Positions 1 through 64,000 of a stretch of DNA of 64,000 nt are shown here, one piece after another; the stretch's first letter is position 1, and each line of letters opens with the position of its first letter. The translations under genes and the position numbers were made by a program. Origin of the DNA: Pseudanabaenaceae cyanobacterium SKYG29 (GTDB taxonomy: Bacteria > Cyanobacteriota > Cyanobacteriia > Pseudanabaenales > Pseudanabaenaceae). The DNA is taken from the NCBI GenBank assembly GCA_025055675.1, contig JANWWT010000003.1:186001-250000 (forward strand), read 5' to 3'. The notes beneath the pieces are model-generated. The model searched no databases, had not been told where the DNA came from, and worked only from the letters and a program-made list of their open reading frames with translations.

Positions 1-1
1 A

Positions 2-340
2 TTTGCTATCTGGTTTGCGGTTGTCTTTTACTCTATCCTATTCATTTTTGCTAATGACACACGAGAGACTAAGATTATCTTCAACCGTCTGTCATATACA
101 GCTTCATTGCAATCAAAGGAAATTTTCTATACACTTAGCCTGGAATTTGATTTACGACGAATTAACAACCTAGTACTAATTGAGAAACCGATCGGGGTTG
201 TTATTGAGTTCGCAGATGGTGACGAGATATTAGAGTATGAGCTATATTTTAGGACTACTGCCGATCGGGACAAGCTCCTAAACTTTCTGGCAAGTGTTAT
301 AGAAAGAACTGTGGATGACAGGGAATATAACCAAGGGTAG
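2..340 (+). CDS. C-terminal part of an unknown membrane protein (cut by window edge)
   Basis: The reading frame is open from base 2 to the TAG at 338-340, so this is the last ~112 codons of a gene that starts outside the window. The first ~20 residues are a hydrophobic segment (FAIWFAVVFYSILFIF) ending in charged residues, and the rest is a soluble tail with alternating beta-like stretches. I do not recognise the family. A TTG at 107 could be read as a start, but the open frame upstream with a membrane segment makes a truncated longer gene more likely. It ends 43 bases before the DsbD-like gene on the same strand. Confidence 0.5.
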   Translation, partial: FAIWFAVVFYSILFIFANDTRETKIIFNRLSYTASLQSKEIFYTLSLEFDLRRINNLVLIEKPIGVVIEFADGDEILEYELYFRTTADRDKLLNFLASVIERTVDDREYNQG

Positions 341-383
341 AACGTCTAACTGTTAGTATAGTAAAAGGACTACAGTAAAGATT

Positions 384-2453
384 ATGGTCAGGTTATTCTG
401 TATATGCCTGCTATTACTATCTTTGTTTGGCGCACCCGTGCATGCTAACCCGATCGAGACGGAACTATCCAAAGTTTCCCTTGTTAGTGAAGTAGATGCA
501 ATCAAGGGAGGGGAAAACTTCTGGGTAGCTTTGCGTTGGCAAATGCGTCCTGGGTGGCATATATACTGGCAAAATCCAGGGGATTCCGGTATGAGACCGA
601 ATCTAACTTGGCAATTACCCTCTGGTTTTACTGCTAGTGATATTATCTTTCCCACACCTCAAAGGTTTGTCATTCCGCCCCTACCCCTAGCGAACTTTGG
701 CTATGAAAGGGATGTCTACTTACCTGTACAGTTGGAAGCACCCGTTGCGATAGAGAGTAATACAGTGACTTTGCAAGTGCAGGCAGAGTGGTTGATTTGT
801 GAACAGGAATGTATACCGGAATCAGGTGTATTGTCCCTTACTTTACCTGTGGCAGATGCCAAGATTGATCCAGAAAAGCAGGCTCTGTTTAACCAGATTC
901 GTCAATCTTTACCGCGAAAGACAAACAAGACGGCAAAATTTACCGCAACCGATCGGGAAATCTTCCTTGATTTAAGCAGCATACCAGAACTTTCCTTAAA
1001 ACCTGAGAGTGAAGTTACTTTCTTTCCCCTACAGGACGGGGTAATTGTCAATGCTGCTGCCCAAAAATTGGATTTTAGTCAGAACCGACCGATTCTGCGC
1101 CTTGAACGGGGTTATCAAACTGATCTACCAACCATAGAGGGAGTAATCGCATTAGACAAAAAGCAGGGCTGGCATATCAAAGCCGACTTATCAACGGCGG
1201 TAATTGCCGATCGTTCCCCTGCTTCTCAGCTTCAAACTACTAACCTTGGGCAAGCGATCGGACTAGCATTTTTGGGAGGAATTATTCTTAACTTGATGCC
1301 CTGTGTATTGCCAGTGTTGTCTTTGCGAGCGTTATCGATCGTTTCCCTTGCGCAACAGCATCCTGTCACTGCCCGGCTGCAAGGATTAGCGTTCACTGGG
1401 GGAGTGTTGACCTGTTTTGGCATGATCGGGTTTGCCTTGGTTTTGTTACGATCGTTGGGACAATCGGTGGGCTGGGGTTTTCAGTTACAATCCCCTCTGG
1501 TGGTTTTGTGTTTAGCCTATCTACTGTTTGGGGTAGGGTTAAATCTCTCAGGGGTTTTTGTAATCGGCGGTGGTTGGATGGGCGTGGGGCAAAGTCTGGC
1601 AAGCAAAGCAGGGTTAGTAGGCGAATTTTTCACGGGGGTATTGGCAGTGTTGATGTCTACGCCCTGTAGCGCTCCCTTTATGGCAACGGCGGTGAGTGCC
1701 GCTTTGGTGTTGCCAGGCTGGCAATCTATGGCAATCTTACTGACCTTGGGACTAGGCTTTGCTTTCCCCTATTTGCTCCTTTGTTTTGCTCCTTTCTTGC
1801 ACAAATTCTTACCAAAACCAGGGGCATGGCTGGAGGTACTACCCCAAATCTTGGCATTCCCCATCTACGGGACAGCAGCGTGGCTGTTATGGGTGTTTAC
1901 GGTGCAGGTGGGGACAGAGGGACTGGCGAGTGCCCTGGTGGGTTTAATTCTGCTAGCTTTCGCCGCTTGGCTCTACGGTAAAGCCCAACTAGCTCGTTCT
2001 CTAGGGCGCAAGGTCGCTACGATCGGTGCTCTCATCGCTCTGACTGCCTGTGTATCTCTCCTGCCCTTTAGCAGTAGCCCTGGTAGTAAAACGATCGAGT
2101 GGGAGGCATATTCACGGGAAAAACTAGTCACTTTGCGGGAGCAGGGCAGACCGGTATTTGTCAACTTTAGTGCCGCCTGGTGCGTCAGTTGTCTGGTCAA
2201 TGAAAGGACTACCCTCTCTCAACCTGCTGTGCTTAAGGAATTTCAACGACGCAATGTCATCCTCCTCAAGGCAGACTGGACGAAGCGGAATGCAGAGATC
2301 ACTAGAGCATTGCAAGAATATGGCAGCAGTGGTGTCCCCCTGTACTTGCTCTATGGGGCTAATATGGATAGGGGAGAACCATTAATCCTACCCAAAAACC
2401 TGACACCAGAGATAGTGCAGGGAGCGTTAGAACAAGCTGTACCTCTATCTTAA
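384..2453 (+). CDS. DsbD/ScsB-type membrane thiol:disulfide reductase with C-terminal thioredoxin domain
   Basis: This protein of 689 residues probably carries electrons from cytoplasmic thioredoxin across the membrane to periplasmic thiol proteins. A signal peptide (1-21) precedes a periplasmic DsbD-N-like beta domain (about 30-260). A polytopic membrane domain (about 285-575) carries the two conserved redox cysteines in MPCVLP and STPCSAP. The C-terminal thioredoxin domain has AAWCVSC near residue 600. This three-part order is that of DsbD/ScsB. The next gene, 10 bases downstream, is a thioredoxin-fold exported protein and a likely partner or substrate. Which periplasmic pathway is served (cytochrome maturation, repair of oxidised proteins) cannot be read from the sequence. 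Confidence 0.88.
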   Translation: MVRLFCICLLLLSLFGAPVHANPIETELSKVSLVSEVDAIKGGENFWVALRWQMRPGWHIYWQNPGDSGMRPNLTWQLPSGFTASDIIFPTPQRFVIPPLPLANFGYERDVYLPVQLEAPVAIESNTVTLQVQAEWLICEQECIPESGVLSLTLPVADAKIDPEKQALFNQIRQSLPRKTNKTAKFTATDREIFLDLSSIPELSLKPESEVTFFPLQDGVIVNAAAQKLDFSQNRPILRLERGYQTDLPTIEGVIALDKKQGWHIKADLSTAVIADRSPASQLQTTNLGQAIGLAFLGGIILNLMPCVLPVLSLRALSIVSLAQQHPVTARLQGLAFTGGVLTCFGMIGFALVLLRSLGQSVGWGFQLQSPLVVLCLAYLLFGVGLNLSGVFVIGGGWMGVGQSLASKAGLVGEFFTGVLAVLMSTPCSAPFMATAVSAALVLPGWQSMAILLTLGLGFAFPYLLLCFAPFLHKFLPKPGAWLEVLPQILAFPIYGTAAWLLWVFTVQVGTEGLASALVGLILLAFAAWLYGKAQLARSLGRKVATIGALIALTACVSLLPFSSSPGSKTIEWEAYSREKLVTLREQGRPVFVNFSAAWCVSCLVNERTTLSQPAVLKEFQRRNVILLKADWTKRNAEITRALQEYGSSGVPLYLLYGANMDRGEPLILPKNLTPEIVQGALEQAVPLS

Positions 2454-2463
2454 GGAGTAAATT

Positions 2464-3123
2464 ATGCATACAAATGTCAAGAATAGTTTGATCTCGCTAG
2501 CAGTAGTGCCTGCTTCCTTAGCGGCTATAGCTGGTTTTAGTCTGTTTTTTAAGACCGACAATGTTGTAGCTGCAACAGATGTTAAAGTAGGTGCGCCTGC
2601 CCCCGCTTTTACTGTGACAGACAGCAATGGTAAAAAGCACAGCCTGAGTGACTTCAAAGGCAAAACAGTTGTTCTGGAATGGACTAACCACGAATGTCCC
2701 TTTGTCAAGAAGCACTACGAAACGGATAACATGCAAAAGTTACAGCGAGCAGCAACCGCCCAAGGAGTGGTCTGGCTTTCAGTAATTTCTTCTGCCCCTG
2801 GGCAACAGGGATTTGTGGATGCTGCTAAAGCCAATGAATTGACCAAATCTCGCAACGCCAGTCCCACAGCGGTCATCCTTGATCCCGATGGTACTTTCGG
2901 TAGACTCTACGGCGCTCGCACCACACCTCACATGTTCATTATTGCTCCCGATGGCAAATTAGCTTACATGGGCGCGATCGATGACAAACCCTCGGCCAAC
3001 AAAAATGACGTAGCAGGGGCAAGAAACTATATCAGTGAAGCCCTGGAAGCAATTAAGGCAGGCAGACCTGTTGCTGTGGCTACAACCCAACCCTATGGTT
3101 GCAGTGTTAAGTACGGCAAGTAG
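2464..3123 (+). CDS. exported thioredoxin-fold (redoxin/AhpC-TSA) protein
   Basis: A protein of 219 residues with an N-terminal signal or anchor (about 1-37) followed by a redoxin domain starting near VGAPAPAFTVTDSNGK. The active-site region is HECPFVKKHY near residue 78, with one cysteine where classical thioredoxins have CxxC. A later TPHMF loop supplies the conserved cis-Pro region. A second cysteine lies near the C-terminus (YGCSVKY). It follows the DsbD-like gene by 10 bases with an AAGGAG ribosome site, so the two are probably one transcript and the DsbD-like protein may keep this one reduced. Peroxidase, reductase or chaperone roles are all possible. Confidence 0.82.
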   Translation: MHTNVKNSLISLAVVPASLAAIAGFSLFFKTDNVVAATDVKVGAPAPAFTVTDSNGKKHSLSDFKGKTVVLEWTNHECPFVKKHYETDNMQKLQRAATAQGVVWLSVISSAPGQQGFVDAAKANELTKSRNASPTAVILDPDGTFGRLYGARTTPHMFIIAPDGKLAYMGAIDDKPSANKNDVAGARNYISEALEAIKAGRPVAVATTQPYGCSVKYGK

Positions 3124-3132
3124 AGCTTAATT

Positions 3133-3160
3133 GGGGAGTCAGGAGAGTATCTTACTCCCC
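3133..3160 (+). terminator. possible terminator hairpin after the redoxin gene
   Basis: A perfect 7-bp stem GGGGAGT/ACTCCCC with a 14-nt loop lies 10 bases after the stop codon of the redoxin gene. It is not followed by a clear T run, so Rho-independent termination is only a suggestion. Confidence 0.4.
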
Positions 3161-3552
3161 GTAACACTAACTTTCTCCTACTCAGCACTTGCCCTAATTA
3201 ATCGGAATAGGATTGGGTAATCTTACCAATGAAGAGAGATTACAACGACTGAATTCACAACACATCAAAGAGTGCTAGCCGATGAACTAGACCTCTGAGT
3301 TGTGACAGCTCTCCAAGCAATTCTTTTTTTCCAGCGAGTGTAGAGCGCGGCAAAGCTCTTTCTAACTCATACGATTACTGTGGTTCAAACGAGAGAAATT
3401 TTGCTGACTGTGCTCGCTTAGCGATGATTAACCCCACAAGCCTTTATGGTTTTACGCTCTGCAACAAGCGGTTCAACAGGAGTTGGAGTTGCGATCGAAT
3501 CCCAAACCTGACAATGCTGCTTACATCTCTTACCGCCAGTCACTATTTGTGA
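3161..3552. other. intergenic stretch, no gene seen; one doubtful repeat copy
   Basis: No convincing reading frame on either strand. Bases 3308-3345 resemble a heavily decayed copy of the 36-nt repeat found at 4498 (shared pieces TTTTT-CCAGCGAGTG-AGAG, same orientation), but the match is weak. The rest looks like eroded sequence. Confidence 0.35.
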
Positions 3553-3556
3553 TGAG

Positions 3557-3573
3557 AAAAGGGCAGGCTGCCC
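3557..3573 (-). terminator. intrinsic terminator for the duplicated-domain secreted protein
   Basis: Read on the minus strand, GGGCAGCCTGCCC is followed directly by TTTTCTC, a short GC stem with a T tract. It lies about 45 bases after the stop codon of the gene at 3619-4203. Confidence 0.55.
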
Positions 3574-3618
3574 ACAACCCGCCCCTATTGGTCATTTAGC
3601 GCATCGCAAGTTCTGGCT

Positions 3619-4203
3619 CTACTTCTTCGTCCACACCGTGCCGTTCGACCAGCGGATACAACTGGGACTAACTAGTGTGCCGACAAAAGTAGCGTCATCG
3701 GGAAAAGTCACTCTAGCCTGGCTAGAGGTAATCAGCGTACCCCTTGCGGTCGGACGCCGATAGGCTGACATATCGACAGTTAAATTGCGTCCCTCCTGCA
3801 TCACGATGGGCCCAGGTACTAACTCATACCTCCACTTGCCAGCGAAGTTGAGAGATTGCCATACTGTACCGTTATTCCAGCGGATATTACCCATGCCGTC
3901 CAACGTGCCGATAAAGGTCTTATCATCAGGAAAAGTCACCTGAATTTGATTGGGGCTGACAAACTTCCCTGTAGCCGTAGGTCGACCATAGACAGACATA
4001 TCCACCTTAAATTCCCTACCGTACTCAGTGATAATTGGTCCTGGCTGACCCTCAAAATGCCATTGACCATTTAACAGAGAACAGTAATCACGACTAGCGT
4101 ACGCAGATGGCGCAAACACTAGACTTGATGTTAGAGTGGTTGTTGCTGTAACTAAAGTGAGATGCGTCAAGCGTTTTCTAAGATTGACTGGATTCTGTCT
4201 CAT
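3619..4203 (-). CDS. small secreted protein with two copies of a ~70-residue beta-rich domain
   Basis: The start at 4203 is chosen because GGGAG lies just upstream and the protein then opens with a clear signal peptide (basic RKRLTHL, hydrophobic run, cleavage near AYAS). The mature part is a tandem duplication: each copy runs W-x-(F/Y)-E, PGPI, EGR-VDMS-Y-RPTA, VTFPDD-TF-GTL, IRW-NGTVW. An upstream in-frame extension to 4335 lacks these signals. I do not recognise a named family; the repeated strand pattern suggests a small beta-barrel or lipocalin-like fold acting in the periplasm or outside the cell. It stands alone, with its own terminator. Confidence 0.7.
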   Translation of the reverse strand: MRQNPVNLRKRLTHLTLVTATTTLTSSLVFAPSAYASRDYCSLLNGQWHFEGQPGPIITEYGREFKVDMSVYGRPTATGKFVSPNQIQVTFPDDKTFIGTLDGMGNIRWNNGTVWQSLNFAGKWRYELVPGPIVMQEGRNLTVDMSAYRRPTARGTLITSSQARVTFPDDATFVGTLVSPSCIRWSNGTVWTKK

Positions 4204-4497
4204 AGTGTTTCTCCCATATAGTTGTTGGTGAATAGTAGCTGTTTGTAAATCACTAAAAACCCAGCTAGCACAGCAGTAGAGAGCACCGTCTGAGCTTTCT
4301 TGGATAGACAAACAGGTTAATTTCACTTTATTCAAGATGTTCCATTTGTGACAGTGACCCCCATCAATAAAGGTGTATGATTGTCATCAAAAAGACTAAC
4401 GTCACAAAGTCACACAAAAAACTTTATTCGGACACATCAAATGCAAAACTGTTCTCCTGCTGTTTCTCAGGAATAGGCGTATAAACTATTGACCCTC

Positions 4498-4533
4498 GTT
4501 TCCCATCGATCGTTTTCCCCTGCGAGTGGGGAG
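4498..4533 (+). repeat. CRISPR-like 36-nt repeat, reference copy
   Basis: The 36-nt unit begins GTTTCCCATCGATCG, continues with TTTT, then CCCCTGCGAGTGGGG and AG. Its 3' half can form a hairpin (TCCCC/GGGGA). I use it as the consensus because other copies differ from it at separate positions. It lies 38 bases downstream of the glycosyltransferase stop. Nothing else is seen between 4204 and 4571. Confidence 0.75.
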
Positions 4534-4571
4534 AACACAACAAAAACACTTACGTAGACGGGATCAAAGTA

Positions 4572-5456
4572 CTAGATTAAAGCAGGTGATGGTAGAATGT
4601 TCTCACTCCGAAAACTGTGATTAAGATGATTGATCATCCACTGTCGTTTGCAATCTAACCAAGGATCATTTGGATTCAAGTCATATTTCTCCCTCAACCT
4701 TTCGAGCGTTTTCTCTACAGCTTCCCTACTCCAAATGTACCGAAAGAAGGGAAGGTCACAGTATTCAAAGGGGGGAGGTGCTAAATACGACACAATTGAC
4801 TCTGGCTCCAAGTAAATTGAGTAGCCTGCCATAGTTGTGTCTAATGAGATACTAACATAATCGGTGCAGCAGAGGATCTGCTCATCAATAACCTGCTTCA
4901 GTAAATCTGTACGAATCAAAAAAGTGTGAGGTTCCGCTAATGTACACGCCCCTCTCTGGAGGGATGACCTAACCTCTGCTAGACGATTATGATAATAGAA
5001 TTGATGGGCATGCATAAAAACACCGTCTTCTTTCCTTTCAAGTACTGCGATGCCTCCAGCAGAATGGATAATTCCCTGCTCAATTTCCCCTTCCAAAATC
5101 ACAGGGGGCACGATTCCTGCACCGTTCTCTTGGGCACAGATTAACATTCTATCTAGCCAACCAGGCGTGACAATCACATCATTATCAACAAAACAAGTGT
5201 AAGGAGTTGTCAAGAATGGAACAACTAATCTACGACCTTGTGAGTAATAAAGAAATGAGTTAAAGTGTAACACCTGAAAATTACACACCTTAGATAATAT
5301 CTGTAGTCTCTGCTTTAAAGGCGAGGGGTAGTTACCATCTACACAGATAAGGGTAAAAGGTCGAGGTGTGCATCTGTATATACTTTCTATACACCTCTCT
5401 ATGGTGCTAAATCTCTCTCTAGGTAATACAACAATCGTAACCAAAGAACTAAGCAT
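4572..5456 (-). CDS. family 2 (GT-A) glycosyltransferase
   Basis: A protein of 294 residues with a GT-A Rossmann-like N-terminus (SSLVTIVVLPRERFSTIERC, then TLICVDGNY) and a DxD-type metal/nucleotide-sugar site in CFVDNDVIV near residue 90, followed by PGWLD. No membrane segment is visible. It would transfer a sugar from a nucleotide donor to an acceptor that cannot be predicted; the RYIWSREAVEKTLERLREKY region near the C-terminus may help define it. It sits alone between two copies of the CRISPR-like repeat (4498 and 5620) with no other glycan genes nearby, which suggests an acquired or moved gene. Confidence 0.8.
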   Translation of the reverse strand: MLSSLVTIVVLPRERFSTIERCIESIYRCTPRPFTLICVDGNYPSPLKQRLQILSKVCNFQVLHFNSFLYYSQGRRLVVPFLTTPYTCFVDNDVIVTPGWLDRMLICAQENGAGIVPPVILEGEIEQGIIHSAGGIAVLERKEDGVFMHAHQFYYHNRLAEVRSSLQRGACTLAEPHTFLIRTDLLKQVIDEQILCCTDYVSISLDTTMAGYSIYLEPESIVSYLAPPPFEYCDLPFFRYIWSREAVEKTLERLREKYDLNPNDPWLDCKRQWMINHLNHSFRSENILPSPALI

Positions 5457-5619
5457 AAGTTAGCTGAACTCTTCGAGTCCCTAACATATTAGCATAGAGG
5501 GCTTAGAGAACAAGTTCCACCAAAACACTTGGGCAAGATACTGGAACAGGAGGAACCAAACTTTTGGGCTAGTATCACCAAGCAGCCTCCAGAAGCTAGG
5601 AGACAAGAATTCTATGCCA

Positions 5620-5728
5620 GGGGGATATCGATCGTTTTCCCCTGCGAGTGGGGAGGGTTAGCTGCCGTAGGCGTGCTGGCCGGGGAAGCCGTGTTTCCAA
5701 TCGATCGTTTTCGCCTGCGAGTGGAGAG
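5620..5728 (+). CRISPR. two CRISPR-like repeats separated by a 37-nt spacer (relic mini-array)
   Basis: Copy 5620-5655 matches the reference copy at positions 8-36 without change, but its first seven bases are lost. Copy 5693-5728 is full length with three changes (positions 7, 21, 33). The 37 bases between them (5656-5692) are not repeated in the window. A repeat length of 36 and spacer of 37 is the normal geometry of cyanobacterial CRISPR arrays. The third copy (5817) is 88 bases further on, too far for one spacer, so the array is broken. Changes in the hairpin are not compensated, which fits decay. Confidence 0.55.
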
Positions 5729-5816
5729 TTCTAGCTGTTCTAGTTAGGCATTGTCGTTAGAGCCGTCCGTTGAGGCGGCTTCTTCGTCTTTGATGTGCAA
5801 CTGCTCTCGCGCTATG

Positions 5817-5852
5817 GTTTCCCATCGATCTTTTTCCCCTGGGAGTGGAGAG
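5817..5852 (+). repeat. CRISPR-like 36-nt repeat
   Basis: Full-length copy beginning GTTTCCCATCGATC with three differences from the reference (positions 15, 26, 33), same orientation. The surrounding 5457-6516 region (about 1 kb) has no intact gene: it contains this copy, the mini-array at 5620 and a coding remnant at 6071-6370. Confidence 0.65.
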
Positions 5853-6070
5853 ACCGAAGAAACCAGCCCCACCATCGCCCAATCTGCATTGGCTCTGTGT
5901 AGCTAAGTCACTTACGGTTATTTATGGTCTGTCGGGTCGAAGGGCGCAGCCTTACTGTCAGCTTTCCCTATTATGTAACGCCACCACCTCATGAAGAACA
6001 AGGTGGGAAGCGTGTATTAGCAACAAAACGGCTTAATCGCTCAGCCTTCTCCCACATCCTGGCAAACTGC

Positions 6071-6370
6071 TCAGCAGAGTTCATCTTCTCCACTTCGGAT
6101 CTCCATCGCTTTTAGAAAGTCAGCATACATACCATGGTGAGCCACCCCATGACGGACATAATCCCACGTTTTACGACCCATGGAGGGTGGTCGTAGAGGA
6201 GGTTGGAATTTTGGGGTCGGGGCGACGATAGATAGACCCTTTGCAAACGCCGACCGAAACGCTCAACTAAACATCTGACAGCTATTTCTGCTGCTGGGGT
6301 GTTGGAAGTAATTGGATTAACCGGGACTAGGAAGAGGACTTGCTCCCCTTCATCAACTTCGCCTGTCTAA
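6071..6370 (-). pseudogene. coding remnant of an unidentified gene, frameshifted
   Basis: On the minus strand, an open stretch from about 6370 reads GEVDEGEQVLFLVPVNP and onward to a point near 6175. There a different frame takes over with GRKTWDYVRHGVAHHGMYAD and continues to the TGA at 6071-6073. Both stretches look protein-like and join without a gap, so one indel near 6175 is likely. The WD--R-GVAH-GMYADF pattern resembles metal-dependent phosphatase or hydrolase sequences, but I cannot assign a family. It is a fragment between two repeat copies. Confidence 0.4.
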
Positions 6371-6516
6371 CTTTTCCGTTGGTATAGCTAAATCAATCTA
6401 GCTTGTTAGAGAGAAGATGAGAAAGCCGAGCGACCTATGGGATGACAGGTATAGATGACTCAACTATGACTAGCAGTCAAATCCCTAGTTAACCCTGGAA
6501 GATGAGGCCAGCAAAT

Positions 6517-6783
6517 CTAGTGGCCAATCATCCAGGGACGACCGCAGGTGGACGAGCGAAAGCGGGGTTTTTCTGGCTCTCGTTCTTGCCGAACCAGTCG
6601 TGGTTCTTTCTGTTCTTGCCGGTCCAGCCGCAATGGACCGTTGAGCGCGATGGCAGGTGGCGTGTAAATTCGCCGAGCTGACGCGCCGCAAGTCGGGCAG
6701 TACACTGGCAGGCTCATCTCTGACAGCGAACGCCAGACCTCAAACTCGCCGCACTGACGGCAACGAAAGTCATACACTGGCAT
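6517..6783 (-). CDS. fmdB: FmdB-type zinc-ribbon protein
   Basis: A protein of 88 residues that opens with MPVYDFRCRQCGEFEV and has a second CPTCG, giving the two CxxC knuckles of the FmdB/CxxC-CxxC-SSSS family. The tail is basic and disordered. FmdB is known as the small gene accompanying formamidase FmdA in Methylophilus, where a regulatory role was proposed. Here it follows fmdA by 11 bases on the same strand, so the two should be co-transcribed. Confidence 0.8.
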   Translation of the reverse strand: MPVYDFRCRQCGEFEVWRSLSEMSLPVYCPTCGASARRIYTPPAIALNGPLRLDRQEQKEPRLVRQEREPEKPRFRSSTCGRPWMIGH

Positions 6784-6794
6784 GGGTCCAACTC

Positions 6795-7982
6795 CTAAAC
6801 CGGCAAGATGTTGCGGTCAAAGATGGCAGTGGGAATAGCCAAGGTGCAACAGGCATTGGGAATGTCCACGATGCCGCTAATGCGACCTTCAATCGGCGCA
6901 CAACTGAGCAGCAGATAGGCTTGCTCCCCTGTGTAGCCAAACTTTTTGAGGTATTCAATGGCATTCAAACAAGCGCGCCGGTAAGCCACATGGGCATCGA
7001 GGTAGTACTGTTCCCCCGTGAATTCATCCACCGAAATTCCCTCAAACACCAGGTACTCCGAGTAGCGGGGTTCCACTGGCCCTGGCTTGAAGATGGGATT
7101 GGTGAGTCCGTACTTTTCCACACCCCCTTTAATCAGATCCACATGCAGGTCAATGTAGCCCGCCATTTCAATCGCGCCGCAGAAGGAAATTTCACCGTCA
7201 CCCTGGGAGAAATGAATATCGCCCATAGATAACTTGGCCCCTTCTACATAAACGGGGAAATAAATTCGCGACCCTTTCGAGAGATTCTTGATGTCGCAGT
7301 TGCCCCCATGTTCGCGGGGTGGTACAGTGCGGGCGGCTTCCATAGCAACCCTTTCCCACTCGGATTTGGGCAGCGTTCCCAAGATAGCGTTTTGGGAATT
7401 CGGTAAAGCTGCCAGAGGGGGAATTTTTGGCTTCCACGGCGGTCCCCCCTTTTCCACCAAGGCTTTTTCCCGAGCGTTCCACTTCGCCAACAGTTCGTGG
7501 GATGGCGCACAGCCAATCAACCCCGGATGGGGAATCCCCGCAAACCGCACTCCTGGAATATGCCGCGATGATGTGTAAATGCCTTCAATGTCCCAAATGG
7601 CTTTGGCTGCGTTGGGGAAATGATCGGTTAAAAATCCTCCCCCGTTATTGCGATCAAAAATGCCGGTAAAGCCCCATTCATCGCCTGGCAACGGCCCAAT
7701 ATCTAACAGATCCACCACCAAAATATCGCCGGGTTGGGCGCCATTCACCCAAATAGGACCGCTGAGCACGTGTACCACCGTCAGGTCTACATCCTGCACA
7801 TCACTGGGATCATCGTTATTGCCTATCTGCCCATCCGTCCAGTCTTTGCATTCAATGCGGAAGGTGTCACCTGGATTGACCGAAACCACTGACGGAATGT
7901 CAGGGTGCCAACGATTGTGACCAGGGACGTCCTGCTCTGTCATGGGCTTGGTTAAGTCCACCTTGAAGAGCGTTTGCGGCAT
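6795..7982 (-). CDS. fmdA: formamidase/acetamidase (FmdA family)
   Basis: This protein hydrolyses short-chain amides such as formamide or acetamide to ammonia and the acid, giving the cell nitrogen. It is about 395 residues long, the normal size. Recognisable blocks are HNRWHPDIP near the start, PGDTFRIECKDWTDGQIGNND, GDILVVDLLDIGPL, REHGGNCDIKNLSKGS and FSQGDGEISFCGAIEM, all typical of FmdA_AmdA. The start at 7982 is chosen because GGAGG lies 8 bases upstream; an upstream in-frame ATG at 8015 lacks this. It lies between repeats at 5817 and 8483 together with a purA fragment, suggesting the block moved as a unit. Confidence 0.9.
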   Translation of the reverse strand: MPQTLFKVDLTKPMTEQDVPGHNRWHPDIPSVVSVNPGDTFRIECKDWTDGQIGNNDDPSDVQDVDLTVVHVLSGPIWVNGAQPGDILVVDLLDIGPLPGDEWGFTGIFDRNNGGGFLTDHFPNAAKAIWDIEGIYTSSRHIPGVRFAGIPHPGLIGCAPSHELLAKWNAREKALVEKGGPPWKPKIPPLAALPNSQNAILGTLPKSEWERVAMEAARTVPPREHGGNCDIKNLSKGSRIYFPVYVEGAKLSMGDIHFSQGDGEISFCGAIEMAGYIDLHVDLIKGGVEKYGLTNPIFKPGPVEPRYSEYLVFEGISVDEFTGEQYYLDAHVAYRRACLNAIEYLKKFGYTGEQAYLLLSCAPIEGRISGIVDIPNACCTLAIPTAIFDRNILPV

Positions 7983-8083
7983 GGGGCAAGTTCCTCCTGT
8001 TGAATAAGTGTTCATAGGTTAATCGAGGACAGGGCAAATCACTGTAGCAACCGATACTGGACTGATACTCAGCGTCTCTCGCT

Positions 8084-8482
8084 TTACACCGGCAACAAGG
8101 CCCGCTTGAGACCGTGAATCGGGTCTTCTACGATGATGGTCTGTTCCCGGGCGGCTCCCAAGGAAACAATGGCAATGGGGACTTCCATCTAGCTGGCTAA
8201 AAATTGCAGGTAGTCTAATTCGTCCAGGGAATGGCAATGACTCGTCCGGGTTTGCCAACCGGGGAGCGTCGCGTAGATAGTCCGACAACGGGTAAATTGC
8301 CGACTGCTGTTGGGGAAATTGCACGTGCGTTGACCGTCTAGTTCATAGTCCACGCAGACTTTAATTTCCGGCAATTCGTCCAGTACATCCAGTTTGGTAA
8401 TCGCCATGCAATCCATGCCGTTGATCCGCACCGCGTAGCAACCAATCACAGCATCAAACCAGCCGCAACGTCGCCGCCCTGT
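8084..8482 (-). pseudogene. purA: 3' fragment of purA (adenylosuccinate synthetase), broken
   Basis: Reading leftward from 8482, the frame gives [34 protein letters not shown] and ARCRTIY-like blocks, which are the C-terminal third of PurA. An in-frame TAG at 8189-8191 replaces the residue before [12 protein letters not shown]. The frame then continues with [19 protein letters not shown] to a TAA at 8084. So the fragment has one nonsense mutation and has lost the first two thirds of the gene. The PurA similarity starts at the base next to the CRISPR-like repeat (8483). An active purA should exist elsewhere in the genome, or this DNA is foreign. Confidence 0.8.
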
Positions 8483-8518
8483 GTTTCCCATCGATCGTTT
8501 TCCCCTGCAAGTGGGAAG
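8483..8518 (+). repeat. CRISPR-like 36-nt repeat at the purA fragment boundary
   Basis: Full-length copy starting GTTTCCCATCGATCG with two changes (positions 27 and 34), same orientation as the others. Its left end coincides with the truncation point of the purA fragment. Its right side leads, after 59 bases, to the end of the restriction endonuclease gene. Confidence 0.7.
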
Positions 8519-8577
8519 TCTCAAGGAATATCGTCGGTATAGATTAAATATACCCACTGGTTTTTCTCGAACTAGAT

Positions 8578-9147
8578 TTACTCTGCTACACCTAGAATAA
8601 GAACAGGAATATCAATGTCTGCTACACCTCGATGCTCTAAATCCCACACAAATTGTTCGAAATATGAAACCCCAGTGGACATCTCTTCCGCAAAGCACTT
8701 GATAGGTACTATTTCGATGCCTGCTCTTATTATGCCAAAATTATGAAAAATCGTCATCTTTGCACAAACGTTGTAAACCATGAAAGCATACTTACCAAAC
8801 TGAACTTCAACACCCAAACAACATTTAACGAAATCTATCTCTCGAAAAGCGGTTTTTGGTTGATCTTTTGGCTTGAAACCACCTACATAGTACTGATTCG
8901 AATATTCACAATTGACTTTATGCTTTCTCCATCCACGCTTGTCAAATTCTTCTGCAAAGGCTCTATTTAAATCACGAGGGTTATATAAATTTCTACCGGA
9001 CATAGTCTTTTCGCGGCTAGTTTTTGTTTTATATCTGGTACTGTCAACAGCAGCAATAACTTGATAAACTTCCTCAAGTTGACGTGGATACTCGGATGTG
9101 ATAACTTGCTCACCTTCTTTAAAAGAATAAATGCCTGCAATTCTCAT
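8578..9147 (-). CDS. BglII/BstYI-family type II restriction endonuclease
   Basis: A protein of 189 residues. The block [20 protein letters not shown] near residue 105 carries the acidic-x(n)-ExQ-x-GK active-site arrangement of the BglII/BstYI group. [11 protein letters not shown] and [18 protein letters not shown] are further family blocks. The family cuts GATC-centred palindromes such as AGATCT or RGATCY; the exact site cannot be read here. It follows the methyltransferase gene by 14 bases on the same strand, the safe order for an R-M pair, with GAGG before the ATG. The module is bracketed by repeat copies at 8483 and 10147. Confidence 0.8.
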
Positions 9148-9161
9148 TTGTGCTTACCTCT

Positions 9162-10133
9162 TTACTCTAGAAAGCTTGTTTGGGCTGAATCCCTCCATTC
9201 TTCGGGAATCTGAGATACCTTTTCCTTTCCTGTTGGTTGATAAACAGGCTTCCCTAGGGGGCGATAGCAGAGTGTTCCATTAAAGTAATCCAAAATACGC
9301 TGGCGAGCTATATCGACATACGATGACTCCCTATCACAACCTATTGCTCTCCTGTGATGCATCAACGCTGCTATTAGTGTAGAACCAACTCCCATATAGG
9401 GGTCAAATACCCAATCGTGTTCATTAGTGAGCGCAAGCACACAACGCTCAACGAGCTCAATTGGAAACTGACATGGGTGAATTGTCTTCTCTGGATGATT
9501 GGACTTCACATTTGGGATATCCCAAATAAGTTCTTCCCAATCCTGAGCCACGATTTCCCATACATCGGATGGATTTTTCCCTAGAGGATTTCCCGACGGC
9601 TTTCCCTTATTTGGCCCCTTGAAATGACGCTTCCCGGGGTATTTAGCTGGAATACGAACTGGATCGAGGTTGAAGATGTAATTGTCAGACTTTGTAAACC
9701 ATAAGATAGTTTCGTAGCGACCGGAAAAACGCTTAGACGCATGTAATCCGTGACCAAACTTCCATATAATTCGATTTCTCAGTCTCATTCCCAGTCTTTT
9801 GAATATAGAATAATAGAGTATATCAAGCGGATAAACCTCTCCATTCTCGACAAAATTGCCAACTTGCCAGCAAATGCTACCATCGTCTCGCAGAACACGG
9901 TAGAGCTGGGCAATAATCTGGGACTGATTTTCTATGTATTTCTCTATCGATGTCTTGCGTTCATATTCTTTCCCTAAGTTATATGGTGGTGAAGTCACAA
10001 TTAATGTTATTGATTTGTCAGGAAGCTGGGCTACAATGTCGTTCACATCGGCATGAGAGACAACAATTTCAGCGTCCGATGTAAAATGCGCTTCAATAGG
10101 CTGAGCATGCTGGAAAAGTGGTAGTCTGTTCAT
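9162..10133 (-). CDS. DNA methyltransferase (beta class, N4-cytosine or N6-adenine) of the R-M pair
   Basis: A protein of 323 residues. The catalytic motif IV, TSPPYNLGKEY (near residue 50), comes before the SAM-binding motif FDPYMGVGSTLIAA (near residue 246), the beta-class order. TSPPY occurs in both m4C and m6A enzymes, so the product base is open. Between them KTIHPCQFPIELVERCV is the usual motif X region. It should protect the chromosome from the adjacent endonuclease. Its start codon lies 14 bases from the repeat at 10147-10182, so the promoter must include or cross the repeat. Confidence 0.88.
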   Translation of the reverse strand: MNRLPLFQHAQPIEAHFTSDAEIVVSHADVNDIVAQLPDKSITLIVTSPPYNLGKEYERKTSIEKYIENQSQIIAQLYRVLRDDGSICWQVGNFVENGEVYPLDILYYSIFKRLGMRLRNRIIWKFGHGLHASKRFSGRYETILWFTKSDNYIFNLDPVRIPAKYPGKRHFKGPNKGKPSGNPLGKNPSDVWEIVAQDWEELIWDIPNVKSNHPEKTIHPCQFPIELVERCVLALTNEHDWVFDPYMGVGSTLIAALMHHRRAIGCDRESSYVDIARQRILDYFNGTLCYRPLGKPVYQPTGKEKVSQIPEEWRDSAQTSFLE

Positions 10134-10146
10134 AGTGCTATATTAT

Positions 10147-10182
10147 TGCACATTTCGATCGTTTTCCCCTGCGAGTGGGGAG
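10147..10182 (+). repeat. CRISPR-like repeat, 5' end eroded
   Basis: Positions 10-36 of the unit (TCGATCGTTTTCC through the hairpin to GGGGAG) are identical to the reference; the first nine bases are different. It separates the methyltransferase start from the broken 3' end of cmr2. Confidence 0.65.
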
Positions 10183-10299
10183 ACTAATTTCTCTGGGAGT
10201 ACCAGAGAGGTTGGTATATGGCTGTGTAATAAACTGAACAAAGGCTTCATACACGGCTTTTTCTTTGTCAACCAAGTCATCTGTAATCCTCTCTACTTC

Positions 10300-12411
10300 T
10301 TATTTATAATTTTCCTGCAACCTCTGGGGTATGTAATGATGGTATTTTTTTAGCTTCTTGCCCTGTAACCACTCTCCCATGCCATCTCCGTCACCGGCAG
10401 CGATGACATACCAATCAGAGGGATTGTTGACTGGGTAGTATTTCTTAATCACTTCTTGGATTTGCTGCTTAATCGTTTGCAACTGTTCTTCTGGTACGTC
10501 TATATCTTCCAGTAGCCAGCCGGCATTCAACAGGCGAGGATGCTGGAGTTGCAAATGTTCATCTGCGTAGGGTATCCCCCACCTACCCCGCATACGCTGC
10601 ACCATTTGTTGCACCAATGGAACTTTCTCTATGATTTCCTGACAAAATCTGACGTAATGGTCTCTAACAGTTTGGTCGTTTTGCTTGAGATAGCCTGCTA
10701 CACCTGCTGTTAGGTCAGGATAAGCACTATCTATGCTGCTCTCGTCCTTGGATAGGGCATGCTCGAATAGGTCTGTCAGCACTTTATGTAATCCCCTCTT
10801 TGTTACTTCTGTAGCATTCAGCATTTCTCTACCATCAAATAGACCTACTCTCTTTTGCCAATAGGTTTTGATGCTTTCCTCCTGACTTTTTGGCTCTGGA
10901 TGTAACACAGAACCTATACCTGATATGGTAGACCGCACACCAAAGGCCGTTGGTAGCTGCCATGCCCGCCCTGATTTGACCGCTTGGAGGTTGTATCGCA
11001 GTTGGTCAAAGGCACTACTCCACCATGAACCAACATTGGCTTTGTAAGCTGGTTTCTCCCACTTTTGTTCTCGTAGCTCTGCCGCCTCTTTCAAAAAATC
11101 TGCTTCTGCGGGTAGAAATAACCCCCAGCTCTTTGCTTTATCTTTGTCTGTCTGTTCTGGTTTGGTAATGTTATCACTTTGGGTGTCCAGTTTCATGCAC
11201 TTCTTTGCCTCATCCTCGTCTGACTTTCTTGGTGGCTCTGGCAATCCGTAAAAACTATTCTGTGCCATGCGCCATGTATCTTCTTTACTACGTAGTTCTT
11301 GTTGTGGATCGCCTAGCGGCAAAGATGCCCAATAATATTGCCAATGGTGTTTGATGGTCAGTTGCCATAGCGGACTATCAGTGCCTAATTCTCCCATCCA
11401 TCTGGGATGTTCTTTTTTTATGGCTTGGAAGACTTGCTCAGCCAGTCCCTGCCAAGTTTCCTGCATAGTCTGTTTTGCCATTTGCATGGCATCTGTCACT
11501 TTGTCTTGGGGGAGTAAGGCTACTATGACATTGGGGAACCCTGCAGTTAATAAGGCTCTCGGCGAAGGCTCCCGAATTACTTCCCACTCTTTGCGGGTAG
11601 GATGATTGTACATGCCTTCCCATCCATCCAAACCATGTAACAACCAATAGTCAATCAACGGCTGTGCATATAAGCTAGGATAAACCAAAACATCTGCACC
11701 ATATTTCCAAGCGATCGCCCAACACACCCGCGCTGATAGATAATGCAGTATCCATGAACCTGCCCAAAAGTCCCGCATTTTACGACTAGCTTTAATCATC
11801 TCTTGCACAGGACTGAAAGTGAAGGCAGCGATGTAAGGACGGGTTTTGTTCTGGTCATAACCCTGCAATGCTCCTGCTAGGGCGCTGGTTAAGTTCAGGT
11901 GACTCCAGATAGATGCATCAGGAATCCTGGTTTCTGCGGGCATGAGGTAGGTGTTCTCGCCAAATTTCTGCATTGCTTTTTCCGGCAGACACCGCCATAA
12001 CCACCAATGCACCAGGCGTTCGTCCTGAGCTTCTTTGATAGCCTGGGGTATTAACTCTGCTTCAATAGCAAATAAGTCATCGCTCCGTTTTTGGTAATCT
12101 TTATTTATTAATTCTTGATGTTGGGTATTCGCTATTTGCCAAGCCTGCTTCGCCCCTGATAGGAGGTGAACTATTTCTAGCCCTTGGTGATCATAATCTA
12201 GGGATGTGCTCAAACTACCTATGGCAGAACGATCGCTGGCAGAAGCTATGTAGTCTGCACTTTTTAGCCACTCACCAGGTTCCTGCCACCCTGCCATCAC
12301 GGCTAACTGCTTCCATGACCCTTCTTTCCCTCTCCCCGCATTGGTATGCAGCGGCTTCAAGACGGGGTCGTGCAAGTATCCCCATATCTTGGCTTGCCAG
12401 TAGAGTTTCAT
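10300..12411 (-). CDS. cmr2: type III-B CRISPR Cmr2 (Cas10), 3'-truncated and probably inactive
   Basis: 703 residues of the large subunit of the Cmr effector complex. An HD-type motif is present at YLHDP (residues 14-15). The middle has RIPDASIWSHLNLTSALAG and FSPVQEMIKASRKMRDFWAGS, both typical of Cmr2. Near residue 677 AAGDGDGMGEWLQGKKL starts the first palm core. The frame stops at ENYK (TAA 10300-10302), but continues in the same frame for about 40 more codons of protein-like sequence (EVERITDDLVDKEKAVYEAF) until the repeat at 10182. The GGDD palm and the rest are missing; Cmr2 is normally near 1000 residues. No other cmr or cas gene is in the window. Confidence 0.85.
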   Translation of the reverse strand: MKLYWQAKIWGYLHDPVLKPLHTNAGRGKEGSWKQLAVMAGWQEPGEWLKSADYIASASDRSAIGSLSTSLDYDHQGLEIVHLLSGAKQAWQIANTQHQELINKDYQKRSDDLFAIEAELIPQAIKEAQDERLVHWWLWRCLPEKAMQKFGENTYLMPAETRIPDASIWSHLNLTSALAGALQGYDQNKTRPYIAAFTFSPVQEMIKASRKMRDFWAGSWILHYLSARVCWAIAWKYGADVLVYPSLYAQPLIDYWLLHGLDGWEGMYNHPTRKEWEVIREPSPRALLTAGFPNVIVALLPQDKVTDAMQMAKQTMQETWQGLAEQVFQAIKKEHPRWMGELGTDSPLWQLTIKHHWQYYWASLPLGDPQQELRSKEDTWRMAQNSFYGLPEPPRKSDEDEAKKCMKLDTQSDNITKPEQTDKDKAKSWGLFLPAEADFLKEAAELREQKWEKPAYKANVGSWWSSAFDQLRYNLQAVKSGRAWQLPTAFGVRSTISGIGSVLHPEPKSQEESIKTYWQKRVGLFDGREMLNATEVTKRGLHKVLTDLFEHALSKDESSIDSAYPDLTAGVAGYLKQNDQTVRDHYVRFCQEIIEKVPLVQQMVQRMRGRWGIPYADEHLQLQHPRLLNAGWLLEDIDVPEEQLQTIKQQIQEVIKKYYPVNNPSDWYVIAAGDGDGMGEWLQGKKLKKYHHYIPQRLQENYK

Positions 12412-12603
12412 GTTCAGATTCTCATTTTGTATTATTGTAATTCCCAGTAGAGTAGTTGCTGCAAATCCGATCGTTTTTTTTAATCTTACTCCCGAATGCT
12501 GATAAGGCTGGTTGGTTGTGTGGGACAGTATCTCTAGTTCAACGCTGTTGGTTCTAATGCTGTGAGTTCCCCTAAAATTTAGGAAGATAATCTGGAGAGG
12601 TAG

Positions 12604-13389
12604 ATGATTTTACAATCGATTGGTCTGCGGGGAGGTTACGGCAATAGCGTAGTACTGGAGAGTATAAATTTACAAATCAATAGCGGTGAGTGGTTAACTA
12701 TTTTGGGTCCCAATGGCTCTGGTAAATCGACTTTGCTGAAGTTACTGAGCCGTGTATTGGCACCAAAGGGTGGTGTTGTCCTTCTAGATGGCAAAAGTAT
12801 TCACACCCAAGCTCCCAAAGTAGTGGCACAGCAATTGGCATTGTTACCCCAGTCTCCGCCTATGCCTGAAGGTTTGACTGTCAAGCAGATGGTGAGTTTA
12901 GGGCGCAATCCCTACCAAAGTTGGTGGCAATGGGAATTAGATGGGGAAGGTAAAAGTAAAGTATCGGAAGCTCTCTATCAAACAAATCTCTTACCGTTAC
13001 AGGACAGGCCTGTAGAACAACTATCGGGTGGACAAAAACAACGGGCGTTTTTAGCCCTAGCTTTGGCACAGGATACGGATATTCTCCTCCTAGATGAACC
13101 CACTACTTTTTTAGATATTCACTACCAACTAGAAATTTTGGACTTACTCCGATCGTTACAATCTCAACGCCACCTCACGATCGTCACAGTTTTACATGAC
13201 ATCAATTTAGCAATGCGCTATAGCGATCGGGTAGCCTTGATGCATCAAGGACGATTATACGCTGTCGGCTCTGTGGATACAGTTTTGACCAAAGAGAACC
13301 TGAGGGCAGTATTCAATATTGATTCTGTCTGCATGGACACACCCATAGGTAAACAAATTGTTGTCCTGGGAGGAGCGGTAGAAAGTTAA
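12604..13389 (+). CDS. ABC transporter ATPase of FecE/HmuV type (iron-chelate or haem uptake)
   Basis: A protein of 261 residues with Walker A GPNGSGKSTLLKLL near residue 36, signature LSGGQKQRAFLA, Walker B DILLLDEPTTFLD and the switch histidine in VTVLHDINLA. The best match by pattern is the family powering periplasmic-binding-protein uptake of siderophores, haem or cobalamin. Its permease and binding protein are encoded on the other strand just downstream: the stop codon overlaps the end of the permease gene by 4 bases, tail to tail. The ATPase is therefore transcribed separately from its partners, which is unusual for this transporter type. Confidence 0.88.
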   Translation: MILQSIGLRGGYGNSVVLESINLQINSGEWLTILGPNGSGKSTLLKLLSRVLAPKGGVVLLDGKSIHTQAPKVVAQQLALLPQSPPMPEGLTVKQMVSLGRNPYQSWWQWELDGEGKSKVSEALYQTNLLPLQDRPVEQLSGGQKQRAFLALALAQDTDILLLDEPTTFLDIHYQLEILDLLRSLQSQRHLTIVTVLHDINLAMRYSDRVALMHQGRLYAVGSVDTVLTKENLRAVFNIDSVCMDTPIGKQIVVLGGAVES

Positions 13390-14399
13390 CTCGATCGTTT
13401 TGCTAGCAACCAGACAAAGAAAGGGGCACCGATCAAAGCTGTAACCGTTCCTACGGGTAACTCTACACTGCCCAAGCGCGCTAGGGTATCAGCCCCCGTC
13501 AAGAGCAGAGCACCGACCAACCCTGACATAGGAACGACCCACAGGTAATCTTTGCCCACCAACAATCTAGCTAGATGGGGAACGACCAAACCGACAAAGC
13601 CAATCAAACCACTGACACTAACTGCTGCCGCTGTCAAACCTGCTGAGGTCAGACCAATGCCCAAGCGCATCCACTTGAGGGAGACACCCAAACTAACTGC
13701 CAGTTCATCCCCCAAACTCAACAGATTCAAGAACTTAGCTAGGGATATACTCAGCAAAATACCAATCCCAATATATACAGCCACAACATTGACTTCATCC
13801 CAGCCTCTGCCATTCAGACTGCCCACTAGCCAGTTGAGAGCTACCTGTACTCGTTCATCAGCAAACAACAACAGCATAGAAGTCAAAGAACCAAAGAAAG
13901 CACTAACTGCTACTCCACTTAGAATTAACCTGGGAATCGAAATACCATTGGCACTCCAGGAGAGAGCGTAGACTAATGCCGTCGTCCCGATCGCTCCTCC
14001 CCAGGCAATCAAGGGCACCCAGCTCAACATGAAACCCCGCACTAGGGGCACAACTGCTGCCAAGCCCGCCCCCGCCGAAATGCCCAATAGAAATGGATCC
14101 GCCAGACCATTGCGCAGCATTCCCTGCATCAATGACCCTGCTACCCCCAAAGCCGCTCCTACCAAGACTCCCAGCAAGACCCTGGGCAGCCGCAAATCCC
14201 ACACGATCGTTTGGTTTAACTCTTCCCCTCGCCTAAACAAAGCCTGCACTACTTCTGCTAGAGAAATCGGCACAGAGCCTAGTCCTACGCCCAACAAAAT
14301 TACTCCTAGCAGACATAGGAGGGTAATACATAGAGCAGACCACTGCTTGAGGGAGTTTGATTGTGATGAATTCAGATAAACCGTCGGATTCTTTTTCAT
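13386..14399 (-). CDS. FecCD-family ABC permease (haem/iron-chelate uptake)
   Basis: A protein of 337 residues with about ten membrane segments and the family blocks LRLPRVLLGVLVGAALGVAG, NGLADPFLLGISAGAGLAA and GLIGFVGLVVPHLARLLVG. It forms the inner-membrane channel used with the ATPase at 12604 and the binding protein at 18722. The ATG overlaps the exbD stop by 4 bases, so it is the last gene of the operon running leftward from 19597. Confidence 0.9.
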   Translation of the reverse strand: MKKNPTVYLNSSQSNSLKQWSALCITLLCLLGVILLGVGLGSVPISLAEVVQALFRRGEELNQTIVWDLRLPRVLLGVLVGAALGVAGSLMQGMLRNGLADPFLLGISAGAGLAAVVPLVRGFMLSWVPLIAWGGAIGTTALVYALSWSANGISIPRLILSGVAVSAFFGSLTSMLLLFADERVQVALNWLVGSLNGRGWDEVNVVAVYIGIGILLSISLAKFLNLLSLGDELAVSLGVSLKWMRLGIGLTSAGLTAAAVSVSGLIGFVGLVVPHLARLLVGKDYLWVVPMSGLVGALLLTGADTLARLGSVELPVGTVTALIGAPFFVWLLAKRSS

Positions 14400-14800
14400 T
14401 GCTTTTTCTTCGTTGCCAATGCCATTTTGACCCCCTCTACTTCCCGCAAAACATCAATAACACTCACTACTTGCCCATAATCGATCGCTTCATCTGCCTG
14501 TAAATAAACCAATAGCTCAGGGTTTTGTCCCTTCTTTTGTTGCAGAACTGCGGCTAAACGATCGAGTTTGACCTCTCTATCTTCCAACATAATTTTACCA
14601 TCCTGCAAGATAGAGAGAAGCAGCCGCTGGGAAGTTTGAGTCCTAGCCGTCCTAGCTTGGGGTAAATTGAGAGAAATACCTAAGTTAGGCGATAAAAACA
14701 AAGAGTAGATAACCAAAAACGCCAAGATGGCAAAGGTAACATCAATCAGAGAAGTGACATTAATAATTGCAGGTTGTTCTGGTTCTTCAGGTAAGCGCAT
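14396..14800 (-). CDS. exbD: ExbD energy-transducing protein
   Basis: A protein of 134 residues, with a single N-terminal membrane helix (VTSLIDVTFAILAFLVIYSLF) carrying the conserved Asp that takes part in proton flow, then a periplasmic domain. ExbD works with ExbB and TonB to pass proton-motive force to outer-membrane receptors. Its start overlaps the end of exbB by 14 bases. Confidence 0.9.
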   Translation of the reverse strand: MRLPEEPEQPAIINVTSLIDVTFAILAFLVIYSLFLSPNLGISLNLPQARTARTQTSQRLLLSILQDGKIMLEDREVKLDRLAAVLQQKKGQNPELLVYLQADEAIDYGQVVSVIDVLREVEGVKMALATKKKQ

Positions 14801-15443
14801 TGTTACTCACTCCTGCTTTGCAATGATAACGGCGAAAGATCAACTCCAACTGACCACCATACTCCTGAATGAGATAAATTTGCCTTTGGTAGAAACCACG
14901 AAACATGTTAGCAAAAAAGGCGGTAAAGATGGCAATAATTAAACCTGTGGCTGTTGTGATCAAGGCTTCACTAATACCCCCTGTTACCACTGTCGCCCGC
15001 TCCCCAGAAAAATCACCAAAGCGCAGGGAGGCAAAGGAGTTCATCAAGCCAGTCACCGTCCCCAGCAGCCCCAGCAAAGGTGCCAGAGTAATGATGGAGT
15101 CAAAGATTGTGTTAAAGCGTTTCAAAATGGGAATTTCCGCTTGAGCAGCACTTTCTAGGGCAATCTTGAACTCCTCTGTATCAGGGTAATCTAACTCCAA
15201 GGCTGTGAGAAAAATACGAGCGATCGGTAAGTCCAGTTCCAACTCTAATTTTTTTATTGCCTTATCTTTGCTACTTGCATACAAGCGCAACACTTCCCGC
15301 ACTACCCGCTGCTGCCTTCTGGCAACTTTCCACCAAAAAAGACAGCGTTCTACAATTAAAACAATCGCCACCAAAGAACTGAGTAAGAGGGGATACATAA
15401 CCAGACCCCCTTTCTGAAATAAATCGATCGTTGTCTGCCACAT
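14787..15443 (-). CDS. exbB: ExbB/TolQ-family proton channel protein
   Basis: A protein of 218 residues with three membrane helices. The first is near residues 10-30 (GGLVMYPLLLSSLVAIVLIV); the other two are in the conserved block ITLAPLLGLLGTVTGLMNSF and ISEALITTATGLIIAIFTAFFAN. Together with ExbD it forms the proton channel for TonB. It lies one base after tonB and overlaps exbD, so the three are translated in step. Confidence 0.92.
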   Translation of the reverse strand: MWQTTIDLFQKGGLVMYPLLLSSLVAIVLIVERCLFWWKVARRQQRVVREVLRLYASSKDKAIKKLELELDLPIARIFLTALELDYPDTEEFKIALESAAQAEIPILKRFNTIFDSIITLAPLLGLLGTVTGLMNSFASLRFGDFSGERATVVTGGISEALITTATGLIIAIFTAFFANMFRGFYQRQIYLIQEYGGQLELIFRRYHCKAGVSNNALT

Positions 15444-15444
15444 A

Positions 15445-16479
15445 CTATCTAGTCCCCGCTCTTCTATCCCGATCTATCAATTCAAAGTTAATCCTAGCTG
15501 ACAAACCTTTCTTCCCCTGAGTAGAAGTAGTGAACCGCCACCTTTTTACCTGTTCCATTGCCGCCTGGTCTAATTCGGGATGACCACTAGAAGTCAGCAA
15601 GCGTACATCTTCCACTACCCCGCTGGGTGCAACATCAATACTTAGTCTTACCTGTCCCTGCAAACCCCTTTCTTTAGCACCAGCAGGAAAGCTAGGCTTC
15701 TCACAGCTAACACAAGTAACTTTTCCATCTTCCCGCGGTTTTTCTTCCTCAGGCACATAGGGTTTTGTTTCCTTTGGTAAGACTGCCTCTGGCACAGGTT
15801 CTGGCTTAGGCGTTTCTGGCGGTGGAGAAGTGGACTCCACTTTAGGTACCACAGGTGCGGGCAAAGCTTCTACAGGTGGTGCCTTCGCCACAGGGGCGGG
15901 TTGCTCGGTGAGACTCCCAGGCTGGGACTCAGGTTCTTGGGTTTGATTTGCCGAACTGACAAGAGGCACAAAGGGAGCAGGAGCTTCTTCTTCTGGTTCA
16001 GTCGTACTTGTCATTACAGGGGGAGCAGGGGGTAAAGGTGTCGGTTTCCTCTCCTCTGGTTGTTGTACCATCCTTGGTTGCTCCTTGGGAGCAGGAGGCT
16101 GGAATAACGCTGGCGGGGGTGTGTAAGTTGCTTTTGCAGGGGAACTCGGTACGGAAGGTGGTGTGTAAGTTACTTTTGCAGGAGAACTCGGTACAGAAGG
16201 TGGTGTATAGGCGGGGGAACTTGGTGCAGCTACAGGCTGGGGTTCTGGCGGTGGTGGTTCAATTAACTCAGGTTTTGGTAAGTCTGGCTTCTCTTCTTCT
16301 AAAACAACAATCTCAATTGGTATATCTGCTACAACTACAGGCTGAACTTCTCTGATAGCTGACGCAATACCAATAAACAAAGTGGCGTTCAGACCAATTG
16401 TAATAGGAATTCCCCAGACCAAGTTTTTAAGGGGCAACGATCGTTTTTTTTCTATTAACCACAGAGTATAGTTAGACAT
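15445..16479 (-). CDS. tonB: TonB
   Basis: About 344 residues: an N-terminal membrane anchor (GIPITIGLNATLFIGIASAI), a long Pro/Glu-rich periplasm-spanning linker, and the TonB C-terminal domain (PSFPAGAKERGLQGQVRLSI through QVKRWRFTT). The linker contains three near-identical units of the type YTPPSVPSSPAK, a local tandem duplication visible in the DNA near 16120-16215. The start at 16479 is chosen because GGAGG lies 5 bases upstream. TonB carries energy to the receptor encoded just before it. Confidence 0.92.
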   Translation of the reverse strand: MSNYTLWLIEKKRSLPLKNLVWGIPITIGLNATLFIGIASAIREVQPVVVADIPIEIVVLEEEKPDLPKPELIEPPPPEPQPVAAPSSPAYTPPSVPSSPAKVTYTPPSVPSSPAKATYTPPPALFQPPAPKEQPRMVQQPEERKPTPLPPAPPVMTSTTEPEEEAPAPFVPLVSSANQTQEPESQPGSLTEQPAPVAKAPPVEALPAPVVPKVESTSPPPETPKPEPVPEAVLPKETKPYVPEEEKPREDGKVTCVSCEKPSFPAGAKERGLQGQVRLSIDVAPSGVVEDVRLLTSSGHPELDQAAMEQVKRWRFTTSTQGKKGLSARINFELIDRDRRAGTR

Positions 16480-16488
16480 GACCACCTC

Positions 16489-18690
16489 CTAAAACTTAGC
16501 ATTCAAACTTACTGCCACGTTAGTACCAGGTTGGGCTAAGCGATCGACTCTAGCCGCATCCGCTGCTGGGAAAGTACGCAGGTCACTGTATTCAAAATAT
16601 TTTTGATTAAACAGATTGTAGACCCCAAAATTTAGAGATATAAGGGGAGTAAAGTTAACATATCCCGTTAAATCTACCAGAGTATAGCCAGCGGGGACAA
16701 ACAATTGGGTATCCAAAGGTACACGGGGTGAACCAACAAATGTACCTACTAAATCTATCCCCCAACTATTATCAGCAGCACGGTAACGCAGACCCACATT
16801 AGCCTTGAAAGGATTGATAGTACCGAGAGGACGATTATTAGTTTGGTCATCACCTACAGCATAGGCTAACCCCCCGAACAAACTGAATCCCCCTGGTTGG
16901 TTAGAAAAGCGATATTCCCCACTGAATTCCACACCATAGATTCTAGCACTAGCCACATTCTGCGACTGAAATCTGATAAATGGACGGGGAAATCCAGGTA
17001 TATTTTCCAAGCCAGTATTGACAAACCTTTGAATGAAATTGTCATAGGTGTTGTAGAAGCCTACCAGGGAGAATCTCCCCTGGGGAAATCTGCCCCTTAC
17101 CCCTAATTCAAAACCATCACTACTCTCTGCCTTGAGGTCAGGATTAGGTATAACTCGGTAGCCAAACAATGTGTTAGCAAAACCACTATTAATTTCATCA
17201 TAAAGGGGTGCTCGAAATCCCCTAGCATACTGTCCAAAAATAGTAAAGTCTTGTGAGGGTTTCCATAGAATAGCAAAACGAGGGGATAGATTACTGGAGC
17301 TAAAATTAGCAGGGGGCGGTGATAAATTACGCAAAAAATCCTCATCAGCCGTAGCAGTTAAGGAGTAAAAATCTAAACGTAGCCCAGGAATGATACTGAT
17401 GTTACCGAAACTAATCTCATCCTGCAAGAACAGAGCAAACCGCGTGGTATCAGAGTCAGGAAAATCCTTAGTGGGGAAGTTTTCAGGAATAAGATTGCGG
17501 GTGCGCTCCCCTGTCACTCTATTTATCTGTTCCCGCTCTCTGGGTCTAGTATTTTTCTGTTGGGAATACTCCAGTCCATAGGTGAGTAAATGATTAACTG
17601 TTCCTGTAGCAAAACTACTCTGCAGTTGTAAATTAGCACCATAAATCCGATCGGTAAAATCATTCAAACCAATTCTACTGGCTAGTTGACTAGGGGGCGT
17701 ACCAGGACGAGCACCTGTAGGAGCAACTAATCTATCCTCCACATTGAATTCAGGAGTATTGGCATCCTGGTAGAAGGCTTGTATTTTAGCAGTTCTAATA
17801 AATCCCCCATCGGGATTGTCAAAGTCATAATCCAAACTCAATCTAGTCCTATTAGTCTTGAAATCAGAAGTCAAGCTTTGTACAACTACAGCACCCCCCG
17901 TCTCCTCTGGTAAGTTAGCCCGAGCAAAGGTAGTAAAGGTCGATCGGTTCAACACTTCCGCCGTCAATTTCAAGCTGTTTTTAGCATCAAATCTGTAGAC
18001 TAGCTTGCCCAAATAGTTATTAGAAGAACCTGTCTGCCGATCGTTAAATTGAGGATCACCGTTGCGGTTCAGTTCCCGAAAATCCCTGCGGGTATAAATG
18101 CCAGCAAATTCTAACTTATCTGCCCTTGTAGCCACTGCTACTGAATTATTAAAGCCACTATCTGCACTGTTGTAATTGGTGTTAGCACTAATGTAGCTAT
18201 CTTTACCTGTAATTGCTAATAAGTCACTGGGATCAACGGTAGTAAAAGTTAATACCCCTCCAATAGCATCAGAACCATACAAAGCCGAACCAGGACCCTT
18301 GAGAATTTCTAATACTTTGAGGGTAGACAAGTCAACAAAATCCCTGCCTGTACCAAAGGGACCAAGGGTAAATTCATTGGGTAGACGAATACCATCTACC
18401 TGGAACAGAATTCGATTTCCCTCAATCCCCCGAATGTTGAAATTTTGCAATCCCGATCGGGGACTTTTTCTGATTGACACCCCTAAATCTTCCCGAATAA
18501 TGTCCCGTAAATTGTTGACGTTACCCCGTTCAATTTCACCCCGCTCGATCACTGTCACCGACCCTGGGGCATCCTGTACATCCCGTGGCGATCGTGTGCC
18601 TGTCACAGTTATCTCAATGTCATCCGCTTGTGCTAACACGGGTAAGTTAAAGATCGGGACAGCCAAAAGTGCAAAAAATAGGTTTCTCAT
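16489..18690 (-). CDS. TonB-dependent outer-membrane receptor, probably for haem
   Basis: About 733 residues: signal peptide (MRNLFFALLAVPIFNLPVLA), TonB box-like region after it, plug domain (GSVTVIERGEIERGN to GSDAIGGVLTFTT) and a 22-strand barrel ending in the usual C-terminal aromatic/F residue (SLNAKF). The barrel contains ARGFRAPLYDEI and NPDLKAESS, the FRAP and NPxL boxes described for bacterial haem/haemoglobin receptors. That, with the FecCD/HmuV-type transporter, makes haem the favoured ligand; a siderophore is not excluded. The start at 18690 has GGAG upstream. Confidence 0.88.
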   Translation of the reverse strand: MRNLFFALLAVPIFNLPVLAQADDIEITVTGTRSPRDVQDAPGSVTVIERGEIERGNVNNLRDIIREDLGVSIRKSPRSGLQNFNIRGIEGNRILFQVDGIRLPNEFTLGPFGTGRDFVDLSTLKVLEILKGPGSALYGSDAIGGVLTFTTVDPSDLLAITGKDSYISANTNYNSADSGFNNSVAVATRADKLEFAGIYTRRDFRELNRNGDPQFNDRQTGSSNNYLGKLVYRFDAKNSLKLTAEVLNRSTFTTFARANLPEETGGAVVVQSLTSDFKTNRTRLSLDYDFDNPDGGFIRTAKIQAFYQDANTPEFNVEDRLVAPTGARPGTPPSQLASRIGLNDFTDRIYGANLQLQSSFATGTVNHLLTYGLEYSQQKNTRPREREQINRVTGERTRNLIPENFPTKDFPDSDTTRFALFLQDEISFGNISIIPGLRLDFYSLTATADEDFLRNLSPPPANFSSSNLSPRFAILWKPSQDFTIFGQYARGFRAPLYDEINSGFANTLFGYRVIPNPDLKAESSDGFELGVRGRFPQGRFSLVGFYNTYDNFIQRFVNTGLENIPGFPRPFIRFQSQNVASARIYGVEFSGEYRFSNQPGGFSLFGGLAYAVGDDQTNNRPLGTINPFKANVGLRYRAADNSWGIDLVGTFVGSPRVPLDTQLFVPAGYTLVDLTGYVNFTPLISLNFGVYNLFNQKYFEYSDLRTFPAADAARVDRLAQPGTNVAVSLNAKF

Positions 18691-18721
18691 GTGTGCACTC
18701 CATAGGAATAAATGCAACTTT

Positions 18722-19597
18722 TCACCTCCCACTGACAATCTCTTGCAGCTTTTGACTAGCTTTAACGATCGAGTCGATGCTACCAGGGTTCACCAGACCG
18801 TAGTAGTCCATTTGATAGACCTTGTTTTGTTGCACTGCCTTGAGGTTGCGCCAAAATGATTGGTTTTGTAGCTGAGCCAGTACATTTTCACCAAACTCCA
18901 CGACAATCAGAGTATCAGGATTGAGCTGTAACAGACGTTCGGGGGACAGAGTGATATAACCCTCCACAGGCGCTTTACCTTGTATATCAGCAGCCAAATT
19001 ACGCAAATGAAAACGCTCCAACATCGCCCCTGCCCAACTATTGCGATTAGGACTCAAAATCGGCTGACGGCTAACTATCACAATCACACTAGGAGACTGA
19101 CTAGGTTTAGGCAAGGATAACGCTCGGTATTGACTCAACAACGGTTCTGGATTTGCCCCTACCTTGCTTGCCAAGTCTCTTGTCACTTGTTCCAGGGCTG
19201 TCCAGCTATCTACATCTACTAATTCAGTGCTAATGCCCGATCGTTGTAAGCGCACCGCCACTTGGTCATGGAACCCCTTTGCCCCAATCACCAAATCAGG
19301 TCTAAGGGAGAGAACCCGCTCCAAGTTTGGCTGTGCTCGTCCCTCTGTAACTTTGACCTTGTTGCGAAAATCAGGATTATTAGCCAATAATTGACTTCCA
19401 GGCACTCCTACCAGCTTAGAGCCATCTAGTCTCTGTAAAATATCTGCTGTCAGAGAAGTCAAAGCCACAACTCTATTCACCCCTCCCTGGGCTGCTGCTG
19501 GAAAACCTGTCCTAGAGGGAGTGAAATCAATGAAGACCGCAGCAAGACCCCCTAAAACCAGTAGAGACCCCCTGCGCGAAAAGTGGCTTACTTTCAT
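18722..19597 (-). CDS. periplasmic binding protein for haem or iron chelate (HmuT/BtuF-like)
   Basis: A protein of 291 residues with a twin-arginine-like start (SRRGSLLVLGGLAA) and the two-lobed helical-backbone fold. NRVVALTSLTADILQRL begins lobe one, SLRPDLVIGAKGFHDQ is the typical bridge region, and LSPERLLQLNPDTLIVVE marks lobe two. It would hand the ligand brought in by the receptor to the permease. It is the first gene of the operon SBP-receptor-tonB-exbB-exbD-permease. Three direct repeats lie immediately before its start codon. Confidence 0.88.
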   Translation of the reverse strand: MKVSHFSRRGSLLVLGGLAAVFIDFTPSRTGFPAAAQGGVNRVVALTSLTADILQRLDGSKLVGVPGSQLLANNPDFRNKVKVTEGRAQPNLERVLSLRPDLVIGAKGFHDQVAVRLQRSGISTELVDVDSWTALEQVTRDLASKVGANPEPLLSQYRALSLPKPSQSPSVIVIVSRQPILSPNRNSWAGAMLERFHLRNLAADIQGKAPVEGYITLSPERLLQLNPDTLIVVEFGENVLAQLQNQSFWRNLKAVQQNKVYQMDYYGLVNPGSIDSIVKASQKLQEIVSGR

Positions 19598-19626
19598 AAG
19601 TTATTAAAAGTTATTCTTAAGTTATC
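19598..19626 (-). promoter_or_regulatory. three AAGTTAT direct repeats before the uptake operon
   Basis: AAGTTATT at 19598-19605, AAGTTATT at 19608-19615 and AAGTTATC at 19619-19626 are spaced 10 and 11 bases, one helical turn each, and abut the start codon of the binding-protein gene. On the coding strand they read (G/A)ATAACTT. The AT-rich hexamer-like pattern is compatible with a Fur-type iron repressor site, but it is not the textbook Fur box. No Shine-Dalgarno sequence is visible here. Confidence 0.4.
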
Positions 19627-20048
19627 CCTCTACACTACAGGGGCTTAATAAAAATGTCAAGCATTAAGTTACAGCTAAAGACAATTAGCCTGGTACCTGT
19701 GAGCTAGGTCACCCACCTCGCAGTCGATAAAGCACCGCTGAGCTTAATTCCATCCAAGATACCCCTGCTAAATACCATGGCAAAAAGTTGCGAGTGACAT
19801 AGTCAGGCTCAGTGCTAGTAGACCCGGTCTATGTAAGGTCGTGATAGTTAACAGGAGGATAATGCCTTGATTAAACCGATGGCAAGTGACAATCTCTCTC
19901 AAAGATGAGAGGGAACGATATGGAGCAGAGCTGGTGAGCCAGCCCAAAGTTTATGGTGTACCAATACGGATTTAGGCAGAAGGTCAAAGTAGTATTATGG
20001 TGGAGACCTATTCAGAGTCAACAGAACGGTAGAGAAATTAGTTATGAT
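19627..20048. other. non-coding stretch with possible RNA structure
   Basis: About 420 bases without a believable reading frame. It contains several short complementary pieces (for example CTCTCTCAAAGATGAGAGGG near 19895 and GAGCTGGTGAGCCAGC near 19928) and stop-rich GC-moderate sequence. The tone is that of a structured RNA or a group II intron remnant, but I cannot find a domain V hairpin or an intron-encoded protein, so no identity is given. Confidence 0.25.
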
Positions 20049-20729
20049 TTACTTGACAACACCGCCTCCCAAGAAAGGTCGGGAAATTGTCCAATGCCGA
20101 TCCGAGGAGGCATACACTTCTACCCCTGGCCATTGACACTCTACCAACATTGTCTCCACTTCCTCTAGGGTAAAGGCAGCATGAAGAGAATCATAAAATA
20201 GCTGGCGCTGGTCTGGGTTGTAGCCTGCCCCAATCGTGTCAACTATCTGCTCTAGCTCCTCGATCGTTTTTGGTCTCATTAAATCCCTGATCAAAATGCC
20301 TCCCCCTGGTTTTAGTACCCGCAGGGCTTCCCGAAAGAAAGGGCGAGGGTCTGGCAGGTGATGCACGATGCTGTTGGAAATCACTACATCAAACGTATGG
20401 TCAGCGTAGGGTAACTGCTTTGCGTCTGCCAGTTCCAAGGTAATTTGGTGCTCAAGCTGGGCAGCAGTGACGTTGATTTTGGCAAGGTCAAGCATACTCT
20501 GGGCTAAATCGATCGCCGTGATGTGCATGGTGGAGTCATTAGCAAACTGACAGAGAATAATGGGAATCCTGGCTGTCCCTGTGCCGATGTCGAGAATGTG
20601 ACCCCTAGCCCCTAGCTGTAGTGCCGTACGGGCAAAATCAGTGTTGACTGCCGTAAAGTCCATGCGGTCGTACTCGATCGCTGCTTGGGGGGAATCCATC
20701 ACTTCTGGTTCCAGAATACGCTGCACCAT
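20049..20729 (-). CDS. class I SAM-dependent methyltransferase (UbiE-like)
   Basis: A protein of 226 residues. The SAM pocket motif I is HILDIGTGTARIPI near residue 46, motif II is ITAIDLAQSMLDLAK, then DAKQLPYADHTFDVVISNSI and VLKPGGGILIRDL, which is the Methyltransf_11/UbiE order. The substrate is not readable. It stands alone. The ATG at 20729 follows a run without strong ribosome site; the N-terminus MVQRILEPEVMDSPQAAIEY looks natural. Confidence 0.82.
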   Translation of the reverse strand: MVQRILEPEVMDSPQAAIEYDRMDFTAVNTDFARTALQLGARGHILDIGTGTARIPIILCQFANDSTMHITAIDLAQSMLDLAKINVTAAQLEHQITLELADAKQLPYADHTFDVVISNSIVHHLPDPRPFFREALRVLKPGGGILIRDLMRPKTIEELEQIVDTIGAGYNPDQRQLFYDSLHAAFTLEEVETMLVECQWPGVEVYASSDRHWTISRPFLGGGVVK

Positions 20730-20867
20730 AGTGTAGGGAAAACTGATACGTTGTTCTACAAAATCTTATCGCTCCCTTTTACCTCATCGGGACATATTTG
20801 ATCTGGGCAGGTTGGTGCGGGTTTTTGGCATGTTTTACTCCTCTGCAGAAATGAATATCAAGACAAT

Positions 20868-20901
20868 CTTTCCAAATCAATTTCTCCAGGGAGTGGGGGA
20901 G
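20868..20901 (+). repeat. decayed copy of the CRISPR-like repeat
   Basis: CTTTCCAAATCAA followed by TTTCTCCAGGGAGTGGGGGAG keeps the order and orientation of the reference unit (TTTCC, TTT, CCxGxGAGTGGGG-AG) with about two bases missing. It lies six bases after the surE stop, more than 10 kb from the cluster at 4.4-10.2 kb. Confidence 0.4.
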
Positions 20902-20906
20902 CATAA

Positions 20907-21914
20907 TCAACGCACCAAACTATCGAGCTTCTGGATGACCTGTAGTCTTGTTTCCTCAGGAGCTTGGTGAGTACCTTCGATCACTGAAATTGCCACTGCC
21001 CCCGATCGGACTACATTTTGTTCCGAAGTAGGATTCACATCAGGCAGCACAGACAGACCCCTAGGTAAGCTAGGAGACAGAGAGAGAGTAACCCCAGGCG
21101 CAGCCACATTTGCACCAAATTGTTGAGCTACGGGGTCTTGGGAGAGGTTCTCTGTGAAGAAAGGAATGACAAAGGAAGCTAAGCCTACCCGACTGAAGCG
21201 AATGGGTAAATCTTTGCCCCTACCTGCTGTAAAAGCGGGGATGTTGACATTGAGACCAATACCAGGGGGTAAAAGGGCATTTCCCCCAACGGTGCGACGT
21301 GCTTCCAGAGTATTCACTAACAGGACAACAATTTCGGCAATTTCAAAGTCAATATCCCCCCTCTGCAACTGGGAAACAGGACGATAGTTCAAAGGGGCTT
21401 CACAACTAACAGCGATGGCGGGAATACCCCGATTGATAGCAATCAACGCTGCATTGACTGTACCGGAGTGGTTGTTGATTAAACCTGTGTTGTTACCGTA
21501 GTTAGGTCCACTGATGACCAGGTCAGGAAGTTTACCGAAAACTCTGGGAGCGGCAATATCAATGCCATAGAGAGAGGCAGCGACTGGCGAGCTATTGACA
21601 TAGAAACTCTGGGGATCACCAGGTAAAATACCAATTCCAGGTGCACCATTAGCTATAGCCCCACCGCGGGAAGGAGCAGTTAGAGCAGTGATGGGACGCA
21701 GAAAGTTGATTCCCCCTCCTGTGCCACTTTGGTCCTGAGCTGGTGCAGAAACAATCACTCGGTGTCCCGCTGCACGAAGGGAACTTGCCAGGGCTTGGGT
21801 CAGGGCAGATTCAACGCCGTCGTCATTGGTGAGAACAATATCTAGGGCTTCTGCTCTAGCACACAATCCCGCCAAGACACAAAACGAAATTAGTAGTAGA
21901 TTTTTGCTAGTCAT
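20907..21914 (-). CDS. surE: SurE-family 5'/3'-nucleotidase, exported form
   Basis: A protein of 335 residues. After a signal peptide (KNLLLISFCVLAGLCARAEA) comes the SurE signature DIVLTNDDGVES with the metal-binding Asp pair, then APAQDQSGTGG, the SGPNYGNNTG metal loop and YSGT-like NHSGTVNAALIA. SurE removes phosphate from nucleotides and short polyphosphates. The bacterial enzyme is normally cytoplasmic and near 250 residues; this one is longer and exported, so a periplasmic phosphate-scavenging role is likely. Confidence 0.88.
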   Translation of the reverse strand: MTSKNLLLISFCVLAGLCARAEALDIVLTNDDGVESALTQALASSLRAAGHRVIVSAPAQDQSGTGGGINFLRPITALTAPSRGGAIANGAPGIGILPGDPQSFYVNSSPVAASLYGIDIAAPRVFGKLPDLVISGPNYGNNTGLINNHSGTVNAALIAINRGIPAIAVSCEAPLNYRPVSQLQRGDIDFEIAEIVVLLVNTLEARRTVGGNALLPPGIGLNVNIPAFTAGRGKDLPIRFSRVGLASFVIPFFTENLSQDPVAQQFGANVAAPGVTLSLSPSLPRGLSVLPDVNPTSEQNVVRSGAVAISVIEGTHQAPEETRLQVIQKLDSLVR

Positions 21915-22007
21915 AAAGGTTCCAGTAGAAAATCGCCAAGTTCAGAGTAATACTGATTCTGTCAGATTACTTAATTTTTCTTCCCATGCAACTCATAGAG
22001 TCTGAAA

Positions 22008-22043
22008 TTGTGGAATCGATCGTTTTTTCCATCGAGTGGGGAG
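22008..22043 (+). repeat. decayed copy of the CRISPR-like repeat
   Basis: Positions 8-36 match the reference at 25 of 29 bases (AATCGATCGTTTT, then CGAGTGGGGAG). The first seven bases are unrelated, as in the copies at 5620 and 10147. Same orientation. The rest of the 21915-22423 gap holds no convincing gene; the open frame over this repeat has no ribosome site or family resemblance. Confidence 0.5.
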
Positions 22044-22423
22044 AAGAGGCTGAAAGAAATCTATCACGGATGCCCAGAGTTCTGTAAGCAGACAGTCCCT
22101 CTAACTGTCAGGGAAGTATCATTAACTTTTTACTCCCGATCGCTCTTGATTGGCTGTAGAAATTTTGTTGGTCTTTGCCACCTTTTGCAGGTTATAAGAA
22201 ATGTCTCTTACCAAGCGGTAATATGTGCAGTTTTCTATGGCATCCCTTGCACTCATCCGCAGAATTGTTACTGCATTAAGTCGGCAAAAAGACTGAGAAA
22301 TGTGCATCAAGATAGGAGAAATCATCTGTTAGAACTACATTACTCATCCCTAATCAAACCTCTATTGCTGTTTCCGTCGACTATAGACTAAACTGGCTAG
22401 AGTATTGCTATTGTTAATGCTGT

Positions 22424-23980
22424 ATGCCCAGAGGTTGGCTGCTTGTTCTTTTCCCGCTATTTTACTCCCAGGGAGCAATTGCCCAGGAATTAATAAAAAT
22501 TAAGGGCTTCGTGCTAAAGGGGAATACTGTGTTTTCAGATGCGGAGATTTTGACAGCGGCAGCTCCTCTGATCGGCAGGGAAGTATCATTTAGTGACCTC
22601 TTGGATTTAGAAGCACGTATCACTCAGAAATACGTAGAGGCTGGCTATATTAATTCTGGTGCGAAAATCCCCGCAGGACAAATCCTCTCCCCCAAAGATG
22701 CCGTCATCACCATTGAAATTATTGAGGGTGGTCTGGAAGAAATCACGGTTACGGGACTCCGCAGGCTTGACCCTAATTATGTGCGCTCCCGCTTGGCAGT
22801 GGCTGGTGCATCTCCCTTGAATCAAAACCGACTGTTGGAAGGATTACAATTACTGCGGCTTGATCCCTTGATTAGCAGTGTCACAGCAGAGTTATCACCT
22901 GGTCCTAATCCCAATTTGAGTCGTTTGGATGTGGTTGTAACGGAATCTGAACCTTTTGAGTTGAAAGTAAATGTCGACAACGGCAGGTCTCCTGCTGTAG
23001 GTAGTGTTCGTAGAGGTGTTACATTTGGTTACCAAAATCTCTCCGGCATCGGCGATAAACTTTCTGCTAATTATGTCAACACAGATGGCAGCAATGCTTT
23101 TAGCTTTAATTATCTAGTTCCTGTCAACCCCCTCAACGGTACTCTATCTTTGGAGTATGACCGCACCAGCAGTACTGTGATTGAACCTCCTTTCGATCGT
23201 TTGAGCATATTGGGGGAGTCTCCTACTTATCGCATTACCTATCGTCAACCTGTGTATCAAACTCCCCTGCAGGAATTAGCTCTGGGTTTAACTGCTTCCT
23301 ATCAAGCGAGTCAATCCACCCTGGGGGGGGAGCCATTTCAATTAGCACCTGGGGCTGACCCTGGGGGAAACACTCGCATTGCAGCTATTCGTTTCTTTCA
23401 AGATTACCTGACCCGCGGTAGGCTGGAAGTTTTCCAAGCTCGATCGCAATTTAGTTACGGTGTCGGCTTACTGGGAGCAACGATTAACCCTGATCCCCCT
23501 GATAGTCGGTTCCTTGCTTGGCGCTTCCAGGGACAATATGTCCGATCGTTGGGTGCTGATAGTCTGTGGGTGACCCGTGTTGATACCCAATTAGCGAATC
23601 GCCCTCTGGTACCCCAAGAACAATTTGCTGTGGGCGGTTTTCGCAGTGTACGGGGCTACCGACAGGACACTATTTTGGCTGACAGTGGTTTTTTCCTGTC
23701 CACAGAGGTGCAAATACCGATCGCGCGCTTCTCTCCCCAAGATGTTTTACAAGTAATTCCCTTCGCTGATTTTGGGACAACTTGGAGTGCTGGTGCTACT
23801 CCTGGCTTGGCTGCTCGCAACGGTACACTCTATTCTCTGGGGTTGGGACTGCAATTTCGTCTAGGCGATCGGTTGACAACAAGGTTAGATGTTGGTGTTC
23901 CTCTCAATCTCACCGACGCAGCAGGCAATGCTTTGGGCACAAACAACATTTTGTTTTCCCTGGAGTACAGGGCTTTCTAA
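22424..23980 (+). CDS. TpsB outer-membrane transporter (ShlB/FhaC/HecB family)
   Basis: A protein of 518 residues. A signal peptide (1-21, ending GAIAQ) is followed by two POTRA-like modules (IKGFVLKGNTVFSDAEILTA and ITVTGLRRLDPNYVRSRL) and a 16-strand barrel. The barrel has the conserved loop-6 motif VGGFRSVRGYRQD and ends in an aromatic residue (SLEYRAF). It would secrete the large haemagglutinin-like protein encoded 1.6 kb downstream on the same strand (two-partner secretion). The two Uma2 genes lie between transporter and cargo. Confidence 0.92.
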   Translation: MPRGWLLVLFPLFYSQGAIAQELIKIKGFVLKGNTVFSDAEILTAAAPLIGREVSFSDLLDLEARITQKYVEAGYINSGAKIPAGQILSPKDAVITIEIIEGGLEEITVTGLRRLDPNYVRSRLAVAGASPLNQNRLLEGLQLLRLDPLISSVTAELSPGPNPNLSRLDVVVTESEPFELKVNVDNGRSPAVGSVRRGVTFGYQNLSGIGDKLSANYVNTDGSNAFSFNYLVPVNPLNGTLSLEYDRTSSTVIEPPFDRLSILGESPTYRITYRQPVYQTPLQELALGLTASYQASQSTLGGEPFQLAPGADPGGNTRIAAIRFFQDYLTRGRLEVFQARSQFSYGVGLLGATINPDPPDSRFLAWRFQGQYVRSLGADSLWVTRVDTQLANRPLVPQEQFAVGGFRSVRGYRQDTILADSGFFLSTEVQIPIARFSPQDVLQVIPFADFGTTWSAGATPGLAARNGTLYSLGLGLQFRLGDRLTTRLDVGVPLNLTDAAGNALGTNNILFSLEYRAF

Positions 23981-24025
23981 GCCTGTCAGCCTCTATCATG
24001 GATGTAGCCCCTGGGAGATTCGCCT

Positions 24026-24775
24026 ATGGTTGTTGCTGTTAACTCTCTGCCTGACCACACCCAACTACCTGAATCCGATGGTGCGATCGTGGAAAACTTC
24101 GCCGAACATCCCCAAAGCATCTTGCTCACCAGCGCCATTTACCCCATCCTGCAGCAACTCCATCCCGATGGTCAGTTCACCATAGGGCAAGACAGCGGCA
24201 TCTACTGGCAAATAACCGCAGACCCCCTCAAGGGCTGCATAGCACCAGATTGGTTTTATGTCCCCAATGTACCCCCTATGCTCGAGGGCAAATACCGCCG
24301 CTCCTATGTCCTGTGGCAGGAGAAAGTCCCACCTTTGATTGTGATGGAGTTTGTGTCAGGGGATGGCAGAGAAGAGAGAGACCAGACTCCCCCAAGCCCT
24401 GGTTGCAAGCCAGGCAAGTTTTGGGTGTATGAGCAGGGGATAGGGGTTCCGTATTATGTCATTTATGAAGTCAGCCCAGGGAGAGTGGAGGTTTATCATT
24501 TGGTCAACGATCGGTATCAGCGGCTGGTTGCCAAAGAGGGGGGGCAGATATTCATTCCTGAGATGGGAGTGGGATTGGGGATATGGCGGGGGTGTTACTG
24601 TGGCATGGAGTTGCCCTGGCTGCGCTGGTACGACAGGGAGGGGAAGCTGCTGCCCACAGGGGAAGAACGGGCGGAGCTGGAGCGTCAAAGAGCAGAACAG
24701 GAACGACAGCAGAAGGAAAAATTAGCAGCTAAACTCCGATCCCTAGGCATTGACCCTGATACTTTGCAAGAATGA
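24026..24775 (+). CDS. Uma2-family (DUF820) putative PD-(D/E)XK nuclease, copy 1
   Basis: A protein of 249 residues. The nuclease-like core has APDWFYVPNVPP (metal Asp), VMEFVSGDGREERDQT (the Glu-x-Ser/Arg motif) and KFWVYEQGIGVPYYVIYE (Lys and Tyr), as in Uma2 proteins. A C-terminal coiled coil follows (ELERQRAEQERQQKEKLAAKLR), ending in LGIDPDTLQE. Such proteins are very numerous in cyanobacteria and their role is unknown. The second copy follows at 24798 and is nearly identical over the first 150 residues. Confidence 0.85.
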   Translation: MVVAVNSLPDHTQLPESDGAIVENFAEHPQSILLTSAIYPILQQLHPDGQFTIGQDSGIYWQITADPLKGCIAPDWFYVPNVPPMLEGKYRRSYVLWQEKVPPLIVMEFVSGDGREERDQTPPSPGCKPGKFWVYEQGIGVPYYVIYEVSPGRVEVYHLVNDRYQRLVAKEGGQIFIPEMGVGLGIWRGCYCGMELPWLRWYDREGKLLPTGEERAELERQRAEQERQQKEKLAAKLRSLGIDPDTLQE

Positions 24776-24797
24776 GCAGTCCATTTGGAGTCCAGCC

Positions 24798-25589
24798 ATG
24801 GTTGTTACAGTTAACCTACTCCCTGACCACAATCAACTACCCGAATCCGATGGTGCGATCGTGGAAAACTTTGCTGAACATCCCCAAAGTATCTTGCTCA
24901 CCAGCGCCATTTACCCCATCCTGCAGCAACTCCATCCCGATGGTCAGTTCACCATAGGTCAAGACAGCGGCATCTACTGGCAAATAACCGCAGACCCCCT
25001 CAAGGGCTGCATAGCACCAGATTGGTTTTATGTCCCCAATGTACCCCCCATGCTCGAGGGCAAATACCGCCGCTCCTATGTCCTGTGGCAGGAGAAAGTC
25101 CCACCTTTGATTGTGATTGAGTTTGTGTCAGGGGATGGCAGAGAAGAGAGAGACCAGACTCCCCCAAGCCCTGGTTGCAAGCCAGGCAAGTTTTGGGTGT
25201 ATGAGCAGGGGATAAGGGTTCCCTACTATGGGATTTATGAGGTGAGCAAGGGGGCGGTAGAGGTGTATCACTTGGTCAACGATCGGTATCAGAGGATGGT
25301 TGCCAATGCTCGAGGGCATATATTCATTCCGGAGATGGGGGTGTCGTTGGGGATATGGCAGGGATGCTACTGTGGCATGGAATTACCCTGGCTGCGGTGG
25401 TACGATGGGGAAGGGAAGTTGCTGCCCACGGGTGAAGAACGAGCAGAACTAGAGCGCCAAAGGGCAGAACTAGAGCGCCAAAGAGCGGAATTTGAGTATC
25501 AACGCGCAGAACAGGAACGGCAGCAGAAAGAGAAACTAATAGCCAAACTCCGATCGTTAGGCATTGACCCTGATACACTACAGACATAA
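24798..25589 (+). CDS. Uma2-family putative nuclease, tandem copy 2
   Basis: The start at 24798 aligns exactly with the start of copy 1 (MVV-VN-LPDH-QLPESDGAIV); a longer frame back to 24750 overlaps copy 1 and is not needed. The core motifs are unchanged (APDWFY, IEFVSGDGREERDQT, KFWVYEQGI). The main difference is the coiled-coil tail, which has two extra heptad-like units (RAELERQ, RAEFEYQ), about 14 residues. DNA between about 24880 and 25200 is almost the same as 24100-24420, so the duplication is recent or kept alike by gene conversion. Confidence 0.85.
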   Translation: MVVTVNLLPDHNQLPESDGAIVENFAEHPQSILLTSAIYPILQQLHPDGQFTIGQDSGIYWQITADPLKGCIAPDWFYVPNVPPMLEGKYRRSYVLWQEKVPPLIVIEFVSGDGREERDQTPPSPGCKPGKFWVYEQGIRVPYYGIYEVSKGAVEVYHLVNDRYQRMVANARGHIFIPEMGVSLGIWQGCYCGMELPWLRWYDGEGKLLPTGEERAELERQRAELERQRAEFEYQRAEQERQQKEKLIAKLRSLGIDPDTLQT

Positions 25590-25602
25590 GTTGGGGGCAC
25601 AT

Positions 25603-28600
25603 ATGGACATCGATCGGTTACTCTCTCATTCCCTGCACATCCTCAGTATTTTGGTACTGTGGGGTGTTCCAGGGAGAGCACAGATTATTCCCGATCGGAC
25701 TCTTGGAGGGGAGACTTCTGTTGTTATCCCCAACGTGACAATTCGAGACCTACCGGCGACACGAATTGATGGTGGTGCCGTCAGAGGAGTCAACCTATTT
25801 CATAGTTTTCAGGAATTTAATGTCAATACAGGTCAGGGAGTCTACTTCAGCAATCCTGGGGGTATTGAGAACATCATCACTAGGGTAACAGGGGGAAATG
25901 TTTCCAATATCAATGGCACCTTGGGAGTCTTGGGGGAGGCTAACCTATTCTTTACCAATCCAGCGGGTATAGTTTTTGGTGGTGGTGCCCGTTTAGATTT
26001 GCAGGGGTCATTCCTTGGGACAACAGCTAATAGTTTTATGTTTCCCAACAACGTTGAATTCAGTGCCACCAACCCTACTGCCCCACCTTTGTTAGTCGTC
26101 AACATTCCTGTGGGATTGCGGTTTAGGGAGAATGCAGGAGCGATAGACGTAAGGACTGCCAACAGAGACGGCACAGGAAAACTGCAAACCAGCTTAGCAA
26201 CGAACCGAGGAAAGACATTGGCTCTCGTTGGTGGGGCAGTAAATCTTGTGGGGGGGGTAGTGTCTGCACCAGCGGGTTTTCTGGAAATTGGCAGTGTCCG
26301 ATCGGGAGATATAAATATTCAGCCGAACATGATTTTGCGCTACAGTGACGACACCATTTTTAGCGACATTAGCCTGAGAGATGTTGCTGGTGCTTACAGC
26401 AGCGATGGCAATATACAAATCCAGGGCAGGAACGTGCAACTGAGGAATGGGGCGCAGGTTTTTGCCGGCACTACAAGTAGTAAAGATGGTGGCAGTCTTA
26501 TCATCAGAGCATCTGAATTGGTAGAAATCGTAGGAGAATTGCCAAGTTTTGTTGATGCATCGGTTCTACCGGGAGCAGAGGGGAAGGGCGGCAGCTTGAG
26601 GATCGAAACTCCCACTCTCCGTTTAAGTGATAGAGCTTCAATTACCACTGATACGTTTGGCAGAGGCGAGGGAGGAACTTTGGTCATCGTAGCATCTCAA
26701 GCTATGGAGGCAAGCCGTAGCAGCATTTCTGCCAGCGTTGGTGTGGGAGGGCAGGGAAAAGGAGGTAACATAACCATCAAAACACCTACCCTGCGGTTGA
26801 CTGATAGAGCCCAGATTTCCAGCACTACTCTTGGCAAGGGGGATGGCGGAACAGTATTCATTAAATCAGATAAACTGGTAGAGGGAAGAGGTCCCGGCAT
26901 CGTCATTGACACGTCCGTGCAACCGATAGCAACAGGACAGGGGGGCAATCTAACGATCGAGGCTCCCACGCTCCGTTTGACTGAAGGGGCCCAGATTTCT
27001 GCTAGTACCTTTGGCAGGGGAGATGGAGGGACAGTATTTATTAAAGCCTCTCAGCTCTTGGAATTGCAGGGCAGATCGCTTGATGGCAAGATTGCTAGTG
27101 ATATTAGTGCAGATGTTGGACCAGAAGCAGAAGGCAGGGGAGGTAACATATTCATAGATACTCCTGTTCTCCGTTTAGTGGAGGGAGCACAAATTGGTAC
27201 TGCCACCTTCGGCAGAGGGGACGGGGGAAACCTATTTATCAAGGCATCCCAACTAGTAGAAGCCACAGGGAATAGCCTTATCAGTGCCTCTGTGCAGCCA
27301 GGAGCCGAAGGGAAGGGGGGTAATTTAGTCATTACAACTGATACTCTCCGCCTGTCTGGAGGAGCCCAAATTTCCAGCGGCACTTTTGGTAAAGGGGACG
27401 GAGGGACTCTAGCTATTGAAGCTTCCCAACTCCTAGAAGCAATTGGTAGATCAAGCACTGGTAAAGCTGCTAGTGGAATTTTTGCCAATGTTGCTGTAGG
27501 AGGTGAAGGCAAGGGCGGTAATTTAACGATTGAAACACCCACGCTTCGGTTAACTGAAGGAGCACAAATTGCCTCTGGCACCTTTGGTAGGGGCAATGGA
27601 GGTAACCTCTCCCTCAAGGTCTCTCAGCTCTTAGAAGCTAAGGATTCTGGTAGCCTCATTGATGTATCCGTCCAGCCACAAGCAGAGGGAAAGGGCGGCA
27701 ATTTATCTATTGAGACTGCCACTCTCCGTTTGACTGGGGGGGCAAAAATTCAAGCCGTTACCTTTGGCAAAGGTGATGGGGGAAACCTATCTATCAAAGC
27801 CTCTCAATCAGTAGAAGCAGTAGCAAGAGGGCTTGACGATTTGGCAAGTGGTATTCGGGCAGATGTTGATGCTGGGGCAGAAGGGAAGGGTGGGGATTTA
27901 ACAATAGAGACCCCTATTCTCCGTCTAACTGAGGGGGCGCAGATTGCAGCTGCCACCTTTGGCAGAGGAAAGGCAGGGACTGTGCTCATTAAAGCCTCGC
28001 AACTTCTGGAAGCAAGCGGTTCTGGTACCGCTATAGGTGTCTCTGTGCAAGAGGGAGCAGAAGGAAGCGGTGGTAATTTATCCATCGAAACTGCTATTCT
28101 CCGTTTAACTGGGGGGGCTTTTATTTCTGCTACCACTGATGGCAAGGGGGATGGTGGTTCTCTATTTGTCAGGGCATCTCAACTCCTAGAGGCAAAGGGT
28201 AGAGCACCGACCGACAATTCACCAACTATCATTCGAGCGCAGGCTAGATCAAGGGCAGCAGGGAAGGGGGGCAATTTAACGATCGAGACTCCTCTTCTCC
28301 GTCTAGGTGAGGGAGCGAGTATTTCTGTGAGTGACTTTTCGGGTGCCAAAGGTGCAGGTAGCCTGCAGATTACTACTGATGCTCTAAGCATTGACAACTC
28401 TAGTATTACTGCCTCTGCTCTTAGAGGAAGTGAAGCAAACATTGTGATTAACGCTAGCGATGTACGACTGAGGAACAACAGTGAAATCGAAGCCAATGCC
28501 TTTCGCAATGCCACTGGGGGTAACATTACCATCAATGCGAACACCCTGATTGGCTTTCCCAACACAAACATCACAGCCAACGCTGAGAAGCAAGGCGGTA

Positions 28601-29163
28601 GAATTGCCATTACTGCTAAGGCAGTTTTGGGTTTTCGCACTCTTTCCCGTCCTGAAATTCAAAGATTACTGGGCAGAGAAGACTTGAGTAATTTCAACCC
28701 TTTCAGAGATTTCCCCAACAGCGCCAATATTCTGGCGATTTCCACTACCAATCCTGACCCCAATCTGAGCGGGCAAGTCAACATCAGTACTCCAGAGGCT
28801 GACCCCAGCAAGGGCTTGGTCAATCTTCCCCAAAACACGGTTGATCCTTTGCAGTTAGTCAACAGCAATGTCTGTCGAGTACGGCAGGGCAGTCAGTTTG
28901 TGATCAAAGGGAGAGGAGGAGTGCCCCCAACAGTTGGGGATAATTTTCGCTCAGAGACGGAGGTGGGTCTAGCGGATGCTGTGGCGCCTATTGTAGCAAG
29001 TCCTTCCACCAGGGGGGAGAAAAACACGATCGATAAAGGTGAGACACCCCCTGCCCTAGGCTGGGTGGCAGACGGCAAAGGGAATGTGGTACTGGTGGAC
29101 TACGACCCTAGAGGAAAGTTAGTGCGGCTTGGTGCCTACCAGCAGAGATGTAGGTTGCCCTGA
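25603..29163 (+). CDS. filamentous-haemagglutinin-type secreted protein (TpsA) with tandem beta-helix repeats
   Basis: About 1186 residues. The start at 25603 has GGGGG upstream and opens a signal peptide (ILSILVLWGVPGRAQ). Residues about 20-290 form the TPS secretion domain: PDRTLGGETSVV, FHSFQEFNVNTGQGVYF, SNPGGIENIITRVTGG and FFTNPAGIVFGGGARLDLQG, the last matching the conserved NPNGI/NPxGIxFG box. About 600 residues of tandem repeats follow (see separate entry). A C-terminal region contains NVCRVRQGSQFVIKGRGG and WVADGKGNVVLVDY, typical of cyanobacterial members. TpsB at 22424 should export it. Confidence 0.9.
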   Translation: MDIDRLLSHSLHILSILVLWGVPGRAQIIPDRTLGGETSVVIPNVTIRDLPATRIDGGAVRGVNLFHSFQEFNVNTGQGVYFSNPGGIENIITRVTGGNVSNINGTLGVLGEANLFFTNPAGIVFGGGARLDLQGSFLGTTANSFMFPNNVEFSATNPTAPPLLVVNIPVGLRFRENAGAIDVRTANRDGTGKLQTSLATNRGKTLALVGGAVNLVGGVVSAPAGFLEIGSVRSGDINIQPNMILRYSDDTIFSDISLRDVAGAYSSDGNIQIQGRNVQLRNGAQVFAGTTSSKDGGSLIIRASELVEIVGELPSFVDASVLPGAEGKGGSLRIETPTLRLSDRASITTDTFGRGEGGTLVIVASQAMEASRSSISASVGVGGQGKGGNITIKTPTLRLTDRAQISSTTLGKGDGGTVFIKSDKLVEGRGPGIVIDTSVQPIATGQGGNLTIEAPTLRLTEGAQISASTFGRGDGGTVFIKASQLLELQGRSLDGKIASDISADVGPEAEGRGGNIFIDTPVLRLVEGAQIGTATFGRGDGGNLFIKASQLVEATGNSLISASVQPGAEGKGGNLVITTDTLRLSGGAQISSGTFGKGDGGTLAIEASQLLEAIGRSSTGKAASGIFANVAVGGEGKGGNLTIETPTLRLTEGAQIASGTFGRGNGGNLSLKVSQLLEAKDSGSLIDVSVQPQAEGKGGNLSIETATLRLTGGAKIQAVTFGKGDGGNLSIKASQSVEAVARGLDDLASGIRADVDAGAEGKGGDLTIETPILRLTEGAQIAAATFGRGKAGTVLIKASQLLEASGSGTAIGVSVQEGAEGSGGNLSIETAILRLTGGAFISATTDGKGDGGSLFVRASQLLEAKGRAPTDNSPTIIRAQARSRAAGKGGNLTIETPLLRLGEGASISVSDFSGAKGAGSLQITTDALSIDNSSITASALRGSEANIVINASDVRLRNNSEIEANAFRNATGGNITINANTLIGFPNTNITANAEKQGGRIAITAKAVLGFRTLSRPEIQRLLGREDLSNFNPFRDFPNSANILAISTTNPDPNLSGQVNISTPEADPSKGLVNLPQNTVDPLQLVNSNVCRVRQGSQFVIKGRGGVPPTVGDNFRSETEVGLADAVAPIVASPSTRGEKNTIDKGETPPALGWVADGKGNVVLVDYDPRGKLVRLGAYQQRCRLP
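26491..28360 (+). repeat. tandem ~66-72-residue repeats inside the TpsA gene
   Basis: The unit reads roughly EGKGGNLTIETPTLRLTEGA, then Q-I-A-TFGRGDGGTLFIKASQ, then LLEA-G and a variable stretch of 10-25 residues before the next EGKGGN. About nine units are visible. Alternating units carry a longer insert (for example SLDGKIASDISADVGPEA or SSTGKAASGIFANVAVGGEG), so there is also a higher-order two-unit period. Right-handed beta-helix coils would explain this. Confidence 0.8.
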
Positions 29164-29164
29164 G

Positions 29165-29797
29165 CTAAAGGGGGGCTTTAGCCAGTTCTGGCAGCTCCAG
29201 CTCTTGGAGAAGTTTTAGCCAAGCTTTGCGTGCCTCTACATTTTGGGGATTTGCCACTACCTGGCTGGCAACAGTATCTACCTTGTCTAACCAGGGAGTA
29301 GTTTTCCCTTCAGTATCCCTACCAGTATGGCTCTCCAAAACCACCCAACTGTTTTGTTCACAGGGCACTTGGAAAGTCCATCGATAGGTTCTCCCTGTGT
29401 CCAAAGTCTTTCCTTGCACATTTGGCACAGCCACCCGCACTAAACCAGCTTTGCCTGTCAAGGAAATAGTAGTGCGATAGATGTCATTATCCTGGGTATC
29501 CTGTAGCACAAACTCCGCCGATCGAATTTGTGGCGGCAATTGGGGCAGATAAAACCAGAAACGAGGAGTAGGGCTACTGGTTAAAGCCCAAGCTTTGGCA
29601 GGGTCAGGCACCAAAGCAATAGGAGTAACTTGGGGTGAACAGCCACGACTGGCAGCGCCCTTACGTCTCCCCCCTGGGGCACTCCTACCCAAAACCATGC
29701 TCCAGACACTAGTCGGCTCGTTCTCCTGGGCAGGCAAAGGTAAGATCAGCCCGATCGTGGCAGCCATCATTGGTACAAACAACCAGAAATTTTTCAT
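29165..29797 (-). CDS. DUF928 protein, exported
   Basis: About 210 residues. The start at 29797 opens a signal peptide (MKNFWLFVPMMAATIGLILPL, cleavage near AQE). The mature part has RKGAASRGCSP, the Ala-Leu-Val-Pro element, FWFYLPQLP and YRWTFQVPC, all DUF928 features; the two cysteines may form a disulfide. DUF928 genes are regular neighbours of CHAT, CHASE2 and haemagglutinin genes in cyanobacteria, but their function is unknown. The stop codon is one base from the stop of the TpsA gene on the other strand. Confidence 0.85.
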   Translation of the reverse strand: MKNFWLFVPMMAATIGLILPLPAQENEPTSVWSMVLGRSAPGGRRKGAASRGCSPQVTPIALVPDPAKAWALTSSPTPRFWFYLPQLPPQIRSAEFVLQDTQDNDIYRTTISLTGKAGLVRVAVPNVQGKTLDTGRTYRWTFQVPCEQNSWVVLESHTGRDTEGKTTPWLDKVDTVASQVVANPQNVEARKAWLKLLQELELPELAKAPL

Positions 29798-29841
29798 TAC
29801 CAGACTCCAAACCGAACAGGGACAGCTCAAACTACCAAACT

Positions 29842-32800
29842 TTACAGTCGATTTCTATTATGAGCTATTTTGGTAGAGTAAGACAGGAGATGTGTCCCCC
29901 CTTGAGCTAAGATCATAGAAACAATTGTTGGTACAAAAGGTATCCACAGCCCCTTGGCAAATAGGAGAAAGTAGACAATAAATAATGCTAGGCAACCAGC
30001 AAGTGTAGTACCCAGGAAGATAACACGAGTACGAGATATGCGATAAATTATACAGCCGATCCCTGCCCCCACAAACATCCAAAGATAGTCTTGCCAAAAT
30101 GGCAGAGGGCGAAGCAAAGTTCTCCCATCCAAAACAGCGCTGACAAGTTGACTAACCATTTGCCCTTGTATATACAATCCTGCCACTCTTCCTTTACTAA
30201 TGGGAGTCTGCCAATAATCATCAGAACTGGTACTGGTGACACCAATCAGGATAATTTTACCTTTAATGCGTTCAGGCGGAATTTCCTCATTCAGAAAATC
30301 ACGTAATGACAGAGAAGGAGCTAGATTTTGTACCGATCGGTTAGAACGATAGCCGAAACTCTGCACTGCATCAACAGCACGATAGTTGAGCAAAATTTGA
30401 TGACCACGCATATCCACTCTTTGGTAGCCACCACTATGGGATTCTAAGGGGAATAATTTAACTCCACCAATTCGTATAAGTCCCCCTTCGACCGCTGGGC
30501 TAACCCCTTTACTGCGTAAGTAATGCAGAGCTACCTGTGTAGCAAAACCCAAACTAGCAACACATTTTCCCTCTAACTTTGGCGGGGTCATAAATACTAG
30601 TTGCCTGCGCACAATATCATTATCATCAGGGACATCACTGAAACCCACCTGCTCTTTCCTTAAACCCGTAGGAGGTGGTATTTCTGGTACATCAATTTCA
30701 GGATCAGCAACCTTACACACCCCGATTAAATTACTTTGGGATGCATAGAGATTGGTAATAGTCCCAGTATCAGGCTCGCCGTCTCGATAAATATCTAGCC
30801 CGATCGTTTGAGCTCCTAGGGCATTTAATTTCCTAATTGTCAATTCCAGAGCTGCATCTGCGATCGACCCCCTTCTCTGCCAACCTTTTTCATCTTGAAA
30901 ACTAAGGTCTTTGTCATCTATGGTGATAAATACTAAGCGTTCATCGGGAAACTCACCTGGTCGTATCCGCAACAGTAAATCATAGGCAAATAGTTCTACC
31001 CCCTGCAGTAAACCTACATATCGTACTGCTAAAACTGCAAAAGTCGACAGAACAAGAGGGAGTAAAGATTTTATAGAGGTAAGAGGATGTGGCTTAGGCA
31101 GAGCTACGGTAGTTTTAGCAAAGGTTGGCGGCTGGTTATCCAAGGACTGTAGTGCTAACAGAGCTGTTTTGGCATCTTTATAGCGATCGGCAGCTTTATC
31201 AGCAATACACTTGAGTAGAAAACTAGCAAATCCCTCTGATATTGATAATCGTTGTGCCAAAGAAGCAGGTTCCAAATTATCACTGAGTATTGTCAATCCA
31301 TTTAGACACTCTATAGCAACTATCCCTAGGGCGAAAATGTCACTAGCAAACACAGGATTATTGTAGTATTGCTCAACGGGCATATATTTGGGAGTACCAA
31401 CACGGATAGACAAGTTCAAGTTAGTACCGACATTTTCCTTGACAACACCGAAGTCAATCAACACTATTTTTTGATCAGAGCTTCGCCTGATTAAATTTTG
31501 GGGCTTAACGTCTCTGTGAATGAAGTTGTTAGAGTGCACAAAGGATAAAACATTAAGTACATCCTCTACTAATTGTTTGACATAATCTTCAGAAAATTTA
31601 GTAGCCTGTGCTAGTTCCTGATCAAGGGTTATGCCTTCTATAAATTCCTGCACAATAAAATAATTGTCACCTTCCCAGAAACAACCATAGAAACTAGGGA
31701 TTTGGGGATGACTACCCAATTTCTGCAAAACATTTGCCTCCTTGAGAAATCTTTCTACAAGAGCTTGTTTATCTTTTCCTTCCCTAAACAATAGCTGTTT
31801 TATGGCTACAAATCTACCATCACTTTGTACAGCTCTGTAGGTTTTGCCAAATCCCCCCTGCCCCAAAACCCCCAACACTTTGTATCCTCTACTCTCTAAA
31901 ATTCCAATCGCAGGATCAACAGCCATCAGGAGAGTTTCTTCTTCATCACGATCGGGCAATGTGACATTGAGACTAAAGGGAGGTGGAGGAAAAATATGTT
32001 TCCAAAAGAGAAATTTACCAATCAATAAACTGTTTTGCCATATGATAGGTAACCAGCTAATATAGGGGAAGTGTACCTGCCAAGCTGTTAATTTCTCCCT
32101 CGCACGCCGAACTGATAAACATAATGAATTATGGTTGTAAAATTCTTCTAAAAAATGTCCCAAAAATTGGTGGTTGATATAGCCGGGTAGGGGATGGATC
32201 ATTGCTACAATTTGCCCTAAGCCCAAGGTTGTCAGTTCCCTCGCTAACTCTACAGCATTATAGGAATTAATGATCGCTAACTTCAATCGCTGGTGAACTT
32301 GCTGCTTCAGCATGGACTTAAAATTTTTAATAGGTATGATTTCAGTCTGATTTAGTCTAAGATAGCCCTTGTCGATAGGGTGAAAGTTATAATCAGCAAA
32401 GTATATTGCTGCAAAATTTTGTGTATTAAGAACTTCGATTAGAGCCTTTGTTGTAGGCTCTTCTAGGTAGCATAGATTACTACCCATAAATTTCTCTAAC
32501 ACTTGTCGGTCAGCACTGCCGCCAGTATGACCATTATGTCCTATAATGACTAAAAGTCTGCCTGTATTATCATCGGTTGACACAGATAAGCTAGGGCTAT
32601 GGTAACCCAGGGAAAAGGTAGCATGGGAGTAGTTGTCAAAAAATTCCCAGAGATGAAGGGGTAAGGTTTGTATTTGTTGATCCTCGGTTGTTAGAGTGAA
32701 AATTATTTCATCTTGATCGTGAAAATAACTTAATAGATAGTCATTTATTTCCTGGAAATAATCTGCTTGTAACCACCTATTTATTCCCTGCTTTAACTCT

Positions 32801-33081
32801 ACAGATATTGTATCTAACTCTCGTATGGAAGTGTCCAAATTTCCCCCATTGTTAATAGTTATCTCATCTTGACACCTAATTTTCAACAAGCTGTGACTAA
32901 CATAGCTATGCAGAATTTGCCAGCGCTTGTGAGTTGCACATATCTCTGCAGGAGAAGGGAGTTTACCAGTTACCACTCCCTGGCGCTGTAAGACACTATT
33001 TTTAATTTCTCCTACTTCGCAGCGCACTGCATAGCCATCTAGCACCTGCCCTGTGAGTTCTAGGTTGATATATTTGACCAC
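29842..33081 (-). CDS. fusion: degenerate CHAT domain + Ser/Thr kinase + CHASE2 sensor
   Basis: A protein of 1079 residues. Residues about 1-360 follow the CHAT fold (VKYINLELTGQVLDGYAV at the start), but the expected HG and SACET catalytic positions read YFADYNFHP and IINSYNAVE, so the peptidase dyad is absent. A Hanks-type kinase follows (about 400-660) with GQGGFGKTY, VAIKQ, HRDVKPQNL and DFGVV all intact. After a membrane helix near 680 comes a CHASE2 domain (about 695-985; FITIDDKDLSF, IGLDIYRDG, ILIGVTS) and three more helices. The protein probably senses an extracytoplasmic signal and phosphorylates Ser/Thr targets inside the cell. Confidence 0.88.
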   Translation of the reverse strand: MVKYINLELTGQVLDGYAVRCEVGEIKNSVLQRQGVVTGKLPSPAEICATHKRWQILHSYVSHSLLKIRCQDEITINNGGNLDTSIRELDTISVELKQGINRWLQADYFQEINDYLLSYFHDQDEIIFTLTTEDQQIQTLPLHLWEFFDNYSHATFSLGYHSPSLSVSTDDNTGRLLVIIGHNGHTGGSADRQVLEKFMGSNLCYLEEPTTKALIEVLNTQNFAAIYFADYNFHPIDKGYLRLNQTEIIPIKNFKSMLKQQVHQRLKLAIINSYNAVELARELTTLGLGQIVAMIHPLPGYINHQFLGHFLEEFYNHNSLCLSVRRAREKLTAWQVHFPYISWLPIIWQNSLLIGKFLFWKHIFPPPPFSLNVTLPDRDEEETLLMAVDPAIGILESRGYKVLGVLGQGGFGKTYRAVQSDGRFVAIKQLLFREGKDKQALVERFLKEANVLQKLGSHPQIPSFYGCFWEGDNYFIVQEFIEGITLDQELAQATKFSEDYVKQLVEDVLNVLSFVHSNNFIHRDVKPQNLIRRSSDQKIVLIDFGVVKENVGTNLNLSIRVGTPKYMPVEQYYNNPVFASDIFALGIVAIECLNGLTILSDNLEPASLAQRLSISEGFASFLLKCIADKAADRYKDAKTALLALQSLDNQPPTFAKTTVALPKPHPLTSIKSLLPLVLSTFAVLAVRYVGLLQGVELFAYDLLLRIRPGEFPDERLVFITIDDKDLSFQDEKGWQRRGSIADAALELTIRKLNALGAQTIGLDIYRDGEPDTGTITNLYASQSNLIGVCKVADPEIDVPEIPPPTGLRKEQVGFSDVPDDNDIVRRQLVFMTPPKLEGKCVASLGFATQVALHYLRSKGVSPAVEGGLIRIGGVKLFPLESHSGGYQRVDMRGHQILLNYRAVDAVQSFGYRSNRSVQNLAPSLSLRDFLNEEIPPERIKGKIILIGVTSTSSDDYWQTPISKGRVAGLYIQGQMVSQLVSAVLDGRTLLRPLPFWQDYLWMFVGAGIGCIIYRISRTRVIFLGTTLAGCLALFIVYFLLFAKGLWIPFVPTIVSMILAQGGTHLLSYSTKIAHNRNRL

Positions 33082-33189
33082 AGCTGTATACCTAATTAGG
33101 CTTATTCCCTTTCCATTCTATAAGTCTGTTTTCTCTTTGGGCAATTAATTTCCCAGGCTGTTGTTATTCGGTGATACTACTACTGCCCC

Positions 33190-35808
33190 TTACAGCCAAT
33201 TGCCAATTAAAATGTAGGGTGCCCAAAAATAGGGACGGTTCTCCACTTGTAATGCTGCTAGTTGTGCTTTGCGTAATGCTAATGCCTTGGTTACCCCAGG
33301 TTTACTTAATTCTGTGTAAAATCGCTCCATAAAAAACGCGGTAAAGACATCATCCACGGGCCACAAGGTAGCCAAGGTACTTCTCGCTCCTGCTCTGATC
33401 GCTACCCCTGCTAACCCTAATGCTGCTCGATTGTCTCCAGCAGCTGTTTCACAAGCACTCAGAACTAATAATTCTATGGGCTTGCCACGCTCTGTTGCCC
33501 GTAAAATTTGATCAAATTCCTTGACATTGAGGAGCTGATCCCACAACAATACAAAAGTCTCCTCAGCAATAGAACTAAATTTGCCGTGGGTAGCAATGTG
33601 AACGATCGAGACATCTTTTGTTGCCAACCTCTCTTGCAAATTAAAACTGGTGAAGTTAGGGTTAAGTAGTTTATCTTTTGTTTTTACTTTCCCTTGCACT
33701 GACACTAATTCTGACTCTACTTGCGGCAATGCCACAAAACTCCTACCTTGTACTGCGCGCTCTTGACTAATTCCTGCTACTAGTGCTGCGATCTCTACCT
33801 TAGCTAAGGGCTGGGGATCAACTAATTGTAAGCTAGGAGCAACAGCAACAGGATATTTCTGAATTAGATATGCCTTGCCATCATAGAGGGCTGCCATCGG
33901 TACATTGCGTAAGATGCCATCTAAAACAAAGACTAGATTTATTGGCTCATTTTGTTGAGCTTGGATCGCTGCTAATCTGTCTTGTACAGGACGAATTAAC
34001 CAGCTATAAACTGTCTGGGATAGCTGACGTACTTGCGCCGATCGAGTCCGATCGGGTAGATAGGTTTGTAGTGCCTTCAGAGTTGATTCTACGCTAGTCT
34101 TTTCTACAGGAATTGCATAGTGCAACAGATTCTGATCCCCTGGGAGTTTAACAATCACATCTAGGCGACGGTAACCAATCACAGGGTAAAATACAGCAGC
34201 ACGGGGGTCGATCGCATCAATTACCTTGGGTTTGACATTAATGCAAGCTTCGCGGAAAAAGTCATCCAGTTCTGCTAGCTGTAACGCCTCAATTACATTT
34301 CTTGCCTGCTGCAAATTTGACTGGCTAGGATTCCTGTCTGCCAACAGTAAATCTACGTATTCTCGATAGATTGGTTCAATACTGTCACGAAAGGTAAACT
34401 GAATTTCTGGATTGATTGCCACTAGGTCACGCCGCAGGGGTTGTAGAGTTTGAAAGGCGGCAGCATAAAAACTTAAACTGTCTGCTGTTCTTTGCTGGGC
34501 ACGGCTGATTCTCCCTAACTGCCACTGCCAAAGATAAGTTATGTCAGATGCTCCTGCCGTTGCCGCTAAAGCTAGAGCCTGGAGAGTAAGAGTTTCTGCC
34601 TGTTGCAACTTACCTTGCTGGTGATACACTCCTGCTAGATAGCCCACTGCATAGGACTCTGCTCTCTTGTTCTCCAAGGTCTGCGCCTCTGCTATGGCGG
34701 TCTGCAACAAGTCTATGATTTTCATCCAGGGTATCTCTTTTTCTGAAGAAAAGTTAGGGCGACAGGACTGCATAATCGGCGATGCCTGTAACTTGGCTAA
34801 TTCTGATAGGGCTGGATGGGATTGACATAACAGATGCTGAGCTAGCTCAAGGCGTGTGAAAACAGTGAGTTGACTAGGAGATGAGGTTTGTAGGTCTGCC
34901 TCGATCGATGGAACAAGAGAATCTATTGCTTCACTTCTATCGATTGCTAGCCGCAATAGCCCTAACTTGCTTGCCAAGGTATTCCCACTCAGCAAATAAT
35001 GCTTGTGTGCTAGTTCGCGGTAATGTCTCTGTAAATCTGTATTGGCAGTGTTCGTTTGACGTATCGCTAGGGTACGATATGTATCTCCTAGGCTGAGATA
35101 AACCCTTTGTTTCTCTTGAGTTGTTGTTACGTAGTTCAAACTTAACTGCAGCAATTGTTCTGCTTGGGTAAGTTTCCCGACAACCCGTAATGTGTCAGCT
35201 AATTGCCGCAATGCTGTACTAAGTTGCTGGGGATTGATTTGATTATTTTTGTTTAGATTGTCTATGTCCTGCTGCGTAATTTGGCATTCTTGCCCTCTCC
35301 ATCCTAATGTCTGCAAAATAATACTACAAGACCTGCTATATAACCCTAACGATCGTAGAGCGATCGCTTGATTTAGTTGATTTTGGATCAGTCTTTCTGT
35401 TTGCCCCAGGTCTGCGTAGAGTTTGGCTGCCTTCTGCCAGGAGGCAATCGCCTGTGCTGGTTTGCCCCTCTCTTGCCATAGTTGTCCATGAATATCCAGT
35501 GCCTGGGCTAGTAGTAATTTATTCTCTATAACACCAGATGATAACAGGGAGAGACTCCGATCGATAGTTGTAGTAGCTTTCTCCCATTCCCCCAGTTTTT
35601 GCCAGGCAAGGGAGATATTACTTAGAGCCATAGCTTGATTGGCTATATCCCCCTGTCGTTCAAATTTTCGCAATGAATCTTGCCACAGAGCTACTGCTAA
35701 TTTGTAGTTACCCTCCTCGTAAGCTTTTCTTGCCAGTTCTGAAGCAGAGAGGGACAGAGACACAACGCACAAGCAAAAGACAACCGTGCCAACCCATTGC
35801 TGTAACAT
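33190..35808 (-). CDS. exported TPR-CHAT caspase-like peptidase
   Basis: A protein of 872 residues. An N-terminal signal peptide (VGTVVFCLCVVSLSLSASE) leads into TPR-type repeats (about 25-480; AYEEGNYKLAVALWQDSL, AIASWQKAAKLYADLGQTER). The C-terminal CHAT domain keeps the catalytic histidine in VHIATHGKF near residue 737 and the cysteine in LVLSACETAAG near 783, with ATLWPVDD after it. This makes it the likely active partner of the catalytically empty CHAT fusion 108 bases downstream. The substrate is unknown. Confidence 0.9.
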   Translation of the reverse strand: MLQQWVGTVVFCLCVVSLSLSASELARKAYEEGNYKLAVALWQDSLRKFERQGDIANQAMALSNISLAWQKLGEWEKATTTIDRSLSLLSSGVIENKLLLAQALDIHGQLWQERGKPAQAIASWQKAAKLYADLGQTERLIQNQLNQAIALRSLGLYSRSCSIILQTLGWRGQECQITQQDIDNLNKNNQINPQQLSTALRQLADTLRVVGKLTQAEQLLQLSLNYVTTTQEKQRVYLSLGDTYRTLAIRQTNTANTDLQRHYRELAHKHYLLSGNTLASKLGLLRLAIDRSEAIDSLVPSIEADLQTSSPSQLTVFTRLELAQHLLCQSHPALSELAKLQASPIMQSCRPNFSSEKEIPWMKIIDLLQTAIAEAQTLENKRAESYAVGYLAGVYHQQGKLQQAETLTLQALALAATAGASDITYLWQWQLGRISRAQQRTADSLSFYAAAFQTLQPLRRDLVAINPEIQFTFRDSIEPIYREYVDLLLADRNPSQSNLQQARNVIEALQLAELDDFFREACINVKPKVIDAIDPRAAVFYPVIGYRRLDVIVKLPGDQNLLHYAIPVEKTSVESTLKALQTYLPDRTRSAQVRQLSQTVYSWLIRPVQDRLAAIQAQQNEPINLVFVLDGILRNVPMAALYDGKAYLIQKYPVAVAPSLQLVDPQPLAKVEIAALVAGISQERAVQGRSFVALPQVESELVSVQGKVKTKDKLLNPNFTSFNLQERLATKDVSIVHIATHGKFSSIAEETFVLLWDQLLNVKEFDQILRATERGKPIELLVLSACETAAGDNRAALGLAGVAIRAGARSTLATLWPVDDVFTAFFMERFYTELSKPGVTKALALRKAQLAALQVENRPYFWAPYILIGNWL

Positions 35809-36056
35809 ACTTCGACAAAGCTACATATACATGGATAATATACCCCGTACTGTGCTAGTCATAATTACTCGCTACAACTGCCTTGCAATTGGTTCTCACC
35901 TCATGGAGGACATACTGACTATTTTCGCTGTGTTACTCTCAACTAGCTACTGCCCATCTGCTTTGCCAAACAATTTTAGGTAACTACCAAGACAGAGACA
36001 ATAAGTAACTCCTAGGTAAAAGAGGATTTGCCTAGCCCACCGAATCATCTTCCCTA

Positions 36057-36130
36057 CGAGCATGGTAGGATTCGAACCTACGACCCTCAGAACCGGAATC
36101 TGATGCTCTGATCCACTGAGCTACATGCCC
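36057..36130 (-). tRNA. tRNA-Arg (anticodon CCG)
   Basis: The minus strand folds as a cloverleaf: acceptor GGGCATG with CATGCTC (one G-T pair), D arm GCTC/GAGC, anticodon stem TCAGA/TCTGA with loop TTCCGGT giving CCG, and T arm GTAGG-TTCGAAT-CCTAC. The discriminator base is G; CCA is not encoded. It reads CGG arginine codons. Confidence 0.95.
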
Positions 36131-36167
36131 AACAAGCCAGATTATAGCACAGAATAGTTAGTCCCTA

Positions 36168-39100
36168 TCAAGGTAATTCTTTCTCCTTACAGGGATCGGG
36201 CTTATAAAGACCAGCTTGGCTGCGATCAACTGCTGTTTTAACAACGATGTACAGTACGGGGGTGATAAACAGACTCAAGAAAGTAGCTACAGCCATACCG
36301 CCAAATACCGCTGTACCAAGGGACTGCCGCGCTGCTGCCCCTGCCCCACTGGCAATCACTAGGGGAAAAATGCCAATCATGGTGGAAAGAGCCGTCATTA
36401 AGATTGGTCTTAACCGCAACTGGGCTGCCTCGATCGCTGCTTTCACAATTGGGAGATTCAATTCTTGGCGCAGTTGGTTAGCAAATTCCACAATCAGAAT
36501 AGAATTTTTACTAGCTAAACCGATCAGCATGACGAACCCAATTTGGGTGTAAACATCGCTTGCCATTTGAAATGGTGGACCAACAATTAGAGTTAGCCAA
36601 GGTTGCCCAATAATAAAGGGTAAAATAGACAGGAATCCCCTACCAATCACTGCCACTAGAGCACCTAAAATTGCCAGAGGTACAGCCAGCATGATGATAA
36701 AGGGGTCTACGTAATTTTCATACTGGGCAGCTAACACAAGAAAGACAAGAATTAGACCAAAGCCAAAAATTAAAACACCCTGACCACCGGAGGTAATTTC
36801 TTCTAGGGCTAATCCCGTCCACTCATAGTTGTAACCCCGCGGTAAAACTTGGGTAGCAATTGTTTCCATTGCTTTAATTGCCTGACCAGAGCTAATGCCA
36901 GGGGCAGCACTGCCGCTAATCGGAATCGACCGGAATAAGTTGTAGTGATTGATAATAGCAGGGGCAGAAACCTGAGAAACCCGTACTAAACTGCTCAAAG
37001 GAATCATTACCCCTAACCTAGAACGGACGTAGAGTTTGAGAATGTCATCCACACTCGATCGGAAAGGGGCATCTGCCTGCACATACACGCGATAACCGCG
37101 CCCAAATCTGTCAATATCGTTGACGTAGCTAGAACCTAAAAATGTCTGCAAAGTAGTGTAAATATCCTGGGGAGAAACCTGGAGAGTTATGGCTTTATCC
37201 CGATCGACTTCCACAAACAATTTAGGTGTATTGGCACTGAAATCCACCCTTAAGCCGGGGGGCGCAAAAGCAGGTCTGCCGTCAATTGTAAATTCTTTAG
37301 CCTTAGCTACAATCTGTTGGGCATAGCTCTCTAATTCAGTAAAACTTTGCCCCTCTAAAGCCTGTAACTGGAACTCAAATCCACCCACATTACCTAAACC
37401 CAAAATAGCTGGTGGGGGAAAAGCAAATACTCTAGCTTCCTTGATTTGGGCTAGTTGGGGGGCAATTCTGCCAAAAATAATAGCATTTTGCGCCTGGTCA
37501 GGGCGCTTCCTTTCTTCCCAGCGTTTGAGAGTAGTAAAAACAATCCCTTGATTGGGAGCAGTACCAGCAAAACTAAAACCACCAACCGCAAATACTCCCT
37601 CTACCTCTGGTTGCGCTAGCATTATTTGTTCTACCTGTTTGAGGATGTTTTCCGTGTAACTGAGGGATACACCCTCCGGTGCCCTCACGATCGTGATAAA
37701 GTAGGATTGGTCTTCCCCTGGTAAAAAGCTAGTCGGTACTCTGGTAAAGACAAAATACGTTAGACCCAGGGAGGCGATAAACAATATGACAACTAGCCCC
37801 TTGTAGTGAGACAGAGCAAATAAAGCCGATCGGTATTTGATTCTTAGGTTATCTACTCCATTATTAAACCAGCGAAAGAAGCCATTGGTATGAACCTGAC
37901 CCCGGCGAAATAATTGCGCTGACAAAGTGGGAGTAAAAGTGATAGCATTAAAAGTAGAAATAGTGATCGAAAAAGCGATCGTGAGAGCAAATTGACGATA
38001 CAACTGTCCCGTGGTACCAGGGAAGAAAGCAACAGGAATAAACACTGACATCAAAACCAGAGAAGTAGCAATTACCGCACTAACTAAGTCATTCATAGAA
38101 GCAATTGCTGCCTCGATCGGGTTCATATTTTCCTCATTGATGCGGCGACTGATGTCTTCTACAATAACGATGGCATCATCTACCACTAAACCAGAAGCAA
38201 GGGTGAGACCAAATAAAGTGAGAGTGTTGATATTAAAACCTAGCAGTTTGGCAAAAATGAATGTCCCCACCAAAGCTACAGGAATAACCAGAGAAGGCAC
38301 CAGAGTAGCCCGCCAATCTTGTAAAAACAAGAAGAGAATAATGACCACTAAAACAATAGCTAGGAACAAAGAAACAATTACTTCCCGCGCCCCTGCTCTA
38401 ATAAACCGAGTGGTATCGTAGGCGAATTTGTACTTGATACCAGGGGGAAACTGCTTAGACAGTCTTGCCATCAAACTCTGCACCTGGTCAGCTATTTCTA
38501 AAGCATTAGCATTAGCTAATTGGGATACCCCCAAACCAACAGCCCGTACACCATTAAAACGCAATACAGTGGCATAGTTTTCCGCCCCCAACTCCACCCT
38601 ACCAATATCTTTGATGCGGGTTAGTTCCCCTGTAGGGGTAGAGCGGACAATAATTTCTTGGAATTGTTCTGGCTCAACTAAGCGCCCTTTAGCCGTTACT
38701 GTCAGTTGGTATTCTAAATCAGGTGGAGCTGGTTGTTGCCCAATTTGTCCTACACCAATCTGTAAATTTTGTTCTTGAATCGCACGAATGACATCCTGGG
38801 TAGTAATTCCCCGCGCTGCCATTTTGTTGGGGTCTAACCAAGTCCGAATAGCGAACCGTCTTTCCCCAAAGATCTGTACATTGCTGACACCATTTACACG
38901 GCGAATCGGGTCAACTAGGTATAAGTCAGCGTAGTTACTGAGAAAGACATCATCATAAAGCGGTTTGCCCTGTTCATCCTTGTCGGCATAAAGACCGATA
39001 GCAAACAAAAAGCCTGATGTCTGTTTTCTAACTCTTACCCCTGCCTGTTGTACAGGTGCTGGCAAGCGAGAAGTGACAGTTGCTACCCGATTCTGTACAT

Positions 39101-39428
39101 CCACCGCGGCTAAATCCTGGTCTCGATCGGGTTGGAAGGTGAGAGTGATAGTACTGACTCCATCGTCGGTACTGGTAGAGGTGATGTAACGCAATCCTTG
39201 GATACCATTAAGCTCCTGCTCCAGGACATTTGTGACCGTTGCCTCTACCACTTCTGCACTTGCCCCAATGTAAACGGAACTGACTACAACTTGGGGGGGA
39301 GTGATATTGGGATATTGTCCGATCGGTAGGGTGAAAGCTGCCCCCAGCCCCAATAGGAAGATGATCAAAGAACAGACAGTAGCAAGAATGGGACGGCGAA
39401 TGAACAGGTCAGAAATAGAGAAAATCAT
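36168..39428 (-). CDS. RND efflux pump, HAE1/AcrB type
   Basis: A protein of 1086 residues with the RND layout of two sets of membrane helices and two large periplasmic loops. It starts FSISDLFIRRPILATVCSL and has PIGQYPNITPPQVVVSSVY, the proton-relay region GLTLASGLVVDDAIVIVEDI in helix 4, and the second-half partner region GLASKNSILIVEFANQL. Together with the adaptor encoded upstream (4-base overlap), and an outer-membrane channel not seen here, it would export hydrophobic compounds. No regulator gene is adjacent. Confidence 0.93.
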   Translation of the reverse strand: MIFSISDLFIRRPILATVCSLIIFLLGLGAAFTLPIGQYPNITPPQVVVSSVYIGASAEVVEATVTNVLEQELNGIQGLRYITSTSTDDGVSTITLTFQPDRDQDLAAVDVQNRVATVTSRLPAPVQQAGVRVRKQTSGFLFAIGLYADKDEQGKPLYDDVFLSNYADLYLVDPIRRVNGVSNVQIFGERRFAIRTWLDPNKMAARGITTQDVIRAIQEQNLQIGVGQIGQQPAPPDLEYQLTVTAKGRLVEPEQFQEIIVRSTPTGELTRIKDIGRVELGAENYATVLRFNGVRAVGLGVSQLANANALEIADQVQSLMARLSKQFPPGIKYKFAYDTTRFIRAGAREVIVSLFLAIVLVVIILFLFLQDWRATLVPSLVIPVALVGTFIFAKLLGFNINTLTLFGLTLASGLVVDDAIVIVEDISRRINEENMNPIEAAIASMNDLVSAVIATSLVLMSVFIPVAFFPGTTGQLYRQFALTIAFSITISTFNAITFTPTLSAQLFRRGQVHTNGFFRWFNNGVDNLRIKYRSALFALSHYKGLVVILFIASLGLTYFVFTRVPTSFLPGEDQSYFITIVRAPEGVSLSYTENILKQVEQIMLAQPEVEGVFAVGGFSFAGTAPNQGIVFTTLKRWEERKRPDQAQNAIIFGRIAPQLAQIKEARVFAFPPPAILGLGNVGGFEFQLQALEGQSFTELESYAQQIVAKAKEFTIDGRPAFAPPGLRVDFSANTPKLFVEVDRDKAITLQVSPQDIYTTLQTFLGSSYVNDIDRFGRGYRVYVQADAPFRSSVDDILKLYVRSRLGVMIPLSSLVRVSQVSAPAIINHYNLFRSIPISGSAAPGISSGQAIKAMETIATQVLPRGYNYEWTGLALEEITSGGQGVLIFGFGLILVFLVLAAQYENYVDPFIIMLAVPLAILGALVAVIGRGFLSILPFIIGQPWLTLIVGPPFQMASDVYTQIGFVMLIGLASKNSILIVEFANQLRQELNLPIVKAAIEAAQLRLRPILMTALSTMIGIFPLVIASGAGAAARQSLGTAVFGGMAVATFLSLFITPVLYIVVKTAVDRSQAGLYKPDPCKEKELP

Positions 39429-40714
39429 GATTGATCCTTTCCTACAATGACTTCGGCACCGTCAGTCAAAAATTGAATTCCCTTAGTGATGACAGTATCT
39501 TGGGGTTGTAATCCGTTCAAAACTTCTTGGTTATTTTGCACAATTTTGCCCAGCTCTACCATCCTTTGGCGAGCGATCGTTTTCGTTTTACCATCTGCCA
39601 CTTTTGTTTCCAACACATAGACAAAGTTCTTGCCGGCTTGTCTAGAGATAGCAGTTACAGGTACTTTTACCCCTGGGCGACTGCTCCACACTATCCGCAC
39701 CCGCACAAACTGGTTCTGTCTGAGCAAGCCCTGTTGGTTGTCAATCACTGCCTTCACCAGTACGGACTGACTTTGGGGAGTGACAGTGGGAGAAATAAAA
39801 AATATATTACCTTCACCGATCGGTTGGTTTTGCTCACCTAGGATTTTGACTGGCAATCCCTCCTTCAATTGGGAAGCCCGATCGACTGGTACAGCAATTT
39901 CCACCTCCAGCTGGTCACCCTGGGTGATAGTCAATAGTTCTGTTGCAGTATTAACAAAATCTCCCACCTTGACGGGAATGTTTCCCACTTGTCCTGGGAA
40001 AGGAGCACTGACCTGGTGAAACTCTAACTGTACCTCTTCGCGACGCTTGTTAGATTGAAACTGTTGTAGACGCTGCTTAGCCGCATTGAGGTCTGCTGTT
40101 GCCTGGAGAACCCGCGCTTCCGCCTGCTTAACGTTAGCCTGCTGCGCTTCGATTTCCCGATCGAGGGACTGGAGAGCAGCCTCTGCTGCTTGAAGATTAG
40201 TTAGTCTCACCTCTAGTAAACGCTGGGAAATCACTCCTTCCTTGAATAGCTCTCTGTCCCTTTGAACATCCCGCTGTTGCAGATTAAGGGCTGCCACCCG
40301 CTCACTGCGGAGAGCTTGCCTAGAACTGAGGAGAGCTTTAGCGCTTTCGTAAGCGGCTTCGGCTGAAGCCAGGGCAGCAACTTTGGCATCCACTTCCGCT
40401 TGGGCAGCTTGAACTTGGGCAGCATTACTCTCTACCGTTGCCAGTTGTTGGGAGGGATCAATTACTAGTAGCGTTGTCCCTTCTTTGACCGTGTCCCCTT
40501 GCCTGACTAAAATTTGTGTCACCTGCCCCGCTACCCTAGGCTTGAGAGCTACCGATTGCCGGGAATTGAGAGCAGCAATGAAATCAGAGGTATCCTCGAT
40601 CGTGCCTAGGACTAAGCCGCTTGTCTCAACTGCTACAGGACCGCTGGGGAAACGATTGGCGGAACTAGCACAGGCAGTCAGGAACACAGCCGCCAGAATT
40701 GCCCACTTTTTCAT
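39425..40714 (-). CDS. RND periplasmic adaptor (membrane fusion) lipoprotein
   Basis: About 429 residues. The start at 40714 gives a lipoprotein signal peptide (MKKWAILAAVFLTAC, lipobox LTAC); the frame upstream adds residues without such a signal. The lipoyl halves are KPRVAGQVTQILVRQGDTVK and VSAPFPGQVGNIPVKVGDFV. Between them lies a long alpha-helical hairpin (about 90-230, rich in Ala/Glu/Gln, coiled coil), then beta-barrel and membrane-proximal domains. It links the pump to its outer-membrane channel. Confidence 0.9.
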   Translation of the reverse strand: MKKWAILAAVFLTACASSANRFPSGPVAVETSGLVLGTIEDTSDFIAALNSRQSVALKPRVAGQVTQILVRQGDTVKEGTTLLVIDPSQQLATVESNAAQVQAAQAEVDAKVAALASAEAAYESAKALLSSRQALRSERVAALNLQQRDVQRDRELFKEGVISQRLLEVRLTNLQAAEAALQSLDREIEAQQANVKQAEARVLQATADLNAAKQRLQQFQSNKRREEVQLEFHQVSAPFPGQVGNIPVKVGDFVNTATELLTITQGDQLEVEIAVPVDRASQLKEGLPVKILGEQNQPIGEGNIFFISPTVTPQSQSVLVKAVIDNQQGLLRQNQFVRVRIVWSSRPGVKVPVTAISRQAGKNFVYVLETKVADGKTKTIARQRMVELGKIVQNNQEVLNGLQPQDTVITKGIQFLTDGAEVIVGKDQS

Positions 40715-40765
40715 GCACTTAACCGACAAGGCACGTCCAGTATAGCACATACCCCAAAACAACGA

Positions 40766-40791
40766 GAGTCCAGTAGACGGCTACCGGACTC
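40766..40791. promoter_or_regulatory. 26-bp dyad upstream of the efflux operon
   Basis: GAGTCC-A-GTAG-ACGG-CTAC-C-GGACTC: arms of 6 and 4 bp interrupted by one mismatch, with a 4-nt centre. It lies about 50 bases before the adaptor start codon, a place for an operator or a leader hairpin. No T run follows on either strand. The rest of the gap to 41214 shows no gene or clear motif. Confidence 0.35.
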
Positions 40792-41214
40792 CAATCGTCA
40801 GAGGTTGATTCAATTTGCGATTCACTTTACTAAACGACAGGACACCAGTTCTCGCACGATCGCTACCTACAGCTCCCACTAACCTGGGCAGTTTGTCTTT
40901 CCTATTCCTTACTCACTTCCTCTCTTCTGCTCGTCTAGAAGGTGGCAACATTTGTTAATAACCTAACCCTAAACTTACTTCTTTGTCGCGATCTAGAGGC
41001 TTCCGAAATTTAGTAAATAAGGCAGGAATCAAGACCTTAATCTTAGTTTGTAGTCGAAGGGGAGAACTTCAAGGTTTAGCTTCGGGAGGAGGCACAGCCC
41101 GATGGAGCTAAGGTTGTTTTGGTTCATCTGTTGCTTTCCTTGTGCCTTGCATACATAATATAAAACCCTTGCCATAAAAGCCAATAGTTTTTACATAAAT
41201 TTACAGTTTTCCCT

Positions 41215-41703
41215 ATGGGTATTTATCCGTTTACGCAACCCTTAGACAAATTGGTAGTTGCACCGTTGCAGGTGGTATTAGTCTATCCCCAAATTCCCCC
41301 CAACACTGGCAATATCGCCCGCACCTGTGCCGGCACAAAAACACCTTTACATCTGGTAGAACCCCTGGGCTTTGAAATTAGCGACCGCTGGCTAAAGCGA
41401 GCAGGGCTGGACTACTGGCAGTATGTGCAACTCTATGTGCATCCCGACTGGCAGAGTTGTCGGGCATTAGCGCAGCGCTGGGTCTGTTTTTCCGCTCGCG
41501 GGGAAACCCATTTCCAAAAGTTCTCCTATCAACCAGGAGATTGGCTGGTGTTTGGTAGTGAAACCAATGGCTTGCCCCAGGAAATTCTCGCTACTAATCC
41601 TACGGTCTATATACCCTTTGCCGAACCCAAAGTCAGGAGCTATAACCTGTCAGTGAGTGTGGCAGTGGGGTTGTTTGAGGCGCGGCGGCAGTTGGGGCTA
41701 TAG
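41215..41703 (+). CDS. trmL: tRNA (cytidine/uridine-34 2'-O)-methyltransferase TrmL
   Basis: A SPOUT-class methyltransferase of 162 residues. VVLVYPQIPPNTGNIARTCAGT is the N-terminal signature, LVFGSETNGLP the knot motif 2 and RSYNLSVSVAVGLFEA the C-terminal knot motif 3. It methylates the wobble ribose of leucine tRNAs. It overlaps tail-to-tail by 6 bases with the binding-protein gene at 41698. Confidence 0.93.
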   Translation: MGIYPFTQPLDKLVVAPLQVVLVYPQIPPNTGNIARTCAGTKTPLHLVEPLGFEISDRWLKRAGLDYWQYVQLYVHPDWQSCRALAQRWVCFSARGETHFQKFSYQPGDWLVFGSETNGLPQEILATNPTVYIPFAEPKVRSYNLSVSVAVGLFEARRQLGL

Positions 41704-42867
41704 AATGAACTTAAATCTGCCCTTTTCCCCGCTACTGTCCATCTCGATTTGGGCAACGTAGAACTGATTCTGGAGGATTTCCCCTTCGGCGGTAAAGCTG
41801 ATCTTACCCAGGGGTGTGTCGTAACTGTGGGACAGAATTGTGTCGTTGAGTTTTTGCCGCAGCGTGTCCAGGGGTAGACCAGTGGGGTTGTCGACTCGGC
41901 GCAGTGCTTCCACAATCACTTGCACGGCGGTAAAGGCTTGGGCGGTAAATTGGGGTGGAATTTGCTGCTTTTGTTGTTCATATAATAACCGAAAGGTTTT
42001 GTTAATGGGAGTGTCCAGTTCGGGGCTGTAGGCTTGAGCAATGAAAATGCCGTCGCAGAATTGTTTACACACAGAAAAGATGTTGGCAGTATTCAAGCCA
42101 TTGCCACCAATGATAGGATTTTTGTAGTCCAGTTCTCGCAGTTGCTTGACTAAATTCCCTCCATCCGCTGCTAAACCGGAGATGATCACCAGATCAGGTT
42201 GGAATTTGAGGGCATTGGTGATTTGGGTTTGAAAGTCTGTATCCTTGGTTTGAAAGGTCTGTACTGTCACTAGTGTTAAGTTTTTAGACTGCACCGTCTG
42301 CTGAAAAACCTCTGTTTCCGACTTGCTAAAGGCATCATCCTGGGCATAGAAAACTGCCACCCGCTTGATATTGGGATACTTTTGCAAAACAGCCTCGATC
42401 GCTTTAGGCGCAACTGCTGTCACAGGGGCAGAGACACGGCTGACAAACTTGCCGATTTGGGGAATGCCCTTGGCTGTGTTGGAAGGAGCAATTACAGGTA
42501 CACCTGCTCGGTCAGCAATGGGGCTAGCACTAAAGGCTTGCTGGGAAAGAGTGGGACCCACGATCGCTACGACCTTGTCCTGGTTGATTAGAGTAGTAAA
42601 GGCATTGCTCGCCCCCTGTTCATCTCCTCCCGTGTCCTGAAATATTAATTTAATAGGGGTACCGTTGACCCCCCCTTGTTCGTTAAAGTAACTTTCGGCC
42701 AGCTTAGCACCAATCACCTGCTCCTGCCCCAAAAGAGCTACATTGCTAGTTTGGGCGACAGCAATACCAATGGGGATAGCTTTCCCCTCCGGGCTGGGAG
42801 ACTGGCAGGCAATGATTGCCAAGCAAATTGTCAGACAGAGAGCTAGAAAATGGAAAACTTGGCGCAT
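41698..42867 (-). CDS. branched-chain-amino-acid-type ABC substrate-binding lipoprotein
   Basis: About 389 residues. The N-terminus is a lipoprotein signal with lipobox AIIAC. The LivJ/NatB fold shows GIAVAQTSNVALLGQEQVIG, FQDTGGDEQGASNAF, VAIVGPTLSQQAFSASPIAD and PVIAPSNTAKG. The ligand is probably a neutral amino acid or other small polar molecule. No permease or ATPase genes are adjacent, so it must serve a transporter encoded elsewhere. The ATG at 42867 is preferred over the TTG three bases upstream. Confidence 0.87.
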   Translation of the reverse strand: MRQVFHFLALCLTICLAIIACQSPSPEGKAIPIGIAVAQTSNVALLGQEQVIGAKLAESYFNEQGGVNGTPIKLIFQDTGGDEQGASNAFTTLINQDKVVAIVGPTLSQQAFSASPIADRAGVPVIAPSNTAKGIPQIGKFVSRVSAPVTAVAPKAIEAVLQKYPNIKRVAVFYAQDDAFSKSETEVFQQTVQSKNLTLVTVQTFQTKDTDFQTQITNALKFQPDLVIISGLAADGGNLVKQLRELDYKNPIIGGNGLNTANIFSVCKQFCDGIFIAQAYSPELDTPINKTFRLLYEQQKQQIPPQFTAQAFTAVQVIVEALRRVDNPTGLPLDTLRQKLNDTILSHSYDTPLGKISFTAEGEILQNQFYVAQIEMDSSGEKGRFKFIL

Positions 42868-43050
42868 CAATATTGTTCGGGTGGACTAGAAATGTGCTTT
42901 ATCTTACAATAACTGCCCTAAACTCGGGCAAAATGAGAGAAAAATTGTTAAAAATTATGCAAGCAAGACTGCCAAACACAAGTTGCTTGCTGGCAGGGAG
43001 CGCCTAAAATTCGGGTACAATGTAGCAAAGCGTTACCGAGCTGACTGGTT

Positions 43051-45876
43051 ATGGTTAACCTACCGCATGCCGAGGGGTTTGAAGAGGAAGGCGACTTAGA
43101 GCTGCCTATAATTGAGGACTTGCCTTTTGCAACGGAGGTAGATATTGCCAAGGCAGAGCAAGAATTTGTAGAGCAATACGGCGAGCTCCTAGAGTCAATA
43201 GATGTGGTAGACATGGGTCTGATTACTCTTATCCAGGGGGATAACCCTCCAGAACCAGCCAGCTCTCCCATTCCTGCCACTGCTGCGCCAGGAAATACTC
43301 CTGATGAACAAACCATCGCTTATCCGCCTGAATTCTCGCCTGCTGTTCTAACGGCTATCTCAGCCCCAGAGGACTTCGAAGAACAATTTCCCCCAGAGAA
43401 TTCCGATGTCAACTTGGAAATAGCAAATCTCCCAACGGCAGCAGAAGGGCAGGAAGTAGAGACTTTATTACAAGTAGCCGAAGATGTAGCAACACCCGCC
43501 CCGATCGAGGAATTAGAAACACTGTTGCAGTTGGACGAAGAGGAAGCCCCAGCTCCCTTACAAGCAGATGTAGCAACACCCGCCACGATCGAGGAATTAG
43601 AAACACTGCTGCAGTTGGACGAAGAGGAAACCCCAATTCTCCTGCAAGGGGAAGAGGCAAATCCGTTGGCACTCTCAATAGCGGAGGTGGAAACCCGCAT
43701 ACAATTGGATGAAGAGCTATTAACTTACCCCCAGGGTGCAGAAGTGATTGATGCACCAGAAACCCTGTTACCAGGTGGCGACACAGGGGAGCCTGGAACA
43801 TCCCAGCTAGAGGAAGAACTTTCCCTAGGCCACCAAGCTGTAGTTCATGAACTGGCAACAGAAACGATCGAAGAGCTAGAAACCCTCCTACAGACCGAAG
43901 AAGAGGAAATGCCCTCTGTCCAGTCTATAGAAGCACAACTAAGTAGCGAAGCACCCAGGGGAGAACCTGTGCAGGTAGCAGCAGAGATGATTGATGAACT
44001 AGACAACCCCCTCCAAGAGGAAGAACCTGAACCTCATCTTGTTACCACAACGACACAGGTGGAAGAGGAGCAGGGCTTTCTGCCCCCAGAGATAGTGCAA
44101 TTTTTAGATGACACAGAAGCAGGTTTGCACGCGCTAGAGACAAACACGATCGATGAGTTGGAGACGTTGCTCCAAGAGGAAGATACGCCCGCCCAGGCAC
44201 AAGAAGAGTTAGAAACTTGGTTACAGGAAGAGCAGGAGGATCAGATGATCAACTATGAAGAGGATGAAGAATCGGCAATCAGTGAAATTCTCACCGCTTT
44301 TCAGACAGAGGATAAGTCCTATCCAGGAGCGGCAGAAAGAGAATACGATGATACTGATCAGGAAGAAGAACAGGAGGAATATGAGCCAGCAGAGTATGAC
44401 TACAGTGACTACGAGGTAGAGGAAGTGGAGTGGGAAGCAACTAATGAAGATAGCAATTATAACAATTCATACGAAGGCTATCAGACAACAGAGGATGATG
44501 ATTATGCAGAATGGCAGTCAGGACTGAGTAATAATCAATTTCCTGAGGAGGAAGACGAAGATTCCATTATTGAAGAGATTATCACTACTTTTCAACTGGG
44601 CAATGACAAGACCTCTACAAGGTTTGTGGAGGATGAAGAGGCTGATGCAATGGTGACCAGATGGCAGGATGATCAAGAAGACTACGATATGCCAGCAGGA
44701 GAGTTGATTGACTGGGAAAAAGCTGCCGCAGGTAAGATGTCAGCCCTAGATATACCAATGCCCGATTTTGAGAGTTTCAGTGTTAGCAATGACCCAATGG
44801 AAACTGCCATTAGGGCAAAGCAAGTGCTGGAACAGAGTAAGAGCAGCCTCAGGGAAACATTGGATTTTCACAAGGAAGAACAAGATACTTCCTTACCGCC
44901 TTTGCCCCCTGTTAGACAATCCCGCACGGAGGTAAAGCCCCCGCCCAGCATTAGCATGCCTTCCTTTGCCGATGAATTCTACGAAGAACAATACCAGCCT
45001 CGTTCACAGCCAACGAAACCTGCTCACAAAAGAAAAGACGGTATCGTACTAGACGATGACTCCGATATTCCCTACCGTGCTCAAATCAAGGGGCGGGGGC
45101 AGGACCCCTTTGCCAATGAGGATGACTGGCAGGAACTGCTAGATGATGTCCCCCCTGTGTCAGACGAAATTTTTGGGGTATCGGAACAGACAGGTGCTCG
45201 CTATCAGGATACTAGCTTGCCACCCCAGTTTGATACCCGTAGTTTTGCCGCGGGAGATACCCAGCCTGCTAACTTACCAGTAAATAACCCCCATCCACCC
45301 GTGTCCCATACAGCTCCCACTTTTCCAGAAAAACCCTCCCCCACAGTACGGATACAGCAGTTCTGGGAAAACAATAGTGCTACGATTCTAGAAATTTGTA
45401 AACGCGTCGGTATTGTACTTGTGCCTCTGGGTGTGCTATGGATGGTGTTTTCCCATCCCAGAGTGAACAAAACGATCACAGTGACCACTCTCCGAGTGGG
45501 CATTTGGCGGAATGCACAGGGAAAAAATCTGCGATCGGTGGTTTTGAAGAAAGCTAATCTGGAAAATGCCAATTTAGCAAGAGCCGACCTGTCGGGTTCT
45601 GACCTAGGAGAAGTTAACCTTAGGAAGGCTAACCTACAGGGAGCGAAGTTAGAGAGAACTAACCTCAAGGCCGCACGGCTCAATCTGGCTAATTTCAATG
45701 GTGCTAGCCTCACCGCTGCCAACCTGGAGAATGCTGAACTGAGTAAGACAGACTTTAGAGGAGCAAACCTTGCCAAAGCCAAGCTAGGGGGACGCAGATG
45801 GGCAGAGGGCAATCCGCCTCTGAGTGATAGTACTACTACTTGTCCCAATGGTAGACCTGGTCCTTGTCGTTTTTGA
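43051..45876 (+). CDS. very acidic repeat protein with one membrane helix and C-terminal pentapeptide repeats
   Basis: A protein of 941 residues. Residues about 1-600 are Glu/Asp/Gln-rich and low in complexity, with about eight copies of the motif (I/E)EELETLLQ-(L/T/E)(D/E)EEE. A Pro-rich stretch follows. A single membrane helix lies near 785-805 (VGIVLVPLGVLWMVF). The last ~110 residues contain pentapeptide repeats of A(D/N)Lxx type (ANLENANLARADLSG, ANLENAELSKTDFRGANL). The long acidic part is probably cytoplasmic and disordered. I know no named family. It lies 82 bases before the lanthipeptide synthetase on the same strand, so a link is possible but unproven. Confidence 0.75.
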   Translation: MVNLPHAEGFEEEGDLELPIIEDLPFATEVDIAKAEQEFVEQYGELLESIDVVDMGLITLIQGDNPPEPASSPIPATAAPGNTPDEQTIAYPPEFSPAVLTAISAPEDFEEQFPPENSDVNLEIANLPTAAEGQEVETLLQVAEDVATPAPIEELETLLQLDEEEAPAPLQADVATPATIEELETLLQLDEEETPILLQGEEANPLALSIAEVETRIQLDEELLTYPQGAEVIDAPETLLPGGDTGEPGTSQLEEELSLGHQAVVHELATETIEELETLLQTEEEEMPSVQSIEAQLSSEAPRGEPVQVAAEMIDELDNPLQEEEPEPHLVTTTTQVEEEQGFLPPEIVQFLDDTEAGLHALETNTIDELETLLQEEDTPAQAQEELETWLQEEQEDQMINYEEDEESAISEILTAFQTEDKSYPGAAEREYDDTDQEEEQEEYEPAEYDYSDYEVEEVEWEATNEDSNYNNSYEGYQTTEDDDYAEWQSGLSNNQFPEEEDEDSIIEEIITTFQLGNDKTSTRFVEDEEADAMVTRWQDDQEDYDMPAGELIDWEKAAAGKMSALDIPMPDFESFSVSNDPMETAIRAKQVLEQSKSSLRETLDFHKEEQDTSLPPLPPVRQSRTEVKPPPSISMPSFADEFYEEQYQPRSQPTKPAHKRKDGIVLDDDSDIPYRAQIKGRGQDPFANEDDWQELLDDVPPVSDEIFGVSEQTGARYQDTSLPPQFDTRSFAAGDTQPANLPVNNPHPPVSHTAPTFPEKPSPTVRIQQFWENNSATILEICKRVGIVLVPLGVLWMVFSHPRVNKTITVTTLRVGIWRNAQGKNLRSVVLKKANLENANLARADLSGSDLGEVNLRKANLQGAKLERTNLKAARLNLANFNGASLTAANLENAELSKTDFRGANLAKAKLGGRRWAEGNPPLSDSTTTCPNGRPGPCRF

Positions 45877-45958
45877 TGCAAGAGATTTAATCCCAGTCTG
45901 GGGCGGGGGATAGCACTTGGGAAGCGGTATGATAGAGTAGTCTTTTTCTGCAACAGCT

Positions 45959-48900
45959 ATGGCTGAGCTATCAGAAATCGTGCAGGCTGCCCTGAGTTTA
46001 CAGGAACGCATTGGAGCCACGAAGGGTTTTTTCTTGCCCTGGAGGCAGGCGGACAAAGTTGTTAAAAAACGCTGGGAACGTTGGCAACACGTCTGCGGTG
46101 ATGAAAAGCGGTTTGTTAACCGACTGCGCTGGCTGGGTCTTCTGAGAAATCGCGGCTTTGCCTATGCGGTTTTAGGGTCTAAGCCTGTACCAGTAAAGCT
46201 GCCTTCTTGGACAGGGATACTAGACCAAGTCCTACACTACGAGGTACAAGCAGAGGATGCCCTTTATCTCCCGCAGGAGCCAGTCCCCTTTGCGCATCTG
46301 TGTCTCCCTTTCCTGGCAGTGGCAAGACAACGGTTACGCTTGAGCGATCGCTGGTCGGTAGTAGCTACCCCGCAAATCCTGGAGGTATTTTGTCACCAGT
46401 TGTTAGCTTGGCTGGTGAATTTAGCAGGGAGGGCATTTTTAGAGCAGTTTTCTCTCTTTCGTCTAGCTAAACAGCCCATGCTGGCACGTTTGATGATGCA
46501 CTTGCCGAACTATCACAGTGACCAGCTCTACCAGGAGTTTGTTGCCCAACAAAGACAGGACAAGTTGCATTCATTTTTTACTACCTATCCCGTTCTGGCG
46601 CGGTTGATGTGTCGGGTAACGGAACTATGGATTGAAGCAACCCAGGAACTTACCGATCGTTTGGTGGCAGACTATGACCTGTTGGCGGAGAAGTTCGGGG
46701 TCAGCGGTAAGGTGGAAAAGGTGCAGCCCGAATTGGGTGACCCCCATAACGGCGGCAGGACAGTCACAGGCCTAGAGTTCAGCAATGGCAGCAGGGTAAT
46801 TTACAAACCCCGTTCCCTCCAGGCAGAGCAGGCTTTCGCAGTATGGGTGGACTGGGTCAATAGCCTAGGGGGCATGTTGGACTTAAAGGCAGCTAGGGTA
46901 GTCGATCGAGGGGAGTACGGCTGGATGGAATTTATTGAGGCAGAAGCCTGCAGCGATCGGGCACAAGCGCAACGATACTACCAAAGGCTGGGGCAATTAC
47001 TGACTCTGTTACATCTGCTGGGGGCTAACGACTGTCACGGAGAAAACCTAATTACCCAAGGTGAATACCCCGTTCTGGTGGACCTGGAGACCATCCTGAA
47101 CCATGAATTTAGAGACACCAGTCCCCCTGGTTTAGGGGAGACAAGCGAAGCTCTGCGCCAGACCCAGGAATTTTTGAATAAATCCGTGATTCGGGTTGGT
47201 CTATTACCCCGTTGGGAAGGGAGCGGCGATAAAACCCTTGATCTAAGCGGTATGGGCATTGGCGAGCAAGCCCAAGTAGTTCAGGTGCCCAAGTGGGAGG
47301 ATATAAATACAGATAAAATGCGGGTGACCCAAGTACCCCTAGAGATTAGACAGGAAAGCGCTAGCCCCAAAGCTGACCCCAGGGAATTTGTAGAGGAGTT
47401 TTTAGCAGGCTTCCAGCAGGCATGGCAGACAATTGCCCACCACAAGGAGCAAGCTCCCCTAGCAGCCCTACAAAACCTCAAGGTACGCTCTCTGTTTCGT
47501 TCTACTCAAGTTTATGCTGATATTATTGCCTCTGCCCTGAAGCCACAGTACCTGCGCAACGGTATTGACTTTAGTATCGAGTTGGAGCGCCTTGCCCGTC
47601 CCCTATTGTGGAGTGAAAAAGTACACCCCCTAGCACCAATAGTGGAGGCGGAAATTAAGGCGTTGTGGCAGTATGACATCCCCTGCTTCTGGGGCAATAC
47701 CAGTGGGGTAGATATATGGGCACATAATCACCAGCCTCTAATCAAGAACTGTTTTACCTGTCCTAGTATTGCCCTGGTACAAAATAATCTCACCCATCTC
47801 ACTCCCACTCATCTGGAACAACAGATGGAATTAATCCGCGGTTCCCTGTACGCTGTTGACCTGCAGACTACGAGACCCCTTGACCCCCAGAACTATACTT
47901 GGCAAGACCTCGCGCCTACGACAGGAGAGGAAGCGATCGGGACAGCTGTCGCAATTGGGGAGGAGTTGGCACGGCGAGCGTTTCGCGGACGGGACGGCAG
48001 TGTAACTTGGATTGGTCTGGGGTTAGTACCCAACGCCGATAAGTTTAGGTTGCAACCGGTAGAATACTCTCTCTACGATGGGGCAGTGGGGATTGCTCTG
48101 TTTTTGGCGGCTCTCTATCGCGAGACGGGACGGACGGAGTGGCGACAGTTAGCTCAGGGAGCAGTTAAACCCCTCCCTGCTATATTTCTCTACCAGGATT
48201 GGATATTGCCCTTCTTCTTGGACAGCGTGGGGTTGGGGGGAGCAGTTGGCTTGGGTTCGATCATCTATGGTTTGACGAAAATTAGCCAGTTCCTAGGGGA
48301 TAAGTCTCTGTTGGATTTAGCCGATCGCTTTGCCCAGCTTGTGACCCCTGACCTCATTGCCAAGGACAAAATGTATGATGTGCTAGCAGGCAGCGCGGGG
48401 GCAATTTTGGGGCTGCTGAGTCTCTACCGTGCCAGCCATAGGGAACACCTAGTCGATCGGGCTAGGGAGTGTGCCCATCATCTCCTGTGCCACCGTACCC
48501 CTACTACTACTGGGCATTTAGCTTGGCAGGGACTGGATTTACCCCATTTGACGGGTTTTTCCCACGGACAGACGGGGATTGCCTATGCCCTCGTCCAACT
48601 CTACAGCTATACCAGGGAGGAGGAACTGCTGTCTGCTGCCCAGGAAGCCATTGCCTTTGAGGAGGCGGTGTTTATGCCCGATCGTCAGAACTATCCTGAT
48701 TTTCGCAATGCTGACCCTAGTCTGTGTATGAATAGTTGGTGTCACGGTGCCTGTGGCATTACCCTGGGGCGGTTGGGCTGTCTCACCACCTTGGATAGTG
48801 CGGACTTGCGCACAACGATCGAGCGAGGTCTCCAAACCACGGGCAATGAGGCTTTCCAAACGATCGACCACCTCTGTTGCGGCAATCTGGGCAGGATGGA

Positions 48901-49135
48901 GACTCTCTTAACTGCTAGCCAAATTCTCGAGCGCCCCGACTTAGCGGAGAAAGTAAAATGGCAGCTGGCTAATCTGCTTCGGCGGGCCCAGCGAGTGGGG
49001 GGCTTTTATCTCCTGCCCCATATACCGACAGGAGTATTTAATCCGGGCTTTTTCCAGGGGTTGGCAGGGGTTGGTTATGCCATGCTAAGAATTGCTAAGC
49101 CCGCACAGTATCCATCGGTGCTGTTATGGCAATGA
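45959..49135 (+). CDS. lanM: class II lanthipeptide synthetase (LanM), CCG type
   Basis: A protein of 1058 residues that dehydrates Ser/Thr of a precursor core and adds Cys to make thioether rings. The dehydratase half (about 150-600) has the kinase-like residues VIYKPRSLQ near 281, DCHGENLI near 358 and VDLETIL near 376. The cyclase half (about 690-1058) has GFSHGQTGIAYAL near 868, SWCHGACGI near 926 and HLCCGN near 971. Zinc is thus held by three cysteines (CHG...CCG), as in ProcM and related synthetases that accept many substrates, rather than by Cys-Cys-His. The stop overlaps the start of the PAS-AraC gene. Confidence 0.93.
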   Translation: MAELSEIVQAALSLQERIGATKGFFLPWRQADKVVKKRWERWQHVCGDEKRFVNRLRWLGLLRNRGFAYAVLGSKPVPVKLPSWTGILDQVLHYEVQAEDALYLPQEPVPFAHLCLPFLAVARQRLRLSDRWSVVATPQILEVFCHQLLAWLVNLAGRAFLEQFSLFRLAKQPMLARLMMHLPNYHSDQLYQEFVAQQRQDKLHSFFTTYPVLARLMCRVTELWIEATQELTDRLVADYDLLAEKFGVSGKVEKVQPELGDPHNGGRTVTGLEFSNGSRVIYKPRSLQAEQAFAVWVDWVNSLGGMLDLKAARVVDRGEYGWMEFIEAEACSDRAQAQRYYQRLGQLLTLLHLLGANDCHGENLITQGEYPVLVDLETILNHEFRDTSPPGLGETSEALRQTQEFLNKSVIRVGLLPRWEGSGDKTLDLSGMGIGEQAQVVQVPKWEDINTDKMRVTQVPLEIRQESASPKADPREFVEEFLAGFQQAWQTIAHHKEQAPLAALQNLKVRSLFRSTQVYADIIASALKPQYLRNGIDFSIELERLARPLLWSEKVHPLAPIVEAEIKALWQYDIPCFWGNTSGVDIWAHNHQPLIKNCFTCPSIALVQNNLTHLTPTHLEQQMELIRGSLYAVDLQTTRPLDPQNYTWQDLAPTTGEEAIGTAVAIGEELARRAFRGRDGSVTWIGLGLVPNADKFRLQPVEYSLYDGAVGIALFLAALYRETGRTEWRQLAQGAVKPLPAIFLYQDWILPFFLDSVGLGGAVGLGSIIYGLTKISQFLGDKSLLDLADRFAQLVTPDLIAKDKMYDVLAGSAGAILGLLSLYRASHREHLVDRARECAHHLLCHRTPTTTGHLAWQGLDLPHLTGFSHGQTGIAYALVQLYSYTREEELLSAAQEAIAFEEAVFMPDRQNYPDFRNADPSLCMNSWCHGACGITLGRLGCLTTLDSADLRTTIERGLQTTGNEAFQTIDHLCCGNLGRMETLLTASQILERPDLAEKVKWQLANLLRRAQRVGGFYLLPHIPTGVFNPGFFQGLAGVGYAMLRIAKPAQYPSVLLWQ

Positions 49136-50292
49136 CCTTGTCCCTGGTACCAGACCGTAGTAAGGTCGATCGTGGCGGTCGACTGCAGGATTTTATGGTG
49201 ACTCCCGTCAAGGATGCCCTGTGGGAATGGAATCTGCTCAAGAATACTATCAACTTTTCCCTGGAATGGAAGGCAATGCTGGGTTATCGGGATGCAGAAA
49301 TCGGCAATAGTCCTGTGGAGTGGCTACACCGCATTCATCCCGAAGACGTAGAAGCAGTGAGGAGCCGCCTAACAGCTCACTTCAACGGACAGACTCCTGA
49401 CTTTCAATCAGAACATCGCCTGTTACATCGCGATGGTAGCTATCGCTGGGTGAGGGTGCGGGGACATACCCTGACCAATGGGGAGGGAGTAAAACATATC
49501 ATGGTCGGTTTCCAAATCGACTTGACTCCCTACCGCCAGAGCCTCTCCACAATTCAGATGCAGAGGGTAACGATCGAGCCAATTGCCGATGCCATTCCCT
49601 TTCCGGCATTGATCATGACTGAGCCAGAGGGCACGATTCTATACTTCAACCAACAGTGTGAGGAACTCTTCCCCCAAATTCTGCCAGCAGACTGCTTCGA
49701 TCCCAGAGGGCTGCCCTATAAGGAATTTTTCCCCCAATCGCCACCTCTCAATGGCAAGCCCTGTAGCCACGACATTCAGACCAAAGATAGTGGGCAATGG
49801 CTGCGCGCCCATATCTACCCCCTCACTGACCATCTCCAAGGCTTATATCTCACCTGCCTAGTGGACATAACCGAGCACAAGCAGGTAGAATTAGACCTTA
49901 ACAATTTTTTGGCAAGCACCAAGGTCGACCCTCCTATCCAACCCTCTCTCACCAAGGTGTTCAGCTTTATTGAAGCTAACTACCGAGAAGGAATTGCCCT
50001 CAAGGATGTCGCTAAGGCAGTGGGTTATTCGCCCGCTTATTTGACCAGTATGGTGCAACAGGCCACAGGGAAAACAGTCAACCAGTGGATTACGGAATAT
50101 CGTATGGCGGAGGCGCGGTTGTTGTTACTAAAAACTAATCAATCCATCCAGCAAATTGCTATGAGTGTGGGTTACAAAAGTGTGGAACACTTTATTCGCC
50201 AGTTCCGTCAAAACCATAATCAGACCCCCCAAGTTTGGCGTAAAGAGCATCTGAAGCAGTTAGGTCATGGACAAAAAGCAGCTAGAAAGTGA
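49126..50292 (+). CDS. PAS-PAS-AraC transcription regulator inside the lanthipeptide cassette
   Basis: A protein of 388 residues. PAS 1 (about 30-135) has WEWNLLKNTINFSLEWKAML, WLHRIHPEDVEAV and HRDGSYRWVRVRG (PAS_3/PAC type); PAS 2 is about 150-255. The AraC DNA-binding domain (about 280-375) holds two HTHs: LKDVAKAVGYSPAYLTSMVQ and IQQIAMSVGYKSVEHFIRQF, followed by TPQVWRK. Two ATGs are possible, 49126 and 49132; the second makes the classic ATGA overlap with the lanM stop. Its end overlaps the precursor gene by 26 bases, so all three genes are coupled. It probably responds to a small molecule or redox cue through PAS and controls this cassette. Confidence 0.88.
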   Translation: MAMTLSLVPDRSKVDRGGRLQDFMVTPVKDALWEWNLLKNTINFSLEWKAMLGYRDAEIGNSPVEWLHRIHPEDVEAVRSRLTAHFNGQTPDFQSEHRLLHRDGSYRWVRVRGHTLTNGEGVKHIMVGFQIDLTPYRQSLSTIQMQRVTIEPIADAIPFPALIMTEPEGTILYFNQQCEELFPQILPADCFDPRGLPYKEFFPQSPPLNGKPCSHDIQTKDSGQWLRAHIYPLTDHLQGLYLTCLVDITEHKQVELDLNNFLASTKVDPPIQPSLTKVFSFIEANYREGIALKDVAKAVGYSPAYLTSMVQQATGKTVNQWITEYRMAEARLLLLKTNQSIQQIAMSVGYKSVEHFIRQFRQNHNQTPQVWRKEHLKQLGHGQKAARK

Positions 50293-50572
50293 AATTATTG
50301 AGCGTGCCTGGCGGGATGAGGGGTTTCGGCAGTTACTCCTGGCAGACCCCAAGCGAGCAATTGGTGAGGTGTTAGGCTGGGAGCTGCCTGCTCATATCAC
50401 TATTCACGTCCTGGAGGAGCAAACAGACACTCTCTATCTGGTCATTCCCCCTAACCCTAATGCTAAGGAGGAGAAAGCCCTCTCCCCCGAAGAGTTAGAC
50501 TTGGTAGCGGGGGGCAGTATGTTTACGGTGATGGGACCCCAACGTTTGAGTCTGTGTTTGATTTGTCCCTAG
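50267..50572 (+). CDS. lanA: lanthipeptide precursor with nitrile-hydratase-like (NHLP) leader
   Basis: A peptide of 101 residues. Residues 1-~62 match the NHLP leader family: LESEIIERAWRDEGFRQLLL, ADPKRAIGEVLGWELP, ITIHVLEEQTDTLYLVIPP. An acidic helix then leads to LDLVAGG (residues 77-83), the double-glycine cleavage site. The core (84-101, bases 50516-50569) is SMFTVMGPQRLSLCLICP: Ser1, Thr4 and Ser12 can be dehydrated and Cys14 and Cys17 can close up to two thioether rings. It directly follows LanM and the regulator. Its start lies within the regulator gene; the ribosome site is weak, which fits translational coupling. Confidence 0.88.
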   Translation: MDKKQLESEIIERAWRDEGFRQLLLADPKRAIGEVLGWELPAHITIHVLEEQTDTLYLVIPPNPNAKEEKALSPEELDLVAGGSMFTVMGPQRLSLCLICP

Positions 50573-51326
50573 GGAGCAAGTTCCAAAATCTCTGGCGCTC
50601 GGTTAGCCAGCCTTGGGTTTTCAGGACTTCGATCGTATTTGTCACTCTTTGCCTGAGTTCCGTGTACTGTAGCCCCTGGGGCAGGGCAATGGCTAGGCTC
50701 TGGAAGTGGGGGGTAGGATAAGCGGTAAAGCGAGGATTTTGCTGTAACCAGCTCAAGCTAGCCACCTGGTCTAAAATCATGCCATCTACCTTACGGGCAG
50801 CAAGGGCAAGGAAACCTTCTTGGTAGGTGTGAATGGCGATCGGTTGTGCCTGGGGTAAGGTCATCTGTAGCACACTGATGTTGCTGGAACTTTGCAAAAC
50901 CGCAATGCGGGGGCGGAGGAGCTCGGATAAATTTAGCTCTTTGCGGTGGAGAATGACTGTCCGATCGGTGTAGTAGCTAGGGGAAAACACCACCAACCTC
51001 TGACGATTACCAGTTACAGTCATTTGGGCAATCACCATATCTACTGCCCCTTGCCAGAGAGCAGGTAAACGATCGGTATGTTTGAGGGGCACCAATTTCA
51101 CCCTGTCCTTGCTCCCCAGTAGACGCAGCCCCAGCTCCTCCGCTAGATCAATTTCATAGCCCACCAGTTTACCCTGTTGATCCCGATAGGCTAGGGGCGG
51201 ATTATGACTGCTAACACCAATAGTTAGAAAACCCCGCTCCTGAATTGCTGCCCACTCCGCTGCCCCCAGACTGTAATTACATCCCCACAAAAGTAAGGCC
51301 AGCAGTAGGGAGCGCCCCACTGCCAT
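50523..51326 (-). CDS. amino-acid-type periplasmic binding protein (SBP_bac_3)
   Basis: A protein of 267 residues. After a signal peptide ([21 protein letters not shown], which may be a lipoprotein signal) the family blocks are GFLTIGVSSHNPPLAYRDQQ, GKLVGYEIDLAEELG and ALWQGAVDMVIAQMTVT. It would bind an amino acid or similar ligand; no permease is adjacent. The start overlaps the infC stop by one base (TAATG). Its last ~16 codons are antisense to the core region of the lanthipeptide precursor, an unusual arrangement. Confidence 0.86.
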   Translation of the reverse strand: MAVGRSLLLALLLWGCNYSLGAAEWAAIQERGFLTIGVSSHNPPLAYRDQQGKLVGYEIDLAEELGLRLLGSKDRVKLVPLKHTDRLPALWQGAVDMVIAQMTVTGNRQRLVVFSPSYYTDRTVILHRKELNLSELLRPRIAVLQSSSNISVLQMTLPQAQPIAIHTYQEGFLALAARKVDGMILDQVASLSWLQQNPRFTAYPTPHFQSLAIALPQGLQYTELRQRVTNTIEVLKTQGWLTERQRFWNLLPRDKSNTDSNVGVPSP

Positions 51327-51850
51327 TAGCGTTTGGGAGCCATAACCATTGTCATGTTACGCCCTTCCTGTTTGGGAGCCTGCTGCACTTCCGCTATATC
51401 CTTCAAATCGTTTGCCATACGATTAAGCAATTCCCGTGCCAAGTCGGCGTGCTGAATTTCCCGCCCCCGAAACATCACGGTTGCTTTTACCTTGTCCCCC
51501 TCTTTGAGGAAGCGCTGGGCACTGTTAATGCGCACTTGGTAGTCATGTTCCTCAATTTTGTAGCGCATCTTGACTTCCTTGACTTCAGCAGTATGCTGCT
51601 TTTTCTTTGCCTCTTTTGCCCGTTTTTCCTTCTCAAATTTGAACTTGCCGTAGTCCATGATACGACATACAGGCGGGTCTGCCTTCTCCCCCACTAACAC
51701 CAAGTCGAGTTCCTTCTCATCTGCTATCGCCATGGCTTCTTTAGGGGTCATAATCCCCAGTTGCGTACCATCCTCATCAATCACCCGAATTTGGGGAAAG
51801 CGGATGCGGTCGTTGATCATGGGAACGTCTTTAGCAGTGTTTTTATCCAT
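51326..51850 (-). CDS. infC: translation initiation factor IF-3
   Basis: A protein of 174 residues. [21 protein letters not shown] and the linker-helix region [20 protein letters not shown] form the N domain; [17 protein letters not shown] and [19 protein letters not shown] form the C domain. IF-3 controls start-codon choice and keeps 30S subunits free. The length and ends match cyanobacterial IF-3. Confidence 0.96.
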
Positions 51851-51872
51851 GCAGTGTTATGGCGAGACTCCT

Positions 51873-52979
51873 TTAATTGTTAGTGTAACCGATCGCTAAA
51901 ATTTCCTTGACCAGATCAATAGAAATTGTGTCAGTAACTGTGGCGGCACCGATTGTTGTGGGCAATACAAATCTTAGTTTACCCCCTTCTACTTTCTTAT
52001 CACTCAGCAAGGCTCTGACAATTTCTGTACTATCTACAGAGCTGGGAATAGTATAGGGGAGCTTTGCTTTGCTAATTAGAGTAACCAGCCGTTGATGGCA
52101 ATCCTCTGACCAAAAACCCCCTTGCACAGCAATCAGACTGGCTAAGACCATCCCTATTGCCACTGCCTCTCCATGATTGATTTTATAGTGCGTAGCTGTT
52201 TCAATCCCATGCCCGATCGTGTGACCAAAATTGAGGAGGGCACGTAACCCGCTTTCTTTCTCGTCCTTCATCACAATCTCCGCCTTAGCCTGGGCACAGC
52301 GGGTGATAATTTCTGTCAATAGAGGGGGAGGAAAATAGCGCCGTTGGTCTAGGTGGGGTAGACTTTCCAACAAGTGGAACAATTGGGCATCCCAAATTAC
52401 CCCGTACTTGATCACCTCCGCCATCGCTGCACGGAACTCCCTAGGGGGCAAAGTTTGCAATACCCTAGGGTCAATCCACACCAAGCGGGGTTGATGAAAC
52501 GCTCCAATTAAATTTTTACCCTGGGCATGGTTAATTCCTGTTTTGCCACCGATCGCGGCATCCACCATTGCTAGGAGGGAAGTAGGGACTTGCACAAAGT
52601 TAATCCCCCGTAACCAGGTGGCAGCAGCAAATCCCGTCATATCACCAATCACCCCCCCACCGAGGGCAAGCATGAGGGACGATCGTTCTAGGTAACAACT
52701 CTGGGCGCGGTCGTAGATTTTGTGTAGGGTAGAAGCTGTTTTGTAGCGTTCCCCGGGGGGTAGGAGTAACTCATAGGGTTCGAACTCCGCCCCTCGGAGA
52801 CCTGCCATCAGCGGCTCCCCATAGTGGCGAAAAATACTGGGATGGGACACAACCAACACCTTGGGACTTTTCTGCCCTAGCCCCCGTTCCCTAAGAGCAA
52901 ATCCCACCTGAGCAAGGCTACCAGGCTCAATCACAATATCATAGCCAGACTGGGGCAACCCCAAAGAAACAACAGGCAT
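51873..52979 (-). CDS. aroB: 3-dehydroquinate synthase
   Basis: A protein of 368 residues. NAD-binding block [41 protein letters not shown], and the metal-binding [12 protein letters not shown]. The enzyme makes 3-dehydroquinate, the second step of the shikimate pathway to aromatic amino acids and quinones. The start codon shares one base with the psbN stop codon (TAATG), so aroB may be read from the psbN transcript. Confidence 0.96.
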
Positions 52980-53110
52980 TAATCTTCGTGGTCTTCAAAG
53001 GGATCACTCAAAGTCTTGCTGGGGGGGCCAAAGGCAGTGTAGATGGCCAAGCCCGTTAAACAAATAACAAAGGCAGCCAAAGTAAGGGCGATAGAGGTAG
53101 CACTTGCCAT
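52979..53110 (-). CDS. psbN: PsbN photosystem II assembly factor
   Basis: A protein of 43 residues. [20 protein letters not shown] is the membrane helix, followed by [20 protein letters not shown], both typical of PsbN. PsbN is needed for photosystem II assembly and repair rather than being a stable subunit. It is divergent from psbH across 68 bases, the ancient cyanobacterial and plastid arrangement. Confidence 0.95.
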
Positions 53111-53178
53111 GATGGAGTTGTATTTCCTGCTGTAACTGCTACGATTATAGTATCAATAACTTTGGTGGAAAAGGTTAT

Positions 53179-53373
53179 ATGTCACAACGCACATGGCTAG
53201 GGGACATTTTACGCCCCCTCAACTCTGAGTATGGCAAGGTCTCTCGCGGCTGGGGCACCACCCCACTCATGGGAGTATTCATGGGTTTATTTTTGGTCTT
53301 TTTGCTGATTATCCTCCAGATTTACAACTCCTCCCTGATTCTGGAAGGGGTGGAACTGAACTGGGGTGGCTAA
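53179..53373 (+). CDS. psbH: photosystem II subunit PsbH
   Basis: A protein of 64 residues: [20 protein letters not shown] at the stromal end, [20 protein letters not shown] as start of the single membrane helix, and EGVELNWGG at the lumenal end. This is the normal cyanobacterial length (without the extended phosphorylated plastid N-terminus). GGAAAAGG precedes the ATG and a TATAGT at 53146-53151 could be its -10 element. Confidence 0.97.
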
Positions 53374-53381
53374 TCTAGGGC

Positions 53382-53404
53382 GGGGCAGGGACTCTCCTTG
53401 CCCT
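53382..53404 (+). terminator. possible terminator after psbH
   Basis: GGGGCAGG and CCTTGCCC can pair around a short loop, followed by TTGATATTCTTATTT. The stem is imperfect (one bulge). It lies about 10 bases after the psbH stop. Confidence 0.4.
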
Positions 53405-53429
53405 TGATATTCTTATTTAGGGAGCGACT

Positions 53430-53663
53430 ATGAACATATTTGGCTTAGGTTTGCCAGAGATAGCGGTGATTCTGGTGGTGGCGCTGCTAGTCTTCGGTCC
53501 GAAGAAGCTACCGGAAATTGGTAGGAGTATGGGTAAAGCAATTAAGAGCTTCAAGGAGGCTTCCCGCGAGTTTGAAACGGAATTCCGCAAGGAGGTAGAA
53601 GCCCTAGAGCAGCAAAACTCCCCCACCTCAGAGACCAAGGAAACTACTGCTCCTGATGCCTAA
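53430..53663 (+). CDS. tatA: TatA/E-type Sec-independent translocase subunit
   Basis: A protein of 77 residues. A short N-terminal helix (GLPEIAVILVVALLVF) is followed by the FGPKKLPEIGRSMGKAI hinge and amphipathic helix and a charged tail. TatA forms the pore of the twin-arginine translocon, which exports folded proteins across the plasma or thylakoid membrane. It overlaps pth by 8 bases. Confidence 0.93.
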   Translation: MNIFGLGLPEIAVILVVALLVFGPKKLPEIGRSMGKAIKSFKEASREFETEFRKEVEALEQQNSPTSETKETTAPDA

Positions 53664-54261
53664 CCCTTGCCTGCTTGTTGGTCTTGGTAACCCTGGACAA
53701 AAGTACGACTGCACCAGGCACAATGTGGGTTTTATGGCAGTGGACTATCTGGCGCAGCAATGGGGCATTACCCTCAAAGTGGAAAAGAAATTCCAGGGGG
53801 AGTGGGGTACTAGTGGGGAATGGTATTTCCTCAAACCTCATACCTACATGAACCGATCGGGGGAAGCGGTGGCGGCAGTTGTGCAGTGGTATAAGCTCAC
53901 CCCCTCTGAAGTATTGGTAATTTACGATGATTTAGACCTGCCTTTGGGCAAAATTCGGCTGCGCAAGAGCGGGTCAGCGGGAGGACACAATGGCATGCGA
54001 TCGATTATTAGCCACCTGCACACCCAGGATTTTCCCCGATTGCGTATAGGGATTAGTAGTGACCAACGATCGGTGAGTGAGACAGTAGATTATGTGCTGG
54101 GGAAATTTACGTCTACGGAAATGGCAGTTTTACCCCCCGTGTTTCGCCTAGTGGCAGAATGCTTAGAAATGATACAAACAGAGGGTATAGATAAAGCTAT
54201 GAGTATTTACAACTCCCTCGGTCGACGAGGCTCTCCAGTCGAGAGTGTGAATTTGTCTTAA
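53656..54261 (+). CDS. pth: peptidyl-tRNA hydrolase
   Basis: A protein of 201 residues. LLVGLGNPGQKYDCTRHNVG contains the catalytic histidine; FLKPHTYMNRSGEAV and GSAGGHNGMRSIISHL are the substrate-binding blocks. The enzyme recycles stalled peptidyl-tRNA. The ATG lies inside the last codons of tatA. Confidence 0.95.
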   Translation: MPNPCLLVGLGNPGQKYDCTRHNVGFMAVDYLAQQWGITLKVEKKFQGEWGTSGEWYFLKPHTYMNRSGEAVAAVVQWYKLTPSEVLVIYDDLDLPLGKIRLRKSGSAGGHNGMRSIISHLHTQDFPRLRIGISSDQRSVSETVDYVLGKFTSTEMAVLPPVFRLVAECLEMIQTEGIDKAMSIYNSLGRRGSPVESVNLS

Positions 54262-54264
54262 TCT

Positions 54265-54549
54265 ATGACAAATGACCCGTTGATGGAGTTATTTACTACT
54301 ATTAAAACACGGCAGCAGCAGCCCCAGGAGGAATCTTATACCTGTAAACTTTTAGCCAAGGGGGAAAACTCCATCCTCAAAAAATTAGGAGAAGAAATGG
54401 TGGAATTAGTGATGGCTTGTAAGGATAGAGATGGGGATAAAATTGCTGCTGAAACTGTTGATGTGCTTTATCATCTTTTAGTTGCCCTTGCCTATTACGA
54501 AGTAGATTTAACGGCAGTTTACCAAGTGCTCGTCTCCCGTCGCAAATAG
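54265..54549 (+). CDS. hisE: phosphoribosyl-ATP pyrophosphatase (HisE), stand-alone
   Basis: A protein of 94 residues. Family blocks are SYTCKLLAKGENSILKKLGE, EEMVELVMACKD and IAAETVDVLYHLLVALA, the MazG-like metal-binding helices. It performs the second step of histidine synthesis. In many bacteria and cyanobacteria HisE is fused to HisI; here it is a single-domain protein three bases after pth, so HisI must be elsewhere or a second fused copy exists. Confidence 0.9.
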   Translation: MTNDPLMELFTTIKTRQQQPQEESYTCKLLAKGENSILKKLGEEMVELVMACKDRDGDKIAAETVDVLYHLLVALAYYEVDLTAVYQVLVSRRK

Positions 54550-54578
54550 TTACTCTGCAATTAACTACAAAGCCCATA

Positions 54579-55778
54579 CTATACCAAATCGCGCCCTACT
54601 ACCCATTGCAGAATGGGGGTACTGGCTTTCCAAACCTGGAATTTCCCTACAGGGGCGGGTTGCTCGATCGTGACCCTCTGCAGACTCCCCCCTATTTTTC
54701 GTTGCCATTCATAGACGAGGGCTTGGCTTTCCAGGGTGACAGCATTGGCAACCAGTCTGCCCCCAGGGGGTAACTTTGCCCAGCAGGTTTCTAACAGGAG
54801 GGGTGTGGTAATACCGCCACCGATAAAGATGGCATCGGGGGTTGGTAAATTTTCTAGCACTTGGGGGGCTACCCCTTGAATAATCTGTAAGTGGGGTACG
54901 CCGAGGGCACTGGCGTTGGTAGCGATGTAGTCAGTACGAGTTTTTTCGATCGCTATGGCGCGGCAACGGGGGTGACTGCGCAACCACTCTATGGCAATGG
55001 AACCACAACCAGCCCCCACATCCCACAGGAGTTCTCCAGGGGCAGGACTGAGGGCAGACAGGGTAAGGGCGCGGATGGGTTGTTTAGTTAGTTGTCCATC
55101 GTGGTGGTAGGCAGAGTCGGGCAGCCCGGGGAGACGGGAACGGAGCAGGGGAGTTTTGCGACTACGGCACTCGATCGCTACTAGGTTCAAATCCGCAAAC
55201 CTGGCAGCGGGGTCATATTCAACAATTGTTTCCTGTTTGCCCCCCAAATGGGATAAGACCCTAATCTCACTCTCACCGTAGCCTGTCTCTTGCAAAACTT
55301 TGGCGATCTGATGGGGTGTGTCGCCATTACTACTCAAGACCAGCAAGCGGGCATGGGGATACAGATAACTGCGTAACAGATCAACAGGTCTACCACAGAG
55401 ACTGAGAGTTTCTACATCTTCTAAACACCACGCTCTAGTAGTCTCAACCGCTGACAATCTGGCACAAGCTAGCGTGAAAGCAGACAGAGACGGAATAACC
55501 ACACTACCAGGAAAAGCTTGCAGGATCATCTTGCCACCCCCATACCACAGGGGATCACCACTAGCTAACACACACACCGATCGGTCTTGGTACTCTTTTA
55601 TAACAGCGATTGTTTTCTGGATCGGTTTTTGCCAGGGAATGACAATCTTACCCCTAGTATCCACCATCCCCAAGTGACGCTCTCCCCCCACCAAAACCTC
55701 CGCATTAGCTACTAACGATCGAGCACTTTCTGTCAATCCTGCGCAACCATCTTCGCCAATACCAACGATCGTAATCAT
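54579..55778 (-). CDS. cobL: precorrin-6Y C5,15-methyltransferase (CobL / CbiET fusion)
   Basis: A protein of 399 residues. The N-terminal CbiE half (about 1-200) opens with MITIVGIGEDGCAGLTESAR and has VCVLASGDPLWYGGG. The C-terminal CbiT half (about 210-399) has the SAM motif LLWDVGAGCGSIAIEWLRS and ALTLSALSPAPGE. The enzyme methylates C5 and C15 of the corrin ring and removes a carboxylate during cobalamin synthesis. It stands alone here. Confidence 0.94.
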   Translation of the reverse strand: MITIVGIGEDGCAGLTESARSLVANAEVLVGGERHLGMVDTRGKIVIPWQKPIQKTIAVIKEYQDRSVCVLASGDPLWYGGGKMILQAFPGSVVIPSLSAFTLACARLSAVETTRAWCLEDVETLSLCGRPVDLLRSYLYPHARLLVLSSNGDTPHQIAKVLQETGYGESEIRVLSHLGGKQETIVEYDPAARFADLNLVAIECRSRKTPLLRSRLPGLPDSAYHHDGQLTKQPIRALTLSALSPAPGELLWDVGAGCGSIAIEWLRSHPRCRAIAIEKTRTDYIATNASALGVPHLQIIQGVAPQVLENLPTPDAIFIGGGITTPLLLETCWAKLPPGGRLVANAVTLESQALVYEWQRKIGGSLQRVTIEQPAPVGKFQVWKASTPILQWVVGRDLV

Positions 55779-55872
55779 TACTCAATGATGAGAAATAAGC
55801 TCAACTACTGAGTATAGAATATGTGATAATTTTTACCAATACTATAGCTAGAATCGATACTAAACTTTCACT

Positions 55873-55950
55873 CAGTGTGTAACACTGATAACATTTATAG
55901 CAAGTAATGTAATTGTTTATACTAAGCTGAGTAGACAATATTTATAAACA
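55873..55950. promoter_or_regulatory. two dyad elements upstream of the protoglobin operon
   Basis: A perfect palindrome CAGTGT-GTA-ACACTG lies at 55873-55887. A second pair, TGTTTATA at 55914-55921 and TATAAACA at 55943-55950, is a perfect 8-bp inverted repeat with 21 bases between. Both lie in a 304-base AT-rich gap before the protoglobin gene. The first has the size and symmetry of a homodimer operator; I cannot match it to a known regulator. Confidence 0.4.
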
Positions 55951-56082
55951 GCAAATATAGATATGGTAGGTACAGTACTAGATTAAAAAATTATGTATTT
56001 TTAGGCAATTCTCTTGCATCATCATTTAGTTCAGTTTATAGTAGTTTCTGTTCCTTGGCACATAAAAAGAAGGAGAATCAGA

Positions 56083-56619
56083 ATGCAACCAATTGAGTTC
56101 TTGCAAGTGATATTGAGGCGGATTGATCTGCAAGAAGATGACCGCAAGTTATTGCAGGCTCATGCAGATTGGGCTAAGACAGTAGCTCCAGAAATGGCAG
56201 ATGTCTTCTACAGCTACCTAGCTCGGGATGAAGAAATGAACGCCATTTTGAACGCCAAAGAAGGTAGGATTCATCGTTTACGGGATACATTTTGTACCTG
56301 GTTTCATGAGATGTTCACTGGTGTAGATGAATGGGATAAAACCTATGCAGAATCTCGTTGGCGTATTGGCGTAGTCCATGCTCGGATTGGCATTGGACCA
56401 CAACATGTTGTACCGGCTATGGCAATTGTAGTGACAGCAGTCAGGCAGGCTTTACGGCGAGATAATAAACCCGAAAGTCTAGCGGATGCCCTCAGTAAAA
56501 TCTGTATGATTGACCTAGCTTTTATTGAGCAGGCAGCAACTAGTGCCATCCTCAAAGAAACAGGTTGGACAGAGGGATTATTCAAGCGTCTCATCACAGC
56601 TGGTGCTAGCGCTATGTAA
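56083..56619 (+). CDS. protoglobin-domain haem sensor protein
   Basis: About 178 residues. The start at 56083 has AAGGAG upstream; the frame before it lacks one. The helical fold matches the globin-coupled-sensor/protoglobin family: LQAHADWAKTVAPEMADVFY, HRLRDTFCTWFHEMF and the proximal-histidine helix RIGVVHARIGIGPQHV. There is no output domain on the same chain, so the signal (O2, NO or CO bound to haem) must pass to partners. The next three genes, all on the same strand and closely spaced, are a roadblock protein, a small GTPase and a PATAN protein. Confidence 0.85.
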   Translation: MQPIEFLQVILRRIDLQEDDRKLLQAHADWAKTVAPEMADVFYSYLARDEEMNAILNAKEGRIHRLRDTFCTWFHEMFTGVDEWDKTYAESRWRIGVVHARIGIGPQHVVPAMAIVVTAVRQALRRDNKPESLADALSKICMIDLAFIEQAATSAILKETGWTEGLFKRLITAGASAM

Positions 56620-56674
56620 ATTGGCTGAACAATTTTGTCATCAACTTTTCTATCCACAAGAAGGAGACTAATCC

Positions 56675-57064
56675 ATGATCGATCTAAACAAAATTGAAAA
56701 TACTCTTGCGCGTTTCTGCTCTAATACCAGCAATGTGCAAGGCGTTGCCCTGGTTTCCCTCGATGGTTTAACTATTGCCGCCCATTTACCGAGGGGTATG
56801 GATGATGAACGGGTGTCTGCTATGTCAGCTGCCATGTTATCTCTGAGTGAAAGAATTGGGCGAGAATTGCAACGGGGAAAGGTGGAACGCATTTTGGTAG
56901 AAGGGGAGAACGGTTTTGGTATTCTCACTAGTTGTACGCAGGAGTCTGTACTCCTGGTATTGACTGACCAACAGGCAAGACTGGGTTTGATTAATCTGGA
57001 ATTGAGGGCAATTGTACCTGAGCTGCAAAAATATATTGGTGTGACCAGTGCGGTTGCTGTATAG
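56675..57064 (+). CDS. roadblock/LC7-domain protein (MglB-like)
   Basis: A protein of 129 residues, one roadblock/LC7 fold: VQGVALVSLDGLTIAAHLP, MSAAMLSLSERIGRELQRG, RILVEGENGFGILTSC and LLVLTDQQARLGLINLEL. Such proteins act as dimeric GTPase-activating or scaffold partners of Mgl/Rag-like GTPases, the type encoded 26 bases downstream. GAAGGAGA precedes the ATG. Confidence 0.88.
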   Translation: MIDLNKIENTLARFCSNTSNVQGVALVSLDGLTIAAHLPRGMDDERVSAMSAAMLSLSERIGRELQRGKVERILVEGENGFGILTSCTQESVLLVLTDQQARLGLINLELRAIVPELQKYIGVTSAVAV

Positions 57065-57090
57065 ATTCTCTCTATTTTGAGGTAAAAGCA

Positions 57091-57675
57091 ATGCAAATTA
57101 TGCGGATTGTTGTCACTGGCACAGTGGGAGCAGGAAAGTCCACTTTTGTCCGCACGGTCAGTGAAATTGAGCCCGTAGAAACCGACCAGGCTGCCACCGA
57201 TGAGACAGCTACCATGAAAACTCACACCACTGTGGCAATGGATTTTGGGCGGTTGCACTTCGGGACACAAACTTCTCTCCACGTCTACGGCACACCAGGG
57301 CAGGAAAGATTCGATTTCATGTGGGATATTCTCATCCGTAAAGCTCATGCCTTCATTTTGCTGGTCAGTTCCCATCGTCCTCAGGACTTGCGGGGGGCGC
57401 GCAAAATCCTCTCCTTCATGCGCTATCGGGCAAAGATTCCTTTTCTCATAGGTCTGACACACACGGATTTGCCAAATGCATGGTCAATGGAAGACATCAG
57501 TGTGGCTTTGGGATTTACCGACAGTCATTCCCGACCCCCTATTTGTCGGGTCGATCCTCGGGATCGCGTTTCTGCTGTGCAAACTCTAGTTGAGCTAATC
57601 CAGGAATACACCAGACAGAAAAGGGCGGTTCGGGTGGGTTCACCAAATTGTGTGCAGACGGTCCAAAGGAGTTGA
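57091..57675 (+). CDS. small Ras-like GTPase (MglA/Arf-like)
   Basis: A protein of 194 residues. G1 is VTGTVGAGKSTF (residues about 7-18), G3 is YGTPGQERFDFMWD and G4 is GLTHTDLPNAW (THTD for the usual TKxD/NKxD). A switch I threonine pair lies in METHTT-like KTHTTVAMDFG. GAGG precedes the start. It is a molecular switch that would be regulated by the adjacent roadblock protein, with the protoglobin as possible input. Confidence 0.88.
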   Translation: MQIMRIVVTGTVGAGKSTFVRTVSEIEPVETDQAATDETATMKTHTTVAMDFGRLHFGTQTSLHVYGTPGQERFDFMWDILIRKAHAFILLVSSHRPQDLRGARKILSFMRYRAKIPFLIGLTHTDLPNAWSMEDISVALGFTDSHSRPPICRVDPRDRVSAVQTLVELIQEYTRQKRAVRVGSPNCVQTVQRS

Positions 57676-57677
57676 AT

Positions 57678-58493
57678 ATGGGGATCAGCGGTTACTTGTC
57701 GGAATTTTCTCTGGCAGAAGTGTTTCGGTTGTTAGAACAGGGCAAAAAGACTGGTTGTCTGCGCATTCGCCCAATTCTGGGAAGTGCTAGCTTCAGTGTT
57801 TGTCAGATTTTCTTCAAGCAGGGCTATGTGGTGACAGCGAAAACTAATAACTCTGTCTCTCTTCCCGCAATGATTGAGAAAAATGGCTGGCTACGTCCCT
57901 CAACAATTCAGCGCCTGGTCGATGTTTGTAGCAGTAGTCCTTATCTGGGTATTTGCTTAAAAGAACGCAGTGTTTTGAGTCATCAACAACTGGAAGTCCT
58001 TTTCAAGCAGCAAGTACTGACTCCTATTCCCCAACTATTTACCCTCTCAGAGGGATGGTTTGAATTTGAAGAGAATCATCTTCTGCCTCTCAATGATATA
58101 ACTGGGTTGTTGGCTTCCCCTATGGATATTGCCCTTGTGGGATTGCGTATCTTGAAGGATTGGACACCTCTAATGGATAAGCTACCACAACCCCAATCAA
58201 ATCTAATGCCTCTGGTAAAGGGAAAACCTCCCTATCGTCTTTCAGCGCAGGAGTGGCGTGTGTGGGAGCAAATTGACGGTCATAGTTCTAGCAAGCAAAT
58301 CAGTGCTAACCTGGGGTTAGAAGTTGTAGAAGTACAAAAAATTGTTTTTCGCTTGATAGTGATTGGATTAGTGGAAGAGATGGAAACTGTATCTGTGATC
58401 CCTGAAGAGGAAAGCCTGGCTCTGACTGAGCAAGACGAAATACCATCTTCTTTCCTGGATGGATTACTCTCTTTTCTGCGCTCTAAAGCTTAG
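57678..58493 (+). CDS. PATAN/DUF4388-domain protein
   Basis: About 271 residues. The start at 57678 is two bases after the GTPase stop with AAAGGAG before it. The N-terminus GISGYLSEFSLAEVFRLLEQ, GKKTGCLRIRP is the DUF4388/PATAN signature. The C-terminal part (about 195-245) looks like a winged helix (LSAQEWRVWEQIDGHSSSKQ, VVEVQKIVFRLIVIGLVEE). PATAN domains occur in cyanobacterial regulators of phototaxis and pili and in PatA. It is the probable effector of the GTPase switch. Confidence 0.82.
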   Translation: MGISGYLSEFSLAEVFRLLEQGKKTGCLRIRPILGSASFSVCQIFFKQGYVVTAKTNNSVSLPAMIEKNGWLRPSTIQRLVDVCSSSPYLGICLKERSVLSHQQLEVLFKQQVLTPIPQLFTLSEGWFEFEENHLLPLNDITGLLASPMDIALVGLRILKDWTPLMDKLPQPQSNLMPLVKGKPPYRLSAQEWRVWEQIDGHSSSKQISANLGLEVVEVQKIVFRLIVIGLVEEMETVSVIPEEESLALTEQDEIPSSFLDGLLSFLRSKA

Positions 58494-58564
58494 GATAAGT
58501 AGTCTGGGATACTAAATCTGCGGAGGGGGTGTGGTAGTTACTATCTACCTGTACCTCAATTTTC

Positions 58565-59800
58565 ATGGCTGCTACTGTCCGAGTACTTGACCAAAACTTG
58601 GTTCTCGTCTACCAGGAAATCCCCTATATATCTGCAGTCACGATCGATGTTTGGTTTAGGGGGGGGACAGTCATGGAAACCACAGAGAACCGGGGGGTTG
58701 CCCACTTTGTTGAGCACATGGTGTTTAAGGGCACAGAACGCGTAAAGCCAGGGGAATTCGATCGGTTAGTGGAAGCTTTGGGCGGTGTGACTAGTGCAGC
58801 CACCAGTTATGACTATACCCGTTATTCTCTTACTGCACCGCAGGAACATTTCCCAAAAGTGTTGCCCTACTTAGGAGAAATGCTGTTAGGGGCACAAATT
58901 CCTGAAACGGAACTCGAAGCAGAACGACAGGTAGTTTTGGCGGAACTGGCGCAAGCCTGGAGCAATCCCGACTGGCTGAGTTATCAATTTCTGCTTGCCA
59001 CTATCTTTGCTAATCATCCCTACGGTAGCCCTGTGATTGGGTCAGAGGCGGAAGTTAAGCAACTGCAGCGAGAGCATCTGTGCTCTTTCCATCGCCAGTT
59101 TTACCAAAATAGCCCGATCGTAGTAGTAGTAGTCGGCTCTGTTTCCCTTGCTCAAGTCATAGAACAGGTGCAATCTGCCTTCAGTCGCCGTACCTCTTCT
59201 CCCCCTGCCTGCTCCTACTACCCTGTTCACCCCCTGCCTGGCATTGTCCGCGAAGAGCTAAACTTACCCCCTATTGCCCAAGACCGCCTTTTATTAGCTT
59301 GGCTGGGACCCCCAGCTACTGACCTCAAAGGCACGATCGGCATGGAACTCCTTTCTACTGTCCTGGGGGAGGGGCGCAATTCCCGCCTGTCTGCCCATCT
59401 CAAGCCCTGGGGTAATCATGTCAGTAGCGGTTTTATTGCCCAACAGTGGGGGGGATTCTTGACCATCAGTACCCATTTGGAACAAAGGAACAGAGCAGCT
59501 GTGGAACTTACTGCCCTGCAGGCAATAGAACAGCTAGCTACTACCCCCCTCGCCGAGGCGGAACTAAAACGGGCACAACGATCGGTAAACCACAGTTTTG
59601 CCTTTTTGATGGAGTCCCCTACGGAACTAGCCCACTTCTTAGGGTATTATGCCCTCCTAGGGGCTTACGACCTTTGTCTCCATTGGGACGATGCCTATCC
59701 TGCCTTGGTACGGCAAATTAACGCTGCTGACCTAATGGCATTGGCACAGACCTATCTCCTTCGGGACCGGTATGTCTCCCTCCACATCAGTGGTGCCTAG
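58565..59800 (+). CDS. M16-family zinc peptidase
   Basis: A protein of 411 residues with the inverted zinc motif HFVEH (in GVAHFVEHMVFKGTE near residue 48) and the later Glu in ELEAERQVVLAELAQ. The two-lobed M16 fold continues with LVEALGGVTSAATSYDYTRY and DLKGTIGMELLSTVLGEGRN. Members digest small unfolded peptides or transit peptides. It ends overlapping, tail to tail, a small gene on the other strand by 4 bases. Confidence 0.9.
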   Translation: MAATVRVLDQNLVLVYQEIPYISAVTIDVWFRGGTVMETTENRGVAHFVEHMVFKGTERVKPGEFDRLVEALGGVTSAATSYDYTRYSLTAPQEHFPKVLPYLGEMLLGAQIPETELEAERQVVLAELAQAWSNPDWLSYQFLLATIFANHPYGSPVIGSEAEVKQLQREHLCSFHRQFYQNSPIVVVVVGSVSLAQVIEQVQSAFSRRTSSPPACSYYPVHPLPGIVREELNLPPIAQDRLLLAWLGPPATDLKGTIGMELLSTVLGEGRNSRLSAHLKPWGNHVSSGFIAQQWGGFLTISTHLEQRNRAAVELTALQAIEQLATTPLAEAELKRAQRSVNHSFAFLMESPTELAHFLGYYALLGAYDLCLHWDDAYPALVRQINAADLMALAQTYLLRDRYVSLHISGA

Positions 59801-60015
59801 CTACCCGCTACTACCTGGCGGATCAGGGGCAGACGGTCCTGGATGTAGCGATGCAATGCTATACACTGGTTGCGGTCCAAACCCGATACCTCCCGCATAC
59901 GATCGAGCAGCCATAGTTTAAGCCGTTCATCGTCCATTGGCAGGACTTGTTGGGGGTTTAGGTGTTGGACAGTGTTCCAAAATAGGCGTAGGATGGCTGG
60001 TTGCACGGTACTCAC
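59797..60015 (-). CDS. small conserved-looking cytoplasmic protein, unknown function
   Basis: A protein of 72 residues, all helical by pattern: ILRLFWNTVQHLNPQQVLPM, DDERLKLWLLDRMREVSGL, ALHRYIQDRLPLIRQVV. No membrane segment, no metal motif. I cannot name the family, but the composition and start (ATG at 60015 with GAG upstream) look genuine and it fits exactly into the gap between the peptidase and the RNase genes. Confidence 0.6.
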   Translation of the reverse strand: MSTVQPAILRLFWNTVQHLNPQQVLPMDDERLKLWLLDRMREVSGLDRNQCIALHRYIQDRLPLIRQVVAGS

Positions 60016-60175
60016 CTCAGTCTTAACAACTTCTTAAGAATTCCTTCCTTCCTTATTGAAGCACTAATATGCTAGAAGCGACGAAAATCACACAAAAAGC
60101 AACACAGTGGCATCCCCCTGCCCCGATCGAATGTAAAGACCGTAGTAAAATTAGGATCAGATTGATGAGGGAAAT

Positions 60176-62152
60176 GTGGACAAGGGCACGCTGGTAGAAG
60201 TCAAGCTCAACGGACATTATCGCTTGTTACTGATTGCCGGCACGGAAGGCAAAAAGCACCTGCAAGCCACTGATGAAAACGGCATCACCCACACCATCCA
60301 CCCCCGTGAAATCGCCTATGTTGTGCCCCATAGCCGTCTCCTCGATGCCAGTCAGATTCCCCAGTTTCGCGATCGAGTCCAGACTTACCTTGACCCTAGT
60401 CAGTTGGAATTAGCGTGGGAAGTGCTGCAGGGACAATCTACTACGCCGGAACAGTTAGCTGATCTGTTATTTTCCGCCACTGATAGTCACACTTGCTATG
60501 CTGCTTACTGTTTGTTAAGAGAGGACAAGATTTATTTCAAGCAGAAGGGTCAAGTGTATGAGACGCGTCCCCCCAGCCAGGTGGAAGAGATTAAGCACCA
60601 AATGACGGTTGCTCAGCAGAAGGCGCAGGAAAATCAACAATTTGTCGATAAACTCCAGGCAAGATTGCAGGGGGAAATAGTGGAGTGGACTGCTAGTGAG
60701 CGCCAGCGCCTAGAGTGTTTGGAACGCTATGTACTGCACCCCCAAGAGATTACCGAACGGGAGCGCACTCAAGCCCAGGAAATACTGACGATTGCTAAAC
60801 GTCTGAAGACGGAAGCAGCCGCCTTTGACCTCCTAGTAGATTTGGGGCTTTGGTCTGTCCACGAAAACCTTGCTCTCAAACGTAGCCAAATACCCGTCGC
60901 TTTTCCTCCCGAAGTGCTAACCTTGGCAGCAGAGCGTTTGCATAACCCACCCCCCGATATGTCTCACCGCCTGGATTTACGTCACCTGCGCACTTATACG
61001 ATCGATGACATCTCTACGACTGAAATCGATGACGGTCTCAGTATTGACAACGATCGGATTTGGATTCACATAGCTGACCCGACGCGGTGGGTGTTGCCAG
61101 GGGATGCCCTAGAGCTAGAAGCCAGGCGCAGAGCTACGACGGTTTACTTGCCCACGGGGATGATTCCTATGTTTCCCCAGGAATTGGCGACAGGGCCTAT
61201 GAGTTTGGTGCAGGGGCAGGAGTGTTGTGCCCTGTCCTTTGGGGTAGTCTTAGCAGAGGATGGCAGTATTAGGGACTGGCAGATTGCCACAACTTTAGTG
61301 TGTCCCACCTACCGCCTGACCTACGACGATGTGACGGAAATGTTAGAGATTGGGGCAGAGGCAGACCTCGATCGGTTGTATTACTGGGCAAAGAAGCGGG
61401 AGCAGTGGCGGTTGTGTCAAGGGGCAGTAGCCATTCACTTACCAGAGACAAGTATTAAGGTCAAAGGGGATGAGGTGACATTACAGCTGTTGGAGGATTC
61501 CCCCTCACGGCAGTTGGTCTCGGAGATGATGATCCTGGCGGGAGAAATAGCAGCACGGTTTGCGATTGAGAAACAAATTCCTGTCCCTTTTCGTAGTCAA
61601 GCGCCTCCCCATTTACCCCCTACCGAGGAACTAGAGCAAATCCCTAATGGGGTGGCTAAGGCATGGGCAATCTGTCGCACTATGTCCAAATCAGAGGTGA
61701 GTTTAGAACCCCAACCCCACGCTGGGCTGGGTCTACCTGCCTATGTACAAGCTACTTCGCCCATTCGGCGTTACGGAGACTTGATTGTGCATTACCAAAT
61801 CAAAGCTGCCTTGCTGGGTCAGCCTCCCATATTTACGGCACAGCAGGTACAGGAGCTAATTGGCATGATTGATGCTGCTACCTACGATGCAGTCCAAGTG
61901 GAAAGACAAACAAATCGCTACTGGAGTTTGGAATATTTGCGTCGCCATCAAGATACGGTATGGCAAGCAGTGTTTTTGGATTGGTTGAAAGAAACCGATC
62001 GGTTGGGTTTGATTTTGCTGGAAGAGTTGGGTTTGAAGTTACCAATCAAGATGACAAGGCAGGTGAACAGAGGGGAGCATTTACAGGTAAAAGTCAGTAT
62101 GGTCAACCCCCGTGCAGATGTCATTCAGTTTCAGGAGATGATCAATCCCTAG
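60176..62152 (+). CDS. RNase II/R family 3'-5' exoribonuclease
   Basis: A protein of 658 residues with a GTG start at 60176 (MDKGTLVEVKLNGHYRLLL). An N-terminal nucleic-acid-binding region (1-~240, including a helical stretch EIKHQMTVAQQKAQENQQF) is followed by the RNB catalytic domain: RHLRTYTIDDISTTEIDDGL with the metal-binding Asp residues near 275-290, VYLPTGMIPMFPQELATG, and YVQATSPIRRYGDLIVHYQI. A complete S1 domain is not obvious at the short C-terminus. It degrades RNA processively from the 3' end. Confidence 0.92.
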   Translation: MDKGTLVEVKLNGHYRLLLIAGTEGKKHLQATDENGITHTIHPREIAYVVPHSRLLDASQIPQFRDRVQTYLDPSQLELAWEVLQGQSTTPEQLADLLFSATDSHTCYAAYCLLREDKIYFKQKGQVYETRPPSQVEEIKHQMTVAQQKAQENQQFVDKLQARLQGEIVEWTASERQRLECLERYVLHPQEITERERTQAQEILTIAKRLKTEAAAFDLLVDLGLWSVHENLALKRSQIPVAFPPEVLTLAAERLHNPPPDMSHRLDLRHLRTYTIDDISTTEIDDGLSIDNDRIWIHIADPTRWVLPGDALELEARRRATTVYLPTGMIPMFPQELATGPMSLVQGQECCALSFGVVLAEDGSIRDWQIATTLVCPTYRLTYDDVTEMLEIGAEADLDRLYYWAKKREQWRLCQGAVAIHLPETSIKVKGDEVTLQLLEDSPSRQLVSEMMILAGEIAARFAIEKQIPVPFRSQAPPHLPPTEELEQIPNGVAKAWAICRTMSKSEVSLEPQPHAGLGLPAYVQATSPIRRYGDLIVHYQIKAALLGQPPIFTAQQVQELIGMIDAATYDAVQVERQTNRYWSLEYLRRHQDTVWQAVFLDWLKETDRLGLILLEELGLKLPIKMTRQVNRGEHLQVKVSMVNPRADVIQFQEMINP

Positions 62153-62816
62153 CTGGAACAACCGATTGGGATAATCTGGCTTAGTAAGATAGGGGAGCTT
62201 TCCATTGGCAAGGCTAGTTTTGTTTCTGTTAGAGTCGGGGAATCTCGGTAATAGTGTCTTTGATGCTGAGACGAGGGTAGATGAATTCCATTCCTTGGTG
62301 ACGATCGTATCTATATTTTAGCCTTGGGTCTCTTTAGGTAGGGTAGCCTGGCAACAAGGGAATATAAGGTTGGTCTTGCTCTGCTATGTATTAGGGAGTG
62401 CCCTCCCGTCTAGGTTATTAGGGATTAGGGAAAATCTTGTGTTTTTTTACCATTGCCATAGGAGAAGTTTATTATAATCCTATAGTCTAAATTAATCGCT
62501 TTTGTTAAAAATGGCAATACTATTTTGGAGGATGGTTAGGATAGTCATAATTTTGCTGAGAGACAGGGAGGGAGCTTTGCATTTTTGCTTTCGTTGAAAA
62601 CCAAGCATGAGTTGCTGCCACTAGGGTTCAAATACTTGACAAAAGTTATTGACATCGCGAAACAGAGGGAGTAGTTCTACGGGAGATATAAACTAGAGGG
62701 TAGCGTTCCTATAGCTTAGTGGTTCTTCTGTCTTTCAGACCAAGCCCTTATCCCAAACTAACGTAGTATTGTATTGTTTAATGCAAAATTATCAGCTATA
62801 GTGATAGCCTCCTACT
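62153..62816. other. 664-base gap without a gene; possible tRNA-like remnant
   Basis: No convincing reading frame. Bases 62703-62764 contain CCTATAGCTTAGTGGTT, which resembles a tRNA D-arm, with CGTT and AACG at the ends, but no proper anticodon stem or T-loop can be built. The rest is AT-rich and includes the upstream region of the broken methyltransferase. Confidence 0.3.
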
Positions 62817-63628
62817 ATGACTAAACTAAACGTATTTTTTTCCTGCGATAACATTTTTCTCTATAACGATGACATTCTGACGACTGTTGCCATTAGTCAT
62901 AATACTATAGATTTAATTGTCACTTCCCCCCCCTACAATGTCGATATAAATTATCACTCTCAGCGGGATGATCTTGCCTACAGCGAGTATTTAGAGTTTA
63001 CGAGGGCATGGCTGGGTAGATGTTTTTCGTTCTTGAAGGATGATGGCAGGTTGTGCTTGAATATTCCCCTGGATAAAAACAAAGGTGGGCAGCAAAGTGT
63101 AGGGGCTGATGTGACCACGATCGCTAAACAGGTGGGATTTCAATATCATGCTACTATCATCTGGAATGAGGGGAATATATCGCGGCGGACGGCTTGGGGG
63201 TCTTGGATGAGTGCTAGCGCTCCTTTTGTCATTGCACCTGTCGAGTTAATACTGGTTTTATACAAAAAGCAATGGCGTAAAATTAATGGTACTAAGAAAT
63301 CAGACATAACCAGAAGTGAATTTATGGAATGGACAAATGGGATGTGGACATTTAATGGAGAAAGTAAGAAAAAATCGGACATCCTGCGCCCTTCCCCTTA
63401 GAATTACCCCGACGTTGTATTAAACTCTTTAGCTTTGTAGGCGATACTGTCCTTGACCCCTTTGCTGGCAGTGGTACTACGCTGATAGCAGCAGCAATGC
63501 TCAACAGAATTAGTATAGGGGTGGAGATAGATACAGCCTATTGTGAACTGGCTAGAAAACGCATTCTTTCAACTCCTGAGTTAATCCAGAAAACTCTGCC
63601 TTTAGAGGAGGAGATGTATGATAATTGA
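62817..63628 (+). pseudogene. DNA methyltransferase (m4C/m6A), interrupted by a frameshift
   Basis: The first frame (62817-63401) has the catalytic motif VTSPPYNVDINYHSQ near residue 37 and stops early after [11 protein letters not shown]. At the A6 run 63369-63374 a shift of -1 restores [20 protein letters not shown], then the SAM motif [20 protein letters not shown], to a TGA at 63626-63628. So one base has been gained or lost in a homopolymer. A ribosomal slip at this run is conceivable, but the neighbouring gene is broken too, which favours decay. A sequencing error would have the same look. Confidence 0.85.
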
Positions 63629-63892
63629 GCTGGTTAAGGAGTACTTCTGTGCTCACCCTAAGCAAGACATTGAGCATAGTCCTGTAGTGGATTCGGTAAC
63701 TGAGCAATGGCTAAACCCCCGCGGCATCCCTAGCGCACTCAGCTCGGGAGGCTCGCCGACCGAATTCGTGGTCTACATCAAAAACGCTGGCTTATAGATG
63801 TCCAAGAACGTGATACTGAAATTCTAAAAACCTTTGAGAAGTATAACGTCGATGACCATATCGGATGGAAGCAAAGACCTCCATCTGATTAA
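63618..63892 (+). pseudogene. broken partner gene of the second methyltransferase (probable restriction-type protein)
   Basis: ATG at 63618 overlaps the methyltransferase end. It reads [30 protein letters not shown]; then the frame is lost. In another frame PRHP-stop-RTQLGRLADRIRGLHQ continues with RWLIDVQERDTEILKTFEKY to TAA at 63890-63892. This means one frameshift and one in-frame TAG. The N-terminal pattern is that of small proteins encoded with methyltransferases and HNH nucleases. I give restriction function only by position. Confidence 0.55.
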
Positions 63893-63923
63893 ATAGTAGA
63901 GAGGTAGTGCATCAACATTGGGC

Positions 63924-64000
63924 ATGGAAGAAATTTTGGGCAAGCTAAGACGGAAAGAGGGCAACTGGGTGCAGTGGGGACAGTGGTGCCAAGAATTACA
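63924..64000 (+). CDS. raf1: RuBisCO accumulation factor 1 (Raf1), N-terminus only
   Basis: The 25 codons before the window edge read EEILGKLRRKEGNWVQWGQW and CQELQ. The block LRRKEGxWVxWG(x)3-4QxLQ is the conserved start of cyanobacterial and plant Raf1, a chaperone that assembles RbcL dimers into the RuBisCO octamer. The remainder lies outside the window. Confidence 0.75.
   Translation, partial: MEEILGKLRRKEGNWVQWGQWCQEL

Follow-up and report, generated by a model that had tools for sequence, protein, structure and literature searches.

What becomes of a protease domain when a receptor carries a second enzyme beside it? The question is raised by a gene of Pseudanabaenaceae cyanobacterium SKYG29 (contig JANWWT010000003.1), lying in a 64,000-nt stretch of DNA that we refer to as the window. 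Its product, 1079 amino acids long and read from a GTG start codon, joins an N-terminal domain resembling CHAT peptidases to a Ser/Thr kinase and a CHASE2 domain. The features discussed below are these (window positions; all but the first two lie on the minus strand).

22424..23980 (+), ShlB/FhaC-type outer-membrane transporter of the same secretion system as the next entry (Pfam)
25564..29163 (+), exoprotein with a TPS (two-partner secretion) domain (Pfam)
29165..29830 (-), DUF928 protein, hydrophobic at its N-terminus, the downstream neighbour of the receptor gene (Pfam, hydropathy)
29842..33081 (-), receptor gene: pseudo-CHAT, Ser/Thr kinase, transmembrane segment (TM), CHASE2, TM
30052..31041 (-), CHASE2 match, residues 681-1010 (Pfam, trees)
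31261..31884 (-), Pkinase match, residues 400-607 (Pfam, key residues)
31987..33081 (-), pseudo-CHAT domain, N-terminal, residues 1-365 (homology, structure model, fold search)
32260..32262 (-), Y274, codon TAT, at the place of the catalytic Cys (alignment)
32389..32391 (-), Y231, codon TAT, at the place of the catalytic His (alignment)
33190..35808 (-), TPR-CHAT peptidase, hydrophobic at its N-terminus, the upstream neighbour of the receptor gene (Pfam; His and Cys kept)

Receptor domains and the missing catalytic pair

The kinase part is ordinary. Pkinase (PF00069) is matched with 143.6 bits (cut-off 31.7), the match stopping at profile position 205 of 263, and the G-loop (from residue 407), K428, HRD (522-524), N529 and DFG (543) are all present; by score, G-loop, Lys, HRD and DFG, this is a Hanks-type Ser/Thr kinase. 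CHASE2 (PF05226) is equally clear, with 166.6 bits against a cut-off of 26.3. CHASE2 receptors are defined by one transmembrane segment before the domain and several after it; here, apart from one peak within the kinase, hydropathy peaks only at residues 668-686 and 1020-1038.

For residues 1-365, Pfam gives just one sub-threshold match. Of 97 related genomes, 47 nevertheless contain relatives of residues 2-394, and when 25 of these were built into a profile, it matched in at least 259 of the 388 genomes sampled from the class. PF12770 (CHAT) was matched by all of the 25 aligned domains except the window's own, for which there was no match with either the whole protein (E 0.5) or the isolated domain (E 0.1), so that the CHAT assignment rests on the relatives. 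Since 24 of the 25 match, the domain is, as judged by its kin, a divergent member of a large cyanobacterial CHAT family. A profile-profile comparison with the CHAT domain of the upstream peptidase gave a weak match (hhalign probability 8.9, E 0.0037), which pairs Y231 and Y274 with the His and Cys of that peptidase. In PDB sequences, a profile search with the N-terminal domain found no CHAT chain, its single match having an E of 0.68.

The window sequence by itself could not be modelled usefully (mean pLDDT 31), and the evidence on the fold therefore leans on an added relative. With that one relative (two sequences), the model of residues 1-365 reached a mean pLDDT of 50, with a core at about 173-333 mostly between 58 and 89 and residues 1-172 below 50; the fold evidence thus covers the core and leaves out the N-terminal third to half. 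In the modelled core, strands and helices are predicted to alternate, and Y231 and Y274 would lie immediately past strands 223-230 and 268-273, respectively. It is directly after these two strands that the His and Cys of clan CD peptidases sit. The top five Foldseek matches in the PDB were all SAVED-CHAT chains (best E 3.8e-07). Similarly, VIA-align superposed core residues 167-352 on SAVED-CHAT (PDB 8tl0) with a Z of 20.6, at 2.3 A over 172 residues; TPR-CHAT Csx29 of Craspase followed with Z values of 13.3 (8eex) and 12.1 (7y85), and caspases with values near 12-13. Homology and the partial model together support a caspase-like fold of the CHAT type. As a side observation, the transmembrane anti-sigma factor DdvA was the second-best structural match to residues 134-349 (Z 14.2 and 13.8; PDB 8rw5 and 8rot).

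The catalytic residues were located by alignment with the 24 relatives, in which the family's FFAGHS and FNSCDG columns correspond to YFADYN and IINSYN in the window; the surrounding stretches are YFADYNFHP (residues 227-235) and IINSYNAVE (270-278). Changing GHS to DYN and NSCDG to NSYNA takes several codon changes at both motifs, which a single sequencing error would not explain. Cysteines within residues 1-365 are confined to positions 21, 48, 70, 204 and 321, none of them in the family's Cys column. Judging from this alignment, the window domain cannot be a Cys peptidase.

The loss is unusual within the family. Counting only rows with both columns filled, with identical rows merged and gapped rows set aside (7 for each of the first two sets), the window was the sole exception among the matches listed: His and Cys were both kept in 109 of 110 distinct rows, window included, in 116 of 117 once plasmid records were added, and in 138 of 139 distinct cores when lower-scoring relatives were also brought in. 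This last set is a non-random sample from among the matches listed, made up of the best-scoring matches, some 40 lower-scoring stretches, 38 genomes with middling best scores and the plasmid records. Even a very divergent relative, L095, keeps both residues. Further dead CHAT domains of this family may exist beyond the sequences compared.

A first-pass annotation had described a CHAT domain without its catalytic His and Cys, fused to a kinase with all key residues and to CHASE2. Each of these points holds, including the CHAT fold, which the modelled core bears out, and the catalytic dyad does not reappear elsewhere in the domain. The annotation's further idea, that the dead domain binds something or inhibits the kinase, is a possible reading that is weighed below. 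A kinase-CHASE2 receptor with a dead CHAT domain is thus real and well supported as an observation; the kinase is ordinary, its partner unusual.

Outputs of CHASE2 receptors with a DUF928 neighbour

The gene next to the receptor points to where it comes from. Where a locus spanned 9 kb or more and included 2.5 kb downstream, a DUF928 gene stood on the same strand beside 27 of 27 CHAT-CHASE2 genes, 23 of them within 100 bases. The window receptor likewise has an adjoining same-strand DUF928 gene, whose frame overlaps it by 12 bases. DUF928 was found beside none of ten genes combining kinase and CHASE2 (seven kinase-CHASE2 and three CHASE2-kinase loci), and beside none of seven genes listed as carrying this CHAT without CHASE2, a count that is at best 0 of 6, since L233 was listed there though its record names a CHASE2 protein.

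This CHAT type is an N-terminal domain with many partners: CHASE2, an FHA-ABC transporter, a periplasmic-binding-like domain, an nSTAND NTPase, and a cyclase together with CHASE2. In the distant relative L033, it may be fused to a TIR-like/AAA region. The order CHAT, class III cyclase, CHASE2 is given by Pfam in L090 (6834-9986) and L093, with proteins of similar length in L091 and L092; in all four a DUF928 gene follows the receptor and the CHAT His and Cys are kept. A second output alone thus does not kill the protease, and redundancy as the sole cause of its loss is weakened. In addition, a CHASE2-cyclase protein (L226) and, in a genome of the same genus, a CHASE2 protein with a SpoIIE-type phosphatase domain (G002; L194, 12131-14347) both have DUF928 beside them. 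The enzyme slot is modular, with an output that differs across CHASE2 and DUF928 units. A separate case is a CHASE2 protein at L230 (5717-8308), which has a different N-terminal CHAT type and is followed by DUF928.

From what is established, namely the domain order, the loss of both residues, the gene context and the position of CHASE2 outside the kinase-CHASE2 clade, we infer an order of events, a topology, a partner in DUF928 and a role for the dead domain. The ancestor would have been a common cyanobacterial CHAT-CHASE2 receptor, whose likely output was a cytosolic CHAT protease. A kinase would then have been inserted between CHAT and CHASE2 and have become the output, and both catalytic residues would have gone from the CHAT site. 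A sensor on the envelope side is suggested by the pairing of the two genes and by the hydrophobic N-terminus that DUF928 carries: CHASE2, lying beyond the cytoplasmic membrane and probably partnered by the exported DUF928 protein, would sense a state of the cell surface, perhaps one linked to the neighbouring TPS exoprotein and exported TPR-CHAT peptidase, and would pass the signal to the cytosolic Ser/Thr kinase. The dead CHAT most likely still folds and serves that kinase in docking or regulation. Kinase-regulating pseudo-enzymes are well known in animals and plants. We give this reading as a whole a probability of about 0.55. A broader formulation, in which a surface-sensing unit of CHASE2 and DUF928, often with two-partner secretion genes and an exported CHAT peptidase nearby, swaps protease, cyclase, SpoIIE-type phosphatase and kinase outputs, and in which the ancestral protease has here become a dead domain that regulates the incoming kinase or docks its substrates, is put forward tentatively, at somewhat short of even odds.

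Fate of the dead domain and source of the kinase

The strongest competitor to a docking or regulatory module, though itself doubtful, is that the dead CHAT has been a drifting relic ever since the kinase took over, kept because the kinase frame runs through it. Its terminal branch measures 5.25 against a median of 0.29 (18x), compared with 1.19 against 0.42 (2.8x) for the window CHASE2, all lengths being saturated. Conserved residues are lost broadly as well. Outside the two motifs the window keeps 33 of 53 conserved columns, where the 24 relatives keep 84-100%; within the motif columns it keeps 7 of 19. A loss confined to the catalytic motif is not supported by these counts. In line with a relic, G+C falls from 47.2% over positions 20000-45000 to 43.4% in CHASE2 and 38.9% in the CHAT domain.

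Against drift alone, retention is graded by conservation: the window keeps 22 of 32 invariant columns (69%), 11 of 21 nearly invariant ones, then 29 of 58 and 19 of 66, and 17 of the 114 most variable (15%), so some constraint persists. Nor does branch length alone mean decay, since L095 has a CHAT branch of 7.61, longer than the window's, and yet keeps H and C. A repurposed module could account for the long branch and the broad loss of residues just as well as a relic could. An orthologue that would show conservation was sought at several depths, and its absence is to the relic's credit. A close orthologue of the three-domain protein was missing from the 97 relatives and the 38 genomes of the order, from the matches listed in the 388-genome draw of the class and from 25 plasmid records with a match, and both other genomes of the genus lack it. 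A scan of GTDB contigs, which detects close kin only because its patterns were taken from the window protein, likewise found none and confirmed the single distant relative L033. A docking or regulatory module is, tentatively, our first choice for the dead domain, with the relic second.

The kinase could also have been there first, in a known kinase-CHASE2 receptor that gained an N-terminal CHAT later. Such receptors share the identical order of kinase, TM and CHASE2, and their kinase part is about 36-44% identical to the window's. The trees make this history improbable. When 61 CHASE2 domains were placed in a tree, those of the 11 kinase-CHASE2 proteins made up a clade (95/91) to which the window's does not belong, and forcing the window CHASE2 into that clade was rejected (p-AU 0.0008, in a test chosen after the tree had been seen). 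The window kinase, too, falls outside the clade of kinase-CHASE2 kinases (100/99), and the lack of DUF928 beside kinase-CHASE2 and CHASE2-kinase genes speaks against the same scenario. The window CHASE2 instead sits among CHAT-CHASE2 proteins, on a long branch and with weak support (94/56), and CHAT-CHASE2 proteins are also its closest BLAST matches. A point against our reading comes from G002: in its similar gene cluster, the CHASE2 of the CHASE2-SpoIIE protein falls, on a long branch, to the kinase-CHASE2 side. Among 149 distinct frames with this CHAT type, some of them cut by the end of the sequence stretch compared, 68 had a CHASE2 match and the window's alone a kinase match. Insertion of the kinase between CHAT and CHASE2, followed by the death of the protease site, therefore fits best and is the most likely course.

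It is hardly credible that the domain is still an enzyme through other residues or tyrosine-based chemistry: further residues do lie near the site, such as H234 just past Y231, but no Cys ends the catalytic strand in the model, which places C204 and C321 in another strand and a helix, and we know of no precedent.

Known receptors and the secretion locus

The modelled core shares its fold with SAVED-CHAT (8tl0) and with TPR-CHAT Csx29 of Craspase (8eex, 7y85), which are known proteases of CRISPR systems. Nearer kin are the cyanobacterial CHAT-CHASE2 proteins (e.g., WP_015217839.1, 'CHASE2 domain-containing protein'), which have the same CHAT and CHASE2 types in the same order and a DUF928 neighbour, whereas they lack the kinase and keep His and Cys. 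The CHAT-cyclase-CHASE2 proteins share an enzyme insert between CHAT and CHASE2 as well as the DUF928 gene next door, and differ in having a cyclase instead of a kinase and intact CHAT residues in all four cases.

Ser/Thr kinases with CHASE2 were listed as cbSTKII in a 2007 survey, in the portion accessible to us (PMC2176072). These proteins likewise combine a Hanks-type kinase and CHASE2, whereas CHAT is absent from them, the loci examined show no adjacent DUF928 gene, and their CHASE2 and kinase domains fall in clades separate from ours. Accessible parts of PMC2853523 and PMC7475262 describe cyanobacterial caspase homologues with Tyr in place of His; among orthocaspases this replacement is frequent, at 40 of 98 sequences (PMC7475262). 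Such pseudo-orthocaspases share a caspase-fold domain and the exchange of His for Tyr with our protein, whereas their domain is p20 rather than CHAT and their Cys is mostly replaced by Ser or Asn, not Tyr; the same parts of both papers mention no kinase fusion, and one of the two lists a single metacaspase with CHASE2. For HetF, the introduction of PMC8406250 reports that mutation of the active site abolishes function. PMC5587647 names a group of CHASE2 and DUF928 genes in one Nostoc, the portion available giving no function for the pair.

No bacterial receptor kinase with a fused CHAT pseudoprotease was found in the literature searched, and no paper on CHAT-CHASE2 in cyanobacteria, on a CHAT pseudoprotease or on CHAT with two-partner secretion; what was accessible on CHAT with CHASE2 does not describe a CHAT-kinase-CHASE2 fusion. 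The kind of receptor is thus already known, and CHAT-kinase-CHASE2 with a dead CHAT is a new variation on it. Nature seems here to have exchanged one signalling output for another. How a sensor is rewired to a different output can be tested simply with this gene, and its relatives draw attention to a receptor-DUF928 pair that is so far unstudied.

On the other side of the receptor gene, the upstream neighbour had been read in the first-pass annotation as an intact, exported CHAT peptidase. Intact it is: besides TPR matches, it has a CHAT match of 198.6 bits, and the seven proteins aligned show no variation at its His (ATHG) and Cys (SACE) columns. Export is probable from the hydrophobic N-terminus. 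The idea that it forms an active/dead couple with the window domain is unlikely, because the two differ in architecture and, given that N-terminal stretch, probably lie on opposite sides of the membrane.

Among the 27 CHAT-CHASE2 loci, a TPR-CHAT gene was present in 10 and a TPS gene in 5. The window has the complete set of ShlB, TPS exoprotein, DUF928, receptor and TPR-CHAT. Comparable sets occur in G002 (ShlB, TPS, TPR-CHAT, DUF928 and the CHASE2 protein with a SpoIIE-type phosphatase domain) and, as annotated, on an Anabaena cylindrica PCC 7122 plasmid (CHASE2, DUF928, CHAT and filamentous haemagglutinin). At two further loci, L208 (11137-15621) and L226 (9697-13485), TPS and CHAT domains (PF05860, PF12770) are found in one polypeptide beside CHASE2 and DUF928 genes. 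By their domain matches these are secreted proteins with a peptidase domain of their own, which ties the exported peptidase to the secretion system. Finally, between the ShlB and TPS genes of the window lie two Uma2-type genes (24026-24775 and 24750-25589) that are 88% identical over 262 aligned positions; the first has a Pfam match, and the pair is, by this identity, a tandem duplication.
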